A DNA stretch of 64,000 bases from Halolamina litorea (lineage in GTDB: Archaea; Halobacteriota; Halobacteria; Halobacteriales; Haloferacaceae), in the NCBI RefSeq assembly GCF_026616205.1, contig NZ_JANHGR010000001.1:868001-932000 (forward strand), in the 5' to 3' direction. The notes beneath the pieces are model-generated. The model saw only the letters and a list, made by a program, of their open reading frames with translations. It ran no database searches and was not told where the DNA came from. Shown here one piece after another: positions 1-64,000 of this stretch. The position numbers and the translations under genes are program-made. How positions within the stretch are numbered: position 1 is the stretch's first letter; the number at the start of each line of letters is the position of its first letter.

Positions 1-1337
1 TCCTGAATGGTCGTGTCTACAAAGTCCCGATCCACTGCTGTTTTGTCGTTTCGTTCGCTGTCCCGGTCTGTGCGGTACCGTGCCCGATCATCGTTTCGAA
101 CTGCGTCCACGTAAACTGTCCCCCCTAGGTCACGACATACGGCGTGCCACGGACCGAAATACGGCTCTCGGTCTTCCTTCGAGACCGGAAGTTCGTCCCC
201 TGGTTTCTCGATCCTGTAGGATGTCGTGAGCGTGTGGCCTTCTTGCGGGATGAACTTCGTTCTCTCTCCCGCTATTGCATCTTCGACGACAGTGGGGAAC
301 TCCGTAAGCGAGGCAGGGGTCTCGATTATCTCGGCAGTATCTTCGCCTGGATGTTTAACGACTAGCGGTACGTGAGACACTTCGTCGCCGATACCCCAGC
401 TGTGATCGATAAGTCGTACCGCGTCGTTTAGCACGCTGTACTCCCCGAAGCCCTCCCCATGATCACTAGTCACCACCACTAATGTATCATCGAGTTCACC
501 GGCCGATTCCAGCCGATCCAACAGTTGCCCGAAATACGCGTCCGCCTGCTTAATACAGTCGTCGTACAGGCTCTCGGTCGCTTCGAGTTCCCAGAACGGC
601 CTGTCTCCGAGATACTGTGTCGTGAGCGGCCCGCCCATCGCCTCGCGGTGGAGTTCTTCGAGTTTTCCCCCTCCACCCCACTCTGCGAACTGGTCTTGTG
701 GGATGTACGGGTAATGTGCATCCATGAGGTTGATGCAAGCCGCCCACGGGTCTTCTTGGGACTCTCTCCAGGAGTCAAATTCGTCGACGTACTTACCACC
801 GTGCTCCCGTTTGGGGTCATGAGCCCCTTGAGAACGGCCGAATTCACGGGACAGGCCGTTTAAAACCGCCTTGAGCGGGGAGTCACTATGCAGGCTTTCG
901 AGCATGTACTTGACGTAGCTGGGGTCCCCATCTACTCCCTCGGGGCCGAGGGCTTCGGGAAACAACAGTTCCTGACGCTTCGGGCCGACGACTCTCTGAA
1001 AGAACGAAGAGAGGTTCGAGGATTCTGCGACGATCGAATTAGGTGTAAACAGTCCCGTTCGGTAGCCCTCATCCGCAAGTGTCTCCCATATTGTATGCCC
1101 CTGTGAAATCCTTGCACCATGTGATGTCGCACGGTGTTCTGCGACGTGATAACCGGTGAAGATGCTGACGTGACTGGAGATGCTGTGAATTCCGGGAGAT
1201 CGCGCGTTCGTGTAAGTCGTCACCTGTTCGGCGAAATCGTCCAAGTTCGGCGTCGTGTTCCGTGGATATCCGAGGTGGCCGACATTTTTGCCGCGTACGC
1301 TGTCGAGAACGACGAGAAGAACGTTCGGTCGACCCAT
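1..1337 (-). CDS. Sulfatase-like alkaline-phosphatase-superfamily hydrolase (3' end outside window)
   Basis: The reading frame is open from an ATG at 1337 to the left edge, so the C-terminus is missing; about 445 residues are visible. It opens with a beta strand ending in the metal-binding Asp (LLVVLDSVRGKN), then the nucleophile region SISSHVSIFTG at about residues 51-61, and later VVVTSDHGEGFGEY, the second metal-binding Asp-His pair of the superfamily. The usual Cys/Ser nucleophile position is occupied by Ser. The family includes sulfatases and phospho-group transferases acting on glycans. Its place in a glycosylation locus suggests it modifies surface sugars, but substrate and chemistry are not determined. 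A TATA box 24-31 bases upstream fits a leaderless transcript and supports this ATG. Confidence 0.85.
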   Translation of the reverse strand, partial: MGRPNVLLVVLDSVRGKNVGHLGYPRNTTPNLDDFAEQVTTYTNARSPGIHSISSHVSIFTGYHVAEHRATSHGARISQGHTIWETLADEGYRTGLFTPNSIVAESSNLSSFFQRVVGPKRQELLFPEALGPEGVDGDPSYVKYMLESLHSDSPLKAVLNGLSREFGRSQGAHDPKREHGGKYVDEFDSWRESQEDPWAACINLMDAHYPYIPQDQFAEWGGGGKLEELHREAMGGPLTTQYLGDRPFWELEATESLYDDCIKQADAYFGQLLDRLESAGELDDTLVVVTSDHGEGFGEYSVLNDAVRLIDHSWGIGDEVSHVPLVVKHPGEDTAEIIETPASLTEFPTVVEDAIAGERTKFIPQEGHTLTTSYRIEKPGDELPVSKEDREPYFGPWHAVCRDLGGTVYVDAVRNDDRARYRTDRDSERNDKTAVDRDFVDTTIQ

Positions 1338-1360
1338 GAATGTGAATCCGAGCGACTACA

Positions 1361-1368
1361 TTTGTATA
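1361..1368 (-). promoter_or_regulatory. TATA box for the left-edge sulfatase gene
   Basis: On the minus strand this reads TATACAAA and lies 24-31 bases before the ATG at 1337, the normal archaeal TATA distance for a leaderless mRNA. Confidence 0.55.
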
Positions 1369-2492
1369 CTTCGGTAAGAACAGAAAAGCAACGTCTAGTC
1401 GTATCGGGACTTGACCGTCACATTCCAGATCTATGTGCACCGGCGACCTATCTATCCGTCAAGCATAAACAGGACACCACGGTACTCCGCTTAATAGCAG
1501 TCGATTTCACGGAGTGGCTCTCTCAAAGTGCGTCTAACATCAAGGACACGGACAAAACTTGGTCGTCACGCGTTTTCCGTCCGATATACTACCTCTACGT
1601 CGCTTGCTTTCTGAGCCTTACGAAGTGGTGGCCGTATGGAACGAACGTTTACGACCACGACTGGGACGCCCTGATCATCCTCGACGCCTGCCGAGTCGAC
1701 GCCCTGCGCGAAGTCTCCGAAGAGTATGATTTTGTCTCGGTTGACGAGACGATCAACTCCGTCGGGAGCACGTCGTTCGAGTGGATGAACCACACTTTCG
1801 ATACTGACTACCGAGAAGAGATCGAACGGACCGCCTACGTATCCGGGAACGGGTATACTGATCGGGTTTTGGGTCACGGTGGCGAGACGGGACATGCAGC
1901 TATGCCGTTCGGCCCGTCTGAGTACGACGTGGTCGACCCTGAGGACTTTGCCTATCTCGAGGAGCTCTGGCGGGCGGAGTTCGACAACTCATCAGAGTGG
2001 ATGATCGACGGTAACGCCGGTTCGTGGGTTCACCCGAAGTACACCACTGACCGGGCGATCGAAGCGGGCAGGGAGCGCTCTAGCGATCGACTGCTCGTCC
2101 ACTATATGTACCCACATGACCCGTTCCCGTTAGCCGACAGCGATGACCTGGTCCGCCCGTTCGACTCGCTACGGTCCAGGGACGTTACGAGAGCGGAGGC
2201 TTACAGGGAATACTTAGATCATCTCAGGCTCGTTCTCGATGAGGTCGAGCGACTTCTGGAGAACCTCAATGCGGAGGACGTGGTGATCACAGCAGACCAC
2301 GGTGAAGCGTTCGGTGAGTACGGTTTCTATCGTCACGTTATCGGTTGTCCGCTACCGTGTATGCGAGAGGTTCCTTGGGTAAAGACCACTGCTGAAGATA
2401 CCGGCATGTATGATCCTGAGGCACCGGAACCTGAATCTGAGACCGATTCCGTGGATGTCGAAAGCCGCCTCGAAAACTTAGGATACCTGTGA
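1362..2492 (+). CDS. Sulfatase-like hydrolase; start codon unresolved
   Basis: The conserved body begins near base 1509 and carries YGTNVYDHDWDALIILDACR (first metal-binding Asp), then VVITADHGEAFGEYG and the C-terminal SRLENLGYL seen in many sulfatase-fold proteins. The length from the conserved start, about 330 residues, is usual for this haloarchaeal subfamily. No ATG or GTG exists in frame where the family should start; the nearest in-frame alternatives are TTG at 1362 and an ATG at 1134. The ATG would overlap the divergent neighbour by about 200 bases, so TTG 1362 is given only as the least bad choice. A TATA-like CTTAATA at 1490-1496 hints that the transcript starts near 1515. It probably acts on the same surface glycan as its neighbours. 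Confidence 0.7.
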   Translation: MYTSVRTEKQRLVVSGLDRHIPDLCAPATYLSVKHKQDTTVLRLIAVDFTEWLSQSASNIKDTDKTWSSRVFRPIYYLYVACFLSLTKWWPYGTNVYDHDWDALIILDACRVDALREVSEEYDFVSVDETINSVGSTSFEWMNHTFDTDYREEIERTAYVSGNGYTDRVLGHGGETGHAAMPFGPSEYDVVDPEDFAYLEELWRAEFDNSSEWMIDGNAGSWVHPKYTTDRAIEAGRERSSDRLLVHYMYPHDPFPLADSDDLVRPFDSLRSRDVTRAEAYREYLDHLRLVLDEVERLLENLNAEDVVITADHGEAFGEYGFYRHVIGCPLPCMREVPWVKTTAEDTGMYDPEAPEPESETDSVDVESRLENLGYL

Positions 2493-2513
2493 GCTATTCG
2501 TTCCCCGCCTATC

Positions 2514-3698
2514 TTAGCTAACTACACTATTCAATTTCTGATCAAGCCGATCGATGTCCACACGAATATCAATGCCGTCCTGTTGGCACTGGAGATACTG
2601 ATACTCATGATCCATGTTCTCCGCAATACGGTCAAAGGTCGCAACTGTCTTCTTGCCAAATAGCTCGATAACCGTGAGATCGTCACTGTAAAGGATGTTT
2701 GTCAGGCCCGCACCGTGGGGTGCCACTACGAGTTCGGCGTTCGAGAATAGTTCCACCTGCTCACGGACACTCAGTTCGCCAAGCAGGAAGGTCTCGACGC
2801 CGTACCGTTTGAGAACACGCTCAACGGCGTCCTGATTCGAGACGCGGCGGACGGTCGCATCGTCGCGGGCGATATATACGCGTTCTCGGGATTTCCCAAC
2901 ATCGGCGGCAGTGCCGGCACGCATCCGCTCACGGAGCCATCGACACTCCGCAGGCGTTGGGTCCGGAAACGTGGGCAATACGAGGGTATCAACGGCCGCA
3001 ATGCCTCCACCGAAGCCCGCGACCGGACCTGCGTAGTCGATCATACCGAGTGTTTCGTCCATCCACGCGGAGCGATCCTCGGGGACGAGGAGTGTCGGGT
3101 ATGTTCCGGTCGCATCGCCATGGCGTTCAAGCAAGCGCACACGTATCAGACACTCTACGGTCCAGTGGTAGTAGTTCGCCCAGGGTGGCACGGCGAACGC
3201 CGCGGTATCGAAGCGTCGGTCTGGCGTGACATCCCCGGATAGTGCGTTTAGTGTCCGCCAAATCCCGTTTTCGTCCATTGATTGTGCAAGACCTACACCC
3301 ACGCGACGTGGGAAGAGGAAGGGTGCACCGACGCTCTCAAGAACGACGTTCCCTCTTGCAGTGAGCGCTGGTCCAACAGGGCCGAGGAGCCATGAATTGT
3401 TGAGTTCGCAGACGAACCGGTCGCTCACGTCGTACCGCTCGCCGTCATCTCCAAGCCCATTCCCGCCCTTATACTTCACACGTGCGTTGCTTTCCTCGTA
3501 TCGGACGTAATTGGGGTGACTCCGGAGGTCGTCTTGGGTTTCAGTGTCGATACGGTTGAGGAGGGCGCGGTGATAGAGGCCTCGATAGAAGAGGACATCG
3601 ACAAGGAGGGTATTTCTCCCCTCGGTGAGTAATTCACTGAGGCCGTCCATCCGTAGCTTCCGGAGGGCCCGTCTCGGGGCGCTACTCAAGTCCATCAT
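2514..3698 (-). CDS. Glycosyltransferase family 61 protein
   Basis: 394 residues. The C-terminal half has the GT61 (DUF563) pattern: ERVYIARDD, then an Arg/Asn segment RRVSNQ, a region ending in FSNAELVVAPHGAGLTNI, and VIELFG. The HGAG segment is the most recognisable family signature. An upstream in-frame ATG would add 34 residues, but TTTAAA at 3720-3725 sits 22-27 bases before the ATG at 3698, so this shorter start is preferred. ATG-ATG is present, so initiation could be one codon later. It lies between sulfatase and glycosyltransferase genes and probably adds one sugar to the lipid-linked oligosaccharide. Donor and acceptor are unknown. Confidence 0.85.
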   Translation of the reverse strand: MMDLSSAPRRALRKLRMDGLSELLTEGRNTLLVDVLFYRGLYHRALLNRIDTETQDDLRSHPNYVRYEESNARVKYKGGNGLGDDGERYDVSDRFVCELNNSWLLGPVGPALTARGNVVLESVGAPFLFPRRVGVGLAQSMDENGIWRTLNALSGDVTPDRRFDTAAFAVPPWANYYHWTVECLIRVRLLERHGDATGTYPTLLVPEDRSAWMDETLGMIDYAGPVAGFGGGIAAVDTLVLPTFPDPTPAECRWLRERMRAGTAADVGKSRERVYIARDDATVRRVSNQDAVERVLKRYGVETFLLGELSVREQVELFSNAELVVAPHGAGLTNILYSDDLTVIELFGKKTVATFDRIAENMDHEYQYLQCQQDGIDIRVDIDRLDQKLNSVVS

Positions 3699-3719
3699 GC
3701 TCCCTTTGATGGAGACACA

Positions 3720-3725
3720 TTTAAA
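3720..3725 (-). promoter_or_regulatory. TATA box of the GT61 gene
   Basis: TTTAAA, 22-27 bases before the ATG at 3698. It decides the start codon of that gene because it lies inside the longer in-frame extension. Confidence 0.55.
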
Positions 3726-3858
3726 CAGTCGTCTTCCAAACGACTTTTCTTGAATTGCAGACCGAAGCAATCGTATGCTCTCCGCCGGTAGCGCTATCAC
3801 GTGAACGCTATCGAGACCTGTTCAGAAGCTATGAACGACCACCAGGCGGTGGAGTGAC

Positions 3859-4953
3859 GTGGTCGGCATTTCTATCTACGCGAACACGCTTCGAGTTGGT
3901 GGGCTTGAACGGGTAACGGTCAATCTTGCGAATGGTCTCGCGGACGCGGGTAATGATGTCTCGCTTGTACTCGTATCTGCGGAAGGCGACCTTCTTAACG
4001 AGGTTTGTGATGACGTTCATGTTGTCGATCTCGCCGCCGATCGAGTGCTTACAAGCGCGCTCCCGTTCAGACGACACCTCGTCGACGCTGGAACTGACGT
4101 GTGTATCAGTATGGGCGCGCACGTGAACGGTATCGCGGGACTTGTGACTCGAACGATTCGCAACCCACCCGCCCTCATATGCACACACCACAGCATCCTC
4201 CGGAAAATGGACCCTGGTCTGAAACGCCGCGTTCTCCGCATCCTTGTTCGGCAAGCGTACAGCCGAGCAGATGGGGTTGTCTGTGTCAGTCGAGATGTTC
4301 TCGAATACGTCCGGTGCGAACTCGGTGTGCCGGCTGACCGCAGCCGCGTTATCTACAACCCCGTACTTGACAAGTCGTTCTATGATCAAGAGAATCCCGC
4401 TCCCGACCACCCGTGGTTCGGTGCTGACGCCGATGTCCCCGTAGTCGTGAGCGCTGGACGACATGCCCCCGAGAAAGACTTCCGGACACTCGTTGACGCG
4501 TTCGCCTCCCTCCGCGAAAAGCGCGAGGCCCGCCTGGTCCTGATCGGAGATGGTCCGGAACACGAAGCACTTGTCGAATATGCGGACTCGATGGATGTCG
4601 CCGAGGACATTGATCTCCCAGGCTTCGTCAACAATGTCTACCCATATATGTCGAATGCCAATGTATTCGCGCTCTCTTCGAAGACTGAAGTGTTCGGAAT
4701 GGTGATTGTTGAGGCGATGGGCTGTGGTTGTCCGGTCGTCTCAACGGATTGCACGGGGCCTACGGAGATACTTGCGGACGGCGAATACGGCCCGCTTTCC
4801 CCCGTCGGCGATGTTGAGCGGATGGCGGACGCCCTCGAACGGACACTCAACGACCCGTTAGACGTGGAGACCCTCCGCTCACGGGCACGAGAGTTCTCGA
4901 CCGAGCGGAGTGTCGAACGCTACGAGGCGCTAATCGAGAGCGTGATAGGCTGA
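3859..4953 (+). CDS. Glycosyltransferase family 4 (GT-B fold)
   Basis: 364 residues, GTG start with GGTGGAGTGA just upstream. It shows the GT-B donor/acceptor layout: the N-terminal glycine loop RVGGLERVTVNLANGLADAG, then the C-terminal domain with VVSAGRHAPEKDFRTLVDAF, DIDLPGFVNNV and the nucleotide-sugar-binding EX7E segment in SSKTEVFGMVIVEAMGCGCP. It is predicted to be a retaining cytoplasmic enzyme that transfers a sugar from a nucleotide donor onto a dolichol-linked intermediate. It is convergent with the sulfatase gene at 4961 (7 bases between stops). The specific sugar cannot be read from sequence. Confidence 0.9.
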   Translation: MVGISIYANTLRVGGLERVTVNLANGLADAGNDVSLVLVSAEGDLLNEVCDDVHVVDLAADRVLTSALPFRRHLVDAGTDVCISMGAHVNGIAGLVTRTIRNPPALICTHHSILRKMDPGLKRRVLRILVRQAYSRADGVVCVSRDVLEYVRCELGVPADRSRVIYNPVLDKSFYDQENPAPDHPWFGADADVPVVVSAGRHAPEKDFRTLVDAFASLREKREARLVLIGDGPEHEALVEYADSMDVAEDIDLPGFVNNVYPYMSNANVFALSSKTEVFGMVIVEAMGCGCPVVSTDCTGPTEILADGEYGPLSPVGDVERMADALERTLNDPLDVETLRSRAREFSTERSVERYEALIESVIG

Positions 4954-4960
4954 CCGCCAC

Positions 4961-6310
4961 TCATACGTAGCCAAGGTCCTTCAGGTTCTCCTCAACGCGG
5001 TCAGGGACATCCGAGCTCCCCTCAACGTCACGCGCTTCGAGATCTGCCGCGAGTTGTTCGATAACGGAAGCAGCATCCGAGACGCCGCCGTTATGGTCCA
5101 CGATGCCGTCAGTGTAAGTCTCGAACGAGTATCCGTCCTGTCCCGCGATTGCGTGCAGCTCCACGTCAAACGCGTTGAGCGTCTGTTCGGATACGTTCTC
5201 GTTGCGCAGACGGACAAGAGCCTTCTCCAGCATACCGTGTGTCTCTAGGAGGTGGTAGTCGGCGTCAAAGTGGTCGCCAAGAAGAGAGCGACCGTGCGTC
5301 TCTCTGCCCGTCTTGATTCCGGTGTACGCACACACAGTTTCGTGGACGTCCATAAGTGAGACGGGGCACTCGGTCTCTATCGGTGTGGGTGCGTCTCCGG
5401 TCACGTCAACGACAAGGGGAACGTGCGTCACAGCTGGCCAAAGGCCGGGCGTATGCTCCCAGCCGCCGTACTCGCCGAACGCCTCACCATGGTCGGCGAG
5501 CGTGATCACGACGTCGAACGCCTCGGCCAGTTGCGGGTAGAGATCATGGTAGGAATCTGAAAGGTAACGTGCGCAGTCACTGTACGCAGCACGGAGATGG
5601 TCAGCGTCAGCGTCTTGCTCGCCGGTCACTACCGACCAGATTCCGTCCTGCTGTGTCGGCTCAACTGTCCGGTAGGATTCAGGGGCTTCGTAGGGCCCGT
5701 GGACCTCCATGAGGTTCACGAAGAGGAACTCGTGTTCGTTCCACGCAATTGACTCTGCCCAGTCTGTGACGGCTTCGATACCAGTTTCGTCGTCCGTCTT
5801 GGGAAGGACGCCGAAGTCCTTGAGTTTGATACAGGCACCCTGCCAAAGTGTCGGAAGCACCGGCGCATCGCTTTCACGTATTTGGCGGAGGAGGTCCAAG
5901 TAGCGACTCGCCCCGTCACCTCGATGTTCGAAGATGAACTCTGCCCAGTTGAAGTCCGCATCGTCGCTAAAGGAATCGTGATGAAATTCCTCAAACCCCC
6001 GATCAAAGTCGAACCACTGCGAGACATGGACGTTGTTCGAGTATCCACGTGTTGTCCAGCCTGCATCCTGGAGGCGTTCGGCAAGTGTCGCGTCGGGACA
6101 GTCGAGGTTCTTGCTCTTCCCATGGACGCCTACTTCACTTCCATATCGCCCGGTGAAAAGGGACGCATGGGCAGGGACCGTCCAGTGTGAAGTTGACCAC
6201 GCGTTATCGTACCTGACGCCGGGAACCCACTCGAAGTGTTCCTCGAATGCGTCTGCGCGGAGCGTATCTAAAACGACCACTGCGACGCTGGGCGAGTTCT
6301 CTCCGGACAT
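4961..6310 (-). CDS. Sulfatase-like hydrolase/transferase
   Basis: 449 residues. VAVVVLDTLRADAF supplies the first metal-site Asp. The nucleophile segment is WSTSHWTVPAHASLFTGRYG (Thr at the usual Cys position, in the T-x-P-A-H-A-S form common in haloarchaea). VVITLADHGEAFGEYGGWEHTPGLW forms the second metal site, and the protein ends VEENLKDLGYV. The complete set of metal ligands argues for an active enzyme. It may hydrolyse or transfer a sulfate or phosphate-type group on surface glycans. A TTATTAGG box lies 24-30 bases upstream of the ATG. It is the third sulfatase-fold gene within 6.3 kb. Confidence 0.9.
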   Translation of the reverse strand: MSGENSPSVAVVVLDTLRADAFEEHFEWVPGVRYDNAWSTSHWTVPAHASLFTGRYGSEVGVHGKSKNLDCPDATLAERLQDAGWTTRGYSNNVHVSQWFDFDRGFEEFHHDSFSDDADFNWAEFIFEHRGDGASRYLDLLRQIRESDAPVLPTLWQGACIKLKDFGVLPKTDDETGIEAVTDWAESIAWNEHEFLFVNLMEVHGPYEAPESYRTVEPTQQDGIWSVVTGEQDADADHLRAAYSDCARYLSDSYHDLYPQLAEAFDVVITLADHGEAFGEYGGWEHTPGLWPAVTHVPLVVDVTGDAPTPIETECPVSLMDVHETVCAYTGIKTGRETHGRSLLGDHFDADYHLLETHGMLEKALVRLRNENVSEQTLNAFDVELHAIAGQDGYSFETYTDGIVDHNGGVSDAASVIEQLAADLEARDVEGSSDVPDRVEENLKDLGYV

Positions 6311-6333
6311 ACGGCACTCTGAGGAGTGTTCGC

Positions 6334-6340
6334 CTAATAA
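6334..6340 (-). promoter_or_regulatory. TATA box of the sulfatase gene at 6310
   Basis: TTATTAGG on the minus strand, 24-30 bases before the ATG at 6310, at leaderless spacing. Confidence 0.5.
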
Positions 6341-6447
6341 GGCTGACCGACCGTTCCGCCTGTGACAGGAAACGGTTTTGAAGGTGGACCGGCCTACAAC
6401 TCGTGATATAGTTTCCGCGGGTGGATATCCGTGGATAACCCTTACTA

Positions 6448-7347
6448 ATGAATACGCCCCACCCTCTCGCGGTGTCTGTCGTTGCCCCCGTCTACAACGA
6501 TCCTGAAGGCATCGCCGACACGCTTGACGCGCTGGTCGTCCAGATCCACGACGACCACGAAATCCTCGTCGTCGACAATGGCTCCACCGACGACACCCGC
6601 GACGTAATCCGGAACTACACCCAAGACCACGAAAATGTCCACCTCCTCGTCGAAGACGAGATCCAGAGCTCCTACGCCGCCCGAAACAAGGGCATCCGGC
6701 ACGCCGACGGCGACGTACTCGGCTTTATCGACGCCGACGAGACCGTCGGCGACGACTGGCTCGAAACCGCCCTTCGGGCCATGGACGAACAGGATGCCGA
6801 CTATCTCGGCTGCAACGTCGAGCTCACGCTCCCCCAGGACACGATCGTCGGTCGGTACAACGCCCGAACAGGGTTCCCCGTGGAGCAGTACCTCGAAACC
6901 GAACACTACGCACCCACGTGCGCGCTGCTCGTACGCCGCGAAGTCTTTGAGGAGGTGGGGACGTTCGACGCTCGACTCATCTCCGGCGGCGACCGGGAGT
7001 TCGGCGAGCGCGTCCACGAGGCCGGCTACGAGCAGGGGTACGCCGAGGACGCCGTGGTCTACCATCCAGCGAGAACCTCCTTCGAGGCGCTAGCAAAGAA
7101 GAACGTCCGCGTCGGCCGCGGCTTCTGTCAGAAGCAGCGCTACTACCCCGACCGGTTCGGCAAGCCTGGTATTCCGCCGACCCCCAGCGGCCCCGGCGAC
7201 GACGACGAAGACGCTCCCGACTCCGCGTTCACCCGCCTCGCGTTCGCGTTTCTCTCGATCGCAATGCTCGCCTGTCGAGGCCTAGGCTACTACTACGAAT
7301 TCCTCCTCGGCGAGAAACGTGAGGACGTGCCAGGGCCTACGCGTTAG
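6448..7347 (+). CDS. Glycosyltransferase family 2
   Basis: 299 residues. The N-terminal GT-A domain begins VVAPVYNDPEGIADTLDAL, with the nucleotide-binding LVVDNGSTDDT and the metal-binding DxD in VLGFIDADETVGDDW (about residue 95). GTFDARLISGGDREFGERV matches the catalytic-base region. A C-terminal hydrophobic stretch (about 265-285, LAFAFLSIAMLACRGLGYYY) is probably a membrane anchor, as in Agl glycosyltransferases. It overlaps the end of the aglG-like gene by 11 bases in convergent orientation. Probable role: one sugar-addition step at the cytoplasmic face during dolichol-linked glycan assembly. Confidence 0.9.
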   Translation: MNTPHPLAVSVVAPVYNDPEGIADTLDALVVQIHDDHEILVVDNGSTDDTRDVIRNYTQDHENVHLLVEDEIQSSYAARNKGIRHADGDVLGFIDADETVGDDWLETALRAMDEQDADYLGCNVELTLPQDTIVGRYNARTGFPVEQYLETEHYAPTCALLVRREVFEEVGTFDARLISGGDREFGERVHEAGYEQGYAEDAVVYHPARTSFEALAKKNVRVGRGFCQKQRYYPDRFGKPGIPPTPSGPGDDDEDAPDSAFTRLAFAFLSIAMLACRGLGYYYEFLLGEKREDVPGPTR

Positions 7348-8275
7348 CCTTCTTGACCACGTTTGGAGTCAGAATCGCGTACAGATATCCCAGCCCCACC
7401 GCTCCAGTGAACACAAAGATTGCCAGTAGTTGCTTCACTGCCGGGATCGATGGTCGGCGAACCAGTCCTTTCACCCGGCCCGGGACACGCTCCGTCAGCA
7501 ACTGCCTCAGGTACGCGCTCTTGTCGTCCGGCGCGTCCGGGTAGAGTAGGTCCATCACGCGCTTGGAGTAGCCCTGCCAGAACGATCGGGAGACCAGCCA
7601 GTCGAACTCCCCACGGTACTCGAACAGCTTGTGGTGGACGACCGCGTCCTCGGTGAACAGCATCCCCTGGCCGTACGTCTCCAGCAGCCGGATTCCGACC
7701 GGTGCTTCGTGGGCCTGCAGGTGTCGATCACCTTTCCGGCCGGTGTTCGGGTCGTACCCCCCGACCTCTAAGAACTCCTCGCGCCGGTAAGAGATGTTCG
7801 AGCCGTACGTGTTCCGTACTTCCTCACCGTCCTCCGCGAACCCTGGTTCGACGACGCCGACGAGCCAGTAGAACTCCTCGGGAAAGAAGTCTGGTCGATC
7901 GGTCTGCCAGTCTGGCTTTACGTCACCACCAACGGCGATGGCGTTGGTGTCCTCGTACACCGCAACGAGCTGCTCTACCCAGCCCGGTTCCGCGGTCGCA
8001 TCATCGTCGATGAACGCGACGATTTCCCCGGACGCGAGCTCAGCACCCTTTGTCCTGCTGTAGGAGATACCGTGGTTCTCGTCATTGTTGTGGATAACGA
8101 CGTTCTCAACGCCGCCGTACTCCTCTTGCACGTGCTCATGGACGGTTTTGTTACCGTCGACGACCAACACGACCTCTAGCGGCTCGTAAGTCTGCTCAAG
8201 CACGCTATCGACAGCATCGCAGAACACCTCGTACCGATCCATCGAGTACGTGCAGACCACCACGGAGACCTTCAT
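7337..8275 (-). CDS. aglG: AglG-like glycosyltransferase (GT2, glucuronosyltransferase type)
   Basis: 312 residues. The start MKVSVVVCTYSMDRY and the GT2 signatures VVLVVDGN and IVAFIDDDATAEPGW closely resemble what I remember of Haloferax AglG, which adds a glucuronic acid to the dolichol-linked N-glycan. VRNTYGSNISYRREEFLEVG and a C-terminal membrane segment (about 283-305) also fit. An upstream in-frame extension of 24 codons is rejected because homologues start at MKVSVVV. The gene is divergent from aglB with a 104-bp shared promoter region. The family call is firm; the exact sugar specificity rests on resemblance and gene context. Confidence 0.85.
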   Translation of the reverse strand: MKVSVVVCTYSMDRYEVFCDAVDSVLEQTYEPLEVVLVVDGNKTVHEHVQEEYGGVENVVIHNNDENHGISYSRTKGAELASGEIVAFIDDDATAEPGWVEQLVAVYEDTNAIAVGGDVKPDWQTDRPDFFPEEFYWLVGVVEPGFAEDGEEVRNTYGSNISYRREEFLEVGGYDPNTGRKGDRHLQAHEAPVGIRLLETYGQGMLFTEDAVVHHKLFEYRGEFDWLVSRSFWQGYSKRVMDLLYPDAPDDKSAYLRQLLTERVPGRVKGLVRRPSIPAVKQLLAIFVFTGAVGLGYLYAILTPNVVKKANA

Positions 8276-8379
8276 TACCGCCCGATAGTCGTGACGTCCG
8301 CAAAAAGCACCCGGGTTATGATCACGGCTAGCTACACCGATACACAAACCTTATCCCCGTTTTGGCACGATTCACCCCA

Positions 8380-11300
8380 ATGAGTTCGCGCAGCGAAAGC
8401 GACGACTTACGCCAGTCGTTCCGCGACACCGCGGAGGACTGGTACCACGTCCCTGCCCTCCTCCTCGCGGCGGCGTGGATGTTCTGGGTCCGCATGCAGA
8501 GTTACTCCAACTTCCTCCAGAACGGTGAGGTGTACTTCTCAGGTAACGACGCCTGGTACCACCTCCGGCAGACGATGTACTCCGTTGAGAACTTCCCCGG
8601 AGTAATGCCGTTCGACATCTGGACTGGCTTCCCAGTCGGGCGGTTCGCAGGGCAGTTCGGTACCCTTTACGACCAACTGATCGCCCTTGCAGCCCTCGTT
8701 GTCGGCCTCGGCTCGCCTTCTGATGCCCTCGTCGGCAAAGCTCTCCTTGTCGCACCGCCAGTGTTCGGTGCGCTCGCGGTAGTGCCGGTCTACCTGCTCG
8801 GGAAGCGCTTCGGGAACCGCCTCGGCGGCCTGTTCGGCGTCGGGCTTCTCGCCCTCATCCCGGGTGGGTTCCTCCAGCGTACCCTCGTCGGCGCCGCCGA
8901 CCACAACGCCGCCGAGCCGTTCTTCATGGCGCTCGCGATGGTCGGCCTGTTCGGCGCCGTCGCGGCGGCAAAGCGAACCATGCCCGTCTGGGAAGTCGTC
9001 TACGAGGAACTCGTTGAGAACCGAAGCCCAGAGACAATCCGCGAACCCCTAATTTGGTCGGTCTTCGCTGGTGTTCTCGTCGGCCTGTTCCTTTGGGTCT
9101 GGCCTCCTGCCGTGTTCCTCGTCGGGATCTTTGGCCTGTTCGCTGCCCTCGCAATCACGAGCTCCGTGTTCCACGGCGACACGGCAGAACCGATCACCTT
9201 CGCAACTGTCGTCTCGATGACCACGGCGGCAGTCTTCAGCATCCTCATCATTGACACAGTTGGCTTTGGCACGACTGCTCACTCGCTTCTCCAGCCCCTC
9301 GCTGCGATCGCGGTCGCCGTGGGCGCGGCATTCCTCGCGTGGCTCGCACGCTACTGGGAACAGGAAGACATCGAGATCACCTACTACCCTGCAGCAGTCG
9401 TCGGGATCGCCGCTGTACTCTCGCTCCTCCTCTCCGTAGTCGCTTCAGGACTGTTCGGGAGTATCACCGGGAACCTCCTCCAAATCGTCGGGTTCAGTGC
9501 GAGTGCGGGAACCCGAACCATCTCCGAGGCCCAGCCGTTCATCAGCCAGAACTCGATCAGCCAGTACGGGCTGAACTCCGCCTCCGAACGGATCGTGTTC
9601 GAGTACGGCCTCACGTTCTTCAGCGGCCTGCTGGGCGTCGTGCTCATGCACATCCGGCCGCTCCTGCGCGACGGGAGCCAGCGCGCGTACCAGTACCTCG
9701 GCGGCAGCGCGCTCGCCATCGGCCTGATCTTCCTGACGCCGCTGCCGAGCATCATCGGCGACCTCTTCGGGGTCAACGGCCAGCTGATCGGCCTGCTCGT
9801 CGTCTCGGCGCTGATCGCCGGGGCGACGTTCATCGCGCGCTACGAGCCGACCGACCTGCTGTTCGTGGTCTGGGCGGCGTTCATCACCTCGATGGCCTTC
9901 ACCCAGGTGCGCTTCAACTACTACCTCGCCATCGTCGTCGTCGTCGCGAACGCGTACCTGTTCGCGCGCGTGCTCGACTACCTCGACTTCGACGCCGCGC
10001 TGTCGACGACCGACGTGGAGGCGCGAACAGTCGGGCTGGCCGCCGTCCCGGTCGTCATCGGCCTGTTGCTGTTCGACTACGCGCTGATCGCGGTGGTGCT
10101 CGCGGCAGGGCTGCTCGCCGCGGCCGTGGCCTTCGTCGACGAGTTCGAGGGTCACCAGGTGCTCACCGTCGCCGCGGTGTTGCTGCTGATCGCTGCGCCC
10201 GTCCTCGCGGTGCCGATCACGCTGGGCGGGACCCAGACCTCCGCCGGGACGAACACCGCGACCTCGGTGCAAGTCGGTAACAGCACCGGCCCGGGCGCCG
10301 TGCTCGCGTGGCAGCCTACCTTCGACTGGATGCAGAACAACACCCCCGAAGAGGGGAACCTCGGCGGGGCCGGTAACGCCGACGAGATGGAGTACTACGG
10401 GAAGTACGACCGGGTCGACGACTACGACTACCCCGACGGCGCCTACGGTGTGATGTCGTGGTGGGACTACGGCCACTGGATCACCACCGGCGCCGAGCGG
10501 ATCCCGAACGCGAACCCGTTCCAGCAGGGCGCGACCAACGCCGCGAACTACCTGCTTGCGCCCAACGAGACGCGGGCCCAGCAGGTGCTCGACGCCCGCG
10601 CCGGCGAGGGTGAGGAGACCCGCTACGTGATGGTCGACTACCAGATGGCCTCCGTCACGGACAAGTTCAGCGCGCCGGTGACGTTCTACGACGACGAGAA
10701 CGTCTCCTACGGCGACTTCGCCACGGGCGTCTACCAGCTCAACGAGACGCCCCAGGGCCAGGTGTACGCCGAGCAGTTCTCGCAGGTGTACCACCAGCGC
10801 TACTACGAGAGCCTGATGGTGCGGCTCTACCGCTACCACGGCTCCGCACAGAGCGCCCAGCCGTTCGTCCTCGACTGGGACACCTCTCAGGGCGTCCCGG
10901 CCGTCGATTCCGACGAGGGGCTGCTCCAGCGCTACCCCAACATGAGCGCCGCACGCGAGGCAGCGGCGAATGACCCCACCGCGCAGGTCGGCGGCATCGG
11001 GCCGTTCCCGAGCGAGGACGTCCCCGCACTGGAGCACTACCGACTGGTGAAGGCGAGCACGTACCAGAACCAGCAGTTCCAGCTGAACGACCGGCGACAG
11101 GCCGCGATGAGCGGCGACGGGCTCTACGGCCTGATCTACCAGCAGTCGACGACGACGCCGTCGTGGGTCAAGACCTTCGAGAAGGTCCCCGGGGCGACGA
11201 TCGAGGGCTCGAACGCGCCCGCCAACACCGAGGTGACCGCCTCGGTTCAGATGCGGATGCCGGGCTCGAACGAGACGTTCGTCTACACCCAGCACGCCCA

Positions 11301-11751
11301 GACCGACGAGAACGGCGAGTTCACGATGACGCTGCCGTACTCGACGACGGGCTACGACGAGTTCGGGCCGGAGAACGGCTACACGAACGTCAGCGTGCGT
11401 GCGACCTCGAACTACACGGTCACCGCACCGTCGACGACCAACGAGAGCGGCTACACCATCCAGTACGGCGAACAGTTCGACGTGTCCGAGGGGAAGGTGC
11501 TGGGCGTCGACGAGGAGCCGACGCAGGTGACGCTCGAACCGCGAACGCAGGCACCCGAGGGTGCGAACGAGTCGGGTAACACGTCCGACAACACCACGGA
11601 CACGAACAGTTCCAGCCTCACGGGCCCGAGCGAACTGCCGCTCCCCGATTCGGACCGGACCACCGACGGAACGACCGGCGACACGACTGACAGCCTCGAC
11701 GCCGGTGCGGCCGGTACCGCCCCGCGCGTCACGGTCCCCGCACTCGACTGA
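8380..11751 (+). CDS. aglB: AglB oligosaccharyltransferase (STT3 family)
   Basis: 1123 residues, normal for a haloarchaeal AglB. It transfers the assembled glycan from dolichol phosphate to Asn of N-X-S/T sequons on the outer face. The first external loop has the metal-binding GNDAWYH (about 55-61), followed by roughly a dozen hydrophobic segments to about residue 620. The exterior domain has the acceptor-binding SWWDYGHW (about 693-700) and the DK-type motif region around SVTDKFSAP (about 757). The tail (about 1060-1123) is Ser/Thr-rich with several sequons. The ATG at 8380 is chosen over an in-frame TTG at 8362. Codon bias rises strongly from about base 9550 onward. Its stop codon overlaps the next start by one base. 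Confidence 0.97.
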   Translation: MSSRSESDDLRQSFRDTAEDWYHVPALLLAAAWMFWVRMQSYSNFLQNGEVYFSGNDAWYHLRQTMYSVENFPGVMPFDIWTGFPVGRFAGQFGTLYDQLIALAALVVGLGSPSDALVGKALLVAPPVFGALAVVPVYLLGKRFGNRLGGLFGVGLLALIPGGFLQRTLVGAADHNAAEPFFMALAMVGLFGAVAAAKRTMPVWEVVYEELVENRSPETIREPLIWSVFAGVLVGLFLWVWPPAVFLVGIFGLFAALAITSSVFHGDTAEPITFATVVSMTTAAVFSILIIDTVGFGTTAHSLLQPLAAIAVAVGAAFLAWLARYWEQEDIEITYYPAAVVGIAAVLSLLLSVVASGLFGSITGNLLQIVGFSASAGTRTISEAQPFISQNSISQYGLNSASERIVFEYGLTFFSGLLGVVLMHIRPLLRDGSQRAYQYLGGSALAIGLIFLTPLPSIIGDLFGVNGQLIGLLVVSALIAGATFIARYEPTDLLFVVWAAFITSMAFTQVRFNYYLAIVVVVANAYLFARVLDYLDFDAALSTTDVEARTVGLAAVPVVIGLLLFDYALIAVVLAAGLLAAAVAFVDEFEGHQVLTVAAVLLLIAAPVLAVPITLGGTQTSAGTNTATSVQVGNSTGPGAVLAWQPTFDWMQNNTPEEGNLGGAGNADEMEYYGKYDRVDDYDYPDGAYGVMSWWDYGHWITTGAERIPNANPFQQGATNAANYLLAPNETRAQQVLDARAGEGEETRYVMVDYQMASVTDKFSAPVTFYDDENVSYGDFATGVYQLNETPQGQVYAEQFSQVYHQRYYESLMVRLYRYHGSAQSAQPFVLDWDTSQGVPAVDSDEGLLQRYPNMSAAREAAANDPTAQVGGIGPFPSEDVPALEHYRLVKASTYQNQQFQLNDRRQAAMSGDGLYGLIYQQSTTTPSWVKTFEKVPGATIEGSNAPANTEVTASVQMRMPGSNETFVYTQHAQTDENGEFTMTLPYSTTGYDEFGPENGYTNVSVRATSNYTVTAPSTTNESGYTIQYGEQFDVSEGKVLGVDEEPTQVTLEPRTQAPEGANESGNTSDNTTDTNSSSLTGPSELPLPDSDRTTDGTTGDTTDSLDAGAAGTAPRVTVPALD

Positions 11752-12686
11752 TGGGGGTTCGCGAGACGCTCGGCGTCTACCTTCGCGGGATCGCGATGGG
11801 TGCCGCCGACGCGGTGCCGGGCGTCTCGGGCGGGACGATCGCGCTGCTGACGGGGATCTACCCCCGGCTGATCGGCGCGGTCACCGCCGTCGAACCGGAC
11901 CGCGTGCTCTCCGTGCTCGGGACCCCGTTCCCCGACCGGCGTAGCGAGGGGATCGCGGCGTTCCGCGAGATGGACGGCCTCTTCCTCGCCGCGCTGGGGT
12001 TGGGTATCGCGAGCGCCGTCGTCACCGTTTCTCGGGTGCTCGAACACGCGATGGAGGCGTACCCGGCGGCGACGTTCGGCGGCTTCTTCGGCCTCATCGG
12101 CGCCTCGGCGTGGCTGCTGCGCGGCCAGATGCGACTCGACACGCGCGGGCGCTGGGCGGCCGGGATCGCCGGCTTCGGCGTCGCCTTCCTCCTTTCGGGG
12201 CAGGCCGAGGGCGCTCTCGGTCACGCGCTCCCCGTCACCTTCCTCGCCGGCGCGATCGCGGTGACGGCGATGATCCTGCCGGGGGTTTCCGGCTCGCTGC
12301 TCCTGCTCCTGTTGGGACAGTACGAATATATGGTGACACAGCTGAGAAAATTCGTCGACGGCCTACTCGCGCTCGTCAGCGGGAATACGACTGGTCTCCC
12401 GGCGGAGACGGCGACTATCGTTACCTTCCTTGCAGGCGGTGTGTTCGGGCTGTTCACTGTCTCCCACGCCGTGAAGTGGGCACTGGATCGTCGTCGGGCG
12501 GAGACGATGACGTTCCTCGTCGCGCTGGTCGTCGGCGCGCTCCGGGCGCCGGTGGTGCAGGCCGGCAGCGAACTCCCTGCTGGCTGGACGAACTCTTCGA
12601 TAGTGGTGTTTCTGGTGACCGGCGGTGTGGGCGCGGCCCTCGTGCTTGCCGTGGAACGGGTAGCCGGAAGAGACGCACTGGAGTAG
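11751..12686 (+). CDS. DUF368 polytopic membrane protein (PopT-like polyprenyl-phosphate transporter candidate)
   Basis: 311 residues, eight or more hydrophobic segments. The family hallmark GAADAVPGVSGGTIALLTGIYPRLI is at the N-terminus and a second, inverted-topology copy of the motif, MILPGVSGSLLLLLLGQYE, is in the middle. Bacterial DUF368 (PopT) proteins move undecaprenyl phosphate back across the membrane for reuse. Here the ATG overlaps the aglB stop (TGATG), so the two are translationally coupled. The inference is that it recycles the dolichol phosphate that AglB releases outside. This role in archaea is inferred from family and context. Confidence 0.9.
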   Translation: MGVRETLGVYLRGIAMGAADAVPGVSGGTIALLTGIYPRLIGAVTAVEPDRVLSVLGTPFPDRRSEGIAAFREMDGLFLAALGLGIASAVVTVSRVLEHAMEAYPAATFGGFFGLIGASAWLLRGQMRLDTRGRWAAGIAGFGVAFLLSGQAEGALGHALPVTFLAGAIAVTAMILPGVSGSLLLLLLGQYEYMVTQLRKFVDGLLALVSGNTTGLPAETATIVTFLAGGVFGLFTVSHAVKWALDRRRAETMTFLVALVVGALRAPVVQAGSELPAGWTNSSIVVFLVTGGVGAALVLAVERVAGRDALE

Positions 12687-12768
12687 TTTCTCTGTAGCGC
12701 GACTGATCTTCCGGAGATTACCTCTATACCCCTCACAGGCCGTTGGCTCGTAGGTGAATATGAAGTAA

Positions 12769-12900
12769 GACCACTGTTACGGCCTGTTCGTGGTCTCTAT
12801 CACAGGCTATGCTGTGGTGAACACGATGATTCTGTCCCGTATATCTGGGTCGCTCGTTCTTCAGGTTTTCAGGCAGTACGAGTACGTCACCTTACTCCGC
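12769..12900 (+). pseudogene. Decayed fragment of a second DUF368 gene
   Basis: One frame reads a segment closely resembling the middle motif of the intact neighbour: NTMILSRISGSLVLQVFRQY here against VTAMILPGVSGSLLLLLLGQ, followed in both by YEY. About half of some 40 aligned residues match. A TAA in frame at 12766-12768 and the loss of alignment at the TnpB element show that only about 43 codons survive. The conserved Pro-Gly of the motif is replaced (SRISGS). It is a partial duplicate or a relic of a tandem gene truncated by the insertion. No continuation was recognised on the far side of the element. Confidence 0.6.
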
Positions 12901-14190
12901 CTCTGTGGTGGAGATTGTCGGTGGACTCCTGTTCTGGCCCCTATTCTGAGGCAGGCGAGTAGCCGCCATTCACGTTCAGCGTCCCCGACTTCAGGGCGAG
13001 GTGACATGTCGCCCCTCCATGCGGAGACTTTTGCCCCGCATGGAGTAGCCGAAATCCGATGTTCTTCGCCGCGTTGTAGTCCGCGTTGACTTCGTACCCA
13101 CACTTCTGGCAACAGAACTTCGCTTGAGACGGACGATTTTTGTCCAGCGTCGTCCCGCACTTGGAACATCGCTTGGACGTGTACGCCGGGTCCACCTGTG
13201 TCGTGCCGATCGCCTCCGCTTCGGCCTTGTACGCCACATAGTCGTACAAGCGGCGGAACGCCCACGCATGGAACTTCTTTACCCCAGGCATCCGATCACG
13301 GATATCGGTCAACTCCTCGAACGCTATCTGGTCACACCCGTGGGTGACGGCTTCATGGACGATTGCTTTCGATGTTCGGTGTAGATAGTCCTCAACCCAC
13401 CGTGTCTCCCGGCCAGCCATCTGTTCGATGGTTCGATGGGCCGACTCCGTACCTGTTCGTTGAAGCTCGCCCCGAACGCGCTCGTACTCCCGGCGACGGT
13501 GACTGAGGTAGTCGCCGTTCCAGAATCGGCCGGTTGATGTGACGGCAATCTGTTCGATACCGAGGTCAACGCCGAGGACTGTCCTGCCCTCTGCGTTGCC
13601 TTCATCCGGTATCTCGGACTCCACATCGGTCTTCATCCCGATATGGAGGAAAAAGGTTCCCGTCTCATCACTGTCCTGAAGTGTCGCACCCGTAATCTCG
13701 TACTCGTTGTTGCGGAAGTACTGCGTCTGCGGGTTGTTTCCCTCCGGTGGAAGGACGTACTCGGCTTCGATACGTCCATTCACCGTGGAAAGGGATACGT
13801 AGTCGTCGTGAAACGTCGCACTTCGCTTGTCGTATCGGATTGATGGCGTCGTGAAGTGTGGTTGCGACGCCTTCTTTCCATTCTGCCAGCGGGCCACAAC
13901 GCCTCTGATGGCTTCGGCGGCCCGGTTGCGTGCGGATTGAACGAGGTTTGCCTGTAGGTGCGTCTGCTCACGCACGTCTGAATACGTTCGGTCGTGGAGC
14001 TTAGTCTTGGAAGTAGGCTTATAGTCGTCTTTCCATGCGTCTTGAACGACGTAGTTGCACGCCCACAAGTACTCCTTGACGGTTTCGTGGAGGAGAGCCG
14101 CGTCGCTATCGTCCACGTCCAGTTTGACGATGACTGTACGACGCACCTCAACCATACTTCATACGGGTCTATTCATTTTCCTAATCTGCC
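12895..14190 (-). mobile_element. IS1341-type (IS200/IS605 family) element, tnpB only
   Basis: The element contains one tnpB gene and no tnpA (Y1 transposase), the IS1341 arrangement, so mobility would need TnpA in trans. A 7-bp hairpin at 12895-12913 (CTCCGCC/GGTGGAG, one G-T pair, 5-nt loop) just beyond the tnpB stop is a plausible right-end structure and sits exactly where the DUF368 remnant stops. The left end (beyond the tnpB start at 14155) was not defined; 14190 is an approximation. No target duplication is expected for this family. Confidence 0.6.
12941..14155 (-). CDS. tnpB: TnpB, RNA-guided nuclease of an IS1341-type element
   Basis: 404 residues, full length for haloarchaeal TnpB. 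The RuvC-like catalytic acids are present: Asp in LGVDLGIEQIAV (about 197), Glu in IAFEELTDIRDRMP (about 279) and Asp in NADYNAAKNIG (about 357). The zinc ribbon CSKCG...CCQKCG lies between the last two. TnpB proteins of this family are programmable DNA nucleases guided by an RNA made from the element's right end (omega RNA). In Halobacterium, RNAs overlapping the 3' end of such genes have been reported. The intact catalytic residues suggest an active enzyme. Confidence 0.93.
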   Translation of the reverse strand: MVEVRRTVIVKLDVDDSDAALLHETVKEYLWACNYVVQDAWKDDYKPTSKTKLHDRTYSDVREQTHLQANLVQSARNRAAEAIRGVVARWQNGKKASQPHFTTPSIRYDKRSATFHDDYVSLSTVNGRIEAEYVLPPEGNNPQTQYFRNNEYEITGATLQDSDETGTFFLHIGMKTDVESEIPDEGNAEGRTVLGVDLGIEQIAVTSTGRFWNGDYLSHRRREYERVRGELQRTGTESAHRTIEQMAGRETRWVEDYLHRTSKAIVHEAVTHGCDQIAFEELTDIRDRMPGVKKFHAWAFRRLYDYVAYKAEAEAIGTTQVDPAYTSKRCSKCGTTLDKNRPSQAKFCCQKCGYEVNADYNAAKNIGFRLLHAGQKSPHGGATCHLALKSGTLNVNGGYSPASE

Positions 14191-14549
14191 CTGACATGTT
14201 GGAGTCTGTCCGCACTGTATAGAGGTTGCACCCAGTGCGTCGAGTTTCTTTCCTCACGGATACGGCGGAGTCCCCTGATCACGTTCCTACTATCCGGAAC
14301 GGGTCTCTAGGCGGCGGTCCCGAATCTCCCATTCCTTACTAGCAGTTCCTTCGTCTTCGGCCTTAAACTCAGGTACGCTTGATCAGGGGGCTCTAGCAGT
14401 AAGAACGACCGAGACTCCCTATCGAAGTGAGGATCTCCACTGTCCTCAACTGACTTCTCTCCTGGGGATCAGCCTCCTTTCGACCTGGCACTCTCAGCCC
14501 CGCGGAGAGTTGCGTCAACTCTTAATCCCCACGGCTGATCAGGTGGTCT
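14191..14549. other. Non-coding interval before thrS containing a 14-bp inverted repeat
   Basis: No convincing gene is seen. The interval is less GC-rich than its surroundings. It contains GAGTCCCCTGATCA at 14268-14281 and its near-perfect inverse TGATCAGGGGGCTC at 14380-14393 (13 of 14 positions), 98 bases apart. The right part holds the thrS promoter: CTTAAT at 14521-14526 is about 27 bases before the ATG, and AGGTGG at 14541-14546 could be a weak ribosome-binding site. Confidence 0.5.
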
Positions 14550-16475
14550 ATGAGCGAGATCACGGTCGTGCTACCCGACGGCTCGGAGCTCTCCGTGCCC
14601 GAGGGCGCAACGGTCGAGGACGCTGCCTACGAGATCGGCCCCGGGCTCGGGAAGGACACCATCGCGGGGGTCGTCGACGGCGAACTCGTCGCCAAGGAGG
14701 ACGAACTCCACGACGGCGCCCAGTTGGTCATCGTCACCGACCAGTCCGACGAGTACCTCGACGTGCTGCGCCACTCGGCGGCCCACGTCTTCGCACAGGC
14801 GCTCCAGCGGCTCCACCCCGAGGCGAAGCTCACCATCGGCCCGCCCACGGAGGAGGGGTTCTACTACGACGTGACCGGCGTCGACCTCGAGGAGTCGGAC
14901 CTCGCCCCGATCAAGGCCGAGATGGAGGAGATCATCGAGGCCGACTACGAGATCGAGCGGCTCACGCGCTCCCGCGAGGAGGCCCTCGAGGCGTTCGAGG
15001 ACAACCGCTTCAAGCGCGAGATCCTCGAGGAGGAGGCCGCCGGCGAGGAGACGGTCAGCTTCTACCGGCAGGACGGCTGGGAGGACCTCTGTCAGGGCCC
15101 CCACGTCGACTCGACGGGGGAGATCGGCGCCGTCGAACTGCTCAGCATCTCCTCGGCGTACTGGCGCGGCGACGAGAACAACGAGGCGCTCACGCGGGTC
15201 TACGGCACGGCCTTCGAGTCCGAGTCTGACCTCCAGGAGTTCCTCCAGATGCGCGAGGAGGCCAAGGAGCGGGACCACCGCAAGATCGGCCAGGAGATGA
15301 ACCTCTTCTCCGTGCCGGACGTGACGGGCCCGGGCCTGCCGCTCTACCACCCGCCGGGGAAGACGATCCTCCAGGAGCTCGAGAACTACGTCAACGAACT
15401 CAACCGCGATGCGGGCTACGACCAGGTCGAGACGCCCCACCTGTTCCGCACGGAACTCTGGAAGCAGTCGGGCCACTACGACAACTACCGCGACGACATG
15501 TTCCTCCTCGACGTAAACGACGAGGAGTACGGCCTGAAGCCGATGAACTGCCCCGGCCACGCGGCCATCTTCGACCAGTCCTCGTGGTCCTACCGTGACC
15601 TCCCGATGCGGTACTTCGAGAACGGGAAGGTGTACCGCAAGGAGCAGCGCGGCGAACTCTCCGGGCTCTCCCGGACGTGGGCGTTCACCATCGACGACGG
15701 CCACCTGTTCGTCAAACCCGAGGACATCGAGCGGGAGGTCCGGACGACGATGGACATGATCTTCGAGCTGATCGGCCACTTCGACCTCGAAGTCGAGGTC
15801 GACCTCGCGACCCGGCCCGAGAAGTCGGTCGGCAGCGACGAGATCTGGGAGAGTGCGGAGGAACAGCTCCGTGAGGTGCTCGACTCCGAGGGGTACGACT
15901 ACGGGATCGAGCCGGGCGACGGCGCGTTCTACGGCCCAAAGATCGACTTCTCGTTCCGTGACGCGCTCGGGCGCTCGTGGGACGGCCCGACGGTGCAACT
16001 CGACTTCAACATGCCCGAGCGGTTCGACCTGACCTACACGGGCGAGGACAACGAGGAGCACCGCCCGGTGATCATCCACCGCGCGCTCTATGGCTCCTAC
16101 GAGCGGATGTTCATGGTGCTGATCGAGCACTTCGACGGACAGTTCCCGCTCTGGCTCGCGCCCGAGCAGGTCCGCATCCTCCCCGTGTCGGACGACTCGC
16201 TGGGCTACGCCCACCGCGTGAAGAACGAACTCGGCGACTTCCGCGTCGAGGTCGAGGACCGCGACTGGACGGTCGGCCGGAAGATCCGGGAGGCCCACGA
16301 CGACCGCGTCCCCTACATGCTCATCGTCGGCGACGACGAGGAAGAAAGCGGCACCGTGTCGGTCCGCGACCGCTTCGAGCGCGAAGCGGAGGGCGTCGAC
16401 ACCGCGGCGTTCCGCGAGCACCTCGAAGCCGAGCGTGACGAGAAGCGCATCGAACCGGACTTCCTCGACGACTAA
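14550..16475 (+). CDS. thrS: Threonyl-tRNA synthetase
   Basis: 641 residues with the bacterial-type domain order found in haloarchaea: TGS domain (1-62), editing domain with HSAAH (about 75-79) and CQGPH (about 182-186), class II catalytic core, and C-terminal anticodon-binding domain (about 540-641, VRILPVSDD...). The zinc ligands of the active site are visible: Cys in LKPMNCPGH (about 332), His in TIDDGHLF and His in [14 protein letters not shown]. The bacterial-type editing domain differs from the DTD-fold editing domain of many other archaeal ThrRS. It charges tRNA-Thr in the cytoplasm. Confidence 0.97.
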
Positions 16476-16553
16476 CCCGGCGGCCCGCTCCGGCCCCGAT
16501 CGGGACCTTCCGCTGCCCCCACCTTTTAGCCGCCCCACACGAACGCCACAGCC

Positions 16554-17744
16554 ATGGCCGACGCACCCGAGGTCGGAGAGCTCTCGCCGCCGAACCGGAC
16601 GCTGATGGGCCCGGGCCCCAGCGACGTACACCCCCGCGTGCTGCGGGCGATGTCGACGCCGCTCGTGGGGCATCTCGACCCGTCGTTCGTCGAACTGATG
16701 GACGAGGTGCAGGAGCTACTGCGCTACACGTTCCGGACCGACAACGAGTGGACCATCCCCGTCTCCGGAACCGGGTCGGCGGCGATGGAGGCCGCGATCG
16801 GCAACGTCGTCGAACCCGGTGATCGGATGCTCGTCCCCACGAACGGCTACTTCGGCGGCCGGATGGCCGACATGGCACAGCGTGCGGGTGGCGAGGTGGT
16901 GGCGGTCGACGCACCGTGGGGCGAACCACTCGATCCCGAGGACGTCGCCGCCGCGTTCGACGCCCACGGCGACATCGACGTGTTCGGGTTCGTTCACGCC
17001 GAGACGTCGACGGGCGTCCTCCAGCCGAACGTGTCCGAACTGACCGATATCGCTCACGACCACGACGCGCTGGCTATCGCGGACAGCGTCACCTCCATCG
17101 GCGGCGTCGAACTCCGCGTCGACGAGTGGGGGATCGACGTCGCCTACGCCGGCCCGCAGAAGTGCCTCTCCTGCCCACCGGGCGCGTCGCCGCTTACGCT
17201 CAACGACGCGGCGATGGAGAAGGTCCTGAACCGCGAGACGGACGCCCGCTCGTGGTACCTCGACCTCTCGCTGCTAGAGGGCTACTGGGGCGAGGAGCGC
17301 GCCTACCACCACACGGCGCCGATCACCAACGTCTACGCCATCCGGGAGGCGCTGCGACTCGTCGCCGAGGAGGGGATCGAGGAGCGGTGGGACCGCCACC
17401 GCCGCGTCGCCGGCGCACTCAAGGCCGGCTTTGAGGCGATGGGGCTGGAGATGAACGCCGCCGACGACTACTGGCTCCCCAGTTTGAACGCCGTGTGCGT
17501 GCCCGAGGGCGTGGACGACGGCGAGGTCATCGACTACCTGCTTTCGGCCTACGACCTCGAAATCGCCTCCGGACTGGGCGACCTGGAGGGGGACATCTGG
17601 CGGATCGGCTGCATGGGCTACTCCGCGAACCCGAAGAACGTCTCGCTGGTCGTGAGCGCGCTCGCGGACGCGCTCTCCCGGCAGGGCGTCGACGTGGATG
17701 CCGGCGCGGGCATCGAGGCGACCGCACGGGCGCTGCAGGAGTAG
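16554..17744 (+). CDS. PLP-dependent aminotransferase, alanine-glyoxylate/serine-pyruvate type
   Basis: 396 residues, fold-type I class V. The N-terminus has the family opening LMGPGPSDVHPRVLRAM. Cofactor-binding residues follow in VSGTGSAAMEAAI and ADSVTSIGGVELRVDEWGID, and the Schiff-base lysine is in AGPQKCLSCPPG (about 203). It most likely interconverts alanine or serine with glyoxylate, hydroxypyruvate or pyruvate. The exact substrate pair cannot be set from sequence. It is 78 bases downstream of thrS on the same strand and could share a transcript. Confidence 0.88.
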   Translation: MADAPEVGELSPPNRTLMGPGPSDVHPRVLRAMSTPLVGHLDPSFVELMDEVQELLRYTFRTDNEWTIPVSGTGSAAMEAAIGNVVEPGDRMLVPTNGYFGGRMADMAQRAGGEVVAVDAPWGEPLDPEDVAAAFDAHGDIDVFGFVHAETSTGVLQPNVSELTDIAHDHDALAIADSVTSIGGVELRVDEWGIDVAYAGPQKCLSCPPGASPLTLNDAAMEKVLNRETDARSWYLDLSLLEGYWGEERAYHHTAPITNVYAIREALRLVAEEGIEERWDRHRRVAGALKAGFEAMGLEMNAADDYWLPSLNAVCVPEGVDDGEVIDYLLSAYDLEIASGLGDLEGDIWRIGCMGYSANPKNVSLVVSALADALSRQGVDVDAGAGIEATARALQE

Positions 17745-17762
17745 CCGGCGTCAGCCCTCGCA

Positions 17763-19121
17763 CTACCACTCGGTGAGCGCGCCGCGGCCGTGGAAGTGCG
17801 TGAGCACGACCGCGAACGTGAGTGCGCCGGTGACCGCGAACGCGCCGCCGACGTAGAACACCGTCTCGATACCGTACTGGCTCCAGAGCCAGCCGGCCAT
17901 CACCGGCCCGAGCACGCTGCCGGGGCGCCAGACCAGTTCGCGGATGCCGAAGCTCGCGGCGATCCCCCCCTCGTCGGCGCCCTCGTCGGCGAACAGCGCC
18001 ATACTCGCGGGCTCGCGGAACGCGTCGACGACGCCGAGCAGCCCGTTGATGACCAGTAGCGGCACGAACGCCGGCCCCAGCGTGCCGAGCAGTGAGTAGC
18101 CCTCACCCGAGCCACCGAGTAGCGGCGGGACGATCAGTTCGTACGTCGCCGGGAGCCCCAGCGCAGCACCGATTCCCGGCGCGAACGGCACGGCGAGCGC
18201 GACCAGCCCGTAGGCCCCGCCGCCGGCGAAGACGAACAGCGAGCGACCGTAGCTGTCCGAGAGTCGGCCGGTGAACGGCTGGCAGAGCATGTTCGTCAGC
18301 TTCTCGGCGACGAGGACGAACGAGACTGCCAGTTCGGCGTAGCCCAGTCCGCCGCTGGCCGCGGAGACGCCGACGAAGATGGCCACCCACGACCGAACGA
18401 CGGTGACGGCGACGGCGTACTGCGCGCGGAAGGACGTCAGGGTGATGATGCGCTTGTTGAGTGCCAGCCCGGCGAACGGGTTACCGTAGCGGCGCGTCTC
18501 GTCGGCCGGGAGGTAGATCCACACGCCGGCGATCCCCAGCGCGAACGAGACGACGATAAGGGTGTAGATGGGGGTGAACCCGACGAACTGGTAGAGCCCG
18601 CCGGCGATGATCATGCCGAGGATCGACGCGAGAAACCGGACCGAGTTCGCCTTCCCGATGCTGTTTGCCCGCTCGCCGTGGTCGGCGAGTTCGCCGACCA
18701 GCGAGAGCGTCATCAGCCCCGAACCGGTGACGGCGGCGCCCTGTAGCGCCCGGACGCCGATGAACGCCGTACTGTCGGCGACGTTCGTCGAGAGCTCCAG
18801 CCCGAACAGCGACGCCGCGACCGCGGCGACGAACCCGCCGATCTGCTGGACGTTCGCGAACGCGACGTAGGCGACCACGCTCAGGCCGAGCACGGCGAGC
18901 AGGACCTTCTTCTTGTCGTGGCGGTCGCCCGCCCACGCGAGCGGGATCACCACGACCGTTTGGGCGAGGGTCAGCCCCGTGATGAACAGCCCACCCATGA
19001 ACTCCGAGGCCTGAAGCACCCGGATGTAGGTGGGGATCAACACCGCGAGCGTGGCGAAGCCAAAGCCCGTCGCGAACCGCGAGAGGTACAGCGACCAGAA
19101 CTGCAGGCGTTCCTCGTTCAC
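17763..19121 (-). CDS. MFS transporter
   Basis: 452 residues with about 12 hydrophobic helices. The loop between helices 2 and 3 has the MFS motif A-like sequence PLAWAGDRHDKKKVLL, and a related GRLSDSYGRSLF occurs at the equivalent place in the second half. GTG start (MNEERLQFW). It is convergent with the aminotransferase. The long central loop includes an Arg/Pro-rich stretch. Substrate unknown; drug or metabolite efflux is possible. Confidence 0.9.
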   Translation of the reverse strand: MNEERLQFWSLYLSRFATGFGFATLAVLIPTYIRVLQASEFMGGLFITGLTLAQTVVVIPLAWAGDRHDKKKVLLAVLGLSVVAYVAFANVQQIGGFVAAVAASLFGLELSTNVADSTAFIGVRALQGAAVTGSGLMTLSLVGELADHGERANSIGKANSVRFLASILGMIIAGGLYQFVGFTPIYTLIVVSFALGIAGVWIYLPADETRRYGNPFAGLALNKRIITLTSFRAQYAVAVTVVRSWVAIFVGVSAASGGLGYAELAVSFVLVAEKLTNMLCQPFTGRLSDSYGRSLFVFAGGGAYGLVALAVPFAPGIGAALGLPATYELIVPPLLGGSGEGYSLLGTLGPAFVPLLVINGLLGVVDAFREPASMALFADEGADEGGIAASFGIRELVWRPGSVLGPVMAGWLWSQYGIETVFYVGGAFAVTGALTFAVVLTHFHGRGALTEW

Positions 19122-19191
19122 AGGCCGACTGCGAGTGAGTCCGGAAAAGGGGTTTCGTTTCGATACCCCGCGTCAGCGGGGGCGTGTGCGC

Positions 19192-20169
19192 TTACTCGCG
19201 GCGGGCCAGCGCGCCGGCGCCGACGATGGCGAGCAGCGCGGCGACGACGCCGAAGCCGGGAGCGCTCGTGCTGGTCTCGGTCGGCTCCTCGGTCGCGTCG
19301 GCGGTCGCGTTCTCGGGAGTCGCAGGTGCAACCGTGGTGCCGGTCCACGTGTTGCCGAGTTCGACGCCGTCGGCGGCGACGGTGATCGAGTACTCCTCGT
19401 TGGCCTCGTAGGTGAAGAAGGAGAACTGGGCCGTCGCGCGGCTGTTCTCGTCGACGGTCGTCTGGACGTTCGTCGCGGCGCCCGTCTCGGCGTCGTGGCC
19501 GGAGGTCAGCGAGAACGTCAGCGACGTGCCCGGGGCGAGGGTCGTCGCGACTTCGAAGTTGAAGACCTCACCAGCGACCGCCTCGCTCACGTCGTCGGTG
19601 AAGCGGACCTTCGGCTCGACGACGCCGAAGCGGGTCTGCTGGGTGTAGTTCTCGCCGTCCGTGACCGAGTCGGTGACGGTCGTGACGGCGGTGAAGCTAT
19701 CGCCGGCCGCGGCGGTCGCGGTGCCGTTACCCTGCTGGAACGCTGTCGTCTGCAGGTCGAGTGCGACGTAGACGGCGTCCTCGGTGGCGTTGACGGCGAC
19801 ACCCTCGGTATCGGCGCTCACGTCGAGGGTCTTCGCGGAGGCGTTCTCGTCGACGCTGGCGGCGGTCTGGGTCAGTTCGACGGTGACCTCGTCGCCGACC
19901 AACGTGCCGTCGCCGTCGGCTTCGGCGGGGATGCCGGAGGCGTTGAGTCGGATGATCGCCACGTCGCTGGCGGCGATGATGCTGTCGGAACCGTCGGCAC
20001 GGGTTGTCGACTCGGCGGCGGCCGACGCGGCGGTCGAGGCGGGCGCGGCCGTCACGGTGAGGTCGCCGACGGCGTCCTCGGAGACGGGTGCGGCCGCGGC
20101 CGTCGCGGGGGCGACGGCGGCGACGAGCAGTACGAGCGTAATCGAGAGCGCAGTGTATCGTGTGTTCAT
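19192..20169 (-). CDS. Secreted surface protein with PGF-CTERM sorting signal
   Basis: 325 residues. An N-terminal Sec signal peptide (residues 1-25, MNTRYTALSITLVLLVAAVA then Ala-rich) leads into an acidic, Thr/Ala-rich beta-type extracellular domain with N-X-S/T sites. The C-terminus has a Thr/Glu-rich stretch followed by PGFGVVAALLAIVGAGALA and RRE. This PGF-CTERM signal is processed by archaeosortase and replaced by a lipid anchor. The sequons make it a likely client of the AglB enzyme in this window. A 46-codon in-frame upstream extension lacks a signal and is rejected. The specific function is unknown. Confidence 0.88.
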   Translation of the reverse strand: MNTRYTALSITLVLLVAAVAPATAAAAPVSEDAVGDLTVTAAPASTAASAAAESTTRADGSDSIIAASDVAIIRLNASGIPAEADGDGTLVGDEVTVELTQTAASVDENASAKTLDVSADTEGVAVNATEDAVYVALDLQTTAFQQGNGTATAAAGDSFTAVTTVTDSVTDGENYTQQTRFGVVEPKVRFTDDVSEAVAGEVFNFEVATTLAPGTSLTFSLTSGHDAETGAATNVQTTVDENSRATAQFSFFTYEANEEYSITVAADGVELGNTWTGTTVAPATPENATADATEEPTETSTSAPGFGVVAALLAIVGAGALARRE

Positions 20170-20513
20170 GATTGGTAGGTGGTCCAACACGGCCCCCCCC
20201 ACCGGGGCGCTCTCCGGACGCTGATGTCGCTGCGAGCACGGTCGCTCTGGGCGGAGGGCGGAGCGGAGGGCGGACGCGGGACCGGGCCGGTCGTCGGCCT
20301 CTGTCAACGGGTACGCAGGCGCGGCCTAAACCCTTCCTTTCCGACAGCAGACAGGCAGATAGTACCATGGTACCAATACACAGAAAATAGCGGGACGTGA
20401 GTCCGACCAAGCCGATCAGTCACACCGAGAGGCTGACCGAACGAGCACCCAGTCTGTTCCCAGCCTCGACGGTGAGCCAGTAGCTTCAGGCCCCCGCCGG
20501 CCGACTGGAGTCC
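20170..20513. promoter_or_regulatory. Divergent promoter region with a 12-bp palindrome
   Basis: No gene is seen in these 344 bases between the surface-protein gene and the photolyase gene. GTACCATGGTAC at 20362-20373 is a perfect palindrome in an AT-rich patch. On the minus strand it lies about 25 bases upstream of GGTTTAGGCC (20330-20339, a possible TATA preceded by purine-rich AGGAAGG), the layout of an activator site for the surface-protein gene. That would give a leader of over 100 bases. GGAGGGCGGA is repeated nearby (about 20258-20277). Confidence 0.4.
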
Positions 20514-22013
20514 ATGAGCGTTTTCTGGCACCGCCGGGACCTGCGGGTCGACGACAACCGTGGGCTGGCGGCCGCCGCCGAGGACGGGGACGCCGTTCCC
20601 GTCTTCGTCTTCGACGACGACGTACTGGCACACGGGAGCGACGCCCGCGTCCGGTTCATGCTCGACGCGCTTTCCGATCTCCGCGACGCGTACCGCGAGG
20701 CCGGCTCGGAACTGGTGATCGCTCACGGCGACCCCGCGGCCGTGCTCCCCGCCGTCGCCGGGGCCGTCGACGCCGACACCGTCTACTGGAACGAGGACTA
20801 CACCAAACTCTCCCGCGAGCGCGACGCCCGGGTTCGCTTGGCCCTCGAACGTGCGGGCGTCGACCGCGAGAGCCACCACGACGGCCAACTCCACAAGCCC
20901 GGCAGCATCCGTACCAACGCGGGAGAGCCCTACTCCGTCTACACCTACTTCTGGAAGAAGTGGCGCGACCGTGAGAAGGCCGACCCGTTCCCAGCCCCGG
21001 ACGCCGGCCTCGCCGACGCCGCCGACCTCTCGCCCGCCGCACTGGCCGAGGCGGCGGGGGGTGAGACCACCGACGTACTCCACGAGACGCTCCGAGCCGA
21101 CCTCCCTTCGATCGAGGACCTCGGATTCGCCGAACCCGACGCCGACGTGCAGGCCGCCGGGACCGCGGCGGCCCGCGAGCGCCTCGCCGACTTCCGTTCG
21201 GAGCCGATCTTCCACTACGACGAGGACCGGGACTACCCCGCGAAGCACGGCAGTTCCCGGCTCTCGCCGCACCTCAAGTTCGGCACGATCGGGCTTCGGG
21301 AGACCTACCGCGCTACCGAGTCGGCGATGCGGGAGGCCCGCGACCGCGACGAGGGGTCCGAGGGAACCGAGGCACAGGACAACGTCGAGGCGTTCCAGTC
21401 CCAACTCGCGTGGCGCGAGTTCTACACGCAGGTACTCTACTTCAACCCGGACGTGATCACGGAGAACTACAAGGAGTACGAGGAGGGGATCGACTGGCAC
21501 AACGACCCCGACGAACTGGCGGCGTGGGAGGCCGGCGAGACCGGCTACCCCATCGTCGACGCCGGCATGCGCCAACTGCAGGCGGAGGCGTGGATGCACA
21601 ACCGCGTACGGATGATCGTCGCCTCGTTCCTCACGAAGGACCTGCTGTGGGACTGGCGGGCGGGCTACGCTCACTTCCGGGAACACCTCGCGGATCACGA
21701 CACCGCCAACGACAACGGCGGCTGGCAGTGGGCGGCGTCGACGGGCACCGACGCTCAGCCGTACTTCCGGATCTTCAACCCCACCAGCCAGGGCGAGCGC
21801 TACGACCCCGACGCCGAGTACATCAAGGAGTACGTTCCGGAACTCCGCGGCGTCGACGCCGACGACATCCACGGCTGGACCGAGATGAACGACGAGGAGC
21901 GGGCACAGATCGCGCCCGACTACCCCGACCCGATCGTCGACCACAGCGAGCGTCGGGAGCAGGCGCTGGCGATGTTCAAGCGGGCCCGCGGGGAGGACCC
22001 CGAAGAGGACTGA
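20514..22013 (+). CDS. phr: Deoxyribodipyrimidine photolyase (cryptochrome/photolyase family)
   Basis: 499 residues. The N-terminal Rossmann-type antenna domain begins MSVFWHRRDLRVDDNRGL. The C-terminal FAD domain contains SSRLSPHLKFGTIGLRE, QLAWREFYTQVL, MHNRVRMIVASFLTKDLLWDWR and the flavin/DNA-binding DNGGWQWAASTGTDAQPYFR. The last matches light-dependent CPD photolyases rather than plant-type cryptochromes. It repairs UV-induced cyclobutane pyrimidine dimers using blue light, which fits a salt-pond life under strong sun. Acidic residue content is typical of halophiles. Confidence 0.94.
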   Translation: MSVFWHRRDLRVDDNRGLAAAAEDGDAVPVFVFDDDVLAHGSDARVRFMLDALSDLRDAYREAGSELVIAHGDPAAVLPAVAGAVDADTVYWNEDYTKLSRERDARVRLALERAGVDRESHHDGQLHKPGSIRTNAGEPYSVYTYFWKKWRDREKADPFPAPDAGLADAADLSPAALAEAAGGETTDVLHETLRADLPSIEDLGFAEPDADVQAAGTAAARERLADFRSEPIFHYDEDRDYPAKHGSSRLSPHLKFGTIGLRETYRATESAMREARDRDEGSEGTEAQDNVEAFQSQLAWREFYTQVLYFNPDVITENYKEYEEGIDWHNDPDELAAWEAGETGYPIVDAGMRQLQAEAWMHNRVRMIVASFLTKDLLWDWRAGYAHFREHLADHDTANDNGGWQWAASTGTDAQPYFRIFNPTSQGERYDPDAEYIKEYVPELRGVDADDIHGWTEMNDEERAQIAPDYPDPIVDHSERREQALAMFKRARGEDPEED

Positions 22014-22041
22014 CCGGCTGTCGCTCGCCGTGGCCGGCGAG

Positions 22042-22185
22042 CTACCCGTGCGTCGCCGTGTCCGTCGTCCCGAGGATCGTCTCACAGTGGGGACACTGCC
22101 AGACGACGGGCTCGCCCCAGTCGGCGTCGATGAACGCGCGTTCGAGCTTCCGCACCTCCCGCTCGCAGGACGGGCACTTGGTCAT
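22042..22185 (-). CDS. Small CPxC zinc-ribbon protein (47 aa)
   Basis: 47 residues: MTKCPSCEREVRKLERAF followed by a WGEPVVWQCPHCETILG segment. Two CPxC knuckles form a classic zinc ribbon, a type of microprotein common in haloarchaea. ATG start; convergent with the photolyase gene and divergent from the DJ-1 gene. No function is known from sequence; protein or nucleic-acid binding is possible. Confidence 0.8.
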   Translation of the reverse strand: MTKCPSCEREVRKLERAFIDADWGEPVVWQCPHCETILGTTDTATHG

Positions 22186-22271
22186 GGTTCGGCTCCCGGC
22201 GGACCGGGATTAATCGTTTCCCCTCGTGGGACGCCCGAGCGCTTTTGCTGACACGGCACACACCACCCGAT

Positions 22272-22892
22272 ATGACCACGCGAATCGACGTGTTGCTGTA
22301 CGACGGCTTCGACGAACTCGACGCGGTCGGCCCCTTCGAAGTGTTCGAGAACGCCGCCCGCGCGGGCGCCGACTGCGAGGTCTCGCTGGTCACCCACGAG
22401 ACACAGGAGCGCGTGACCGCGAGCCACGGCCTCGACGTCGGCGTCGACGGCACGCTCGCAAACCCCGGCGACGACGATGCGCCGGACGTGCTCGTCGTTC
22501 CGGGTGGCGGCTGGTCCGCCGGCGAGGGTGGCGTCCGCCGGGAGTACGACTCCGGAGAGCTCCCCGAGGTCATCGCCGCCTACCACGCCGCCGGGACGAC
22601 GATTGCCTCGGTCTGCACCGGCGCGATGCTGCTCGAACGTGCGGGAATCCTCGGTACGGGCCCGGCGATCACTCACCAGTCCGCGGTCGAGGACCTCCGT
22701 GACGCCGGCGTGACGGTCCCCAACGCCCGCGTGGTCGATACCGGACAGATCGTGTCTGCGGGCGGGGTGACCAGCGGGATCGACCTCGCGCTCCACCTGA
22801 CCGAACGGGAGTTCGGCAAGGACGTCGCCGAGAGCGTGGCGACGACGCTCGAGTACGAACCGCGCGGGACCATCCGGATCGCGCGTCGGTAG
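22272..22892 (+). CDS. DJ-1/PfpI family protein
   Basis: 206 residues. It shows the class I glutamine-amidotransferase-like fold of the family: IDVLLYDGFDELDAVGPFEV at the start, VLVVPGGGWSAG, and the nucleophile elbow ASVCTGAMLLERAGIL with Cys at about 115. ITHQSAVEDL follows at the usual His position. The closest subgroup by pattern is the isonitrile-hydratase/AraC-N-terminal type. The ATG at 22272 is chosen over an in-frame upstream TTG. Its stop directly abuts the stop of the opposing MFS gene. The substrate is unknown; protein repair or small-aldehyde detoxification are family activities. Confidence 0.9.
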   Translation: MTTRIDVLLYDGFDELDAVGPFEVFENAARAGADCEVSLVTHETQERVTASHGLDVGVDGTLANPGDDDAPDVLVVPGGGWSAGEGGVRREYDSGELPEVIAAYHAAGTTIASVCTGAMLLERAGILGTGPAITHQSAVEDLRDAGVTVPNARVVDTGQIVSAGGVTSGIDLALHLTEREFGKDVAESVATTLEYEPRGTIRIARR

Positions 22893-24080
22893 TCAGTCCC
22901 GGGCGATAGAGAGCCAGATCGCGACCGCGGCGACGCCCGAGAGCACCGCGAGCGCCGTCCAGCCGGTGTCGTAGCCGACCGTCTCCGCCACGCTGCCGAA
23001 CAGCGGCGGCGCGACCAGGCCGCCCGTGTTGAGCGCGGTCTGGCCGCCCGCGGTGGCGGCGCCGACCTCGTCGTCGTCGACCATCGCGGTCATCGTCGCG
23101 TAGTAGACGCCGGGGAAGCCGAGCACGAAGACCCCGAGGAAGCCGAAGGCGAGCCACGTCGCCGCCTCGCCGCTCGCGAACACGACGCCGACGAAGCCGA
23201 CACCGGCGAGGGCGGCCTGTCCCGCGAGGACGATGGCGGGCCCGCGGACCGCGGTTCCGGGGATGCGGTCGGCGACTTCCCCGCCGACGAGGCGGCCCGC
23301 ACTCCCCGTGAGTTGGGTCGTCGCGAGCATGGCGCCGCCGACGCCCGCCGCGGCGGCGACGGAGTCGGTGACGTGCGGGACGACGTAGCTGGTGGTCGTG
23401 AACACCGCCGCCCCGAGGAGCAGCCCGGAGATCAGCAGGCCGCGGTAGGAGGGGTCATCGAGCAGCGCGCGCACGTCCGGCGTCGAGAGGTCGCCGCCGC
23501 CCGGCTTGCCCTCGTAGCGCCACGCGGTGACCCCGGCGACGACTACGGCGAGGGCGGCGGCGACGAGGAACGCGGCCTGCCAGTCGAAGCGAACGAACCC
23601 CAACACTTCGGCGGCGTCCGTCGTCGCCATCCGCGTGATCAGGATGGCCGCGACGGCGCTGCCGCCGGTGACGCCGACCTGTTTGACGTTCATCGCCAGC
23701 GCCTCCCGCCCCGGCGGGGCGACGTGGACCGAGGCGCGGTTGGTCGCGGGCATCGCCGTCGCGTACGCGAACCCGACGAACAGCAACGCGGCGAGCAGTA
23801 CCGGGAACGTCGGCGACAGCGCGACGAAGGCCATCCCGGCCGCGAGCGCGAGCAGGCCGTACACCAACAGCGGCCGCTCGCCGAGGGCGTCGGTGGCGGC
23901 GCCGGTGACGAACAGCAACGCGGTGTAGCCCAGCATCATCGCCGTCACCGTCAGCCCGGTGACGCCGAGCGAGACGCCGAACCCCTCGCGCACGAACGCC
24001 GTGGCCGCGAACACGGTGTAGAAACAGAGGCTGGCGGTGAACTGCCAGCCGGAGACGAGCGAGACGCCGCGCCAAGACAT
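22893..24080 (-). CDS. MFS transporter
   Basis: 395 residues, about 12 helices. ATDALGERPLLVYGLLALAAGM is the motif A loop after helix 2, and GGEVADRIPGTAVRG is its second-half counterpart. The overall pattern resembles the nitrate/nitrite or cyanate-type MFS groups, but nothing fixes the substrate. The ATG at 24080 is preferred to one 40 codons upstream because MSWRGVSLVSGWQF leads directly into the first helix. Confidence 0.88.
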   Translation of the reverse strand: MSWRGVSLVSGWQFTASLCFYTVFAATAFVREGFGVSLGVTGLTVTAMMLGYTALLFVTGAATDALGERPLLVYGLLALAAGMAFVALSPTFPVLLAALLFVGFAYATAMPATNRASVHVAPPGREALAMNVKQVGVTGGSAVAAILITRMATTDAAEVLGFVRFDWQAAFLVAAALAVVVAGVTAWRYEGKPGGGDLSTPDVRALLDDPSYRGLLISGLLLGAAVFTTTSYVVPHVTDSVAAAAGVGGAMLATTQLTGSAGRLVGGEVADRIPGTAVRGPAIVLAGQAALAGVGFVGVVFASGEAATWLAFGFLGVFVLGFPGVYYATMTAMVDDDEVGAATAGGQTALNTGGLVAPPLFGSVAETVGYDTGWTALAVLSGVAAVAIWLSIARD

Positions 24081-24249
24081 ACGCCCGACTGCGACGGCCC
24101 CACGTAAGTGCGTGCCCGTTCCGGAACGTCTCGTGACCGACACCCGCCGGCACCGATTCGGCCGAATCCGAGCGTGTGAGACGCTAACATTCGTTTCCAC
24201 GAAGGTTTAACATGAACCGCGACGCAAGGAGATGATGGGTGACTTACCG

Positions 24250-24852
24250 ATGACTGATTACGAACTGCCGCCGCTGCCGTACGAGTACGACGCGCTGGAA
24301 CCCTCGATCTCCGAGCAGGTGCTGACCTGGCACCACGACACGCACCACCAGGGCTACGTGAACGGCTGGAACAGCGCCGAGGAGACGCTAGCCGAGAACC
24401 GTGAGAACGGTGAGTTCGGCTCTTCGCCGGGTGCGATCGGGAACGTGACTCACAACGGTTCGGGTCACATCCTCCACGACCTGTTCTGGCAGTCCATGAG
24501 CCCCGAGGGCGGCGACGAGCCTTCGGGCGCACTCGCGGACCGTATCGAGGAGGACTTCGGCTCCTACGACGCCTGGAAGGGCGAGTTCGAGGCCGCCGCG
24601 GGCGCCGCGGGCGGCTGGGCGCTGCTGGTGTACGACTCCTTCAGCAACCAGCTCCGCAACGTCGTGGTCGACAAGCACGACCAGGGCGCCCTCTGGGGCT
24701 CGCACCCGATTCTGGCCCTCGACGTCTGGGAGCACTCGTACTACTACGACTACGGCCCGGCCCGTGGCGACTTCATCGACGCGTTCTTCGAGGTAGTCGA
24801 TTGGGAAGAGCCGTCCGCCCGCTTCGAGCAGGCGACGGAGCTCTTCGAGTAA
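24250..24852 (+). CDS. sod: Superoxide dismutase (Mn/Fe family)
   Basis: 200 residues. Metal ligands are visible: His in VLTWHHDTHHQGYVNGWN, His in GSGHILHDLFW, and Asp/His in LALDVWEHSYYYDYGP. Haloarchaeal enzymes of this type use manganese. It converts superoxide to peroxide and oxygen in the cytoplasm. The ATG at 24250 is selected because GGGTGAC ends about 6 bases upstream and homologues begin with MTDYELPPLPY; ATGs at 24232 and 24235 are in frame but lie on AAGGAG itself. GTTTAAC at 24205-24211 is the likely TATA box. Confidence 0.96.
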   Translation: MTDYELPPLPYEYDALEPSISEQVLTWHHDTHHQGYVNGWNSAEETLAENRENGEFGSSPGAIGNVTHNGSGHILHDLFWQSMSPEGGDEPSGALADRIEEDFGSYDAWKGEFEAAAGAAGGWALLVYDSFSNQLRNVVVDKHDQGALWGSHPILALDVWEHSYYYDYGPARGDFIDAFFEVVDWEEPSARFEQATELFE

Positions 24853-24859
24853 GCTAGCT

Positions 24860-24920
24860 AGTCACGGCTGTCCCCTGCCGCACGCTTCGTCGGGCGGCAA
24901 CGGGGCCTGACGCCGTGACT
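24860..24920 (+). terminator. Long nested hairpin after the superoxide dismutase gene
   Basis: Three nested stems can be drawn: AGTCACGGC (24860-24868) with GCCGTGACT (24912-24920), CCCC (24872-24875) with GGGG (24902-24905), and TGCCG (24876-24880) with CGGCA (24895-24899). It begins 8 bases after the stop. A T-rich stretch (ATTTTCTTTC, about 24955-24964) follows some 35 bases later. It could be a terminator, an mRNA-stabilising 3' structure or a small RNA. Confidence 0.45.
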
Positions 24921-25011
24921 GTGAGAAGCACGACGCGAGAACGCGTCCGATCCCGATTTTCTTTCGTCACCGACCGCCAAGCGGCCGCGCCGTCGGTTCG
25001 GGACCGGTACT

Positions 25012-25017
25012 GTTTAC
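25012..25017 (+). promoter_or_regulatory. TATA box of the gene at 25042
   Basis: GTTTAC lies 25-30 bases before the ATG, at leaderless spacing. Confidence 0.5.
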
Positions 25018-25041
25018 GCCGTTCCGACCGAATCGCGGCCC

Positions 25042-25365
25042 ATGCCACAGCGAAAGGAGACCTTCGAGCGACTCCACCCGTGTGACTTCTACACGCCCGA
25101 AGAGCTGCTCGCGGAGGACCAGATGTACACGATCTACGAGGTCGCGCGACTTCTCCAGGGCCTCGAACCCGACGCCGACATCGACGAGGAGACCGAGTCG
25201 GTGCTGCTCGACTGGGCGGTGCCGTGGGTGATGAACAACGCCAACGAACTCGTCGTCGCCGACCCGCCCGAGGAGGGAGCGCCGGGCTACTACGGCCTGC
25301 GCCGCGGCACCGACGTAGCCGCCGGCAACGCCGAGTCCGCGTCCACGGACGGCGACGCCCAGTAG
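25042..25365 (+). CDS. Conserved haloarchaeal protein (DUF5827-like)
   Basis: 107 residues. The recognisable core is RLHPCDFYTPEELLAEDQMYTIYEVARLLQG divided by short acidic turns, then LLDWAVPWVMNNANELVVADP and PGYYGL. From memory this resembles haloarchaeal family DUF5827; the number should be verified. The last 20 residues are low-complexity acidic. No membrane segment, no known function. It stands alone with its own TATA box. Confidence 0.8.
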   Translation: MPQRKETFERLHPCDFYTPEELLAEDQMYTIYEVARLLQGLEPDADIDEETESVLLDWAVPWVMNNANELVVADPPEEGAPGYYGLRRGTDVAAGNAESASTDGDAQ

Positions 25366-25404
25366 CGGGGGAACCTCCTTTAGGCTCGCCGGCGTCGTGC
25401 CGGC

Positions 25405-25581
25405 ATGGAGAGTCAAGCGGTTCCGGGGGCCGTGCTCGTCGTCGGCGGCTCGGTACTCTACATCCCGGCGATGGTGCCCGGAACCACGTGGCTCGGCTAT
25501 CTCGCGGTGTTGCCGGCCACGCTCGCGTTGATCTACGGAACCCTGCTCGTCGCCCGCTCGGGCGAGGGGCGGGCTGTCTGA
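25405..25581 (+). CDS. Small two-helix membrane protein (58 aa)
   Basis: 58 residues with two hydrophobic helices, GAVLVVGGSVLYIPAMV (about 8-24) and LGYLAVLPATLALIYGTLLV (about 30-49), and a short basic/acidic tail. ATG at 25405, stop at 25579-25581 directly abutting the stop of the opposing aldolase gene. No family is recognised; it is supported by codon choice, helix pattern and exact packing between neighbours. Confidence 0.65.
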   Translation: MESQAVPGAVLVVGGSVLYIPAMVPGTTWLGYLAVLPATLALIYGTLLVARSGEGRAV

Positions 25582-26370
25582 TTACTGGTCCAGCGACTCG
25601 TAGTGTTCCTTCGCGGCGCGTGCGCCCTGCCGGAGGTAGCCGACGTCCGTGCCGACGATCTGGTAGTCGACGCCGTGTTCGAACCACGCGTCGATCTCCG
25701 CTGGCCCGGTCGCCAGCGTGCCAACGGGGACGCCCGCGGTCTCGGCCGCCGCGAACGTCGCGTCGAGGGCGTCGAGGAACGCCGGATCGTCGTACTCGCC
25801 GAAGCAGCCGAGGCTCGCCGAAAGGTCGGCCGGCCCGACGAACAGCGTGTCGATGCCGTCGACGGCAGCGATCTCTTCGGCGTGTTCGACCCCCGCGGCG
25901 GACTCGATCTGCGGGATCACGGCGATAGCGTCGTTGGCGGTCTCGAAGTACTCGACCGTGTGAGCGCCGTAATCGTTGGCCCGGCTGCCGGCGACGCCGC
26001 GCTCACCCTCGGGCGGGTACTTGGCGGCGGCGACCAGCGCCTCCGCTTCGGCGGCGCTCTCGATCTTGGGGGCCATCACGCCCGCCGCGCCGAGGTCGAG
26101 TGCGCGTTTGACCTCGGCGGTGTCGTTCTCCGGGACCCGGACGACGGCGTCGGTGTCGCCGGCGGCGTCGACGGCCCGGACGAGTTCGCCGGCGCTCTCG
26201 ACCGACAGCGGCGTGTGCTCCGTGTCGACGACCACGAAGTCGAAGCCCAGCCCCCCGGCGACCTCCGCGGCGGCCGTCGAGCCGAGCGACACCCAACTCC
26301 CGATCGGTGCGTCGTCGGCTGCGAGGCGCTCGCGGAGCTCCATCCGTTCGGTCCGCACGTGATTCGACAT
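25582..26370 (-). CDS. HpcH/HpaI family aldolase
   Basis: 262 residues, class II pyruvate aldolase fold. The diagnostic pieces are GSWVSLGSTAAAEV, FDFVVVDTEHTPLS, AAGVMAPKIESAAEAEALV, ERGVAGSRANDYG, VIPQIESAAGVEHAEEI (metal-binding Glu) and LFVGPADLSASLG (metal-binding Asp). Members cleave 2-keto-3-deoxy sugar acids or 4-hydroxy-2-ketoheptanedioate to pyruvate plus an aldehyde. No sugar-catabolic neighbours are present, so the substrate is open. Sites for Mg2+/Mn2+ appear intact. Confidence 0.9.
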   Translation of the reverse strand: MSNHVRTERMELRERLAADDAPIGSWVSLGSTAAAEVAGGLGFDFVVVDTEHTPLSVESAGELVRAVDAAGDTDAVVRVPENDTAEVKRALDLGAAGVMAPKIESAAEAEALVAAAKYPPEGERGVAGSRANDYGAHTVEYFETANDAIAVIPQIESAAGVEHAEEIAAVDGIDTLFVGPADLSASLGCFGEYDDPAFLDALDATFAAAETAGVPVGTLATGPAEIDAWFEHGVDYQIVGTDVGYLRQGARAAKEHYESLDQ

Positions 26371-26451
26371 GGCTCCCCTTCCACACCCGGCGGCAAAAAA
26401 CCGGCCGGCGTCGGGAGCGCCGCCGCTGAGCGGGTCGTGTTCCGCAAGAGT

Positions 26452-26473
26452 ATGGCCGGGGCGGGCTCCGAAC
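26452..26473 (-). repeat. 22-bp copy of the tRNA-Met 3' end (possible attachment-site relic)
   Basis: The 22 bases starting ATGGCCGGGGCGGGCTCCGA at 26452-26473 occur again at 26617-26638, where they are the acceptor/T-arm end of the tRNA-Met gene. The copies are direct repeats 165 bases apart, and three of the four bases before them also match (GAGT versus GAGA). Archaeal integrases often recombine into tRNA 3' ends and leave such repeats. The DNA between contains no gene. A 17-bp palindrome (CGGGAGCCCGGCTCCCG, about 26477-26493) follows the first copy. The rest of 26371-26617 shows no gene. Confidence 0.6.
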
Positions 26474-26617
26474 GTCCGGGAGCCCGGCTCCCGTCCCGCC
26501 GTTCACTCCGCAGGGCTACGTTCACGGCGACCGTTCCGGGTTCGCCGCCCGCGAGACCGCACCGGTTTTCGGCCGCCTCGCTCACGGCGTTCGCTCGTCG
26601 TCGGTGAAAACCGAGAA

Positions 26618-26769
26618 TGGCCGGGGCGGGCTCCGAACCCGCGATCTCCGCATGACCCAGGTCCGAGGCTCGGCGGGCCCCGTGGGGGTTGCGGATGTTT
26701 CCTAGGCGTACCGCACCGAATCTCGATACCCTATGAGTGCGGCGCTATGTCCAGCTAAGCCACCCGGCC
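26618..26769 (-). tRNA. tRNA-Met(CAU), elongator, with an intron of about 78 nt
   Basis: The acceptor stem GGCCGGG/CCCGGCC is perfect (7 bp) with discriminator A. The D arm is followed by anticodon stem CCGCA and loop CTCATA (anticodon CAU at 26733-26735). The 3' half resumes as A-TGCGG, pairing with CCGCA, then T stem GCGGG/CCCGC with loop TTCGGAG. The intervening sequence of about 78 bases lies after position 37, the standard archaeal intron site cut by the bulge-helix-bulge endonuclease. The G1-C72 pair distinguishes this elongator from the initiator tRNA at 51308. The terminal CCA is not encoded. Confidence 0.93.
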
Positions 26770-26795
26770 TCACTCTGGGGTAATCGCATCTCGGA

Positions 26796-26802
26796 CTTAA
26801 AC
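26796..26802 (-). promoter_or_regulatory. TATA box of the tRNA-Met gene
   Basis: GTTTAAG on the minus strand, 27-33 bases before the first base of the mature tRNA. Confidence 0.5.
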
Positions 26803-26865
26803 CCTGCCATCTCCGCCGGCCGTCGAGCCACGCGGATTTATGCCGTGGGGCGTGAACGCAAGAGC

Positions 26866-27873
26866 ATGACCCTGCCGGAGACCCTCACGCAGTACCTCGA
26901 CGGCGAGGAGCCGGTCGCGGAGGTCACACTGGGTGGCGACGACCGCCTCGTGGTCACGCCCACCCGGACGCTGGTCTACCGCGCTGAAGGGCTGCTCTCC
27001 GACGAAACCGTCGAGGAGTTCGCCCACGACGCCGAACGCATCTCCCTCTCGACGGGTCGCCGCAAGGCCAAACTCACCATCGACTACGGCCTCGACGGCG
27101 AGGAGACGCTCGCGCTCCCGAAGGACAAACTCGACGCGGTACTCCACCCGCTGCTCGCCGGCGTCCTCGACGCCCACGGGATCACCGACCCCGGCGAGAC
27201 GGTCAAGCGAACGTTCCGCTTCTCTGAGCTCACCCTCATCGTCACCGACAGACGTGTGGTCAAACACATCGGCCAGGCCGTCTGGGACGAGGAACACGAG
27301 GAGTACGCCTTCGAGAACGTGACCGACCTTGAGTTCGAACCCGGCAACGTCGCCACCAGCGTCGTCCTCACCCACGACGGCCGCCAGGAGCGGTTCAAAG
27401 CACCGAACGACGAGGCTCGAGCGGTCGAGGCCGCCATCACCGACGCGCTGCTCTCCTACCACGACGTTCGGGACGTGGCGGAACTCAGGGCACAGACGGA
27501 AGCCGACGAGGAGGCCGACGCCGAATCGACGGAGTCCAACTCTCCGTTCGGGGAGGGCCCAGACCTGTTCGGCGATACCGGAACCGACGCCGACGACGGC
27601 GACGCCAGCGACGACGCCGAAGCCCCATCGGACGGAACGGCCAACAACACCACCGACCGGATCATCGAGCAGGTAGCCCAGGAAGCCAGCCGCGCGACCG
27701 ACACGTCGGCTGCTGACGCCGAGACGGCGGCGACCGCCACCGACCCCGGTATCGATGACCTCGCCGCGGAGATCGACGACCTCCGGAGCGTCATCGAGAC
27801 ACAGCAGGCAGAACTCGAACGGCAGAACGACCTGATCGAGCAGTTGATCGAGGAGCTCCGACAGGGCCGCTGA
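26866..27873 (+). CDS. Haloarchaeal protein of unknown function with C-terminal coiled coil
   Basis: 335 residues. The N-terminal two-thirds (1-210) look like two tandem PH-like/bPH beta domains: each has a strand ending in a diagnostic 'VTPTRTLVYRAEGL' or 'VTDRRVVKHIGQ' turn, followed by DLEFEPGNVATSVVLTHDG. A long acidic linker (about 215-300) leads to a coiled coil IDDLAAEIDDLRSVIETQQA and on to the end (about 300-335). From memory it resembles DUF7115; unverified. ATTTAT at 26836-26841 is a TATA box at leaderless distance and rules out the longer in-frame start, which would run across the tRNA gene. Confidence 0.82.
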   Translation: MTLPETLTQYLDGEEPVAEVTLGGDDRLVVTPTRTLVYRAEGLLSDETVEEFAHDAERISLSTGRRKAKLTIDYGLDGEETLALPKDKLDAVLHPLLAGVLDAHGITDPGETVKRTFRFSELTLIVTDRRVVKHIGQAVWDEEHEEYAFENVTDLEFEPGNVATSVVLTHDGRQERFKAPNDEARAVEAAITDALLSYHDVRDVAELRAQTEADEEADAESTESNSPFGEGPDLFGDTGTDADDGDASDDAEAPSDGTANNTTDRIIEQVAQEASRATDTSAADAETAATATDPGIDDLAAEIDDLRSVIETQQAELERQNDLIEQLIEELRQGR

Positions 27874-27874
27874 G

Positions 27875-28753
27875 TTACGGCTCCTCGTTACGCCGGTAGG
27901 CGTCGATAGCCGGCTCGTACCCCTCGTAGACGGACGGGAACGTCGGCTCGTACCCCAGTTCCAACAGCCGGTCGTTCCGGCATCGTTTCTGACTGGCGAC
28001 GCGCAGCCCCGACGATCCGGAGACGCCCGCAAGTCGCTCTTCGACGGTCAGTTTCTCCGGTTCCGGCTCGCCACACTGCTCGGCCAGCCAGTCGGCGAAC
28101 GCCCAGCGGTCGACGGGCGTGCCGTCGCTCACGAGGACGGTCTCCCCGCGGGCGACGTCTTCGGTCAGGAACCACGCCAGCGCGCCGGCGGCGTCGTCGC
28201 GGTGGACCGAGTTCCGCCAGCCCGCCGTCACCGAGTCGAGGTACGACTCGATCCGGTAGCGACCCGGGCCGTAGAGCCCGGCGAAGCGCGCCACGGTGCT
28301 ATCGAACTCGCTCCGGTGGACGAGCGCCTCGGCCTCAGCGATCACCGCGGCTTTGGGTCGCTCCGGGGCGACCGGCGTCGATTCGTCCACCCAGTCACCG
28401 TCGTGGTCGCCGTAGACGCCGGTCGTGGAGGTGAACAGCAGCCGTTCGGGCAACTGATCGCGCCCCGTGAACTCGGTGACGACGGCGCCGAGGCCGTCGA
28501 CGTAGAGCGAACGCGCCCTTTCGACGCTCCCGCGGCCCGCCGATGCGGCGAAGACCAGCGCGTCCGCGTCGGGGAGCGACCCCACTGCTTTCGGGTCGGT
28601 CAGATCAGCCTGAACCGCGCTGACGCCAGCAGCCTCGACGGCGTCGGCACTCGACTCCGAGCGGACGACGCCGGTGACGGTGTGTCCCGCGTCGAGCAAC
28701 TGCCGTCCGAGTTCCCGGCCGACGTAGCCACAGCCGAGTATCAGGACGTGCAT
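27875..28753 (-). CDS. NAD(P)-dependent epimerase/short-chain dehydrogenase-like protein
   Basis: 292 residues. The Rossmann nucleotide-binding loop is ILGCGYVGRELGRQLLDAGH. STTGVYGDHDGDWVDE contains the Ser and Tyr of the extended-SDR active site, although the Lys of YxxxK is not obvious. FAGLYGPGR and WRNSVHRDDAAGAL are typical of the YeeZ/SDR_a-type subgroup. It is probably an NAD(P)-binding epimerase or reductase with an unknown substrate. The TGATG overlap with the upstream gene implies translational coupling. It is the last gene of the minus-strand series. Confidence 0.87.
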   Translation of the reverse strand: MHVLILGCGYVGRELGRQLLDAGHTVTGVVRSESSADAVEAAGVSAVQADLTDPKAVGSLPDADALVFAASAGRGSVERARSLYVDGLGAVVTEFTGRDQLPERLLFTSTTGVYGDHDGDWVDESTPVAPERPKAAVIAEAEALVHRSEFDSTVARFAGLYGPGRYRIESYLDSVTAGWRNSVHRDDAAGALAWFLTEDVARGETVLVSDGTPVDRWAFADWLAEQCGEPEPEKLTVEERLAGVSGSSGLRVASQKRCRNDRLLELGYEPTFPSVYEGYEPAIDAYRRNEEP

Positions 28754-29178
28754 CAGCGTCGGGCGTCGACGTACGCTTGGACAGCGGCGAACTGGGCGAG
28801 GGTCGCCGGCAGCCGCCCTTCGATCAGTTGCTGTATCTCCTTGCCGTCGAGGTCGAGATCCGTCTCGCGAGCGATGGTGTCGACGTCGACGACCGCCGCC
28901 GACATCCCCATCAGGACGTGATCGCGGGCCTCCCACGCGATCGATTCGGCGTCCGGCGCGCCGTCCTCGAGTGCGAGCACCGCGGCCGCCTCTTCGAGGG
29001 TGAGCTCCGGTTCATCACCGTCGGCGAGCGCCGCCACCGTGTCCCGGTCGAGCCCCGTGGCACCGACGACGGTGTCGACGCCCAGTTCCGCGACGACCGC
29101 CGCCAGTTCCGCGAAGTACGTCGCCCGGAGCGCCGACGGCGACAGCTCCTCGCCGGCCTCGGCTACGTCGTGCAACAT
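28753..29178 (-). CDS. Conserved haloarchaeal protein (DUF5791-like)
   Basis: 141 residues, all alpha. LRATYFAELAAVVAELGVDT, GLDRDTVAALADGDEPELTL and the C-terminal DLDGKEIQQLIEGRLPATLA suggest two helix-turn-helix-like bundles, as in the haloarchaeal family I remember as DUF5791. No metal ligands. It overlaps the following epimerase gene by one base. It lies 35 bases downstream of the pilus-type operon. Function unknown. Confidence 0.82.
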   Translation of the reverse strand: MLHDVAEAGEELSPSALRATYFAELAAVVAELGVDTVVGATGLDRDTVAALADGDEPELTLEEAAAVLALEDGAPDAESIAWEARDHVLMGMSAAVVDVDTIARETDLDLDGKEIQQLIEGRLPATLAQFAAVQAYVDARR

Positions 29179-29213
29179 AGCCGCCTGTGGGCGTCGCCCG
29201 GGCAAAACGGTTG

Positions 29214-32200
29214 TTACTCCGGCTGGTTACCGTCCTCGCAGGCGTCGCCGTGCTCCACGCCAGGACAGGGCCACCCGGGCGACTGTTCGTCCCGGTTCCC
29301 GTCGACGTCGCCGACGCCGGGCGGTCCCGACGGGACGACGGCGACGACCGTCGTCGATGCGTCGAACGATACGCGTTCGTTCCTGCCGAGGACCTCCGCC
29401 TCGCCGTCGCCGTCGGCGTCGAAGCGAACCGTCGATCCGTCCCGGACGTAGCGAACCACGCCCCCACTCCCGTCCGGGCCGGTGCCCGCCGCTCGCACAG
29501 CGAACCGCCCGTACTCCCCGCGGACGGTGACGCTCCAGGCGTTCGCGGTCGCGATCCAAGGGTACGGCGGCGGTGCGACCGGGACGCCGGCCGGCAGCCG
29601 GGACGCCCCAGTGAGCCGTCGCATCGCACGCCGGCTGGCGTTCTCCGTCAGTGCACTCGCCTGCTGGCGAACCAGTCGTTCGGCCAGCCGCTGTGTCGCC
29701 GACGCGGTTCGGTTGGTGGTCGCGGCGGGCACGCTCGTCTCCCGCTCGGCGTCGAGTTCGCGGAGCCGGACCCGCACACGGACTGCCGCTTCGTCGGCCG
29801 TCGCGGCGTCGACGCCCCCAGCCGCCAAGGAATCGGCGAACGCGGCGGCGTAGCTCCCGTTCGCCATCGCCTGCGCCCGGTGGCCCAGCGTCGACCAGCG
29901 GCTTCGGGTGTCGACGACTGCCGCCCGACAACGGTCCCGTTCGATCGCTGTGCCCTCCAGGGCGGCGTCACAGGCTGCCCGTTCCGCGTCCAACGTCGAC
30001 CGGCGGACTGCGACAACGAGTTCCTCACGGGTGCCAGCCAGTACCGCCGACCCGTTCGTCTGCGTGCCGGCCGGCGCAGTCCGGTTCGCCGCGATCAAGG
30101 TCGCCGCCGCAGTGCCGAGGCTCACCTGTCGATCGCCGCCCCCGAACAGCGTGTCCACGAGGCCGTCGGCAACGTCGCCGTACGGCATGGCGACCCAGTT
30201 CGTCGTCCGTGCCGTGAGCGGGTGCGCCGACTCGCCGGCCGGGACGCTCGGCACCCGTTCGTGGTCGACCGGTTCGAGGGTGAGGTAGGCTGGCGAGCCG
30301 TCAGGCGTCATCGAGAGGCCGTCGTCACCGCTTTGCCCGCGCTGGTGCGTTCCGACGGGTGGCACGTCGTCCGCCCCCTCCCGGCCGAGGGCGATCAGTT
30401 CCGAGAGCGACCCTGTGACCCGACCGGGGAGTTCCTCGCGGTAGTCGACGTTCCGACCGCGCGTGTTCGCGGCTCGGTCCTCCAGCGACGCGAGGACGCG
30501 GTCGAGGAACGCTGCCCGCGCGGCGACTCGTGCTCGGTCGGCGACGCCGTCGTAACTCTCCGGGGCGTCGAGTAGCGCCGTCCGGCGCACCCGCAGTCGT
30601 TCTGCCAACAGCGCAGGTGCGTTCGCCTCGCCGACGGCGACCGCCCGGCGCGGCACCGAGACCGAGACGTTCGCGACCCGCTGGCGGAGCCCCCGAAGGT
30701 CCGCGGTGATCCACGCGTCGAGACCGTCGGGCCGCGCCCCGGTGACGGTCCGCGAGTGTTCGAGGGAACGCCCATTGCCGCCCGCCCGAGCGACGGTTTC
30801 TGCGATGGCGTCGATGCCGCCGTTCGCTTCGACCAGCGCCTCTGCTGCACGCCGGCGAGCACCGACGAGGTTCGGGCCGTCGAGAGCGCCGCCGCGCTCG
30901 AACAGCGGTTCCGTCCGCCGGTCCAGTGCCGTGTCGTCGGGCGCGTACATTGCCCCGACATGCACGGCCACGTGGACAGTCTCGTCCCACTCGTCGGTCG
31001 TCGTCCGGAACGTCCCGTTGCGGTACCAGCGCCGCTCGATGGTGTGACGGGTCGTCACCTTGCGCACCGTCTCGACGGTCGCGCCGGTGCGTGTCGAGGG
31101 ATGGGCGACGACGGTGACTCTCGTCCGCTCGCTCGTCCGTTCGGTCAGGAGCGTCCAGTTTTCCAGCCTTGCGGGCGTCCGGGGTTCGCTCGAACGGTTC
31201 AGAACCTCCGTCCGAAGTCGGGCACGGACGCGGTAACTCCCGGCGGTGTCCGGTTGCTCGCTCGCGAGGAACGCCTCGTCGGCCGCGGCAACTGGTTCGG
31301 CGGTGATCGGCGGCGCATCCGGTGGTCGGGGGTCGAACCCGCTCTCCGCCGCCGGGTCCGTATCGGTTCCGACGGCGCCCGGGTCGAGGAGCGTCTTCGT
31401 CCAGTCGGCGGCAGCACCGTGGCGGCCGCCGAGCACGTCGAGCACGCCGACCCGGACTGTCGCCACGCCGACGGCCCGTTCCCCGTCGGGGTCGGCGCGG
31501 CCGAACGCTGCCCGCTGTTGGGCGAGGAGTGCGGCGTTCGTCGAGAGCGCCACGTGGCGGTTCCCGAGCACGTTCTGTATCGGCGCCCCGCCGTAGCGCC
31601 CGTAGGCTCGCGCCATCGTTATCGCCGTCAGCCGCCCGGTCAGCCCTCGTGCGAGCCCTGGTCCGGCGATCGCGCCACGGTTCAGCCGTCTCTCGTACCG
31701 TTCGGTTCGCCGGTGGAGCGCCAGCGTCGGTGTGGCGACGGTCAGACTGACGTTTTGGCGCCGTTCGGCGACGACTCGGCCGTCGTTGTGGGCCCGTATC
31801 GTGACGTTCCGGAGCGTGACGACCATCGACGCTCCGCCGTCTGTCGGTCGCACGTCGACCCCGCGTTTGGCCCGCCGGAACGACTCAGTCGCGCCATCGA
31901 TCGCGGGAAGCCCCGCCGTTGCGGTGACTCCGTTCCGCCGGCGGGTGATCCCCGAGAGGGCCTCGCGAGCCTCTGCGGCGATCCTGAGTCGAAGCGCGTC
32001 GGCGAAGGGCGCTGACTCGTTCACTGCCCGGCCGGCCGGCGTATCGGCCGGCGCGGTCACCGGTTCGAGAGCGGATTCCCGGGCGGCGGTACGGACTGCG
32101 GCCCGTAGTGCCGGACGGGTATCACGGCTCACGTCGTCCATCGCCGCTCCGGCGGGTCGTTCGACCGACGGCGCCGAACGGTCGGCGACGCCCGTCGCGT

Positions 32201-32279
32201 ATACCGAGGCGCCGAGCAGCACCAACACGCCGATCAGCGCGAAAGGGACCCGGCCGCGTCGGTCGTCACAGAAGCTCAC
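29214..32279 (-). CDS. Large membrane-anchored protein of the pilus-like operon (DUF7286-like)
   Basis: 1021 residues. The N-terminus is short, basic then hydrophobic (DDRRGRVPFALIGVLVLLGA at about 4-23), like class III (pilin-type) signals. The remainder is a very long, mostly extracellular Ala/Arg-rich region with helical stretches and many N-X-S/T sites, ending in a Cys-containing tail. The GTG at 32279 overlaps the upstream stop (GTGA), which fixes the start. The family is found, from memory, next to T2SS/T4P ATPase genes in haloarchaea (DUF7286). It may be a structural or tip component of the surface filament; no enzyme motif is seen. Confidence 0.82.
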   Translation of the reverse strand: MSFCDDRRGRVPFALIGVLVLLGASVYATGVADRSAPSVERPAGAAMDDVSRDTRPALRAAVRTAARESALEPVTAPADTPAGRAVNESAPFADALRLRIAAEAREALSGITRRRNGVTATAGLPAIDGATESFRRAKRGVDVRPTDGGASMVVTLRNVTIRAHNDGRVVAERRQNVSLTVATPTLALHRRTERYERRLNRGAIAGPGLARGLTGRLTAITMARAYGRYGGAPIQNVLGNRHVALSTNAALLAQQRAAFGRADPDGERAVGVATVRVGVLDVLGGRHGAAADWTKTLLDPGAVGTDTDPAAESGFDPRPPDAPPITAEPVAAADEAFLASEQPDTAGSYRVRARLRTEVLNRSSEPRTPARLENWTLLTERTSERTRVTVVAHPSTRTGATVETVRKVTTRHTIERRWYRNGTFRTTTDEWDETVHVAVHVGAMYAPDDTALDRRTEPLFERGGALDGPNLVGARRRAAEALVEANGGIDAIAETVARAGGNGRSLEHSRTVTGARPDGLDAWITADLRGLRQRVANVSVSVPRRAVAVGEANAPALLAERLRVRRTALLDAPESYDGVADRARVAARAAFLDRVLASLEDRAANTRGRNVDYREELPGRVTGSLSELIALGREGADDVPPVGTHQRGQSGDDGLSMTPDGSPAYLTLEPVDHERVPSVPAGESAHPLTARTTNWVAMPYGDVADGLVDTLFGGGDRQVSLGTAAATLIAANRTAPAGTQTNGSAVLAGTREELVVAVRRSTLDAERAACDAALEGTAIERDRCRAAVVDTRSRWSTLGHRAQAMANGSYAAAFADSLAAGGVDAATADEAAVRVRVRLRELDAERETSVPAATTNRTASATQRLAERLVRQQASALTENASRRAMRRLTGASRLPAGVPVAPPPYPWIATANAWSVTVRGEYGRFAVRAAGTGPDGSGGVVRYVRDGSTVRFDADGDGEAEVLGRNERVSFDASTTVVAVVPSGPPGVGDVDGNRDEQSPGWPCPGVEHGDACEDGNQPE

Positions 32280-33115
32280 GGCGACCACGTCCGTACGGAG
32301 ATCTCGACAGTCTCCAGTTCGAGCCTGACGGTCACCTCGTCTGAATCACCCGGGCCACGGAGGTCTGCGGCGATCCTGTCGGCCATCGCCGCCGCGATCA
32401 GTCGGTTCGCGGCGTGAGTGGCGCCTCGATCGATCGCTTCGTCCGTATCCACGCCGTACTGCTCGTCCACCCGCTGGTAGCGATGGCGCACGAGGTCGTC
32501 TACCGGTGGGTCACCGGCAAGCGCCAGCCGCCCCTTCTCGGGCGGCAGGAGCCCGGCGACCAGCGACTCGGCCGCGGCACGACCGATCGCGTCGGGGGAC
32601 TGGTTCGCGGTCTCTCGGTCTGTCAGTCCATCGACCCCACTCGGTGCGAACACGGTCGCCGCGTACACGTCTGCGTCCGGGGGCGGCGACGGTCCGACCG
32701 CGAACGCACGGCCCACGTCACCGCCCGGGACCGGCTCCCACGTCACCTCGACACGAGTCCGTGGCGGCAGTTGTTCGGCGACAGTCTCCCGAACCGCCGC
32801 CGCGAACCCCTCGCTCGTCCCGGTGAGCGCTTCGCCGTCGACGTGAACCGTCCGAACGGCGGCGTCGGCCAACAGCGAGACGAGTGTGCCGTGAGCGACC
32901 CGGCGGAGCTCGGGGTTGTCGTCGCCGGCCGATCCGGGAACCGGTCGCAGCCGGTACGGAACCTCCGCAGTCGTCGCGGCCAGCGTCTCGGCGACTGCGT
33001 CGGCACGGTTGGCGTCGCCAGGGCCGGCCTCCGGCGTTGGCGCGCTCGTGACGGTGACGGCGGCGGCGCTGAGCAACAGCAGACACAGACAGGCGTCCAG
33101 CGCTGCGCTGGTCAT
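32276..33115 (-). CDS. Secreted/membrane protein of the pilus-like operon (DUF7284-like)
   Basis: 279 residues. A hydrophobic start (ALDACLCLLLLSAAAVTVTS, about 4-23) is followed by an extracytoplasmic domain that includes RLRPVPGS, RVEVTWEPVPGGD and a conserved middle with RQ-type helices. It probably functions as an anchored subunit. It overlaps both neighbours by four bases (ATGA and GTGA). A long in-frame upstream extension lies within the preceding gene and is rejected. The family number is from memory. Confidence 0.8.
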   Translation of the reverse strand: MTSAALDACLCLLLLSAAAVTVTSAPTPEAGPGDANRADAVAETLAATTAEVPYRLRPVPGSAGDDNPELRRVAHGTLVSLLADAAVRTVHVDGEALTGTSEGFAAAVRETVAEQLPPRTRVEVTWEPVPGGDVGRAFAVGPSPPPDADVYAATVFAPSGVDGLTDRETANQSPDAIGRAAAESLVAGLLPPEKGRLALAGDPPVDDLVRHRYQRVDEQYGVDTDEAIDRGATHAANRLIAAAMADRIAADLRGPGDSDEVTVRLELETVEISVRTWSP

Positions 33116-33522
33116 CGGTGAATCACCACTCGAAGCCACCCCGACCTGACCTGGCCGGGACTGATCCGGATCGGTACGCGGCGGTCTGCGGCCCGTGACT
33201 CGGCCGTTGGTTTCGGTGCCGGCCCGGCACTCCACCGTCGGTCTCCGGCACGCAGTTCGACGTAGAGTTCCCACCCGTCGGGCCCGACACTCGTCGAGGG
33301 GGCTACCTCTCCTGGGGCAGCGACGCCAGCCGGTGCGACGACATCGTGAACTGCCGAGAGCGTCGGCGTTGCTACGTCGCGGTGGGTCGTCGGGACGGCG
33401 CCGGCGAAGGCGGTGGCGTACAGCGAGAGTCCGAGGCCGATGGCCGTGACGGCGACCAGCGCCGCCGTCGGCGACACCTGCCCACGGCGCTCAGACGCCG
33501 ACGAGGGTAAAGCGCTCCCCAT
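33112..33522 (-). CDS. Pilin-like minor subunit of the pilus-like operon (DUF7285-like)
   Basis: 136 residues. The N-terminus ERRGQVSPTAALVAVTAIGL has the archaeal type IV pilin pattern: basic residues, Gly before the cleavage position, then Gln-Val-Ser-Pro and a hydrophobic helix. The remaining 100 residues form a short beta-rich exported domain (WELYVELRAGDRRW). A prepilin peptidase is not in the window. The start overlaps the upstream gene by 32 bases. It is a candidate minor pilin. Confidence 0.8.
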   Translation of the reverse strand: MGSALPSSASERRGQVSPTAALVAVTAIGLGLSLYATAFAGAVPTTHRDVATPTLSAVHDVVAPAGVAAPGEVAPSTSVGPDGWELYVELRAGDRRWSAGPAPKPTAESRAADRRVPIRISPGQVRSGWLRVVIHR

Positions 33523-33973
33523 CCCAACTCACCCCCGTAACGGTGATTTTCTCGGACGCGACCCACCGTGGATCGCGGTTCCGTGCTGCCTCGACCGCGG
33601 CGATGAACGCGTCACGGTCGGAGAAGGCGGTCTGGGGTGCAGTTCCTGCGAGCACCGCCCGGAGTGGTCCGTCTCGAACGGGCACGATGGGACCGAACGC
33701 GAAGGTCGCGTGCGCGGTGCCGCCCTCGTTCCGGAGCGCGATCCCGTCGGGTCGGAGCCTGACGCTGTCGGCTGCATGTCCGTGAGTCGTGATAGACGGT
33801 GCCTCCGCGACGGCGACGCGGTCGACGGTGTCGGCGACGCCACCGGCGTCCGGTGCGGGGCGGGCCGGGAGCGACCCGGCGACCGCGATGAACGCGACTG
33901 CAGCGAGCACGAGGCCGGCGTGGAGCGCCGGCGAGTCGGTCGGGAAAGAGAGCACGGGGCGGAGTGGCCCCAT
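33491..33973 (-). CDS. Exported protein of the pilus-like operon (DUF7283-like)
   Basis: 160 residues with one N-terminal membrane segment (GLVLAAVAFIAVAGSL, about 20-35) followed by an extracellular beta-rich domain containing VRLRPDGIALRNEGGTAHAT and GPIVPVRDG. The latter resembles the fragments by which archaeal pilin-like proteins pack (GN/G-rich beta strands). It starts 21 bases after the stop of the membrane-platform gene. Function unknown; presumed filament-associated by context. Confidence 0.78.
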   Translation of the reverse strand: MGPLRPVLSFPTDSPALHAGLVLAAVAFIAVAGSLPARPAPDAGGVADTVDRVAVAEAPSITTHGHAADSVRLRPDGIALRNEGGTAHATFAFGPIVPVRDGPLRAVLAGTAPQTAFSDRDAFIAAVEAARNRDPRWVASEKITVTGVSWDGERFTLVGV

Positions 33974-33994
33974 TCTCCCACTTGAACTCTCGGC

Positions 33995-35743
33995 TCAGAG
34001 CAGCGTCCCGGCGGCGACGACCGCCGCGACGTACGCCGCCGTCGCCGTCGGGAGCGCGATACCGACCCGGTAGCCGATCAGCGAGCGGTCGAGACCGCGT
34101 TCCAACGCGGTTGCCAGCCCGGTCAGAATGGCTGCCAGCAAGAGGACGTACAGGCCGACGACTGGACCGATAGCCGCGATGTCGAGTGCCGCCTCGCCGG
34201 AAGCGGGCGTCGTCCCGGTGGCTGTCGCTGTCCCCGCAGCCGTGCCACGGACCGAGCGGCCGGCGTCGGGGAGCCGACCCACCATCGCCACCGACACGCC
34301 GCCGACGAGCGGGCCGAAGAGGGCGGCCGTGTTCGACAGCGTCCCGGTGATGGACGCCAGTTCGCGGCGCGCGTCGCGTTCGACTCGCGCGAGTTCCCGC
34401 AGGTGCTCGCCGGCCGCGATCAGGGCGTCACCCGCCGGTTCCCCTTCCGTCGCGGCGACACCGAACAGCCGACCGGCGTAGCGGGCCCGTGGGCTCGGTA
34501 CGTCATGCAGCGCGCCGAACCGACCGAAGAACCCGCCCTCGACGGGCAGTCCCAGTCGCTCCAGCCGTCCGACTGCCTCCTCGATCAACTCGCCTGCAGG
34601 CCCCGGCAGTTCGTCGGCGACCTCTTCGAGCGCCCGCTCGACCGCCACCCCGTCCGCGACACGCCGCCCGACCAGCGAGAGCGCGTCCGGTATGCCGGAC
34701 TCGACCGCGCGGAGTTCGCGTCGGAGTTCCCTCGCCGGAGCGAACAGCCACACGAGCGCCACGCCGCCACCGACACCGAGCGCACCGACCGGTGCTGCCC
34801 ACGGGAGGACGACCAGACAAACGACACCGGCGAGTGTCCCTGTCGCCGCTCCGAGCAGGCTGGCCGCCAACCGACGGTCGGGAACGTCCGGATGTGTGCT
34901 GTCGACCGGCGCCGGTGGGAAGGAGACCGGCCGCCGGGCGAGCAGCCAGCCACTCGCTGTGATCAAGCCGCCGGGGAGGATGACGTCGTACAACACGGCC
35001 AGTGTGCTGACACCGAGTCTTACGCCGGCGAGTCTCGCTGCCGGAAGCACGCCGACGAGCGCGAGCGGCAGCAACACGCCGAACGCGTAAAGCCCCGTCA
35101 ACGCCGGCCGTACGTCGCCGGCGAAGGCAGCGGCGCGTTCCTCGACCCCAGCGCGGACCGTCTCCAGCGCCCGTTCACACGCCCGTTCGCGTGCCTCGGC
35201 CGGCGCCTCGGCAGCGTCGACGACCAATGCGGCCGCCCGCTCGATGCTCGGGGCGCGGTCACCCCACTCGGCCGCGAACGACTGGAACCCCGCGTCCGGC
35301 GTCCCGCGGGACCGACGGGCGTGCGCCTGCAAGGAACCTGCGAGGGTGTCGCCGCCGCCGGCGAACTCGACGGCCCGCTCCAGATTCGGCTCGATTCGGA
35401 GTCGCAACGTCAGACGGCCGAACAGGGCGGGCGCCTCGCCGACGGCGCGGGTCGTCGCTACCGCCGCCATCGCTGGGGGGACCTGACGCGTGGCGAGTAG
35501 CGGGGTGATACCGGCCACGAGCGCGAGTGGCAGCAGCCCCGGCGAAATCACGGCGGCGACGGCGCCGGCCCCGATGAGTGCAACCGCGCCGACCACCTCG
35601 CCGGCGGCGACGAGTTCGGCCGCATCCGGCCACCCGAGGCGGTCACAGGCCTCGACGAGGTCTGACGGTGGTTCGGGCCCTCGGGGCCACGAAGCAGCGA
35701 CCCGCACAACGACTCGTTCGACATCGCGCTGGTCCACTACCAC
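33995..35743 (-). CDS. Type II secretion/type IV pilus platform protein (T2SSF, PilC/TadC-like)
   Basis: 582 residues. Two repeats of the T2SSF fold are seen: the first (about 60-290) with helices around GLLPLALVAGITPLLATR and LTGLYAFGVLLPLALVGVLP, the second (about 320-575) with FAPARELRRELRAVESGIPDALSLVGRRV divided by short turns, and paired helices ending the protein. It forms the inner-membrane platform driven by the ATPase. The start is GTG at 35743 (a second GTG at 35737 is two codons later), overlapping the ATPase stop. A longer in-frame extension is only a shadow of the ATPase gene. Confidence 0.88.
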   Translation of the reverse strand: MVVDQRDVERVVVRVAASWPRGPEPPSDLVEACDRLGWPDAAELVAAGEVVGAVALIGAGAVAAVISPGLLPLALVAGITPLLATRQVPPAMAAVATTRAVGEAPALFGRLTLRLRIEPNLERAVEFAGGGDTLAGSLQAHARRSRGTPDAGFQSFAAEWGDRAPSIERAAALVVDAAEAPAEARERACERALETVRAGVEERAAAFAGDVRPALTGLYAFGVLLPLALVGVLPAARLAGVRLGVSTLAVLYDVILPGGLITASGWLLARRPVSFPPAPVDSTHPDVPDRRLAASLLGAATGTLAGVVCLVVLPWAAPVGALGVGGGVALVWLFAPARELRRELRAVESGIPDALSLVGRRVADGVAVERALEEVADELPGPAGELIEEAVGRLERLGLPVEGGFFGRFGALHDVPSPRARYAGRLFGVAATEGEPAGDALIAAGEHLRELARVERDARRELASITGTLSNTAALFGPLVGGVSVAMVGRLPDAGRSVRGTAAGTATATGTTPASGEAALDIAAIGPVVGLYVLLLAAILTGLATALERGLDRSLIGYRVGIALPTATAAYVAAVVAAGTLL

Positions 35744-37692
35744 GTTCCCACCCCCTCCTCGGTCATCCTCTCCACTCCAGCGCCCCGTTCCATCCGTTCT
35801 GCGCGGATCGTCGAGGGCCGGACTACGCCGTCGTCGGCGAGCGAACGCAAGTGGTCGGCCCGCTCGCGAAGTCGTGCCAGTACGTCCGTGTAACGCTCGT
35901 CCGGTGTCGACATCCCGGCGAGCAGACTGCTTTCCCCACGGTCGAGCCGACCCGTCGGGGTGAGGTCCCCGCGGTCGTCGAGCGTGAACAACGGCTGGAT
36001 ATCGGTTCCACCGTCGACCGCCTCTACTTCCTCGAGGGCGACGGCGCGGCGACCACGGTCGGTGTCGGCCACGGTGAGAACGAACCCCGTCGCCCCGAAC
36101 GCCGACTCCTTCACGCCGAGGTCCTCGGTCATCCGGGTTCGGATCGCCTCGGCACCGTCGCCGTGGACCGTTCCGAGCACCGTCCCCGATGCGGCGCCGA
36201 CCCGCATCGCCTCGTACAGCGTTCCGGCCTCCTCGCCCCTCACCTCGCCGACGACGAGGGCGCCCTCGCCTAACCGGAGCGCCGTCCGGAGCGCCGAATC
36301 GGGTGTCGTCTCGCCGGTGGCGCCGTCGCCGCGCGCGACGCTGAGTGCCTGCACGTCGCGGCCCGCCGCCTGCAGCGCCGCGGCCGGGAGTTCGGGCGTG
36401 TCCTCGATCAACACCGTCCGCGTTCGCCGTGGGAGCGCCCAGAGAAGCGCACCGAGCGTGGTCGTCTTCCCGGCACCTCGGGCGCCCGCGACGAGTCCGG
36501 CGGCGCCCCGCTCGACGGCGAGTGAGAGCAGCGCGGCCGCACGCGCCGAGAGCGAGCCAGTCGCCACGAGCCGGGGCAGCGTCCACGGCGTCGCGTCGTG
36601 GCGCCGGAGCGCGAACCCCGTACCCGGAGAGAGCGGTCGGGTCACGCCTGCCACGCGAACCTGCTCTTGCTCCCCGGGTGGACCAACCGGAATCCCGGCG
36701 TCGACCTGCGGACTCGCCCGCGAGAACGCGCGGCCGCTCGCCCGCCGAACCCGTGAGGCCAGCGTCGTGACGCCCTCCGGCGTGAGCCGCACGTTCGTCG
36801 GCATCGTCTCGTCGTCGACGACGACCCGGACCGGCGTCGCCGTCACGGGAGCGGTGATGTAGACATCCGAGACGCGAGCGTCGGCGAACAGGTCCGCCAG
36901 CACGCCCACTCCGCGGGTGTGTTTCCGGAGTGTTTCGGTAAGTGCCTCGACGGGGCGCCCGTCGTCGGCGACTGCCCGGACGGCTCTCGCCGGCCCGAAC
37001 GCTCCGGAGCCCCCGGCGTCGGCGAGCCACGACGCCGCCTCGTCGAGTAGTTCGAACGCCTCCGGGTCGAACGACGCCGAGGCCGGTGTGAGGTGGTAGA
37101 GTGAGTCGTCACCCGTGGGTGACTCCGTGCCCAACGCGTACCGCCTGACCGTTCCCCCCGTCGGGATCGGTTCGGTATCACGGAGTCGCGCCCCGGCGGG
37201 TGATCGGTGGTCGACTCGACAGCGAGCGATCACGGGGCCGCCGTGGGAGCGGAACACGTCGTCATCGTCCACGCACTCGGCACCGGCGGCGAGACCCGTT
37301 TCCCCGGCGAGTCGACCAATCGGACCCGCTCGCCCGGCGGCCTCGTGTGCCGCCGCCAGCGGGTCGGTTCGCGCCGTCGCGGCGATGGCGTCGTCGTGGT
37401 GGCTCGCCAGCGCAACGAAGCGCCCGGCAGCGGTGAGGAGCGCCACCGCGTCGTCGGCGTACCAGCGCTCGTAGCCGCCCGATCGGCTGCGGACGGCGTC
37501 GGCGTCCCGGTCCGCCAGCGCGTCGACGACGGTCCCGCGGCAGGGCGACGACGATGCGAGATCGCCACCTCCCGAGCAGCCGTCGGCGTCCACACGGAGT
37601 TCAACGCGGTCCTCGACGCCCGTTCCTCCGACCTCGACGAACGACGCTCGGCAGCGACACGCCTCCTCAGGTGCCCGCGTGAACAGTGACAT
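35737..37692 (-). CDS. Type II/IV secretion system ATPase (PilB/TadA/VirB11-like)
   Basis: 651 residues. The C-terminal ATPase domain has Walker A in VAGARGAGKTTTLGALLW (about 395-412), the Asp box VLIEDTPELP, Walker B-like LVVGEVRGEEAGTLYEAMRV and the His box GTVLGTVHGDGAEAIRTR. The N-terminal 220 residues are a haloarchaea-specific region with three Cys-containing motifs (CRCRA, CSGGGD, SPCRG). It would power assembly of the surface filament or secretion. It overlaps the upstream gene by 26 bases and the platform gene downstream by 7. Confidence 0.92.
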   Translation of the reverse strand: MSLFTRAPEEACRCRASFVEVGGTGVEDRVELRVDADGCSGGGDLASSSPCRGTVVDALADRDADAVRSRSGGYERWYADDAVALLTAAGRFVALASHHDDAIAATARTDPLAAAHEAAGRAGPIGRLAGETGLAAGAECVDDDDVFRSHGGPVIARCRVDHRSPAGARLRDTEPIPTGGTVRRYALGTESPTGDDSLYHLTPASASFDPEAFELLDEAASWLADAGGSGAFGPARAVRAVADDGRPVEALTETLRKHTRGVGVLADLFADARVSDVYITAPVTATPVRVVVDDETMPTNVRLTPEGVTTLASRVRRASGRAFSRASPQVDAGIPVGPPGEQEQVRVAGVTRPLSPGTGFALRRHDATPWTLPRLVATGSLSARAAALLSLAVERGAAGLVAGARGAGKTTTLGALLWALPRRTRTVLIEDTPELPAAALQAAGRDVQALSVARGDGATGETTPDSALRTALRLGEGALVVGEVRGEEAGTLYEAMRVGAASGTVLGTVHGDGAEAIRTRMTEDLGVKESAFGATGFVLTVADTDRGRRAVALEEVEAVDGGTDIQPLFTLDDRGDLTPTGRLDRGESSLLAGMSTPDERYTDVLARLRERADHLRSLADDGVVRPSTIRAERMERGAGVERMTEEGVGTW

Positions 37693-38155
37693 GGGGTCGT
37701 TGGTCCCGGTCTCGTACTTGAGTCCTCGGCAGGGAGTCGGCGGCGACTCGGACGACCCGACCGTCGACGCCGTCGACGAGCGTCAGCGTCAGTCGGTACT
37801 CGCCGGGCGTTCCGAACCGGATCGGTCCGTCGGCGGTCGTCAGCGGGAGCGCGAGGCGGTACGTCCGTGACCCGCCGCCATCGAGGGTGTACCGAACCGC
37901 ACAGTTCGAACGACACCCCACCGCGAAGCGCTCGACGCCGGCGGCGGTCAACGACGCCCCCGGGAGCGTGATGCGTACCGTCCGCCGTGCGCCCGGATCG
38001 TCCTCGGCGAGCAGCGAGTGGCCCGCACGCGCCAGCCGGTCGAGATCCCGGTCGAGGCTGGCACGTGTTCGATCCGTCGCCGCCGACTCGACCGCCGGGA
38101 CTGCGGCCCCGAAGAGTGCGGCAGCCAGCGCGACGGCGAGGAGCACACGGATCAC
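37667..38155 (-). CDS. Exported protein of the pilus-like operon (DUF7311-like)
   Basis: 162 residues with a signal-type N-terminus (VLLAVALAAALFGAAVPAV, about 4-22), then RASLDRDLDRLARAGHSLL and an extracellular beta-rich domain with FAVGCRSNCAVRYTL, a Cys pair that could form a disulfide. It overlaps both neighbours (ATGA upstream, 26 bases downstream). Function unknown; the DUF number is from memory. Confidence 0.78.
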   Translation of the reverse strand: MIRVLLAVALAAALFGAAVPAVESAATDRTRASLDRDLDRLARAGHSLLAEDDPGARRTVRITLPGASLTAAGVERFAVGCRSNCAVRYTLDGGGSRTYRLALPLTTADGPIRFGTPGEYRLTLTLVDGVDGRVVRVAADSLPRTQVRDRDQRPHVTVHAGT

Positions 38156-38604
38156 CGCAGGCCCCGGAGTCGCTCCCGAAGCCCGTGGTTCGACGCGCTC
38201 TCGGTACCTCCGTCGTCTACCGACTCGCGGTCGCTGGAGCGGTCACATCCGTACTCGTTAGCAGTCGCCCGCTCGTCACTGTCCTCGCCGAAACGCTCCT
38301 CGATGCTGCCTTCGGTGTCCCCGTGGATCTCCGTCTCCAACCGATCGACGGCGGCGACGGCGGCGTCAGCGCGGCGCTCGACGGACTCGTTCACCGCGGA
38401 GACGCCGCCGAGGAACCCACGGACCGCCTGTAGAGCGGCGTCCAGTTCCTCGACCCGCGTTTCGAGCGTATCGAGCCGTCCGTCGACGTCGTGCCCGCGC
38501 GAGACGGCGTCGATGTCGTTGTCGCCGACGGCTCCGTCGTCGCCGTCGCCGAGTGCGCGTTCGACCGCCGCGAGCCGTCGTTCGAGGTCCTCGCTGTCGA
38601 CCAT
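38152..38604 (-). CDS. Coiled-coil protein heading the pilus-like operon (DUF7310-like)
   Basis: 150 residues. Two heptad regions, MVDSEDLERRLAAVERALG (1-19) and RLDTLETRVEELDAALQAVR (about 43-62), plus an acidic linker and a basic end (GLRERLRGLR). No signal peptide; probably cytoplasmic. It is the first gene of the minus-strand series and divergent from cetZ with 86 bases between start codons. It may regulate or scaffold the secretion ATPase. Confidence 0.78.
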   Translation of the reverse strand: MVDSEDLERRLAAVERALGDGDDGAVGDNDIDAVSRGHDVDGRLDTLETRVEELDAALQAVRGFLGGVSAVNESVERRADAAVAAVDRLETEIHGDTEGSIEERFGEDSDERATANEYGCDRSSDRESVDDGGTESASNHGLRERLRGLR

Positions 38605-38690
38605 GTCGCTGGGTGCTCGCCCGATCGGAGATAAGGTTCAGGGGGGCACCCGGGCGAAGCTTAACAACCCGTGGGAGTGAACGAGCGTTC

Positions 38691-39827
38691 ATGAAGACGG
38701 TCCTCGTCGGTGTGGGGCAGGCGGGTGGAAAGGTGACGACTGCCCTCGCCGAGTACGACGACGAGATGGGCTTTCACGCCGTGCGCGACGCCCTCGCGGT
38801 CAACAGTGCGAAAGCGGACCTCCAGAACCTCCCGCTCGAGACGGTGTTGATCGGCCAGGACGTGGTGAAGGGCCACGGCGTCGGCGGCGACAACGAACTC
38901 GGCGCCGAGGTGATGCAGCGCGACGCCGACGAGGTGGTCAACGCCCTCGGCGACAAGATTGACTCGGCGACGGAGGCGGTGTTCGTCGTCGCGGGGCTAG
39001 GTGGTGGGACGGGTTCGGGGGGCGCGCCGGTGCTCGCGAAGGAGCTCAAACGGATCTACGACGTACCGATATACACCATCGGCATCCTCCCCGGTCGGGA
39101 CGAAGGGTCGCTCTATCAGGCGAACGCCGGCCGCTCGCTCAAGACGCTCGCCCGCGAGGCCGACTCGGTGCTCCTGATCGACAACGACGCGTGGCGCGAG
39201 AGCGGCGACAGCGTCGCCGAGGGGATGGCGTCGATCAACGAGCGCATTGCGCGCCGTGTCGGGCTACTGCTCGCGGCCGGCGAACCCATCGAGGATCGCT
39301 CGCTCGGTCTCGGGGGCGGCGGCGTCGACCGGGACGTGGCCCAGAGCGTCGTCGACACCAGCGAGGTCATCAACACCCTCCGGAAGGGGGGGCTCGCTGC
39401 CGTCGGGTACGCCGAGTCCCCGGCCAGCGAGGACGCCGACGACAACGTCAACGTGGTCACGAGTACGACTCGACAGGCGCTGCTGACCGGGACCAGCCTT
39501 CCCGACGCGACGGCGGCCGACGCCGCCCTCCTCGTCGTCGCCGGCCGCCCGGACACCCTCTCTCGGAAGGGGGTCGAGCGGGCCCGCTCGTGGGTCGAAG
39601 AGGAGACCGGCAGCATGGAGGTCCGCGGCGGGGACTTCCCGCTCGAGACCGACGCGATCTCCTCGTTGGTCCTGCTGAGCGGCGTCGAACGCTCCCCCCG
39701 GATCAAGGAGTTCATGAACCGCGCCGCGGAGGCACAGGCCGACGCCCGGGACGAACGGGACGAAGGCGCTGCCAAGCGCGACGCCGCCGCGTCGTTCCAG
39801 AACGACGAACTGGACGACCTGTTCTGA
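38691..39827 (+). CDS. cetZ: CetZ tubulin-like protein
   Basis: 378 residues. The tubulin/FtsZ GTP-binding motif is GLGGGTGSGGAPVLAKE (about 102-118). The N-terminus MKTVLVGVGQAGGKV and the acidic C-terminal QNDELDDLF agree with CetZ, a haloarchaeal cytoskeletal family controlling rod shape and motility in Haloferax. The T7 catalytic region is present but diverged relative to FtsZ, as usual for CetZ. Which CetZ paralogue it is cannot be set. CTTAAC at 38670-38675 is the likely TATA box, about 16-21 bases upstream. A longer in-frame start is rejected. Confidence 0.95.
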   Translation: MKTVLVGVGQAGGKVTTALAEYDDEMGFHAVRDALAVNSAKADLQNLPLETVLIGQDVVKGHGVGGDNELGAEVMQRDADEVVNALGDKIDSATEAVFVVAGLGGGTGSGGAPVLAKELKRIYDVPIYTIGILPGRDEGSLYQANAGRSLKTLAREADSVLLIDNDAWRESGDSVAEGMASINERIARRVGLLLAAGEPIEDRSLGLGGGGVDRDVAQSVVDTSEVINTLRKGGLAAVGYAESPASEDADDNVNVVTSTTRQALLTGTSLPDATAADAALLVVAGRPDTLSRKGVERARSWVEEETGSMEVRGGDFPLETDAISSLVLLSGVERSPRIKEFMNRAAEAQADARDERDEGAAKRDAAASFQNDELDDLF

Positions 39828-39893
39828 TCTCTCCGGGAGGGGCGTCGCCGCCTCGCCCGTCGCCTATTTCTCCCCGGCGACCGGAGTCGGCCT

Positions 39894-40415
39894 ATGCGCG
39901 AGTACGCCGACGACCCGCCGATCGAGCAACGCATCGGTGACGCCCTCCGGGAGCGTGACGCCACCGTCGCCGTCGCCGAGTCCTGTACGGGCGGCCTGAT
40001 CGGGTCGCTCCTGACCGACGTGCCGGGCTCCTCGGACTACTTCGACCGCTCGGTCGTCACCTACTCCTACGACGCAAAGCTGACCGAGTTGGCGGTCTCC
40101 CGGGAGAGCCTCGACGGCCACGGCGCCGTCTCGGCACCAGTCGCCGAACAGATGGCCGCCGGCGTCAGGGACACCGCGGGAGCGACGTTCGGCCTCTCGA
40201 CGACGGGGATCGCCGGTCCCGAGGGTGGCAGCGAGGAGAAACCCGTTGGAACGGTGTTCATCGGCCGCGCCTACGCCGCCGACTGGGGGACCGGTGGCTC
40301 CTACACCGAGGTCTCCCGCCACGTCTTCGACGGTTCGCGGACCGAGATCAAAGAACAGATCGCGCGGAAAGCACTGGAACTGCTGCTGTCCGACGCCGAT
40401 CTGTCGGACCGCTGA
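39894..40415 (+). CDS. pncC: CinA/PncC-family nicotinamide-nucleotide amidohydrolase
   Basis: 173 residues, the single-domain form. The catalytic Ser-Lys region has AVAESCTGGLIGSLLTDVPG (about 26-45) with YSYDAKLTELAVS and GLSTTGIAGPEGGSEEKPVGT. The family hydrolyses nicotinamide mononucleotide to nicotinate mononucleotide in pyridine-nucleotide recycling. No partner genes are adjacent. 66 bases separate it from cetZ. Confidence 0.92.
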   Translation: MREYADDPPIEQRIGDALRERDATVAVAESCTGGLIGSLLTDVPGSSDYFDRSVVTYSYDAKLTELAVSRESLDGHGAVSAPVAEQMAAGVRDTAGATFGLSTTGIAGPEGGSEEKPVGTVFIGRAYAADWGTGGSYTEVSRHVFDGSRTEIKEQIARKALELLLSDADLSDR

Positions 40416-40511
40416 CTGGGTGCCGTTCGTCCAGCTGTAGCGACACGATCGCGGGGTTCTGAGCCGTCTCCGGCCGAAACGCTTTGTGCCGACCCGCTCG
40501 CTTGACCCTAC

Positions 40512-41006
40512 ATGAACAAGAAAGGGCACGTACTCAACGCCATCCTGCTGGCCATCGGCGTGGGGTACGTGTTGGAGCCCTCGGGGGACGTGGAGACGTT
40601 CGTCGCCATCGGGGAAGTGTCGCTGCCGCTGGTGCTCGGGGCGCTGTTCCCCGACGTGGACACCGCCTTCGGCAAACACCGGAAGACGCTGCACAACCTC
40701 CCGGTGCTCGGGATCGCGCTCGCATACCCGGTCTTCTTCGGGAACCTGAGTTTCGTCTGGGCGGGGATCCTGAGTCACTACGTGCTCGACATGCTGGGGA
40801 GCAAGCGCGGGATCGCGCTGTTCTACCCGTTCTGGAGCGAGGAGTTCGGCTCGCCGACGGGCGTCACCACGTCGAGCACCTACGCCGACGTGGTCACTAT
40901 CGTCGTCACGCTGATCGAGGTCGGCGTGTTCGCCCTGTTCGTCCACGTGCTCCCGGGCTATCTCCCGCCGGGGCTCGAACTGGGCGGCGTCACGACGATG
41001 ATCTAG
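40512..41006 (+). CDS. Membrane-bound metal-dependent hydrolase (YdjM/LexA-regulated type)
   Basis: 164 residues with four or five membrane helices. Metal-ligand candidates typical of the family: His in MNKKGHVLNAILL, LFPDVDTAFGKHRKTLHN and ILSHYVLDMLG. The family is predicted to be an integral-membrane zinc hydrolase; substrates are unknown. It overlaps the opposing PHP gene at the stop codons by four bases. Confidence 0.85.
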   Translation: MNKKGHVLNAILLAIGVGYVLEPSGDVETFVAIGEVSLPLVLGALFPDVDTAFGKHRKTLHNLPVLGIALAYPVFFGNLSFVWAGILSHYVLDMLGSKRGIALFYPFWSEEFGSPTGVTTSSTYADVVTIVVTLIEVGVFALFVHVLPGYLPPGLELGGVTTMI

Positions 41007-41764
41007 TAGACGGCGACGTCGTCGAACCGGCCGCCGTACGCGATGTGGTCGGGGTGGGTGGGCTCGGTGCCCGAGAGGAACAGTCGGTTGATCTTCCCCC
41101 ACGAGTTCTCGTAGCCGAGGTGGGCGAACTCAGCGAGGTTCCGGAGCCGGTGGCTCGGCCCGGCCCGGTGCACGACTCGCCGGTCGACTCCCGAGACGAG
41201 CGCCTCCACGAGGTCGATCTCGCGCTCGATCCCGGTCTCGAAGGCGGTCCACGCCTCGCCGATAGTGCCGCGGAGGTGGGCGTACGACGAGCCGAAAGCC
41301 GGCAGGCCGGCCTCCTCGGCGACGCGTTTGGCTTGACTGTTGACCGGCGGCAGGGACTTGGCGTTGTACGTCTCGACGGCGTCGATGTGGTCGGCGTAGG
41401 CCCGGACCTCCGGGCGCCCGAGGCTGACGTTCAACAGCGTCGGGTGGGGGACACAGAGGGCCGCACCCTGCTCGGCAATCGCCGACAGCGCCCCCTCGAA
41501 GGAGATGAAGTCCGGCACGGGGTCTGAGAGCCCTATCGCGAGCAGGTGGCGCCGGTTCTGCCAGTTCCCCGTGAAGATCTCTCGGCCCGGCACCACCAGC
41601 AGTTCGTCGTCGCTGTGGCGCTCGGCGCGCTTCCGGATCTCGGGGAGGCGCTCGAAGTGTGGGGCGTAGACGAGCACGTCGAGACCGCGCGCTTTCGCCC
41701 GCTCGACGACTCGACCGTCGAGCGTCTTGACGTGCATATCGACCCGCGTCGTCGCCGTAGTCAC
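41003..41764 (-). CDS. PHP-domain metal-dependent protein
   Basis: 253 residues. The start is GTG at 41764: VDMHVKTLDGRVVERAKARG then DVLVYAPHFERL, LVVPGREIFTG and CVPHPTLLNVSLG, FGSSYAHLRGTIGEA are the PHP metal-site segments. The first motif is D-M-H rather than the usual H-x-H. CTATTTGG (minus strand, about 41788-41795) lies 25-31 bases before the GTG and supports it over much longer in-frame starts that would invade the divergent gene. PHP proteins include phosphatases and polymerase-associated nucleases; no specific role is assigned. Confidence 0.87.
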   Translation of the reverse strand: MTTATTRVDMHVKTLDGRVVERAKARGLDVLVYAPHFERLPEIRKRAERHSDDELLVVPGREIFTGNWQNRRHLLAIGLSDPVPDFISFEGALSAIAEQGAALCVPHPTLLNVSLGRPEVRAYADHIDAVETYNAKSLPPVNSQAKRVAEEAGLPAFGSSYAHLRGTIGEAWTAFETGIEREIDLVEALVSGVDRRVVHRAGPSHRLRNLAEFAHLGYENSWGKINRLFLSGTEPTHPDHIAYGGRFDDVAVY

Positions 41765-41860
41765 GTTCCGTTCGAGTCGGTCGGCGCCCAAATAGCCTCC
41801 GTGTTTCCCCGCCGGCGGTCGGGGAGAACCCTTTTGCCGACACCACTCCAGAGACCGCCT

Positions 41861-42160
41861 ATGAGTCGATGGAACTGCGGGATCGCCGGCTGCGGCCGGG
41901 AGTTCGACGGCCCCGAACCCGTCATCGTCCACCAGACGACCGAGCACCAACGCCACGAGTGTGCGGTCTGTGGCACGATCGTCCCCGAGGGCTACTTCGC
42001 GATCCGCCACGCCTTCGACGAACACACCCGATCGGAGTACGTTCGCGCCTACGACGCCGACAGCAGCGACGTGCGTGCCAGGGAAGCCGTCAAGGAGGAG
42101 ATCGAGGCGAACGCGGACCTCCAGAGCGTCGTCGAACAGCTGAACGCCCGCTCGCAGTAA
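41861..42160 (+). CDS. C2H2/Cys-rich zinc-binding haloarchaeal protein
   Basis: 99 residues. WNCGIAGCGREFDGPEPVIVHQTTEH, split into two ligand groups, and HECAVCGTIVPEGYFAIRHAFDEHTR show two zinc-binding motifs (C-x4-C...H-x4-H and C-x2-C...H-x5-H). The rest is acidic helix (VKEEIEANADLQSVVEQL). I associate it with haloarchaeal DUF7565, unverified. Probable nucleic-acid or protein-binding role. ATG at 41861; longer in-frame upstream extensions overlap the PHP gene. Confidence 0.82.
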   Translation: MSRWNCGIAGCGREFDGPEPVIVHQTTEHQRHECAVCGTIVPEGYFAIRHAFDEHTRSEYVRAYDADSSDVRAREAVKEEIEANADLQSVVEQLNARSQ

Positions 42161-42233
42161 GGGTCGGCGCTGTCAGAAGGGACTGCTTCCGTTCCGGTTC
42201 ACGGCGCGACGCGCCGCGTGTCTGCACGAAGAA

Positions 42234-42671
42234 CTACCGTTCTTCGGAGTCGAGCACCCGGATCTGGTCCCCGCGGACCGTGACCGGGATCGGGACCGTC
42301 GCCTCGTAGAGTTCGACGGTCACCTGGTCCTTGCCCTCGTCGATGCGCTGGACCTGTGCCTTCTCGCCCTTGAACGGGCCGGCGATGAGTTCGACGATGT
42401 CGCCCTCCGCGATGCCCTCCACGTCGGGGGTCGGCGAGAGGAAGTGCTCGACCTCGGTCATCGACGACGTGCCGGGGACCATCCCTCGGGCGTGAGGGAT
42501 CTCCTCGAGCACGCGCTCGATGATGGAGTCGTCGTCGGCTTCCACCATCACGTAGGAGGTGAGCGAGTCCGGCGCCAGCACGGCGTGGATGTCGGCCATC
42601 TCCTTGCTGGCGATCATGTCGGCGACGGTCTCCTCCTGCCGGGCGGTGGTCTTGACGGCGAAGATCGGCAT
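42234..42671 (-). CDS. spt5: Transcription elongation factor Spt5
   Basis: 145 residues. NGN domain (1-85, [20 protein letters not shown] ... GMVPGTSSM) followed by a KOW domain (about 90-125, [19 protein letters not shown]). Binds RNA polymerase with Spt4 and improves processivity. It starts directly after the secE stop (TAG then ATG), so it is translated from the same mRNA as secE. Confidence 0.96.
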
Positions 42672-42851
42672 CTAGACACCACCCGCGCCCGGCACGAAGG
42701 TCATGATCGCGAACATCACGAACCCGAGGAAGCCGATGAGGAAGATACCGGCGCCGGCGATCTTGGCGACCATCGAGAACTCCTCCCACTCGGGGGTGCT
42801 CGCGAGTTTGAGCACGCGTACGTACTCCGAGAGGTCGTATTTGACGTCCAT
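42672..42851 (-). CDS. secE: Preprotein translocase subunit SecE (Sec61 gamma)
   Basis: 59 residues: MDVKYDLSEYVRVLKLASTP, then EWEEFSMVAKIAGAG and a single membrane helix FLIGFLGFVMFAIMTFV (about 38-54). This is the haloarchaeal Sec61 gamma subunit of the SecYE channel. ATG at 42851; a TATA-like CTATC region (about 42876-42890 plus strand TTTTCTATCTATTGA) gives a short leader. Order secE-spt5 beside ftsZ1 is the conserved haloarchaeal arrangement. Confidence 0.93.
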   Translation of the reverse strand: MDVKYDLSEYVRVLKLASTPEWEEFSMVAKIAGAGIFLIGFLGFVMFAIMTFVPGAGGV

Positions 42852-42936
42852 CTTGGTGTGAGGTTCTGCCCGACGCCTTTTCTATCTATTGAATGTGCTC
42901 TCCACGGAGCAACGCGTCGCGTGGGGGACGACCCGC

Positions 42937-42943
42937 GAAAAAC
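42937..42943 (-). terminator. T-rich terminator after ftsZ1
   Basis: GGTTTTTC on the minus strand, 16-22 bases after the ftsZ1 stop; archaeal termination typically uses such runs. The secE promoter follows, so secE-spt5 are probably also transcribed separately. Confidence 0.4.
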
Positions 42944-42958
42944 CGCCCTGGCCGTCGA

Positions 42959-44128
42959 TCAGTTCACGTCCTGCAGCTGCTCGCGGGAGGGGCCGCGACC
43001 GGCGCCCTCGCCGCCGGCGTAGATCTGGGGGGACTCCACCCCAGTCACGACGATCATCGTCCGCATCCGACCCTCGATCTCCTCGTCGACGGAGGTCCCC
43101 CAGATGATCCGGGCGTCGGGGTCGATCCGGTCGTAGATCTCCTCGACGACGCCCTCGGCCTCGCCGATGGACATGTCCGAGCCGCCGGTGACGTTGACCA
43201 GCGCCGAGTTCGCCCCGGAGATGTCCACGTCCAACAGCGGCGACCGGAGCGCGGACTGCACCGAGTCCTCGGCTTTCTCCTCGGTGTCGGACTCGCCCAG
43301 CCCGATCATGGCGACGCCACCCTTCTCCATGACGGTCCGAACGTCGGCGAAGTCGAGGTTGACCAGCCCGGGCTTGGTGATGAGTTCGGTGATTCCCTTC
43401 ACCGAGCGCATCAGCACCTCGTCGGAGACCTTGAACGCCTGCTTGACCGGGAGCTTGCCCACGGCGTCAAGGAGGCGGTCGTTGGGCACGACGATCACGG
43501 TGTCGGAGACGTCACGGAGCCGTTCGAGGCCGGCCTCGGCGTTGGTCCGTCGGACCTCACCCTCGGCGGTGAACGGCGTCGTCACGATGGAGATGGTCAG
43601 CGCGCCCGCGGCCTGTGCGGCCTTGGCGACGACGGGCGCCGAGCCGGTCCCGGTGCCGCCGCCGAGCCCGGCGGTGACAAAGACCATGTCCGAGCCGGCG
43701 ATGGAGTCCTTGATCTCCTCTTGGGACTCGATGGCTGCCTCTTCCCCGACCTGCGGGAGCGACCCCGCACCGCGGCCCTGGGTCTTCTCCTTGCCCATCA
43801 GGATCTTGGTGTCGGCCTCGATGGAGACGAGGTGCTGCACGTCGGTGTTCGCTGCGACCAGCTTCGCGCCGTGAATCCCCTCCTCGTGCATGCGGTTGAC
43901 GGTGTTCCCGCCGGCACCCCCACAACCGACGACCGTGATGTTGGTCTTCAGGTCCTGCAGGACCTCCTGAAGCTGCTCGTCGGTCATCTTCCCCGAAGCG
44001 GGAGTGTCGCCGCCGGTGTCAACGTCGGCGTCGGGCTCGGCAGCCCCCTCATCATCGGCCGTCGGCTCCGGTTCCCCGCTGCCTTCGCCTTCGGCCTCGT
44101 CGATTGCCTCTTCTACGATGGAGTCCAT
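42959..44128 (-). CDS. ftsZ1: Cell division protein FtsZ1
   Basis: 389 residues. The GTP-binding glycines are in [20 protein letters not shown] (about 148-167), with [16 protein letters not shown] at the N-terminus of the GTPase domain and the T7-loop in [21 protein letters not shown] 48-residue acidic N-terminal extension precedes the domain. Adjacency to secE-spt5 is the position I remember for ftsZ1 (HVO_0717) in Haloferax. FtsZ1 builds the cytokinetic scaffold together with FtsZ2. The C-terminus DVN lacks the long tail of FtsZ2. Confidence 0.93.
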
Positions 44129-44206
44129 TTGCTCGTGGCTATACAGTGGAGCCTATTCATCTTTCTCCCTTTCCGGTGGTTCTCGCCACCATCGGTAGGA
44201 TCCCCC

Positions 44207-45547
44207 TTACTCGACGGGGAACCGCTCCTCGCGTTCGCTGTGGACGGCTGTCGGCGGAATCAGTTCGCCGTCGACCTCGACTGACTCCCCACTGGAGAGC
44301 ATCCCCATCTTCGGCCCCTCGGGGATCCCCAACTTCCGCGCCTTCTCCGGGTCGAACGCGTTCTCGCGGGCGACGACGGCGCCGTCGTCGACGCTGACGC
44401 TGTCGTAGTCGGTCCGCAGGATCGCCGCGAGATCGTCGATCAGGTCGTCGTAGGCCTCGGCGTCCGGGATGGCCGCTGCCCCGTTCGCCCGCGTGCCGTT
44501 CTCGATGGTGTCGAACGCGACCGTGGCAGCGTCGACGGCCGCCCGCGTCGCCTCGGCGTCGACGTTCTGGGCGGCCGCGAGCAGGTCGTCCGGCAGGTCC
44601 ACGCGCTCCCAGTCGCCCTCCGCGTCGGGAACGACCGAGCCGAAGCGCAGTCCGTCGTCGACGGTGGCGACCCCGGACTCCAGTTCCCGGACCAGCCCCA
44701 GCGGGCGGTCGCCGACCGTCCGGACCCACGTCTCGCTGACGACCCGGTAGCCCATCTCCTCGACCGCATCGGCCACCTCCGAGTGCTCACCGTCCAGCAG
44801 CGCGTGGGTCGCGCCGCTGCGTCCGAACGCCGCACGGAGCGTCTCGCGCGCGGCGTCAGTCCGCGGGTGGCCCAGTTCGTCCAACTGCCAGTCGCTGGCG
44901 ATGTGCCCGACGGCCCACGGCGTCTCCTGTACGACGCGGCCGAACCGCGGCGCGTAGTGGCCGCCGCCGATCCCGACCAGTTGTCGCTCGCGGTGGGCAG
45001 GCACCCCACGAAGCGAAAGCACGGCCTGTGCGACCGCGCGGGCACCGGCAGGGTCGTCCCACTGCTCGTCGCCGCTTCCCAACTCCGCGAACAGCGAGGG
45101 GGTGTCGAGTGCAGTCGGGCCGTGGTGGGTTCCCTCGACAGCCACGTCGTAGCCTTCGGGGGCGTGTGCCGACAGCGCGCCGAGGTACGCCGAGAGCGCG
45201 CTCGGGGCGGCCTCGGCGAGGTCGCCGTCCTCGCCGCCGTACTCCGCCTCGCCGAAGTTACCGGTGAAGTGGCCCGTCAGGAGCGCGCCGGTCTCCCCGG
45301 AGTGCCGGGAGACGAAGACGAGCAGGCGCGGCGCCTCGCTGAACGCCGGCGCGGGGTCGTCCAGATGGATGTGGAGTTCGTCGAACTCCCGGACTTCGAA
45401 GGGGCCGTCGCGGTAGTAGGTGCCGCCGCCGTCGGCATCCGGTCGATCGGGGTCCTCGTGTTCGGTCCAGTCGGCGCGGGCGAACAGCTGCTCGCCGATG
45501 TGGAGCGAGGCTCTGTCGGCCCGCGAGACGACGATGCCGATAGTCAT
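44207..45547 (-). CDS. dtdA: D-aminoacyl-tRNA deacylase (DTD2 type) with C-terminal extension
   Basis: 446 residues. The conserved core (1-270) shows [39 protein letters not shown] and [13 protein letters not shown], the DTD2/GEK1 active-site segments. It removes D-amino acids mischarged onto tRNA. The remaining about 170 residues are a haloarchaeal extension with [20 protein letters not shown] and [15 protein letters not shown]. Euryarchaeal DTD2 proteins outside haloarchaea are shorter, as far as I recall. The gene is followed on the minus strand by ftsZ1 with 78 bases between. Confidence 0.92.
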
Positions 45548-45661
45548 GGCTGGGACTCGGCCGGCGCCGGGGAAGTAGCCGTCGGCTCCGGCGTAGGGGT
45601 CGACCTACCCCCCGCGATGCTGGCGCGAGGTTTTTTCCGGCCCGCACGCCCCACCCCACCC

Positions 45662-46477
45662 ATGGACGTCTACGGCCTGATCGGCAACCCCGTCGAACAC
45701 TCGCTCTCGCCGCCGATGCACGAGGCCGCCTACGAGGCGCTCTCGCTGGACGCGCGGTACGTCACGCTGGAAGCCGACCCCGACCGGATCGGGGCCGCCG
45801 TCGAGGGCGCCGACGCGTTGGGCGTCGCCGGACTCAACGTCACGGTGCCGTTCAAACAGGACGTGCTGGCCCACGTCCACCCTACGGAGACGGCCGCGGC
45901 TGTCGGCGCGGTGAACACGATCACGTTCGCTGGCGACGGCACCACCCCTGAGGGCCACAACACCGACGTAGAGGGTGTCGTCCGCGCGTTCGCCCACCAC
46001 GATGTGCCGATAGAGGGGCGCTCGGCGGTCGTCGTCGGCGCCGGTGGGGCGGGCCGGGCAGCGACCTACGCGCTCGCCGACGCCGGCGCCGACGTGTTCG
46101 TCTCCAACCGGACCGTCGAACGTGCCGAGGCGTTAGCGGACGATTTCGAAGGCCTCGGCGTTGAAGGAGGCGGCCTTGACGCGCTTGAAGACCGGCTCCC
46201 CGAGGCGGACCTCCTCGTCAACGCGACCAGCGTGGGGATGGAAGACCCGGACACCTCGCCGGTCCCGGCCGAGCTCCTGCACGACGGGCTCGCGGTGTTA
46301 GACGCCGTCTACACGCCGCTCCGGACCAAGCTCCTCCGGGAGGCGGCCGCGGCGGGGGCAGAAACGGTCGACGGCGCGTGGATGTTGCTGTTTCAGGGGG
46401 TCGCCGCGTTCGAACGCTGGACCGGCGTCGAGGCCCCCGTCGCCGTGATGAACGAGGCGCTCCGCGACCGCCTCTGA
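45662..46477 (+). CDS. aroE: Shikimate dehydrogenase
   Basis: 271 residues. Substrate lobe: [18 protein letters not shown] and the catalytic Lys in [14 protein letters not shown]; Asp in [14 protein letters not shown] lobe: [17 protein letters not shown]-terminal [15 protein letters not shown] completes the family. Reduces 3-dehydroshikimate to shikimate on the way to chorismate. The GTTTTTTCC at about 45629-45637 is the likely TATA box. Long in-frame upstream starts are inside the opposing dtdA gene. Confidence 0.96.
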
Positions 46478-46560
46478 GGCCCGGAACCGGCCGTTTGACA
46501 CCCGAACCGACCGAGGGCGACGCTGCCTTTTTACCACCGGGGGTCATCTTCCGCGACAGT

Positions 46561-47367
46561 ATGGTACTGCGGAAGCTCAAACGGCTCCTCGGGTTGGAGT
46601 CCAGTGATGACGGGGGACGCTCCGAGCGCGACGTGACGGTACAGCAGGAGCGCCCGGACCCCGACGCCGAGAACGAGGCGGCGGTCAAAGGGGTCGACGA
46701 CGAGGAGGACGGGGAGGACGAGGAACCGGCAGCGGCCGGCACCGACGCCGCCGCGTCCACGGGGTCGCTCGTCGACGAGGCCGAGGCGACGGAAGAGCCC
46801 GAGGGTCGGGCCGAACCGGCCGAGGCTGCCGCCCCGGAGGGCCAGGACGAATCGACCGATTCGGCGGCGACCGAGGCCGACGACGCCGAAACGGAAGCTG
46901 ACGTCGACGACGATGCGGAGGCCGACGACGACGAGGACGCCGAGCCGGTCGCCGCCGGCACGGACGCCGACGCCTCCACGGAGTCGCTCGTCGACGAGGA
47001 GGAGGCCCAGTCCGAGCCGTCCGGACGAGCCGAGCCAGCGGAGGCCGCAGGCCCCGACGCAGAGGACGAGTCGACCGACGTGTCGGAGGCCGACGCCGAC
47101 GTGGACGAACCCGACGCGGAGAAGACTGTCGAGGACGAGATCGCCGAGGCCGAAGCCGAGGAGGGAGCCGACGAGGCCGACGCCGACGACGGCGTCCCCG
47201 TCGACGAGATCAAAGGGATCGGCCCGGCCTACTCCGAGCGCCTCGCCGAGATCGGGATCGAGACGGTCGCTGCGCTCGCGGCCGCCGACGCCGCCGACGT
47301 GGCCGAGCGAACGACGGTCCCCGAGAAGACCGTCCAGAAGTGGATAGACCGCGCGAACGACGCCTGA
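46561..47367 (+). CDS. Acidic protein with tandem repeat and C-terminal helix-hairpin-helix
   Basis: 268 residues. The N-terminus MVLRKLKRLLGLESSDD is a short basic/hydrophobic helix. The middle (54-173) has two 47-residue repeats (residues 54-100 and 127-173, about three-quarters identical) rich in Glu/Asp/Ala, with AAGTDA and GRAEPAEAA in both. The C-terminus (about 213-268) is a helix-hairpin-helix, VPVDEIKGIGPAYSERLAEI, then WIDRAND. Such HhH domains occur in DNA polymerase/topoisomerase accessory proteins and bind DNA non-specifically. It may be a nucleoid-associated or membrane-associated DNA-binding protein. Confidence 0.82.
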   Translation: MVLRKLKRLLGLESSDDGGRSERDVTVQQERPDPDAENEAAVKGVDDEEDGEDEEPAAAGTDAAASTGSLVDEAEATEEPEGRAEPAEAAAPEGQDESTDSAATEADDAETEADVDDDAEADDDEDAEPVAAGTDADASTESLVDEEEAQSEPSGRAEPAEAAGPDAEDESTDVSEADADVDEPDAEKTVEDEIAEAEAEEGADEADADDGVPVDEIKGIGPAYSERLAEIGIETVAALAAADAADVAERTTVPEKTVQKWIDRANDA

Positions 47368-47412
47368 GCCGAACCCGCTCGTTTTTAGCGCCCTGCCGCC
47401 GACTGTGCAGCC

Positions 47413-49056
47413 ATGACTGACACCACGGTGGTTACCGCGCCCGAGCGCTTCCACGCCGTGGCTGCCGACGCCCCGGCGGGCGCTCGCGTGCCCGTCGAGA
47501 TCACGACCGTCGTCGACGACCCCTTCGACGCCTATCGCCGCGCCCGCGGCGAGCGCGGCGGCGCTTTCCTCGAAACGACCGGCGGCCAAGAGGGCTGGAG
47601 CTACTTCGGCGTCGAGCCGATCGACTTCCTCACCGCCTCGCCGGACGCCGTCCTCGCCGAGAACTGGTGGAGCGACGAACCGGACCGTGGCTTCGGCGCC
47701 AAGCGATCCGAGAGCCTCGCCGCCCTCGACGGCCTGCTCGACGGCGAGTCGCTCGTCCGCGGCGACTGTGACGTGCCCTACCCCTGTGGCGCCATCGGCT
47801 GGCTCTCCTACGACATCGCGCGGGAGTTGGAGTCCTTCCCCGAGGACGGCGCGGAGGACGAGGCCGGCCACCGCGGGCTTCCACGGCTCCAGATCGGCGT
47901 CTACGACTGCCTCGCGGCCTGGAAGGAGCCCCACGACGGCGAGGTCACGCTGCGTATCAACGCCTGTCCAGAGATCCCGGAGGGCGCCGGCGAGGCCGAA
48001 CTCGACGCCTGCTACGACCGCGGGCTGGCGAAAGCCTGTGAACTCGGGCGGCAGGCCCACGTGGGGGACCCCGATGTCGGTCCCGCGCCCGTCGAGACCG
48101 ACGAAGCCCGGTTCCGGAGCACCTGCGGGCGCGAGCAGTTCCGCGAGCGCGTGCGCCGCGTGAAGGAGTACGTCCGGGAGGGCGACACGTTTCAGGCGAA
48201 CGTCTCCCAGCGCCTCGCCGCCCCCGCGGCGGTCCACCCCGTCGACGCCTACGACGCGCTCCGAGAGGTCAACCCAGCACCCTACTCCGGCCTGCTGGAG
48301 TTCCGCGGCGTCGATCTGGTAAGTGCGAGCCCCGAACTCCTGCTCGACCGCGAGGGTGACAGCCTGCTCACGGAACCGATCGCCGGCACGCGCCCCCGCG
48401 GCGACACCGACGAGGCGGACGCCGCGCTCGCCGACGACCTCCGGACCGACGAGAAGGAGCGCGCCGAGCACGCGATGCTCGTCGACTTGGAGCGCAACGA
48501 CCTCGGGAAGGTCAGTGCCTACGGCTCCGTCGAGGTAACGGAGTACCGTCGGATCGACCGCTACGCCGAGGTGATGCACCTCGTCTCGTTGGTCGAGGGG
48601 CGACTCCGCGAGGACGGCACGCTCGCCGACGCCGTCGCGGCGACGTTCCCCGGCGGCACCATCACCGGCGCGCCCAAGCCGCGGACGATGGAGATAATCG
48701 ACGAACTCGAACGCCGCCGACGCGGCCCCTACACCGGCAGTATGGGGATGTTCGGCTTCGACGGGCGAGCGACGCTCAACATCGTCATCCGAACCCTCGT
48801 CCGCCACGCCGCGGAGTACCACCTCAGCGTCGGCGCCGGGATCGTCCACGACTCCGAACCGGACGCCGAGTACGAGGAGACCCTCGCGAAGGCGAAGGGG
48901 CTGATCCGAGCGGTCGACACCGCGTTGGAGCAGGGCCACCTCGAAGTGGCCGACGAGCCGGCCGACGGTGACGCTGATCCCGCTGCTGACACAGGCGACG
49001 GCTCCGCCGCTGCGGAGGCCGGCGACCGACGCGCCCCCGAAGAGGTGGACCGATGA
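47413..49056 (+). CDS. pabB: Chorismate-utilising enzyme, component I (PabB-like; TrpE-type motif)
   Basis: 547 residues, chorismate-binding MST family. Conserved segments: ANVSQRLAAPAAVHP, NPAPYSGLLEF, LVSASPELLL, the signature TEPIAGTRPRG (about 319-329), EHAMLVDLERNDLGKVS, FPGGTITGAPKPRTMEII and SVGAGIVHDSEPDAEYEET. With the amidotransferase and lyase genes following at ATGA overlaps, aminodeoxychorismate synthase component I is the likely role. However, PIAGT has Ala where E. coli PabB has the Lys of PIKGT, which is the anthranilate-synthase residue. A C-terminal 60-residue acidic tail is extra. Confidence 0.85.
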   Translation: MTDTTVVTAPERFHAVAADAPAGARVPVEITTVVDDPFDAYRRARGERGGAFLETTGGQEGWSYFGVEPIDFLTASPDAVLAENWWSDEPDRGFGAKRSESLAALDGLLDGESLVRGDCDVPYPCGAIGWLSYDIARELESFPEDGAEDEAGHRGLPRLQIGVYDCLAAWKEPHDGEVTLRINACPEIPEGAGEAELDACYDRGLAKACELGRQAHVGDPDVGPAPVETDEARFRSTCGREQFRERVRRVKEYVREGDTFQANVSQRLAAPAAVHPVDAYDALREVNPAPYSGLLEFRGVDLVSASPELLLDREGDSLLTEPIAGTRPRGDTDEADAALADDLRTDEKERAEHAMLVDLERNDLGKVSAYGSVEVTEYRRIDRYAEVMHLVSLVEGRLREDGTLADAVAATFPGGTITGAPKPRTMEIIDELERRRRGPYTGSMGMFGFDGRATLNIVIRTLVRHAAEYHLSVGAGIVHDSEPDAEYEETLAKAKGLIRAVDTALEQGHLEVADEPADGDADPAADTGDGSAAAEAGDRRAPEEVDR

Positions 49057-49652
49057 GCGGGCCGCAGATCCTCGTGATCGACAACTACGACTCGTTCGTC
49101 TACAACCTCGTGCAGTACGTCGGCGAGGCCGTGCAGTCGACGAACGGGGAGGTCACGGTCCGGCGGAACGACGCCGTCAACGCTCGGGAGATCAGGCAGT
49201 TAGCGCCGGACGGCATCGTCGTCTCGCCGGGGCCGGGGACGCCGGCGGAAGCGGGCGTCTCGATGGACGTGTTCGACCTCGACTACCCGACGCTGGGTGT
49301 CTGTCTCGGTCACCAGGCGCTGTGTGCGAACAACGGCGCGCCGGTCGGCCACGCGGACGCGGTCGTCCACGGCAAACCCTCACGGATCTCCCACGACGGC
49401 GAGGGGGTGTTCGACGGGCTTCCGGAGGGTATCCGGGTCGGCCGCTACCACTCGCTGGCGGTCGAGCGTGACGCCATTCCCGACACCCTCGTGGAGACGG
49501 CGACGACCGACGACGAGGACGTGGTGATGGCGGTTCGCCACCGCGAGAAACCCCACGTCGGCGTGCAGTTCCACCCCGAGAGCATCCTGACCGAACACGG
49601 GAAGGCGATGGTCCGGAACTTCCTGATGATCTGCCGGGAGTGGGAGCGATGA
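49053..49652 (+). CDS. pabA: Glutamine amidotransferase subunit (PabA/TrpG type)
   Basis: 199 residues. Class I glutaminase: LVIDNYDSFVYNLVQYVGE at the start, nucleophile Cys in LGVCLGHQAL, and the His-Glu pair in VGVQFHPESILTEHG. It delivers ammonia to the chorismate-binding partner encoded upstream. ATG overlaps the upstream stop (ATGA) and its own stop overlaps the next ATG, so the three proteins are likely made in matched amounts. Confidence 0.93.
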   Translation: MSGPQILVIDNYDSFVYNLVQYVGEAVQSTNGEVTVRRNDAVNAREIRQLAPDGIVVSPGPGTPAEAGVSMDVFDLDYPTLGVCLGHQALCANNGAPVGHADAVVHGKPSRISHDGEGVFDGLPEGIRVGRYHSLAVERDAIPDTLVETATTDDEDVVMAVRHREKPHVGVQFHPESILTEHGKAMVRNFLMICREWER

Positions 49653-50521
49653 CCGAGGAACGCCGGTACCACGTCGACGGGCAGCTTCTCCCCGCGAGCG
49701 AGGCGTCGGTCTCCGTCGAGGACCGGGGGTTCCAGTACGGCGACGCGGCGTTCGAGACGATGCGGGCCTACGGCGGTGAGCTGTTCGAGTGGGGAAGTCA
49801 CGCCGCCCGGCTCGAGGGGACCTGTGAGGTGCTCGCGCTCGACCACGGGCTCTCGCGGGCCGACCTCTACGAGCGGGTCCACGAGACCCTCGACGCCAAC
49901 GGGTTCGACGACGCCTACGTCAAACTCTCGATATCCCGGGGCGTTCAGCCCGGGAAGCTCGACCCCCAGCCCGAGGTTGACCCGACGGTCGTCGTCTACG
50001 TCAAGCCGCTGCCCCGCGGCGGCGTCGACGGCGAGCCAGTCTGGGACGGCCCGGCGACGCTCCGGACGGTCTCGACCCGGCGGGTTCCCGACGCGGCGAT
50101 TCCCGCGCGGGCGAAGACCCACAACTACCTCAACGGCATCCTCGCACGCCTCGAACTCCGGGGGACCGACGCCGACGAGGCGCTCATGCTCGACGGCTCG
50201 GGGTCGGTCGCGGAGGGTGCGACGAGCAACGTCTTCGCCGTCGACGGCGACGGGCTTCTGACGCCGCCGCTCTCCGGGCCGGTGCTGCCGGGGATCACGC
50301 GGGAGACGGTGCTCGACATCGCCGCCGAGGAGGGGATTCCGATCCGCGAGGCGACCGTCGGGCCGGACGCGCTCCAGCGGGCGGACGAACTGTTCGTCAC
50401 GAACTCGACCTGGGAGGTCCGGCCCGTCGACGCTCTCGACGGGACGACCATCGGCGGCGGCCCGGTGACGGAGCTACTGGCACGGAGCTACCGCCAGCGT
50501 ATCGAGGACCGGTTCTACTAG
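49649..50521 (+). CDS. pabC: Class IV aminotransferase/aminodeoxychorismate lyase
   Basis: 290 residues, fold-type IV PLP enzyme. It has VSVEDRGFQYGDAAFETMR, the PLP Lys in IPARAKTHNYLNGILARLE, and EGATSNVFAVDG. The family includes branched-chain aminotransferase and PabC. Operon position after pabB and pabA points to 4-amino-4-deoxychorismate lyase (pyruvate release to give p-aminobenzoate). Its stop overlaps the opposing small membrane gene by four bases. Confidence 0.9.
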   Translation: MTEERRYHVDGQLLPASEASVSVEDRGFQYGDAAFETMRAYGGELFEWGSHAARLEGTCEVLALDHGLSRADLYERVHETLDANGFDDAYVKLSISRGVQPGKLDPQPEVDPTVVVYVKPLPRGGVDGEPVWDGPATLRTVSTRRVPDAAIPARAKTHNYLNGILARLELRGTDADEALMLDGSGSVAEGATSNVFAVDGDGLLTPPLSGPVLPGITRETVLDIAAEEGIPIREATVGPDALQRADELFVTNSTWEVRPVDALDGTTIGGGPVTELLARSYRQRIEDRFY

Positions 50522-50667
50522 GTCGCGGCCATGACGATCACCACGAGCGCGTAGACGAGCACCAGCAGTACCGCGGCGATCACGAACTTGAGCACGCGGC
50601 CGTCCTCGGTCGGCGTCTCGCCCTCGGGGAGGCTGTCGTCGTAGAGTTCGCCGTCGTCCTCGCTCAT
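50518..50667 (-). CDS. Small single-pass membrane protein (49 aa)
   Basis: 49 residues: acidic N-terminus MSEDDGELYDDSLPEGETP and one C-terminal helix VLKFVIAAVLLVLVYALVVI ending in MAAT. ATG at 50667. Supported by helix and charge pattern and the 4-base convergent overlap with pabC. A longer in-frame start reads into the Rieske gene in an unlikely Ser/Thr/Pro-rich composition. Confidence 0.75.
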   Translation of the reverse strand: MSEDDGELYDDSLPEGETPTEDGRVLKFVIAAVLLVLVYALVVIVMAAT

Positions 50668-50713
50668 TACCCGAAAGAGGGGACACGCGGGTATCAATCC
50701 GTCCTTCGTGGCC

Positions 50714-51139
50714 TCAGAAGTCGAACGGCGAGTCGCTCGTGGGGTCTTCCGCCCCGCCGTCGTGGTCGCTTCCTCCGAGATGGTCGAACGTGTAGGCGTC
50801 GTCGTCGAGCAGCACGTCGCCGTCGACGGTTCGAACGTCGAGGGCGTCGAGCGCATCGCCCTCGCAGGGGCCTGCGGTGCAGCGGCCGCTGTCGCACTCG
50901 AAGGTGGCGCCGTGTTGCCGACAGAGGATCAGGCCGTTCCGGATGTCGGCGCCGTCGCCGCGGTCCAGGGACACGCCGGGCCAGTGTTGGCAGTAGTTGA
51001 GCCATCCCTCGACGCCGCCGTCGGTTCGGACGAGGATCGCTTCGCGCTGCTGGCCGCCCTTGCGGTCGCGGACGGTGAAGAGGAGACTCCCTCCCTCCGG
51101 GACCGAGTCGGCGTCGGTGATCCGCTCGCCGTCAGTCAT
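50714..51139 (-). CDS. Rieske [2Fe-2S] protein
   Basis: 141 residues. The cluster motifs are C-x-H in NYCQHWPGVSLD and C-x2-H in LILCRQHGATFE, separated by 19 residues, then a Cys-rich segment (SGRCTAGPCEG) and acidic tail. No signal peptide or membrane anchor, so it is a soluble ferredoxin-like Rieske protein, as in dioxygenase or nitrite-reductase small-subunit domains. The partner oxidoreductase is unknown. Confidence 0.9.
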   Translation of the reverse strand: MTDGERITDADSVPEGGSLLFTVRDRKGGQQREAILVRTDGGVEGWLNYCQHWPGVSLDRGDGADIRNGLILCRQHGATFECDSGRCTAGPCEGDALDALDVRTVDGDVLLDDDAYTFDHLGGSDHDGGAEDPTSDSPFDF

Positions 51140-51307
51140 CGGCGCCGATAGCCGGCCGGCAGTAAAGAGGGGTTCGGGTCCGTAGAGGGATCGAAGTAGG
51201 CGTCGACGGCACGCTCTCGGGAGATGTCGTCGAACGCAGATTGAGGGTCGCTATATCCCCGCCGACGGAGTCACGGCTCGTGGGTCGTGATCGTCGGCAG
51301 GAGAATA
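51140..51307. other. Intergenic region without a recognised gene
   Basis: These 168 bases lie between the start of the Rieske gene and the 3' end of the initiator tRNA. CGCTATATCC near 51250-51260 is TATA-like but drives nothing obvious. The tRNA promoter lies on the other side (CCTTAACCG on the minus strand, about 51403-51411, some 25 bases before the tRNA). Confidence 0.4.
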
Positions 51308-51382
51308 TAGCGGGAGGTAGATTTGAACTACCGATCTCCGGGTTATGAGCCCGGCGGAATCTCCTGGCTATCCCATCCCGCT
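51308..51382 (-). tRNA. Initiator tRNA-Met(CAU)
   Basis: 75 nt, no intron. Acceptor stem AGCGGGA/TCCCGCT with A1-U72 and discriminator A. Anticodon stem CCGGG/CCCGG gives three consecutive G-C pairs next to loop CTCATAA; anticodon CAU at 51345-51347. These are the marks of an archaeal initiator tRNA. T loop TTCAAAT. The terminal CCA is not encoded. Confidence 0.96.
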
Positions 51383-51450
51383 ACCTGTACCAACTGGCGT
51401 TCGACGGTTAAGGGTTCTGATTCGGTCGTCGTCTCGTGGTTTCGGCCACC

Positions 51451-51897
51451 TTACTCCGTGGTCACACGCCACGTGAACAGGCTCTCGGCCACGTAGTTGA
51501 CGACCATCCCGACGCCGATGCCGCCGACCTTCGAAACGACGAACCACGCGTCCAGTCCCGCGAGGGTCCACTCGACACCGAAGGCCCGGTAGAGCAGGCT
51601 GAACGTCCCGAGTTGGACGAGGATGCCGCCGATACGGACGAGGTTCGAGCGGGCCAGCCGTCGCAGCCCCGCCGCGAGGCCGTCGACGCCCCGCTCGGCG
51701 AACGTCCAGTTGTCGTTGAGCAGGAACATCACCACGACGGCGACTTCGATGCCGACGAACACCGCGAGTTCGGGGTAGACGCCGAGTTCACGCATCCCCG
51801 TCGAGACCGCGAGGTCGAACGCCGCGCCGACGACGCCGACGGAGACGAACTGGCCGAACCGTTCGGGGGCGACCAGTTCGTCGGGCAGCAGTCTCAC
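51451..51897 (-). CDS. GtrA-like membrane protein
   Basis: 148 residues with four membrane helices (about 18-38, 42-62, 78-98, 112-135), the GtrA family layout, including FLLNDNWTFAERG and MVVNYVAESLFTWRV. GtrA proteins help move polyprenyl-phosphate-linked sugars across the membrane. The GTG at 51897 overlaps the stop of the upstream GT2 gene (GTGA), which indicates coupled expression. The longer frame (to 52248) is read inside the GT2 gene and rejected. Confidence 0.87.
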   Translation of the reverse strand: MRLLPDELVAPERFGQFVSVGVVGAAFDLAVSTGMRELGVYPELAVFVGIEVAVVVMFLLNDNWTFAERGVDGLAAGLRRLARSNLVRIGGILVQLGTFSLLYRAFGVEWTLAGLDAWFVVSKVGGIGVGMVVNYVAESLFTWRVTTE

Positions 51898-52661
51898 GAC
51901 TCCACCCGGTCGATCAGGAGCGGCCGATCCAGCCACCCGGATAGTCGCTCGTGGAGCCGGTTCCCCGCCGCCGCCTTCGCCCGGTGCCGGGCGCTCAACA
52001 GCCCGGTGAACATCGAGACGGTGTCGCTCACGGGGTCGACCGTCGACTCCGGTTTGTCCTCCCAGACTACCGGGACCTCGGCGATCTTCCCGCCGAGGGC
52101 GCCGGCGACGGCGAGCAGTTCGATGTCCCACGCGAAGCCCGGCTCGGTGAGGTGCCGGCGCACCCGCGCCCAGAAGTTCGCCGAGACCGCCTTCGCACCA
52201 CACTGGTAGTCGTGGAGGTCGGGCGTCAGCAGTTGGCGGGCGAGCCACGCGAAGCCGTCGCCGAGCAGTCGGCGCAGCGTCTTCTGGTGGGACTGGACCT
52301 CCGCCGCAGGGTGTCGACGGGAGCCGGCCGCGAGGTCGAACTCGCCGCTGGCGACGGGGTCGATCACGGCCGCCACCGAGTCAGCGGGCGTCGAGCCGTC
52401 GGCGTCGGCGAAGGCCAGCACGTCCGTCGAGAGGGCGTCGAACCCCTCGGTGATCGCGGCGCCCTTCCCGCGGCGACGGTCGGCGACGTGAACCGTCGCT
52501 GGGAGGTCGGCGAGCGCCTCGGCGTCGCCGGGGGCGGGGTCGTCGAGTTCGATCCGTAGCTCCGTCGGGTCCAGTCGCTCGTCGAGGGCGCGCACGTAGC
52601 GCGAAAGCCGGTCCACGTTCGGCTGGTAGGCGGGGACCACCACGCCGACGGAGCGAGCCAT
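51894..52661 (-). CDS. Glycosyltransferase family 2, polyprenyl-phosphate sugar synthase-like
   Basis: 255 residues. VGVVVPAYQPNVDRLSRYV opens the GT-A fold, RRRGKGAAITEGFDAL binds the nucleotide, and LAFADADGSTPADS is the DxD-type motif. The DPM1/GtrB-like features YQCGAKAVSANFW and FAWDIELLAVAG suggest it charges dolichol phosphate with a hexose. It is paired by overlap with GtrA, as in gtrA-gtrB systems. The sugar is unknown. Confidence 0.88.
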   Translation of the reverse strand: MARSVGVVVPAYQPNVDRLSRYVRALDERLDPTELRIELDDPAPGDAEALADLPATVHVADRRRGKGAAITEGFDALSTDVLAFADADGSTPADSVAAVIDPVASGEFDLAAGSRRHPAAEVQSHQKTLRRLLGDGFAWLARQLLTPDLHDYQCGAKAVSANFWARVRRHLTEPGFAWDIELLAVAGALGGKIAEVPVVWEDKPESTVDPVSDTVSMFTGLLSARHRAKAAAGNRLHERLSGWLDRPLLIDRVES

Positions 52662-52715
52662 ACGGCGAGGTTCCGCGCCGGTCGGGAAAAAGCGTCCGAA
52701 CTTACGCGACTCGGG

Positions 52716-55451
52716 TCAGGCCCACTGGCCGAGACCGGTCTGTTCCTGCCCGGACTTCACCTCGTCCCACGAGAGGCCGAGCGCCTCGATAACGCGCTCG
52801 ATCGGTCCCTTCAGCGTCTTGTCGAGCATCTTCGGCCAGTCGATCTCGAAGGCGTCGGGGACCTCCTCGGCGTACTCGAAGCAGATCACGTCGGGGTCGC
52901 GTTTGAACTCGCGGTAGAGCGGGTCGGTCTGGGGGTTGAACCCCTCCTCCTCTTCCATGTGCTGCCAGAACTCGGGGTGGACCTTCTTCAGGTAGAGCCG
53001 CTTGGGTTTCGAGCCCCGCTGGAAGTTCGTACCCAAGAGGAGGTTCGCGTACTTCGCCCCGCGGACCTGTGCGGTGTCGGTGTCGTAGGCGTCGAGGCGC
53101 TTCCCGATGCCGCCAGGGATGCCGACCTCCTCTAAGTCCGCGTCGCCCTCCTCGAAGGTCGTGATCTCCTCGTGGAGGTACTCCTTGACCTCGTCCAGTT
53201 CCTCCCCGCGGACGATCATGTCGATCACTTCCTTCTGGACGCGCTTGGTGACCGCCGCGATGTCCGAGCGCTTGTACTCGAAGCCGGTGATGTCGATGTC
53301 GTCGACGTCCTTGCCCTCCTTCCAGACGATGTGGCCAGCGTAGCGTTTCTTCTTGCCTGCTTGGAAGAACCGGCGGTAGAGCTTCTCGAACTCGATCTGG
53401 AAGCGGTGGCTGTCGGCGTTGAGTTCTTCGCGGGCGAAGTCGTCGTAGCGCTCGTTGATGTGCTCCTCGATGCCGAAGGACTGCTCGATGGCGTCTTCTT
53501 TCGAGGCGTCGGGACCCAGCGAAAGCATCACCGAGTCGGTGTCGCCGTAGGCCACCTCGTGGCCGAGCTCCTCGGCGGCGGTCTCGGTGAACTCGATCAC
53601 TTCCCGGCCCGTCGCCGTCACCGCGGCGGCCCCCTCGGTGTCGTAGAGGCGGAAGCGGTCCCACCCCGAGACGCCGTAGAGGCTGTTCATGATGACCTTC
53701 ACCCCGCCCTGCTGGCGGTCGTAGCGCTCGTAGGCCTCCGAGTCGGGCTCGTGTTCGTCACGCAGGGCCTTCTTCTCCTCGCGCTCGGTGAGGAGCTCGT
53801 CGATCATCTCGCGCATGATCCCGTCGGGCTCCTTCCGGAAGTGGGTCCCGTCGGGGGCGTGGTACGTCTCGCCGTCGTACTCGTCGGGGTCGACCTTCGT
53901 CTCGGGCGAGGAGTTGATCGTCGCCATCGACATCGGGTAGAGCGACTTCAGGTCGAGCACGGTGACGTTCTCCTTGACACCCGAGATGGGCTCGAAGACG
54001 GCGCCGCCCTCGAACTCCTCGGCGGCCTCCTGCTGACCCTTCGAGGGGAGCCCGAACTCGCCGTAGGCCTTGTGCAGGACGTACATGTCGACCGCGTCGC
54101 CGGCGGTCGGAGCGTCCTCTAACTTACAGCCGACGAACGAGCGTACCTCGTCCCAGAACGCCACGACGGACTGCTTGCGGTCGATTTCGACACAGAGCTC
54201 CACGTCACGGAGGTTGTACTCGAGTAGCTGTTCGGGGTCCTGCTCCCAGAGGTCGCCGATGTCGCCGGAGTAGTGTTCCTTCCCCACGTCGAGTTCGCGC
54301 TCGCCGATGGCGTCGAGACGGAACGACTCCAACTCCTTGATGACGATCTGTTTGTAGCCGTACAGCAGGTCGAACACCACGCGGCCCTTCACGTCCGGGC
54401 CGCCCCAGTCCGAGCGCCAGACCTCGTTCACCCGGGAGAGCCGGTCGATGTCGAGGTCGTACTCGCTGCCGTGGTCCACGACCTCCAGTCGGTCGAGCAC
54501 GTACGGCATGTCGAAGTCCTCGAAGTTCCAGCCCGTGAGCACGTCGGGGTCGGTGTCCTCGATGTAGGAGACGAACGCGTCGAGCATCGCGGCCTCCTCC
54601 TCGAAGGTCCGCACGTCGACGCTGCCGGAGTCGGCGATCGGCTCGTAGCCGTCGAGGTCCTCGGGTGCCGGAACCTCGGCGTCTGGGGCGTCGTAGAGCC
54701 AGACCACGTACTCGTCGTCGTAGGAGTCGTGGGAGGTGAGACAGACGATGGGCTCCTCGCCGTCCTCGGGGAAACCGTTGCGGTCGTCGACCTCGATGTC
54801 GAAGGTGTTGACGCGGAGGTCGGCCGCCGTCGGTGCGTCGACGGCGACGAGCTGTTCGTCGTCGTAGCGCACCTGGATCCGGCCGTCGTCGAGTCGGCGC
54901 TCGGGCACCTGCAGGCCGGCGCTCACGTCCTTGTCGATGAGGAAGCGGTTCGGGAACAGGATGTCCGCTTCGTAGTGCTCCTCGAAGTCGTCCCGCATCT
55001 GCCCGACGTCCCGTGGGGTTTGGCCGATGACCTTCGTCAGGGGCCGCCCACGGATCGACTCGAAGGGGTCGCCGTTCGGGTCCTCGGTCCGGGTGTCGAG
55101 GATCGCGTCGTACTCCTCGGTCAGCGCGCGGTCCGCGACGTTCTCGGTGGGGACGTAGAAGTACGGTTCGACCCCGAGCACGCGCACGTGTTCGGACTCG
55201 TTGTCGGCGGTCCGGCCGAACACGTGGATCACGGGGTACTCACCCGCGCCCGACCCTTCGATGGTGTAGTCCACCTGCGAGACCGTCATCTCCACGACCC
55301 CCTCGCTGTCGGGGAACCGCAGGTCCGCGGCGTCGACGACCTCGCTCACCGTCTGGCCGGCGTCGCCGGCGACGACGGCGGCCTCCTCGTCCGGTCGACC
55401 CCCGCCGCTCCCCCCGAAGTCGGCGAGACCCGACTGCTGACGCTCGCTCAT
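52716..55451 (-). CDS. polB: Family B DNA polymerase PolB (replicative/repair), no intein
   Basis: 911 residues. Exonuclease domain with Exo I NTFDIEVDDRNG (about 212-223) and Exo II LTGWNFEDFDMPYVLDRL; polymerase motifs A DLKSLYPMSMATIN (about 497-510), B KVIMNSLYGVSGWDRFRLYD split by turns, and C YGDTDSVMLS (about 632). All three motifs are contiguous, so no intein is present. The N-terminus carries QQSGLADFGG, possibly a PCNA-interacting (PIP-like) segment near residues 5-12, while GQEQTGLGQWA at the end contains the same QxGL core. A TTTTAACG TATA box lies 23-30 bases before the ATG. Confidence 0.97.
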   Translation of the reverse strand: MSERQQSGLADFGGSGGGRPDEEAAVVAGDAGQTVSEVVDAADLRFPDSEGVVEMTVSQVDYTIEGSGAGEYPVIHVFGRTADNESEHVRVLGVEPYFYVPTENVADRALTEEYDAILDTRTEDPNGDPFESIRGRPLTKVIGQTPRDVGQMRDDFEEHYEADILFPNRFLIDKDVSAGLQVPERRLDDGRIQVRYDDEQLVAVDAPTAADLRVNTFDIEVDDRNGFPEDGEEPIVCLTSHDSYDDEYVVWLYDAPDAEVPAPEDLDGYEPIADSGSVDVRTFEEEAAMLDAFVSYIEDTDPDVLTGWNFEDFDMPYVLDRLEVVDHGSEYDLDIDRLSRVNEVWRSDWGGPDVKGRVVFDLLYGYKQIVIKELESFRLDAIGERELDVGKEHYSGDIGDLWEQDPEQLLEYNLRDVELCVEIDRKQSVVAFWDEVRSFVGCKLEDAPTAGDAVDMYVLHKAYGEFGLPSKGQQEAAEEFEGGAVFEPISGVKENVTVLDLKSLYPMSMATINSSPETKVDPDEYDGETYHAPDGTHFRKEPDGIMREMIDELLTEREEKKALRDEHEPDSEAYERYDRQQGGVKVIMNSLYGVSGWDRFRLYDTEGAAAVTATGREVIEFTETAAEELGHEVAYGDTDSVMLSLGPDASKEDAIEQSFGIEEHINERYDDFAREELNADSHRFQIEFEKLYRRFFQAGKKKRYAGHIVWKEGKDVDDIDITGFEYKRSDIAAVTKRVQKEVIDMIVRGEELDEVKEYLHEEITTFEEGDADLEEVGIPGGIGKRLDAYDTDTAQVRGAKYANLLLGTNFQRGSKPKRLYLKKVHPEFWQHMEEEEGFNPQTDPLYREFKRDPDVICFEYAEEVPDAFEIDWPKMLDKTLKGPIERVIEALGLSWDEVKSGQEQTGLGQWA

Positions 55452-55473
55452 TACCGATGCTTTGCCGTGATCC

Positions 55474-55481
55474 GTTAAAAC
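55474..55481 (-). promoter_or_regulatory. TATA box of polB
   Basis: GTTTTAAC on the minus strand, 23-30 bases before the polB ATG at 55451. It excludes much longer in-frame starts. Confidence 0.55.
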
Positions 55482-55577
55482 GGCGGTGGTCCGCCCCGCC
55501 CCGTACTGTCGGCCGACCGAGCGACGGGTTCTCACACTGCCGAAAGGCATATCACCACTGGTTTGGTACAGTGTGAC

Positions 55578-55754
55578 ATGCCCGACGAGAGCGGCCTGAC
55601 GGAGGCGGCATCGGAGCGTCCCGGACCCGCAGACGACGGCTTCGAGACCGTCGAATCCTACGAAGTCGACGGTGGCGTCGTGCTCTACGACGCCGAGGCA
55701 CCGCTCGCGTGGATCCGGAGTGACGGCGCCGAGCGCTTGAACGATCACTGCTGA
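55578..55754 (+). CDS. Small haloarchaeal protein (DUF7331-like, 58 aa)
   Basis: 58 residues: acidic N-terminus then FETVESYEVDGGVVLYDAEA and PLAWIRSD. The YxxDGGVVxYDAExPxAWI pattern resembles small haloarchaeal proteins I recall as DUF7331. ATG at 55578; an in-frame upstream GTG (55563) adds five residues. Function unknown. Confidence 0.78.
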   Translation: MPDESGLTEAASERPGPADDGFETVESYEVDGGVVLYDAEAPLAWIRSDGAERLNDHC

Positions 55755-55799
55755 GCCGGACTGCGAACCCTTTTCCCGGTCGGTACGACAGAGTGAGAC

Positions 55800-56285
55800 G
55801 TGAGTGACGACGACCCGGTGGACGCGTTCGTCGAGGGCACCGTGGAGCCGTTCGGCGACGAGGACGACGAGCCACTGGGCCCGTCGGCCCCGAAGGCGCG
55901 GGACATGGAGGCCGAACTCCGCGAGCGGACCGGCGCCGACCCCGACTCGACGGAGGACCTCTCGGAGATCGACGGCGACACCGCGACCGCGTTCTGGGCA
56001 GCGGTGTTCTACGTCAACGTCGGCGTGCTCCTGCTCGCGGTCGGACCGATCCTCTACGTCGACCGTGGGAACGCGCTCGTCTCGCTGGCAGTCTTCGCCG
56101 CCGGCGCCGCGCTCGTCGGCCGTGCGTACATGGTCTACCGGAACTTCCGAGCCGAACGGGACGCGGAATCGGCGGACGAAGAGGACCCGGACGGGGAGAG
56201 GGACGCCGAGCAAAAGGATACTGTCGACGAAGCAGCCGAGGAAGACGCTACCGACGACGGGGCGACCGACACCGACGACCTCTGA
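55800..56285 (+). CDS. Two-helix membrane protein with acidic tails
   Basis: 161 residues, GTG start. Two membrane helices, AVFYVNVGVLLLAVGPILYV (about 69-88) and LVSLAVFAAGAALVGRAYMV (about 94-113), flanked by acidic N- and C-terminal tails (the latter EEDATDDGATDTDD). Family possibly DUF7322, from memory. 45 bases after the preceding small gene; likely the same transcript. Confidence 0.78.
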   Translation: MSDDDPVDAFVEGTVEPFGDEDDEPLGPSAPKARDMEAELRERTGADPDSTEDLSEIDGDTATAFWAAVFYVNVGVLLLAVGPILYVDRGNALVSLAVFAAGAALVGRAYMVYRNFRAERDAESADEEDPDGERDAEQKDTVDEAAEEDATDDGATDTDDL

Positions 56286-56326
56286 CCCCGGAAGCGTTTT
56301 GCGCGGCCCGCGCCTCCCCCGAAGCG

Positions 56327-56758
56327 ATGCGATCGGTCGAGACGCCCGACGGCGAACGCCACGTGTTGCTGTCGAGCACCGACGGGACGGCCCGCGTTCG
56401 TGACCCGGCTACCGGGGTCGAACGGACCGTCGACACCGCCGACGTGGAGTTGATCGAGGAGTCGCCACTCTCAATCGCCGCCGGGGGCGTTCCGTCGGCG
56501 GTGAGGCGAGCGATCACGGCCGTCCACGACGAGCGAACGCTGGGCGTGCTCGTGACACTCGTCGACGACGGCCCGACGGCGGTCGTCGACCTGCTGGGCT
56601 ACGCCGGACTGTGTGAGAGCGACTTCAACGGACTGTTCGGCGAACTCCGCGCGGCGGGGCTGGTGAGCGAGTGCCGCGTCGCCGGCGAACGGGGCTACGA
56701 GGCGACAGAGACGGCAGAAGAGGCGGTGGAACTGCTCCGGGGCGCCGGCGGCGATTAG
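56327..56758 (+). CDS. Predicted winged-helix-like haloarchaeal protein (DUF7346-like)
   Basis: 143 residues. The N-terminal part is a small beta domain ([17 protein letters not shown] ... VELIEESPL); the C-terminal half (about 60-140) is helical with [20 protein letters not shown] and [20 protein letters not shown], which reads like a winged helix with recognition helix and wing. Possible transcription regulator. Stop overlaps the rad50 stop by four bases (convergent). Confidence 0.8.
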
Positions 56759-59448
56759 TCGTCGTTCTCCATCAGCGCTTCCGCCCTCGCGAGCGTCGCC
56801 GCGTCCTCCCGCCGGGCGGTCGAGCGGTTCGTCGTCGTGTCCTTCTCGACGGTCACCAGGTCGTCGGCGGCGTCGACCAGTTCGTCGTCGTGGCTCACGA
56901 TCAGGATCTGTCGTACGCCGAACCCCCGCATCTCCTCGACCAGATCCACCAGCCGTGAGACGTGGCCGGCGTCCAGGAACACCGTCGGCTCGTCGAGGAT
57001 CAGCGGCGGCGTCGGCGCGGCCCCTTCAATCCCCTCCGAGAGCAGCCGGTAGATCGCACAGCGCAGCGAGAGGTTGAACAGCGCGCGCTCGCCGCCGGAG
57101 AGTTGGTCGGGCGACAGGGGCGTGCCGTCCTTCTGGTAGACGGTGAGGTCGTACTCGCCGTCGAGTTCGATGTGGGAGTAGGCGTCGTTGCCGTAGGCGA
57201 GATCGAACGTCTCGTTCAGCATCCGTTCGAGACTCTCGACGTTTCGCTGGCGCAGTTCCGCCCGGAGGTCGCCGTAGGTCCGCTCCAACTCCTCGGTTTC
57301 CTCGTGGAGCGACTCCAGATCGGCGACGGTCTCTGCGAGGTCGGCGTGTTGCTCCCGGAGCGCTTCCAGTTCCTCGATCTCCTTTTCGACGCTCCCGATC
57401 CGGCCGGTGAGGTCGTCGCGCCGTTCCCCCAGCGAGTCGAGTTTCGCCTCGACCTTTTCGAGGTAGTCGACGGCGTTCTCACGTTGCGTCCGGGCAGCCT
57501 CGACGCGCTCGCGATCGAACTGCTCGCGGAGTTCCTCGCGGCGCTCGCGCAGGTCCTCCAGCCGGTCACGGCGCTCGGCGGCGAGTTCGCCCTTGCTCTC
57601 ACGTCGCTCACGGAGTCGTTCGATCTCGTCCTCGTCGTCGTCGATAGCTGCGAGCGCCTCGTCCACGTCGCCGAGTCGGTCGCGGCGCTCGTCGATAGTC
57701 TCCAGTTCGTCGTCGATCTCGGCGACCCGTTCGGCAGCCGTCTCGGCCGCCTCTGCGGCCGACTCGGCTGCCTCGTCGGCCGTCTCCGCCTCCGCTTCGA
57801 GGTCGTCGGCCTCCGCACGGAGGCGCTCGGCCTCGGCGCGGTTCGACTCGACGCTCCCCTCCAGTTCCTCGGCGCGCTCGTCGAGCATCTCCCGACGCTC
57901 GGCGAGGGACTCGGCGCGGCCCTCGGCGTCGGCGAGCGACTCGGCGTCCTCGATGTCGGCTTTCAGTTCCGCCTTCCGACCGTTGAGTCGGCCGAGTTCG
58001 GCGGAGAGTTCCTCGACGCGCTCGCGGTCGGCGTCCAGCGAGTCGACGTGCGGGGAGTCCTCGACTGGCTGCCCACACTCGGGGCAGTGGCCCGCTTCGA
58101 GTAGCTCTTCGACCTCTTCGACGCGGTCCCGTGCGGAGGCGAGCCTCCCGACCGTCTCCTCTATCTCGGCTTGGACGTCGTCGAGGTCCTCACGGAGCGA
58201 CGCGCGGTGGGACTCGGCCTTGCCCATCACCACGGGCGCGTCGGCGAAGCGGTCCTCGATCCCCTCGCGTTCGTCGGCGACGTCGTCGAGGTCCTCACGG
58301 AGGTCGTCGAGGTCGGCTTCGGCCGCGTCGGCCTCGGTTTCGAGTTCGTCGGCGCGCTCGCGCTTCTCGGCCGCCTGCTCGCGCAGTCGTTCGGCGTCGT
58401 CCCGACGGCTCTCCGTCTCGTTCTCGCGGTCGTTCACGCGGTCACGCTGCTCCTGGCGCTGCTCCCGTAGTTCGGCTTCGCGGTCGGAGAGTACTTCGCG
58501 TGCGTCGGCGACGGCCGCCTCCGTCGCAGCGTCGATGCCGGCGGCGTCGGCGAGGTCGGCGAGGTCGGCCTCGCGTTCGTCGATCCGCTCGCGGATCTCG
58601 GTGATCCGGTCGAGAAGCGTCTCGCGTTCACCCTCCGTCTCGCGGATGGCGGCTTCGAGCTCCTCGATCTCCTCGCCCAGTTCGTCGAGTTCCTGTTCGC
58701 GGTCCTCGGCCGCCTCGATGATCGACTCGGCCTCGTCGCGGCTCTCGCGAGCCTCCTCGCGGTTCCCCTCGAAGCGCTCGATCTCCCCGTCGAGTTCCGA
58801 CAGGTCGCTTTGTAGCCCGTTGAGCCGTTCGTGGAGGTCCTTCGCCTCCTTCTCGTCGATCTGGTCGTCGAGTTGGTCCAACCGGCCGCGTTTGTTGTCG
58901 AGTACGTCCTCGACGCCGAGCCGGGCGTCGCCGGCGCGCTCGCGGTACTCCTCCAGCTTCCCCAACTGGAGCAGGTCGTCGATCATCTCACGGCGCTCCC
59001 GCGGCGTGGCGTTGATGAGGCGGTTGACCTCGCCCTGTCGGATGTACGCACAGTTGCGGAACGCGTCGCTGTCCATCCGGAGCAGGTCGTCGCCGACGAA
59101 CTCGCGCACGTCGCGGGCGCCCTCGATGGTCGTCTCGGGGCCCTCCAGCACGCAGGTCCGGGTCGAGACCGACCCCCCCGACCGGCGGAGTTCGCGGGTG
59201 ATCCGGTAGGAATCGCCGGCGTGGGTGAACCACAGTTCCACGTCGGTCTCGTCGGCGCCGGTGGTGACGGCGTCGTCGAGCGTGCCGTCGAGGGCCTTCG
59301 AGCCGTAGAGCGCGAAGAAGCAGGCCTCGAGCAGCGAGGACTTTCCGGAGCCGTTCAGCCCGTGAATGACCGTGACGCCGTCCTCGAAGCGCAGGTCGGT
59401 GTCCGCGTAGGGCTTGAAGTTCCGGAGCCGCAGGCGGTCGAACTTCAC
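56755..59448 (-). CDS. rad50: DNA double-strand break repair ATPase Rad50
   Basis: 897 residues. Walker A in [20 protein letters not shown] (about 30-48), Q-loop in [16 protein letters not shown], long coiled coil (about 180-730) with the zinc hook [14 protein letters not shown] (about 453-466), ABC signature [20 protein letters not shown] and Walker B/D-loop [16 protein letters not shown]. Forms the Mre11-Rad50 complex for end processing. It overlaps mre11 by four bases. Full length and intact. Confidence 0.96.
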
Positions 59449-60743
59449 AGGTACTCCTCCATTGTTCCCTGCCCGTCGCCGTCGGGGTCGGGCTCACTCT
59501 CCGAAGCAGCCCCCGAGGCGTCGGTGGTCGCGGTCGCCGCGGCAGCGTCGGCGGCCGTCGGTTCGTCGCTCCCGGCGGTTTCGTCCTCGTCGGCCGGCCC
59601 CTCGGCTGACGGGTTCTCGCCCTCCCCGTCGTCGGCCCGGTCGAACGCCGCGGGCTCCTCGCCGAGCAGTTCTGTCACGCGGTTCTTCACCTCGTCCCGG
59701 ACGTTCGAGTCCGAGACCTTGCTCTCCCGGACCGTCTCGTCGATGTCACGGGCCGCCGACGAGAGGCCGAGGTCGGCGACCCGATCGGTGACGGCCTCGT
59801 CGGGGTCGGCGAAGCTGACGCCGATTTCGGCGGCGTCCTCGATCTCCCGCCGGTCGGTGACACGGACCAGCAGGGCGCCCTCCTCGGCGCCGGCCTCTTC
59901 GACGGCCGCGGGGGTGACTGGCTCGCCCTCGCCGGTGATCTCGACGATGCAGACCGCGTCGGTCAGGTCGTGCTGCCGGACCTGCTCGCGAACGCGTTCG
60001 ACGCCCTCACCCTCGGCGAGGTCGACCGAGACGAACGCGAAGGGCCGGGTATCGAGGCTCCGTCGGCGGATGTCGACCTCGCCGTCGAAGGTGACGAGGT
60101 TGTAGCCGCGGGCCTCCTCCTCGCTCGCGCTCGCGCGCTCGGTCGACCCGCAGTAGGTCACCCACGTTCCCGAAACCTCCGCGGTGTCGGGCTTGTGGTT
60201 GTCCCCGAGCAGCATGGCGTCGAACTCGACGCTGGCTTCGGAGAGCACCGTCTCGCTGTCCCACTCCCCGAACTCGAAGGGGGTGAACAGGCCGTGGGAG
60301 ACCAGCGCCGCGTACTCGGCCTCGTGGTCGGCGAACTCGTAGTCGAGGTCGGGGCGTCGGGCCTCGGGCACCCAGTCCAGCCCGTAGAACGCGGTGTCGC
60401 CGACGACCGTTGGGGTCTCGTCGAGTCGCGTCGCCAGCCCGGTTCCCTCGAACAGGTCCAGCCACTCGCCGGTCCGGGTCGCCTCGTGGTTGCCGACGAC
60501 CGCGAGGAACGGGATGTCGGCGTCGTCGAGTCGGCGCAGCGCCGACAGCACGCCCATCAGGTCCGGCAGTTCGGGACGGCGGTCGTGGAACAGGTCGCCG
60601 GCGTGGACCACCGCGTCGACGCCCGCCTCGATCGCGTCGTCGACGACGGCGTCGAACGCCCGGCGGAAGTCCGCCCGGCGCTCCGGGGAGTGGTACTGCT
60701 GGTAGCCCACGTGGGTGTCGCCCGTATGTATCACCCGAGTCAT
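59445..60743 (-). CDS. mre11: DNA double-strand break repair nuclease Mre11
   Basis: 432 residues. Metallophosphoesterase motifs: [56 protein letters not shown] and [17 protein letters not shown] capping domain follows (about 200-300), then an acidic tail (350-432) rich in Glu/Asp/Ala that is typical of haloarchaeal versions. Provides endo- and exonuclease activity to the complex with Rad50. It starts three bases after the stop of the small upstream gene. Confidence 0.96.
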
Positions 60744-60746
60744 CTG

Positions 60747-61250
60747 TCACTCGGTATGTTCCCTCCCCGGAAGAGCGTTGTGCGAGCGCGGTGGAAGTGG
60801 TTCGTCCCCGACCGTCTCCCCCTTGGCGTCGTCGGCGCCCGCCGCCGCTCTGAGGGTTGAGAGGTCCGAGAGCACCGCGGTTCCGCGCTCCACGATGGTC
60901 TCTTCGCCCGCCCGGTCGGCGGTTCGGATCGCTCGCCGCAGTCGACGTTCGCCCCCGGCATCGACGAACGCCGCCGTATGGGTCACTCGATCCATCGCTG
61001 TCTCGGCTTCCGTGACGGTTCGCTCCAGATCAATCTCAGGGTCGGTGGGGTGTCCGTCGGTGAGGTCGTCAGCGCCGTTCGCGGGCACGCCCTTGGCGAG
61101 CCGTCCCAGCGCCCGTGCGACTGCGTTCGGGTCGGTCACCGCGGGAGTGGGCCCGTCATCCCCCTTGAGAATTCGGTCGAAACACCAGAGAGCGGCGCCC
61201 TGTCGGCCGTTCCGGGCGGCGGCCGATTCCGTCGCGACCCGAAGCCTCAT
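60747..61250 (-). CDS. Conserved haloarchaeal protein upstream of mre11 (DUF7118-like)
   Basis: 167 residues, start ATG at 61250. Includes SAAARNGRQGAALWCFDRIL, then GRLAKGVPANGADDL, ERTVTEAETAMDRVTHTAAF and RAIRTADRAGEETIVERGT. Helical, no catalytic motif. Only three bases separate it from mre11, so it belongs to the mre11-rad50 transcript and may be an accessory protein. The DUF number is uncertain. Confidence 0.78.
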   Translation of the reverse strand: MRLRVATESAAARNGRQGAALWCFDRILKGDDGPTPAVTDPNAVARALGRLAKGVPANGADDLTDGHPTDPEIDLERTVTEAETAMDRVTHTAAFVDAGGERRLRRAIRTADRAGEETIVERGTAVLSDLSTLRAAAGADDAKGETVGDEPLPPRSHNALPGREHTE

Positions 61251-61276
61251 AAGAGTCAGCCGCCTACGGTCCGGCA

Positions 61277-62491
61277 ATGAGCGACACGGTTGACGACGTG
61301 GATCTCCCCTACGAGGAGACGGCGTCGCAACAGGAGAAGATCGAGTCCCTTCGTGACCGTCTGGAGGATCTGGAAGACCAGAACGAGCAGATGCGGGACA
61401 GCCTGCTCGACGCGAACGCCGAGAACAACAAGTACCAGCAGAAGCTCGAGCGGCTCTCCCACGAGAACGAGAAGCTCAAGCAATCGCCGCTGTTCGTCGC
61501 CACGGTTCAGGAGATCACCGACGACGGCGTCGTGATCAAACAGCACGGGAACAACCAGGAGGCCCTGACCGACGTGACCGACGAGATGCGCGAGCAGATC
61601 GAGCCCGACGACCGCGTCGCGGTCAACAACTCCCTCTCGGTCGTCCAGAAGCTTACCCGCGAGACCGACGTGCGGGCTCGCGTCATGCAGATCGACCACT
61701 CGCCTGACGTGACCTACGCCGACATCGGCGGGCTCGGCGACCAGATGCGCGAGGTGCGCGAGACCGTCGAACTCCCGCTCACGCAGCCCGAGACGTTCGA
61801 CACCGTCGGGATTCAGCCCCCGAGCGGCATCCTCCTCCACGGCCCGCCGGGGACGGGGAAGACGATGCTCGCGAAGGCCGTCGCCAACGAGACCGACGCG
61901 AGCTTCATCAAGATGGCCGGCTCCGAACTCGTCCACAAGTTCATCGGCGAGGGCGCGAAGCTGGTGCGTGACCTCTTCGAGGTCGCCCGGGAGAACGAGC
62001 CCGCGGTCATCTTCATCGACGAGATCGACGCCATCGCCTCCAAGCGGACCGACTCGAAGACCTCCGGCGACGCCGAGGTCCAGCGGACGATGATGCAGCT
62101 CCTCTCGGAGATGGACGGCTTCGACGAGCGCGGGGACATCCGCATCATCGCGGCCACCAACCGCTTCGACATGCTCGACGAAGCGATCCTCCGACCCGGC
62201 CGCTTCGACCGCCTGATCGAGGTCCCCAAGCCCGACGTCGCGGGACGGGAGCTCATCTTCCAGATCCACACCCGCGACATGAACGTCGACGACGACGTCG
62301 ACTTCGCCGAACTCGCGGAGATCGCCGAGGACGCCTCCGGCGCCGACGTGAAGGCGATCTGTACCGAGGCGGGGATGTTCGCCATCCGCGACGACCGCAC
62401 GGAGATTCGCCGCGAGGACTTCGAGGCCGCATGGGAGAAGCTCCAGCAGGACGACACGATGGAGACGGGCGACTCCCCGGCGTTCGCCTGA
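61277..62491 (+). CDS. pan: Proteasome-activating nucleotidase PAN
   Basis: 404 residues. N-terminal coiled coil (about 17-65, EKIESLRDRLEDLEDQNEQM), OB domain, then AAA+ domain with Walker A GPPGTGKTMLAKAVANETDA (about 189-208), Walker B VIFIDEIDAIASKR (about 244-257), sensor-1 IIAATNRFDMLD and Arg-finger region LRPGRFDRLIEVP. It unfolds substrates for the 20S proteasome. The C-terminus is SPAFA: Phe takes the place of Tyr in the HbYX docking motif. It is divergent from the mre11-upstream gene (26 bases between starts). Confidence 0.95.
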   Translation: MSDTVDDVDLPYEETASQQEKIESLRDRLEDLEDQNEQMRDSLLDANAENNKYQQKLERLSHENEKLKQSPLFVATVQEITDDGVVIKQHGNNQEALTDVTDEMREQIEPDDRVAVNNSLSVVQKLTRETDVRARVMQIDHSPDVTYADIGGLGDQMREVRETVELPLTQPETFDTVGIQPPSGILLHGPPGTGKTMLAKAVANETDASFIKMAGSELVHKFIGEGAKLVRDLFEVARENEPAVIFIDEIDAIASKRTDSKTSGDAEVQRTMMQLLSEMDGFDERGDIRIIAATNRFDMLDEAILRPGRFDRLIEVPKPDVAGRELIFQIHTRDMNVDDDVDFAELAEIAEDASGADVKAICTEAGMFAIRDDRTEIRREDFEAAWEKLQQDDTMETGDSPAFA

Positions 62492-62509
62492 CCCGGTAGC
62501 GACTCGATA

Positions 62510-62528
62510 CCGGCCGGACTTTTTCTTC
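62510..62528 (+). terminator. Candidate terminator after pan
   Basis: A short palindrome CCGGCCGG (62510-62517) is followed by ACTTTTTCTTCC, about 20-35 bases after the pan stop. Confidence 0.4.
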
Positions 62529-62567
62529 CCCGGCGCGATCCACGCGCTCTTGGTCGACGGTTCAGTG

Positions 62568-62705
62568 ATGTCTCAACACCGCGACGCCGCACGCTTTCTC
62601 GACGCCGACCCCCCTGACGTCGATGCGCTGGACGCGTCGCTGGCGAACATCGAGCAACGGATCGAACGTACGGCCGATGCCGGACCGGGGTCTCAGAGCA
62701 GGTAG
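62568..62705 (+). CDS. Short ORF encoding 45 residues
   Basis: MSQHRDAARFLDADPPDVDA then LDASLANIEQRIERTADAGP, acidic and helical, ATG at 62568. No family recognised. It overlaps the end of the opposing 40-residue gene by 13 bases. Codon choice is compatible with a haloarchaeal gene but the evidence is modest. Confidence 0.4.
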   Translation: MSQHRDAARFLDADPPDVDALDASLANIEQRIERTADAGPGSQSR

Positions 62706-62815
62706 AAGATCGCCGTCGGCACCGCGAACAGCAACAGCGTCATCGCCAGCAGGATCAAGCCGTAGCCGCCAAGCGCCCCCGCCAGCGCGCGCCACGAAGG
62801 GTGTCGGATGTCCAT
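62693..62815 (-). CDS. Tiny single-helix membrane protein (40 aa)
   Basis: MDIRHPSWRALAGALGGYGL then ILLAMTLLLFAVPTAIFYLL: one or two membrane passes, almost no polar loop. ATG at 62815, TGA at 62693-62695. Similar tiny hydrophobic proteins are frequent in haloarchaea. Function unknown. Confidence 0.65.
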   Translation of the reverse strand: MDIRHPSWRALAGALGGYGLILLAMTLLLFAVPTAIFYLL

Positions 62816-62855
62816 ACCGAGGTACGGACCCGCCCCGACTTAGTTTTGCAGGGTC

Positions 62856-63794
62856 TCAGCCGATGTACCGAAGCTCCTCGTCGCCGCCCATCCCGCCACC
62901 GCCCTCCTGCATCTGCTGGATCTTGCCGACGACTTCCTCCATCTCCTCGGCGCGTTTCTCGAGTGCGGCGAAGTCGACGCGGAAGTCGAGTTGGGCCTCG
63001 AGGGTCTCCAGCACCGCCTTCGCGCTCTTTGGGTCGACGAGGTAGCCGCTGGTCTCGCCCATCAGGCAGGCCACGTCGAACCCGCGACGGCCGCCGAGGC
63101 CGAGCAGCAGCCCCGAAACGCCGACGATGCCCCCGGCTGGCTCGTCACCGCGGAACTCCACGCCGGCGTCGGCCAGCGAGTCGATGAGGTCGGCGTCGCT
63201 GACGGCGCCGAGGACGTTGTGTTCCTCGATGAGTTCACCGGTCGGGACGCCGCCGAGCGCGTAGGCCTCCTCGACGCCGAACTCCTCGGCGACGTCGAGG
63301 AACGCCTCGGTTAGCTGGTAGTGGCCCTTGTTGCTCCCGGCCTGGTGGTTGCCGGTCAGCACGAGCAGGTCCCGGTCCGCAGTGACCGTCCCGGGCCCCT
63401 CGTCGTCTTCGGCGTTCTCGGTCTCGTCGTCTCCCTCCTCGGTTTCGCCGCCGTCGGCGAGTGCGTCATCCTCGGAGTCCGCCCCGTCGGGGTCGGCATC
63501 ACCGTCGGCTTCCCCGTCTTCCTCTTCCTCTTCCTCGATTTCGGTCGGCGTCGGCGAGGAGAGGTCGACCGCGTGGAAGGACGCACAGGTGAGCGAGGCG
63601 ACGCCGTCCTCGTCGACGTCGACCTGGGGGGGGAACTCGTCGGCGTACACTCGGCGAACGAGCGTACTCTCGAACTCCTCGAGGAGGTGCTCGGCGGCGA
63701 GTTTTCCCACGTGGCCGACGCCGGGGAGTCCCTCGACCAGCACGGGCTCCCGGAGTTCGGGGTCTTCGAGGGTCTCGATATCGATGGGGTCCAT
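62856..63794 (-). CDS. PAC2-family proteasome assembly chaperone-like protein
   Basis: 312 residues. PAC2/PbaA-type core: LREPVLVEGLPGVGHVGKLA, FESTLVRRVYADEFPPQV, then DLLVLTGNHQAGSNKGHYQL, YALGGVPTGELIEE, GIVGVSGLLLGLG and CLMGETSGYLVDPKSAKAVL. A strongly acidic insertion (about 88-135) interrupts it. Family members act as ATP-independent proteasome assembly chaperones. Proximity to pan is suggestive. A C-terminal Met/Gly-rich segment and ELRYIG end the protein; the terminal Tyr-Ile-Gly recalls HbYX-like tails of PbaB. Confidence 0.9.
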   Translation of the reverse strand: MDPIDIETLEDPELREPVLVEGLPGVGHVGKLAAEHLLEEFESTLVRRVYADEFPPQVDVDEDGVASLTCASFHAVDLSSPTPTEIEEEEEEDGEADGDADPDGADSEDDALADGGETEEGDDETENAEDDEGPGTVTADRDLLVLTGNHQAGSNKGHYQLTEAFLDVAEEFGVEEAYALGGVPTGELIEEHNVLGAVSDADLIDSLADAGVEFRGDEPAGGIVGVSGLLLGLGGRRGFDVACLMGETSGYLVDPKSAKAVLETLEAQLDFRVDFAALEKRAEEMEEVVGKIQQMQEGGGGMGGDEELRYIG

Positions 63795-63842
63795 ACCGGC
63801 GAATGGGTCACCGATGGGTAAAGTGCGTCGAAACGGGCCCTG

Positions 63843-64000
63843 TCAGGACGTGTCAGGCCCCTCGTCGCGGGCCCGCCGCCGGTACGCGCCGTAGGGGTCC
63901 GCCGGATCGAACGGCGCGGGCGCGGAGTTGATCGCGTCGGCGCCACAGTCGGGACAGGTCGAAGAAAGCGTGTAGACGGGACGTTCGTGTGCGGACTCCC
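63843..64000 (-). CDS. nop10: Nop10, H/ACA RNP protein (5' end outside window)
   Basis: 51 residues are visible: HERPVYTLSSTCPDCGADAI, then NSAPAPFDPADPYGAYRRRA and RDEGPDTS. The CPDCG knuckle and PFDPxDPYGxYRR are diagnostic of Nop10, a subunit of archaeal box H/ACA RNPs that pseudouridylate rRNA. The N-terminal zinc half (first CxxC) lies beyond the right edge. It is 48 bases upstream of the PAC2 gene, same strand. Confidence 0.92.
   Translation of the reverse strand, partial: ESAHERPVYTLSSTCPDCGADAINSAPAPFDPADPYGAYRRRARDEGPDTS

Follow-up and report, generated by a model that had tools for sequence, protein, structure and literature searches.

A PilB2/PilC2 operon beside cetZ2 in Halolamina litorea probably encodes a type IV filament-class machine

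RESULTS AND DISCUSSION

A catalogued locus that matches subclade 4F

A ten-gene operon bordering cetZ2 in a 64,000-nucleotide stretch of the Halolamina litorea genome (the window) probably encodes a type IV filament-class machine of archaeal subclade 4F (PilB2/PilC2) that would assemble pilin-like subunits. A sequence-only reading of the window had proposed a machine of this class whose exported subunits are its own and in part resemble pilins, and our analysis supports it: the motor and platform have homologs in other systems, the genes are inherited together, and leaders are conserved in two of the exported subunits. All ten open reading frames (ORFs) that it had placed on the minus strand were present there (Table 1), and Pfam agreed with the DUF numbers that it had given (7283, 7284, 7285, 7286, 7310, and 7311).

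Surveys published in 2016 and 2023 already list the system (PMC4858521, PMC9856176), which is therefore not new; the earlier label “uncharacterized” holds for its function only. In the main text of Makarova 2016, halobacterial 4F systems have an ATPase with a Cys-rich N-terminal domain, a unique intracellular coiled-coil protein (arCOG07564), and an ftsZ-like neighbor (PMC4858521). By synteny and domain features the window locus matches this subclade, sharing with the systems described there the Cys-domain ATPase, the TadC platform, a probable counterpart of the coiled coil, the exported or pilin-like genes, and the ftsZ-like neighbor. In that main text we found neither the missing leaders nor the decayed remnants, the shifted cysteine ligand, or the methanogen cassette reported here. 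Brown and Duggin 2023 described a pilB2/C2 regulon adjoining cetZ2, with arCOG04674 and arCOG03095 (PMC9856176), and the window shows the same neighborhood (cetZ2, pilB2 [arCOG01818], arCOG04674, and arCOG03095). A literature search found no experiment on PilB2/C2 of the window type, and guessed tags for the Haloferax volcanii loci around cetZ2 gave no hit in the literature.

Table 1. Features of the window operon and its surroundings, and sarcinarray MAST genes of methanogen loci
Feature	Coordinates	Strand	Assignment and support
Operon, ten ORFs	38604-27875	minus	ORF calls and Pfam
DUF7310	38152..38604	(-)	150 aa; PF23991, 4.5e-25
DUF7311	37667..38155	(-)	PF23993, 1.5e-41
PilB2	35737..37692	(-)	VirB11/TadA-type assembly ATPase; PF00437 (T2SSE), 3.8e-20
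PilC2	33995..35737	(-)	PilC/TadC (T2SSF) platform; GTG start at 35737 or 35743
DUF7283	33491..33973	(-)	PF23954, 2.8e-43
DUF7285	33112..33522	(-)	PF23956, 6.6e-32
DUF7284	32276..33115	(-)	PF23955, 3.8e-81
DUF7286	29214..32288	(-)	PF23957, 1039.6 bits
DUF5791	28753..29178	(-)	PF19104, 1.5e-48
NAD-dependent epimerase	27875..28753	(-)	PF01370, 8.2e-16
cetZ2	38691..39827	(+)	Tubulin family; divergent, borders operon; bit score to CetZ2 4b45
cinA-like gene	39894-40415
Second tubulin-family gene	42959-44128	(-)	FtsZ-like
Sarcinarray MAST protein	L076:13921-14487		TIGR04209
Sarcinarray MAST protein	L080:4421-5032		TIGR04209
Sarcinarray MAST protein	L081:13586-14194		TIGR04209

The operon reads as coupled blocks

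Seven of the nine junctions in the window operon overlap or abut, so the earlier description of overlap at almost every junction stood except for two gaps, one between the platform gene and DUF7283 (21 nt) and one between DUF7286 and DUF5791 (35 nt, counted from ATG). The DUF7310/DUF7311 and DUF7285/DUF7284 junctions are 4-base overlaps (GTGA and ATGA, respectively), and the remaining overlaps measure 26 bases (DUF7311/ATPase), 1 or 7 bases (ATPase/platform, by choice of GTG start), 32 bases (DUF7283/DUF7285), 13 or 4 bases (DUF7284/DUF7286), and 1 base (DUF5791/epimerase). Both gaps recur among the 80 named relatives, the closest of which are Halolamina species: a gap precedes DUF7283 in all 80 (median, 57) and DUF5791 in most (median, 52). 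Given this recurrence, the operon reads as four coupled blocks, DUF7310-DUF7311, PilB2-PilC2, DUF7283-DUF7285-DUF7284-DUF7286, and DUF5791-epimerase. The complete eight-gene order, DUF7310 to DUF7286, was retained in 31 of 40 and in 71 of 80 relatives, far above chance. As had been noted earlier, the operon contains no archaellum gene, prepilin peptidase, or canonical (PilA) pilin; elsewhere, the genome encodes a single prepilin peptidase of the A24 family along with six PilA-type pilins.

Motor and platform

The solved relatives nearest to PilB2 were Archaeoglobus GspE (2oap; 1.5e-39) and CpaF/TadA (2e-34), with FlaI at 1e-24 and only weak similarity to BasE. The common ATPase fold explains most of the score for BasE, FlaI, and TadA. 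We rejected an archaellum, given that the operon holds no archaellin or accessory genes and that PilB2 lies far under the FlaI family cutoff (77.7 bits, compared to 550). A Tad/Flp pilus was likewise rejected: although CpaF/TadA is among the solved relatives closest to the ATPase, the operon proteins include a single platform and not a TadB/TadC pair, and there is no TadZ, TadV, secretin, or Flp pilin among them. The earlier term “Tad-like” thus fits the ATPase and no other gene.

The N-terminal domain of PilB2 contains four cysteines (C12-x-C14, C39, and C51). This CxC..C..C motif was found in 102 of 108 haloarchaeal members, and methanogen homologs also have four cysteines, arranged as C..CxxC..C. 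Since all four are kept while one shifts position, the pattern suggests a metal site and not the disulfides proposed in 2016. PilC2 is predicted to be multispanning, with about 7 transmembrane (TM) helices. A Pfam search with the window protein gave no match, 17 of 27 orthologs matched T2SSF (PF00482; best value, 7e-5), and a profile search found no solved relative of PilC2.

Leaders of the exported subunits

One TM helix each was predicted for DUF7311, DUF7283, DUF7285, DUF7284, and DUF7286; in DUF7311 and DUF7283, it is N-terminal. As judged from predicted start codons, on which all of the leader calls rest, a class III (prepilin) leader is consistently kept by DUF7285 and DUF7286 only. The pilin-like DUF7285 carries the signal ERRG↓QVSP in the window (the arrow precedes the +1 site); its general pattern is R(G/A)↓QxEP, and about 110 of the 120 haloarchaeal proteins have [KR][GA] immediately ahead of +1. 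DUF7286, an exported protein of about 1000 residues, has the class III-type N terminus DRRG↓RVPFALIGV in the window and follows the pattern D-R-(G/A)↓RVPFALVG, with G or A at −1 in 132 of the 132 members in which the motif was found.

The other three exported proteins differ. DUF7311 of the window starts with MIRVLLAV, has no leader, and has no alternative in-frame start codon upstream before a stop. None of the 107 haloarchaeal DUF7311 proteins has a class III leader, and nearly all start two or three residues ahead of the TM helix; the methanogen orthologs have a longer N terminus with a class III-like motif. A [KR][GA] leader was found in 0 of 119 DUF7283 proteins and is missing from 82 of 120 DUF7284 proteins, including the window member (MTSAALDA). 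This loss raises the question of how pilin-like proteins enter a filament without processing.

AlphaFold2 modeled DUF7284 as one TM helix plus a globular ectodomain (pLDDT, 90.6) and DUF7286 at a pLDDT of 78.9. Fold searches of the PDB with the two models gave no match with an E value below 0.09, and rows for SecB and an N-methyltransferase were judged to be chance. None of the accessory proteins of the operon received a name in an NCBIfam search.

A related cassette in methanogens

The sequence-only reading had held the device to be specific to Halobacteria. By homology it is not, and the pilin cassette is also found in methanogens. DUF7286 was detected in 35 of the sampled non-halobacterial genomes of the phylum, methanogen families among them, and it also matched in Methanosarcina acetivorans, one of the controls. 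The methanogen gene order is a pilin-like DUF7311 ortholog (hhalign, 96.9%), a gene in the DUF7283 position, DUF7285, DUF7284, DUF7286, and a sarcinarray MAST protein; the pairing of the second gene with DUF7283 rests on position, as profile comparison of the two found no link (3.4%). In Methanosarcina-like genomes, DUF7286 is split off from the cassette. The sarcinarray MAST proteins (NCBIfam TIGR04209, 6.8e-48) are encoded directly 3′ of DUF7286, an association for which a literature search found no precedent. Methanogens with the cassette also have a PilB2-like ATPase that scores 390 to 443 bits, compared to at most about 141 for paralogs. Its gene adjoins a platform-like ORF and lies away from the cassette (510 kb away in one genome, G152).

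Proposed assembly of a filament or a short pseudopilus

In our proposal, the ATPase and platform would drive pilin-like subunits outward from the membrane. The single A24 prepilin peptidase of the genome would process DUF7285 and DUF7286, which would then be assembled; DUF7286, by far the largest, would take the tip position and serve in adhesion or binding. Since they do not depend on cleavage of a leader, DUF7284, DUF7283, and DUF7311 could be accessory or minor subunits anchored in the membrane. The major pilin would be DUF7285, in which case a short pseudopilus forms, or else a PilA protein from another locus. In the cytoplasm, DUF7310 and the ATPase's cysteine domain may act in regulation or docking, perhaps with CetZ2 as the partner. 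A machine built in this way might serve in adhesion or surface contact; adhesion, secretion, and cell shape are each putative functions.

Several observations weigh against this proposal. Three of the five exported haloarchaeal proteins have no leader, which is odd for filament subunits; the operon has no major pilin; and the predicted models of DUF7284 and DUF7286 lack a long continuous pilin helix and matched no solved pilin. The main rival explanation is a short pseudopilus for secretion or surface-protein assembly, like the Sulfolobus bindosome or a type II secretion system (T2SS), in which the motor moves a stub of DUF7285 and DUF7286 that exports other proteins or puts them in place. The missing pilin would fit such a stub, as would the combination of one giant and several small subunits (compare the minor pseudopilins of T2SS), the sarcinarray surface proteins that methanogens encode right behind DUF7286, and the weak resemblance of the ATPase to BasE. 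We nonetheless regard it as somewhat unlikely. The common ATPase fold accounts for most of the BasE score, as it does for FlaI and TadA; the six PilA-type pilins are available in trans; and 4F systems are reported in the main text of Makarova 2016 to work with a dedicated PilA pilin in trans (PMC4858521). We favor the filament-class machine.

Co-inheritance and probable repeated loss

We counted the genes of the machine across 145 evenly sampled Halobacteria genomes, about 70% of which have it. DUF7286 was found in 111, DUF7311 in 107, DUF7284 in 106, and PilB2 in 105. PilB2 and DUF7286 occurred together in 105 genomes and were both missing from 34; DUF7286 occurred by itself in 6 and PilB2 in none, in agreement with the co-conservation that the sequence-only reading had called for (Fisher P = 2.5e-27, a statistic that ignores relatedness). 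The weight of the argument rests on losses nested within genera: absences fall in genera whose other members keep the machine (five examples are g5, g9, g21, g39, and g46). Four of the six DUF7286-only genomes hold remnants (G012, G056, G067, and G125), one is broken over contigs (G121), and one has a partial locus (G045). In six further genomes (G033, G077, G116, G117, G120, and G124), the motor lies apart from the pilin cassette and both are kept; at cetZ2, G033 carries a truncated DUF7283 along with the motor and DUF7310, and it has the full cassette with DUF7311 elsewhere (L210/L071). That parts are lost or relocated together argues for one functional unit. The machine parts are the eight strictly co-conserved genes from DUF7310 to DUF7286, a set defined by this co-inheritance, and the remnants and split loci tell them from the neighbors (cetZ2, DUF5791, and the epimerase).

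Two side observations concern copy number and content. The partial locus of G045 (L062) has apparently intact DUF7285, DUF7284, and DUF7286 genes, lacks the motor, DUF7310, DUF7311, and DUF7283, and has several cetZ copies or fragments upstream. Two genomes (G141 and G058) each have two copies of PilB2 and of DUF7286.

The arrangement of cetZ2, operon, and DUF5791 was found in seven sampled families (f1, f2, f3, f4, f6, f7, and f8), and in genomes without the machine, cetZ2 and DUF5791 are often close together. Brown and Duggin 2023 suggested that a mobile element brought the operon in between these two genes only recently, a suggestion to which the many genomes with nothing recognized between them lend some support, as does the published survey, which saw no such association in Natrialbales (PMC9856176). 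We consider this improbable, with both views being drawn from genomes. Remnants lie in the same slot in four genomes: in G125 (L093), DUF7310 is intact and the initial stretch of DUF7311 runs into the last residues of DUF7286, G067 (L095) has DUF7310 and the C terminus of DUF7286, and G012 (L094) and G056 (L195) have parts of DUF7286. The slot is the same across the seven families, and in patristic distance, the correlations of PilB2, PilC2, and DUF7286 with CetZ2 and DUF5791 give r values of 0.79 to 0.91 over 48 loci. The epimerase tree shows little correlation (r, about 0.12), which is due at least in part to one locus (L145) whose very long branch belongs to another dehydrogenase. The remnants in the slot and the congruence of the gene trees with the flanks make an old, repeatedly lost locus more likely than a recent gain.

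DUF7310, CetZ2, and flanking genes

DUF7310 is annotated as a coiled coil, has no predicted TM helix, and is the first operon gene in the 71 of 80 relatives with the complete order. It is the probable counterpart, in the cytoplasm, of the 4F coiled-coil component arCOG07564. The neighboring tubulin-family gene is cetZ2 (476.9 bits to CetZ2 4b45, compared to 335.3 to CetZ1 4b46), and a divergent cetZ accompanies the operon in 57 of the 71. DUF5791 (arCOG04674-type) was present in 144 of 145 Halobacteria genomes, with or without the machine, and the epimerase (arCOG03095-type) stands beside it in many genomes that have no machine. We therefore rejected a role for either inside the machine; both are probably neighbors. 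What the earlier reading called two unrelated small genes proved to be conserved cetZ2 neighbors that persist after machine loss.

CetZ2 as a scaffold is a published idea. A cell-shape or envelope device that anchors or positions CetZ2 and builds no external filament would suit the divergent cetZ2 of most relatives and the changed early biofilm cell shape of an H. volcanii CetZ2 deletion strain (PMC10606840), but it is very unlikely, since many genomes that lack the machine still pair cetZ2 with DUF5791, and others have the machine at a site apart from cetZ2. For the same reasons, the tie between cetZ2 and the machine may be positional.

A tentative wider picture, which we hold with less than even confidence, is that of an old Halobacteriota filament machine whose motor is separable from a pilin cassette, sarcinarray linked in methanogens. 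Haloarchaea would have dropped the leader from two or three of the five exported subunits, leaving only DUF7285 and DUF7286 consistently peptidase dependent, and the DUF7284 ectodomain would have a fold unlike solved structures.

Other haloarchaeal systems and nearby genes

The families of the operon also match in H. volcanii, which is genetically tractable. Adhesion has been shown in that species for PilB1-C1 and PilB3-C3 (PMC6491452), which are also haloarchaeal PilB/PilC motor pairs but are other paralogs, tied to PilA-type or clade 2 pilins; the window operon has no PilA pilin and has DUF7283 to DUF7286 instead. The “pilB2” of Halobacterium salinarum (OE1347R; PMC4292770) shares a name with the window gene, which alone is no ground to equate them, and the main text of Makarova 2016 puts the tested adhesion locus of H. 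salinarum in subclade 4C (PMC4858521). Within the window, a second tubulin-family gene, FtsZ-like, lies ~3 kb past cetZ2, and a cinA-like gene is situated between the two.
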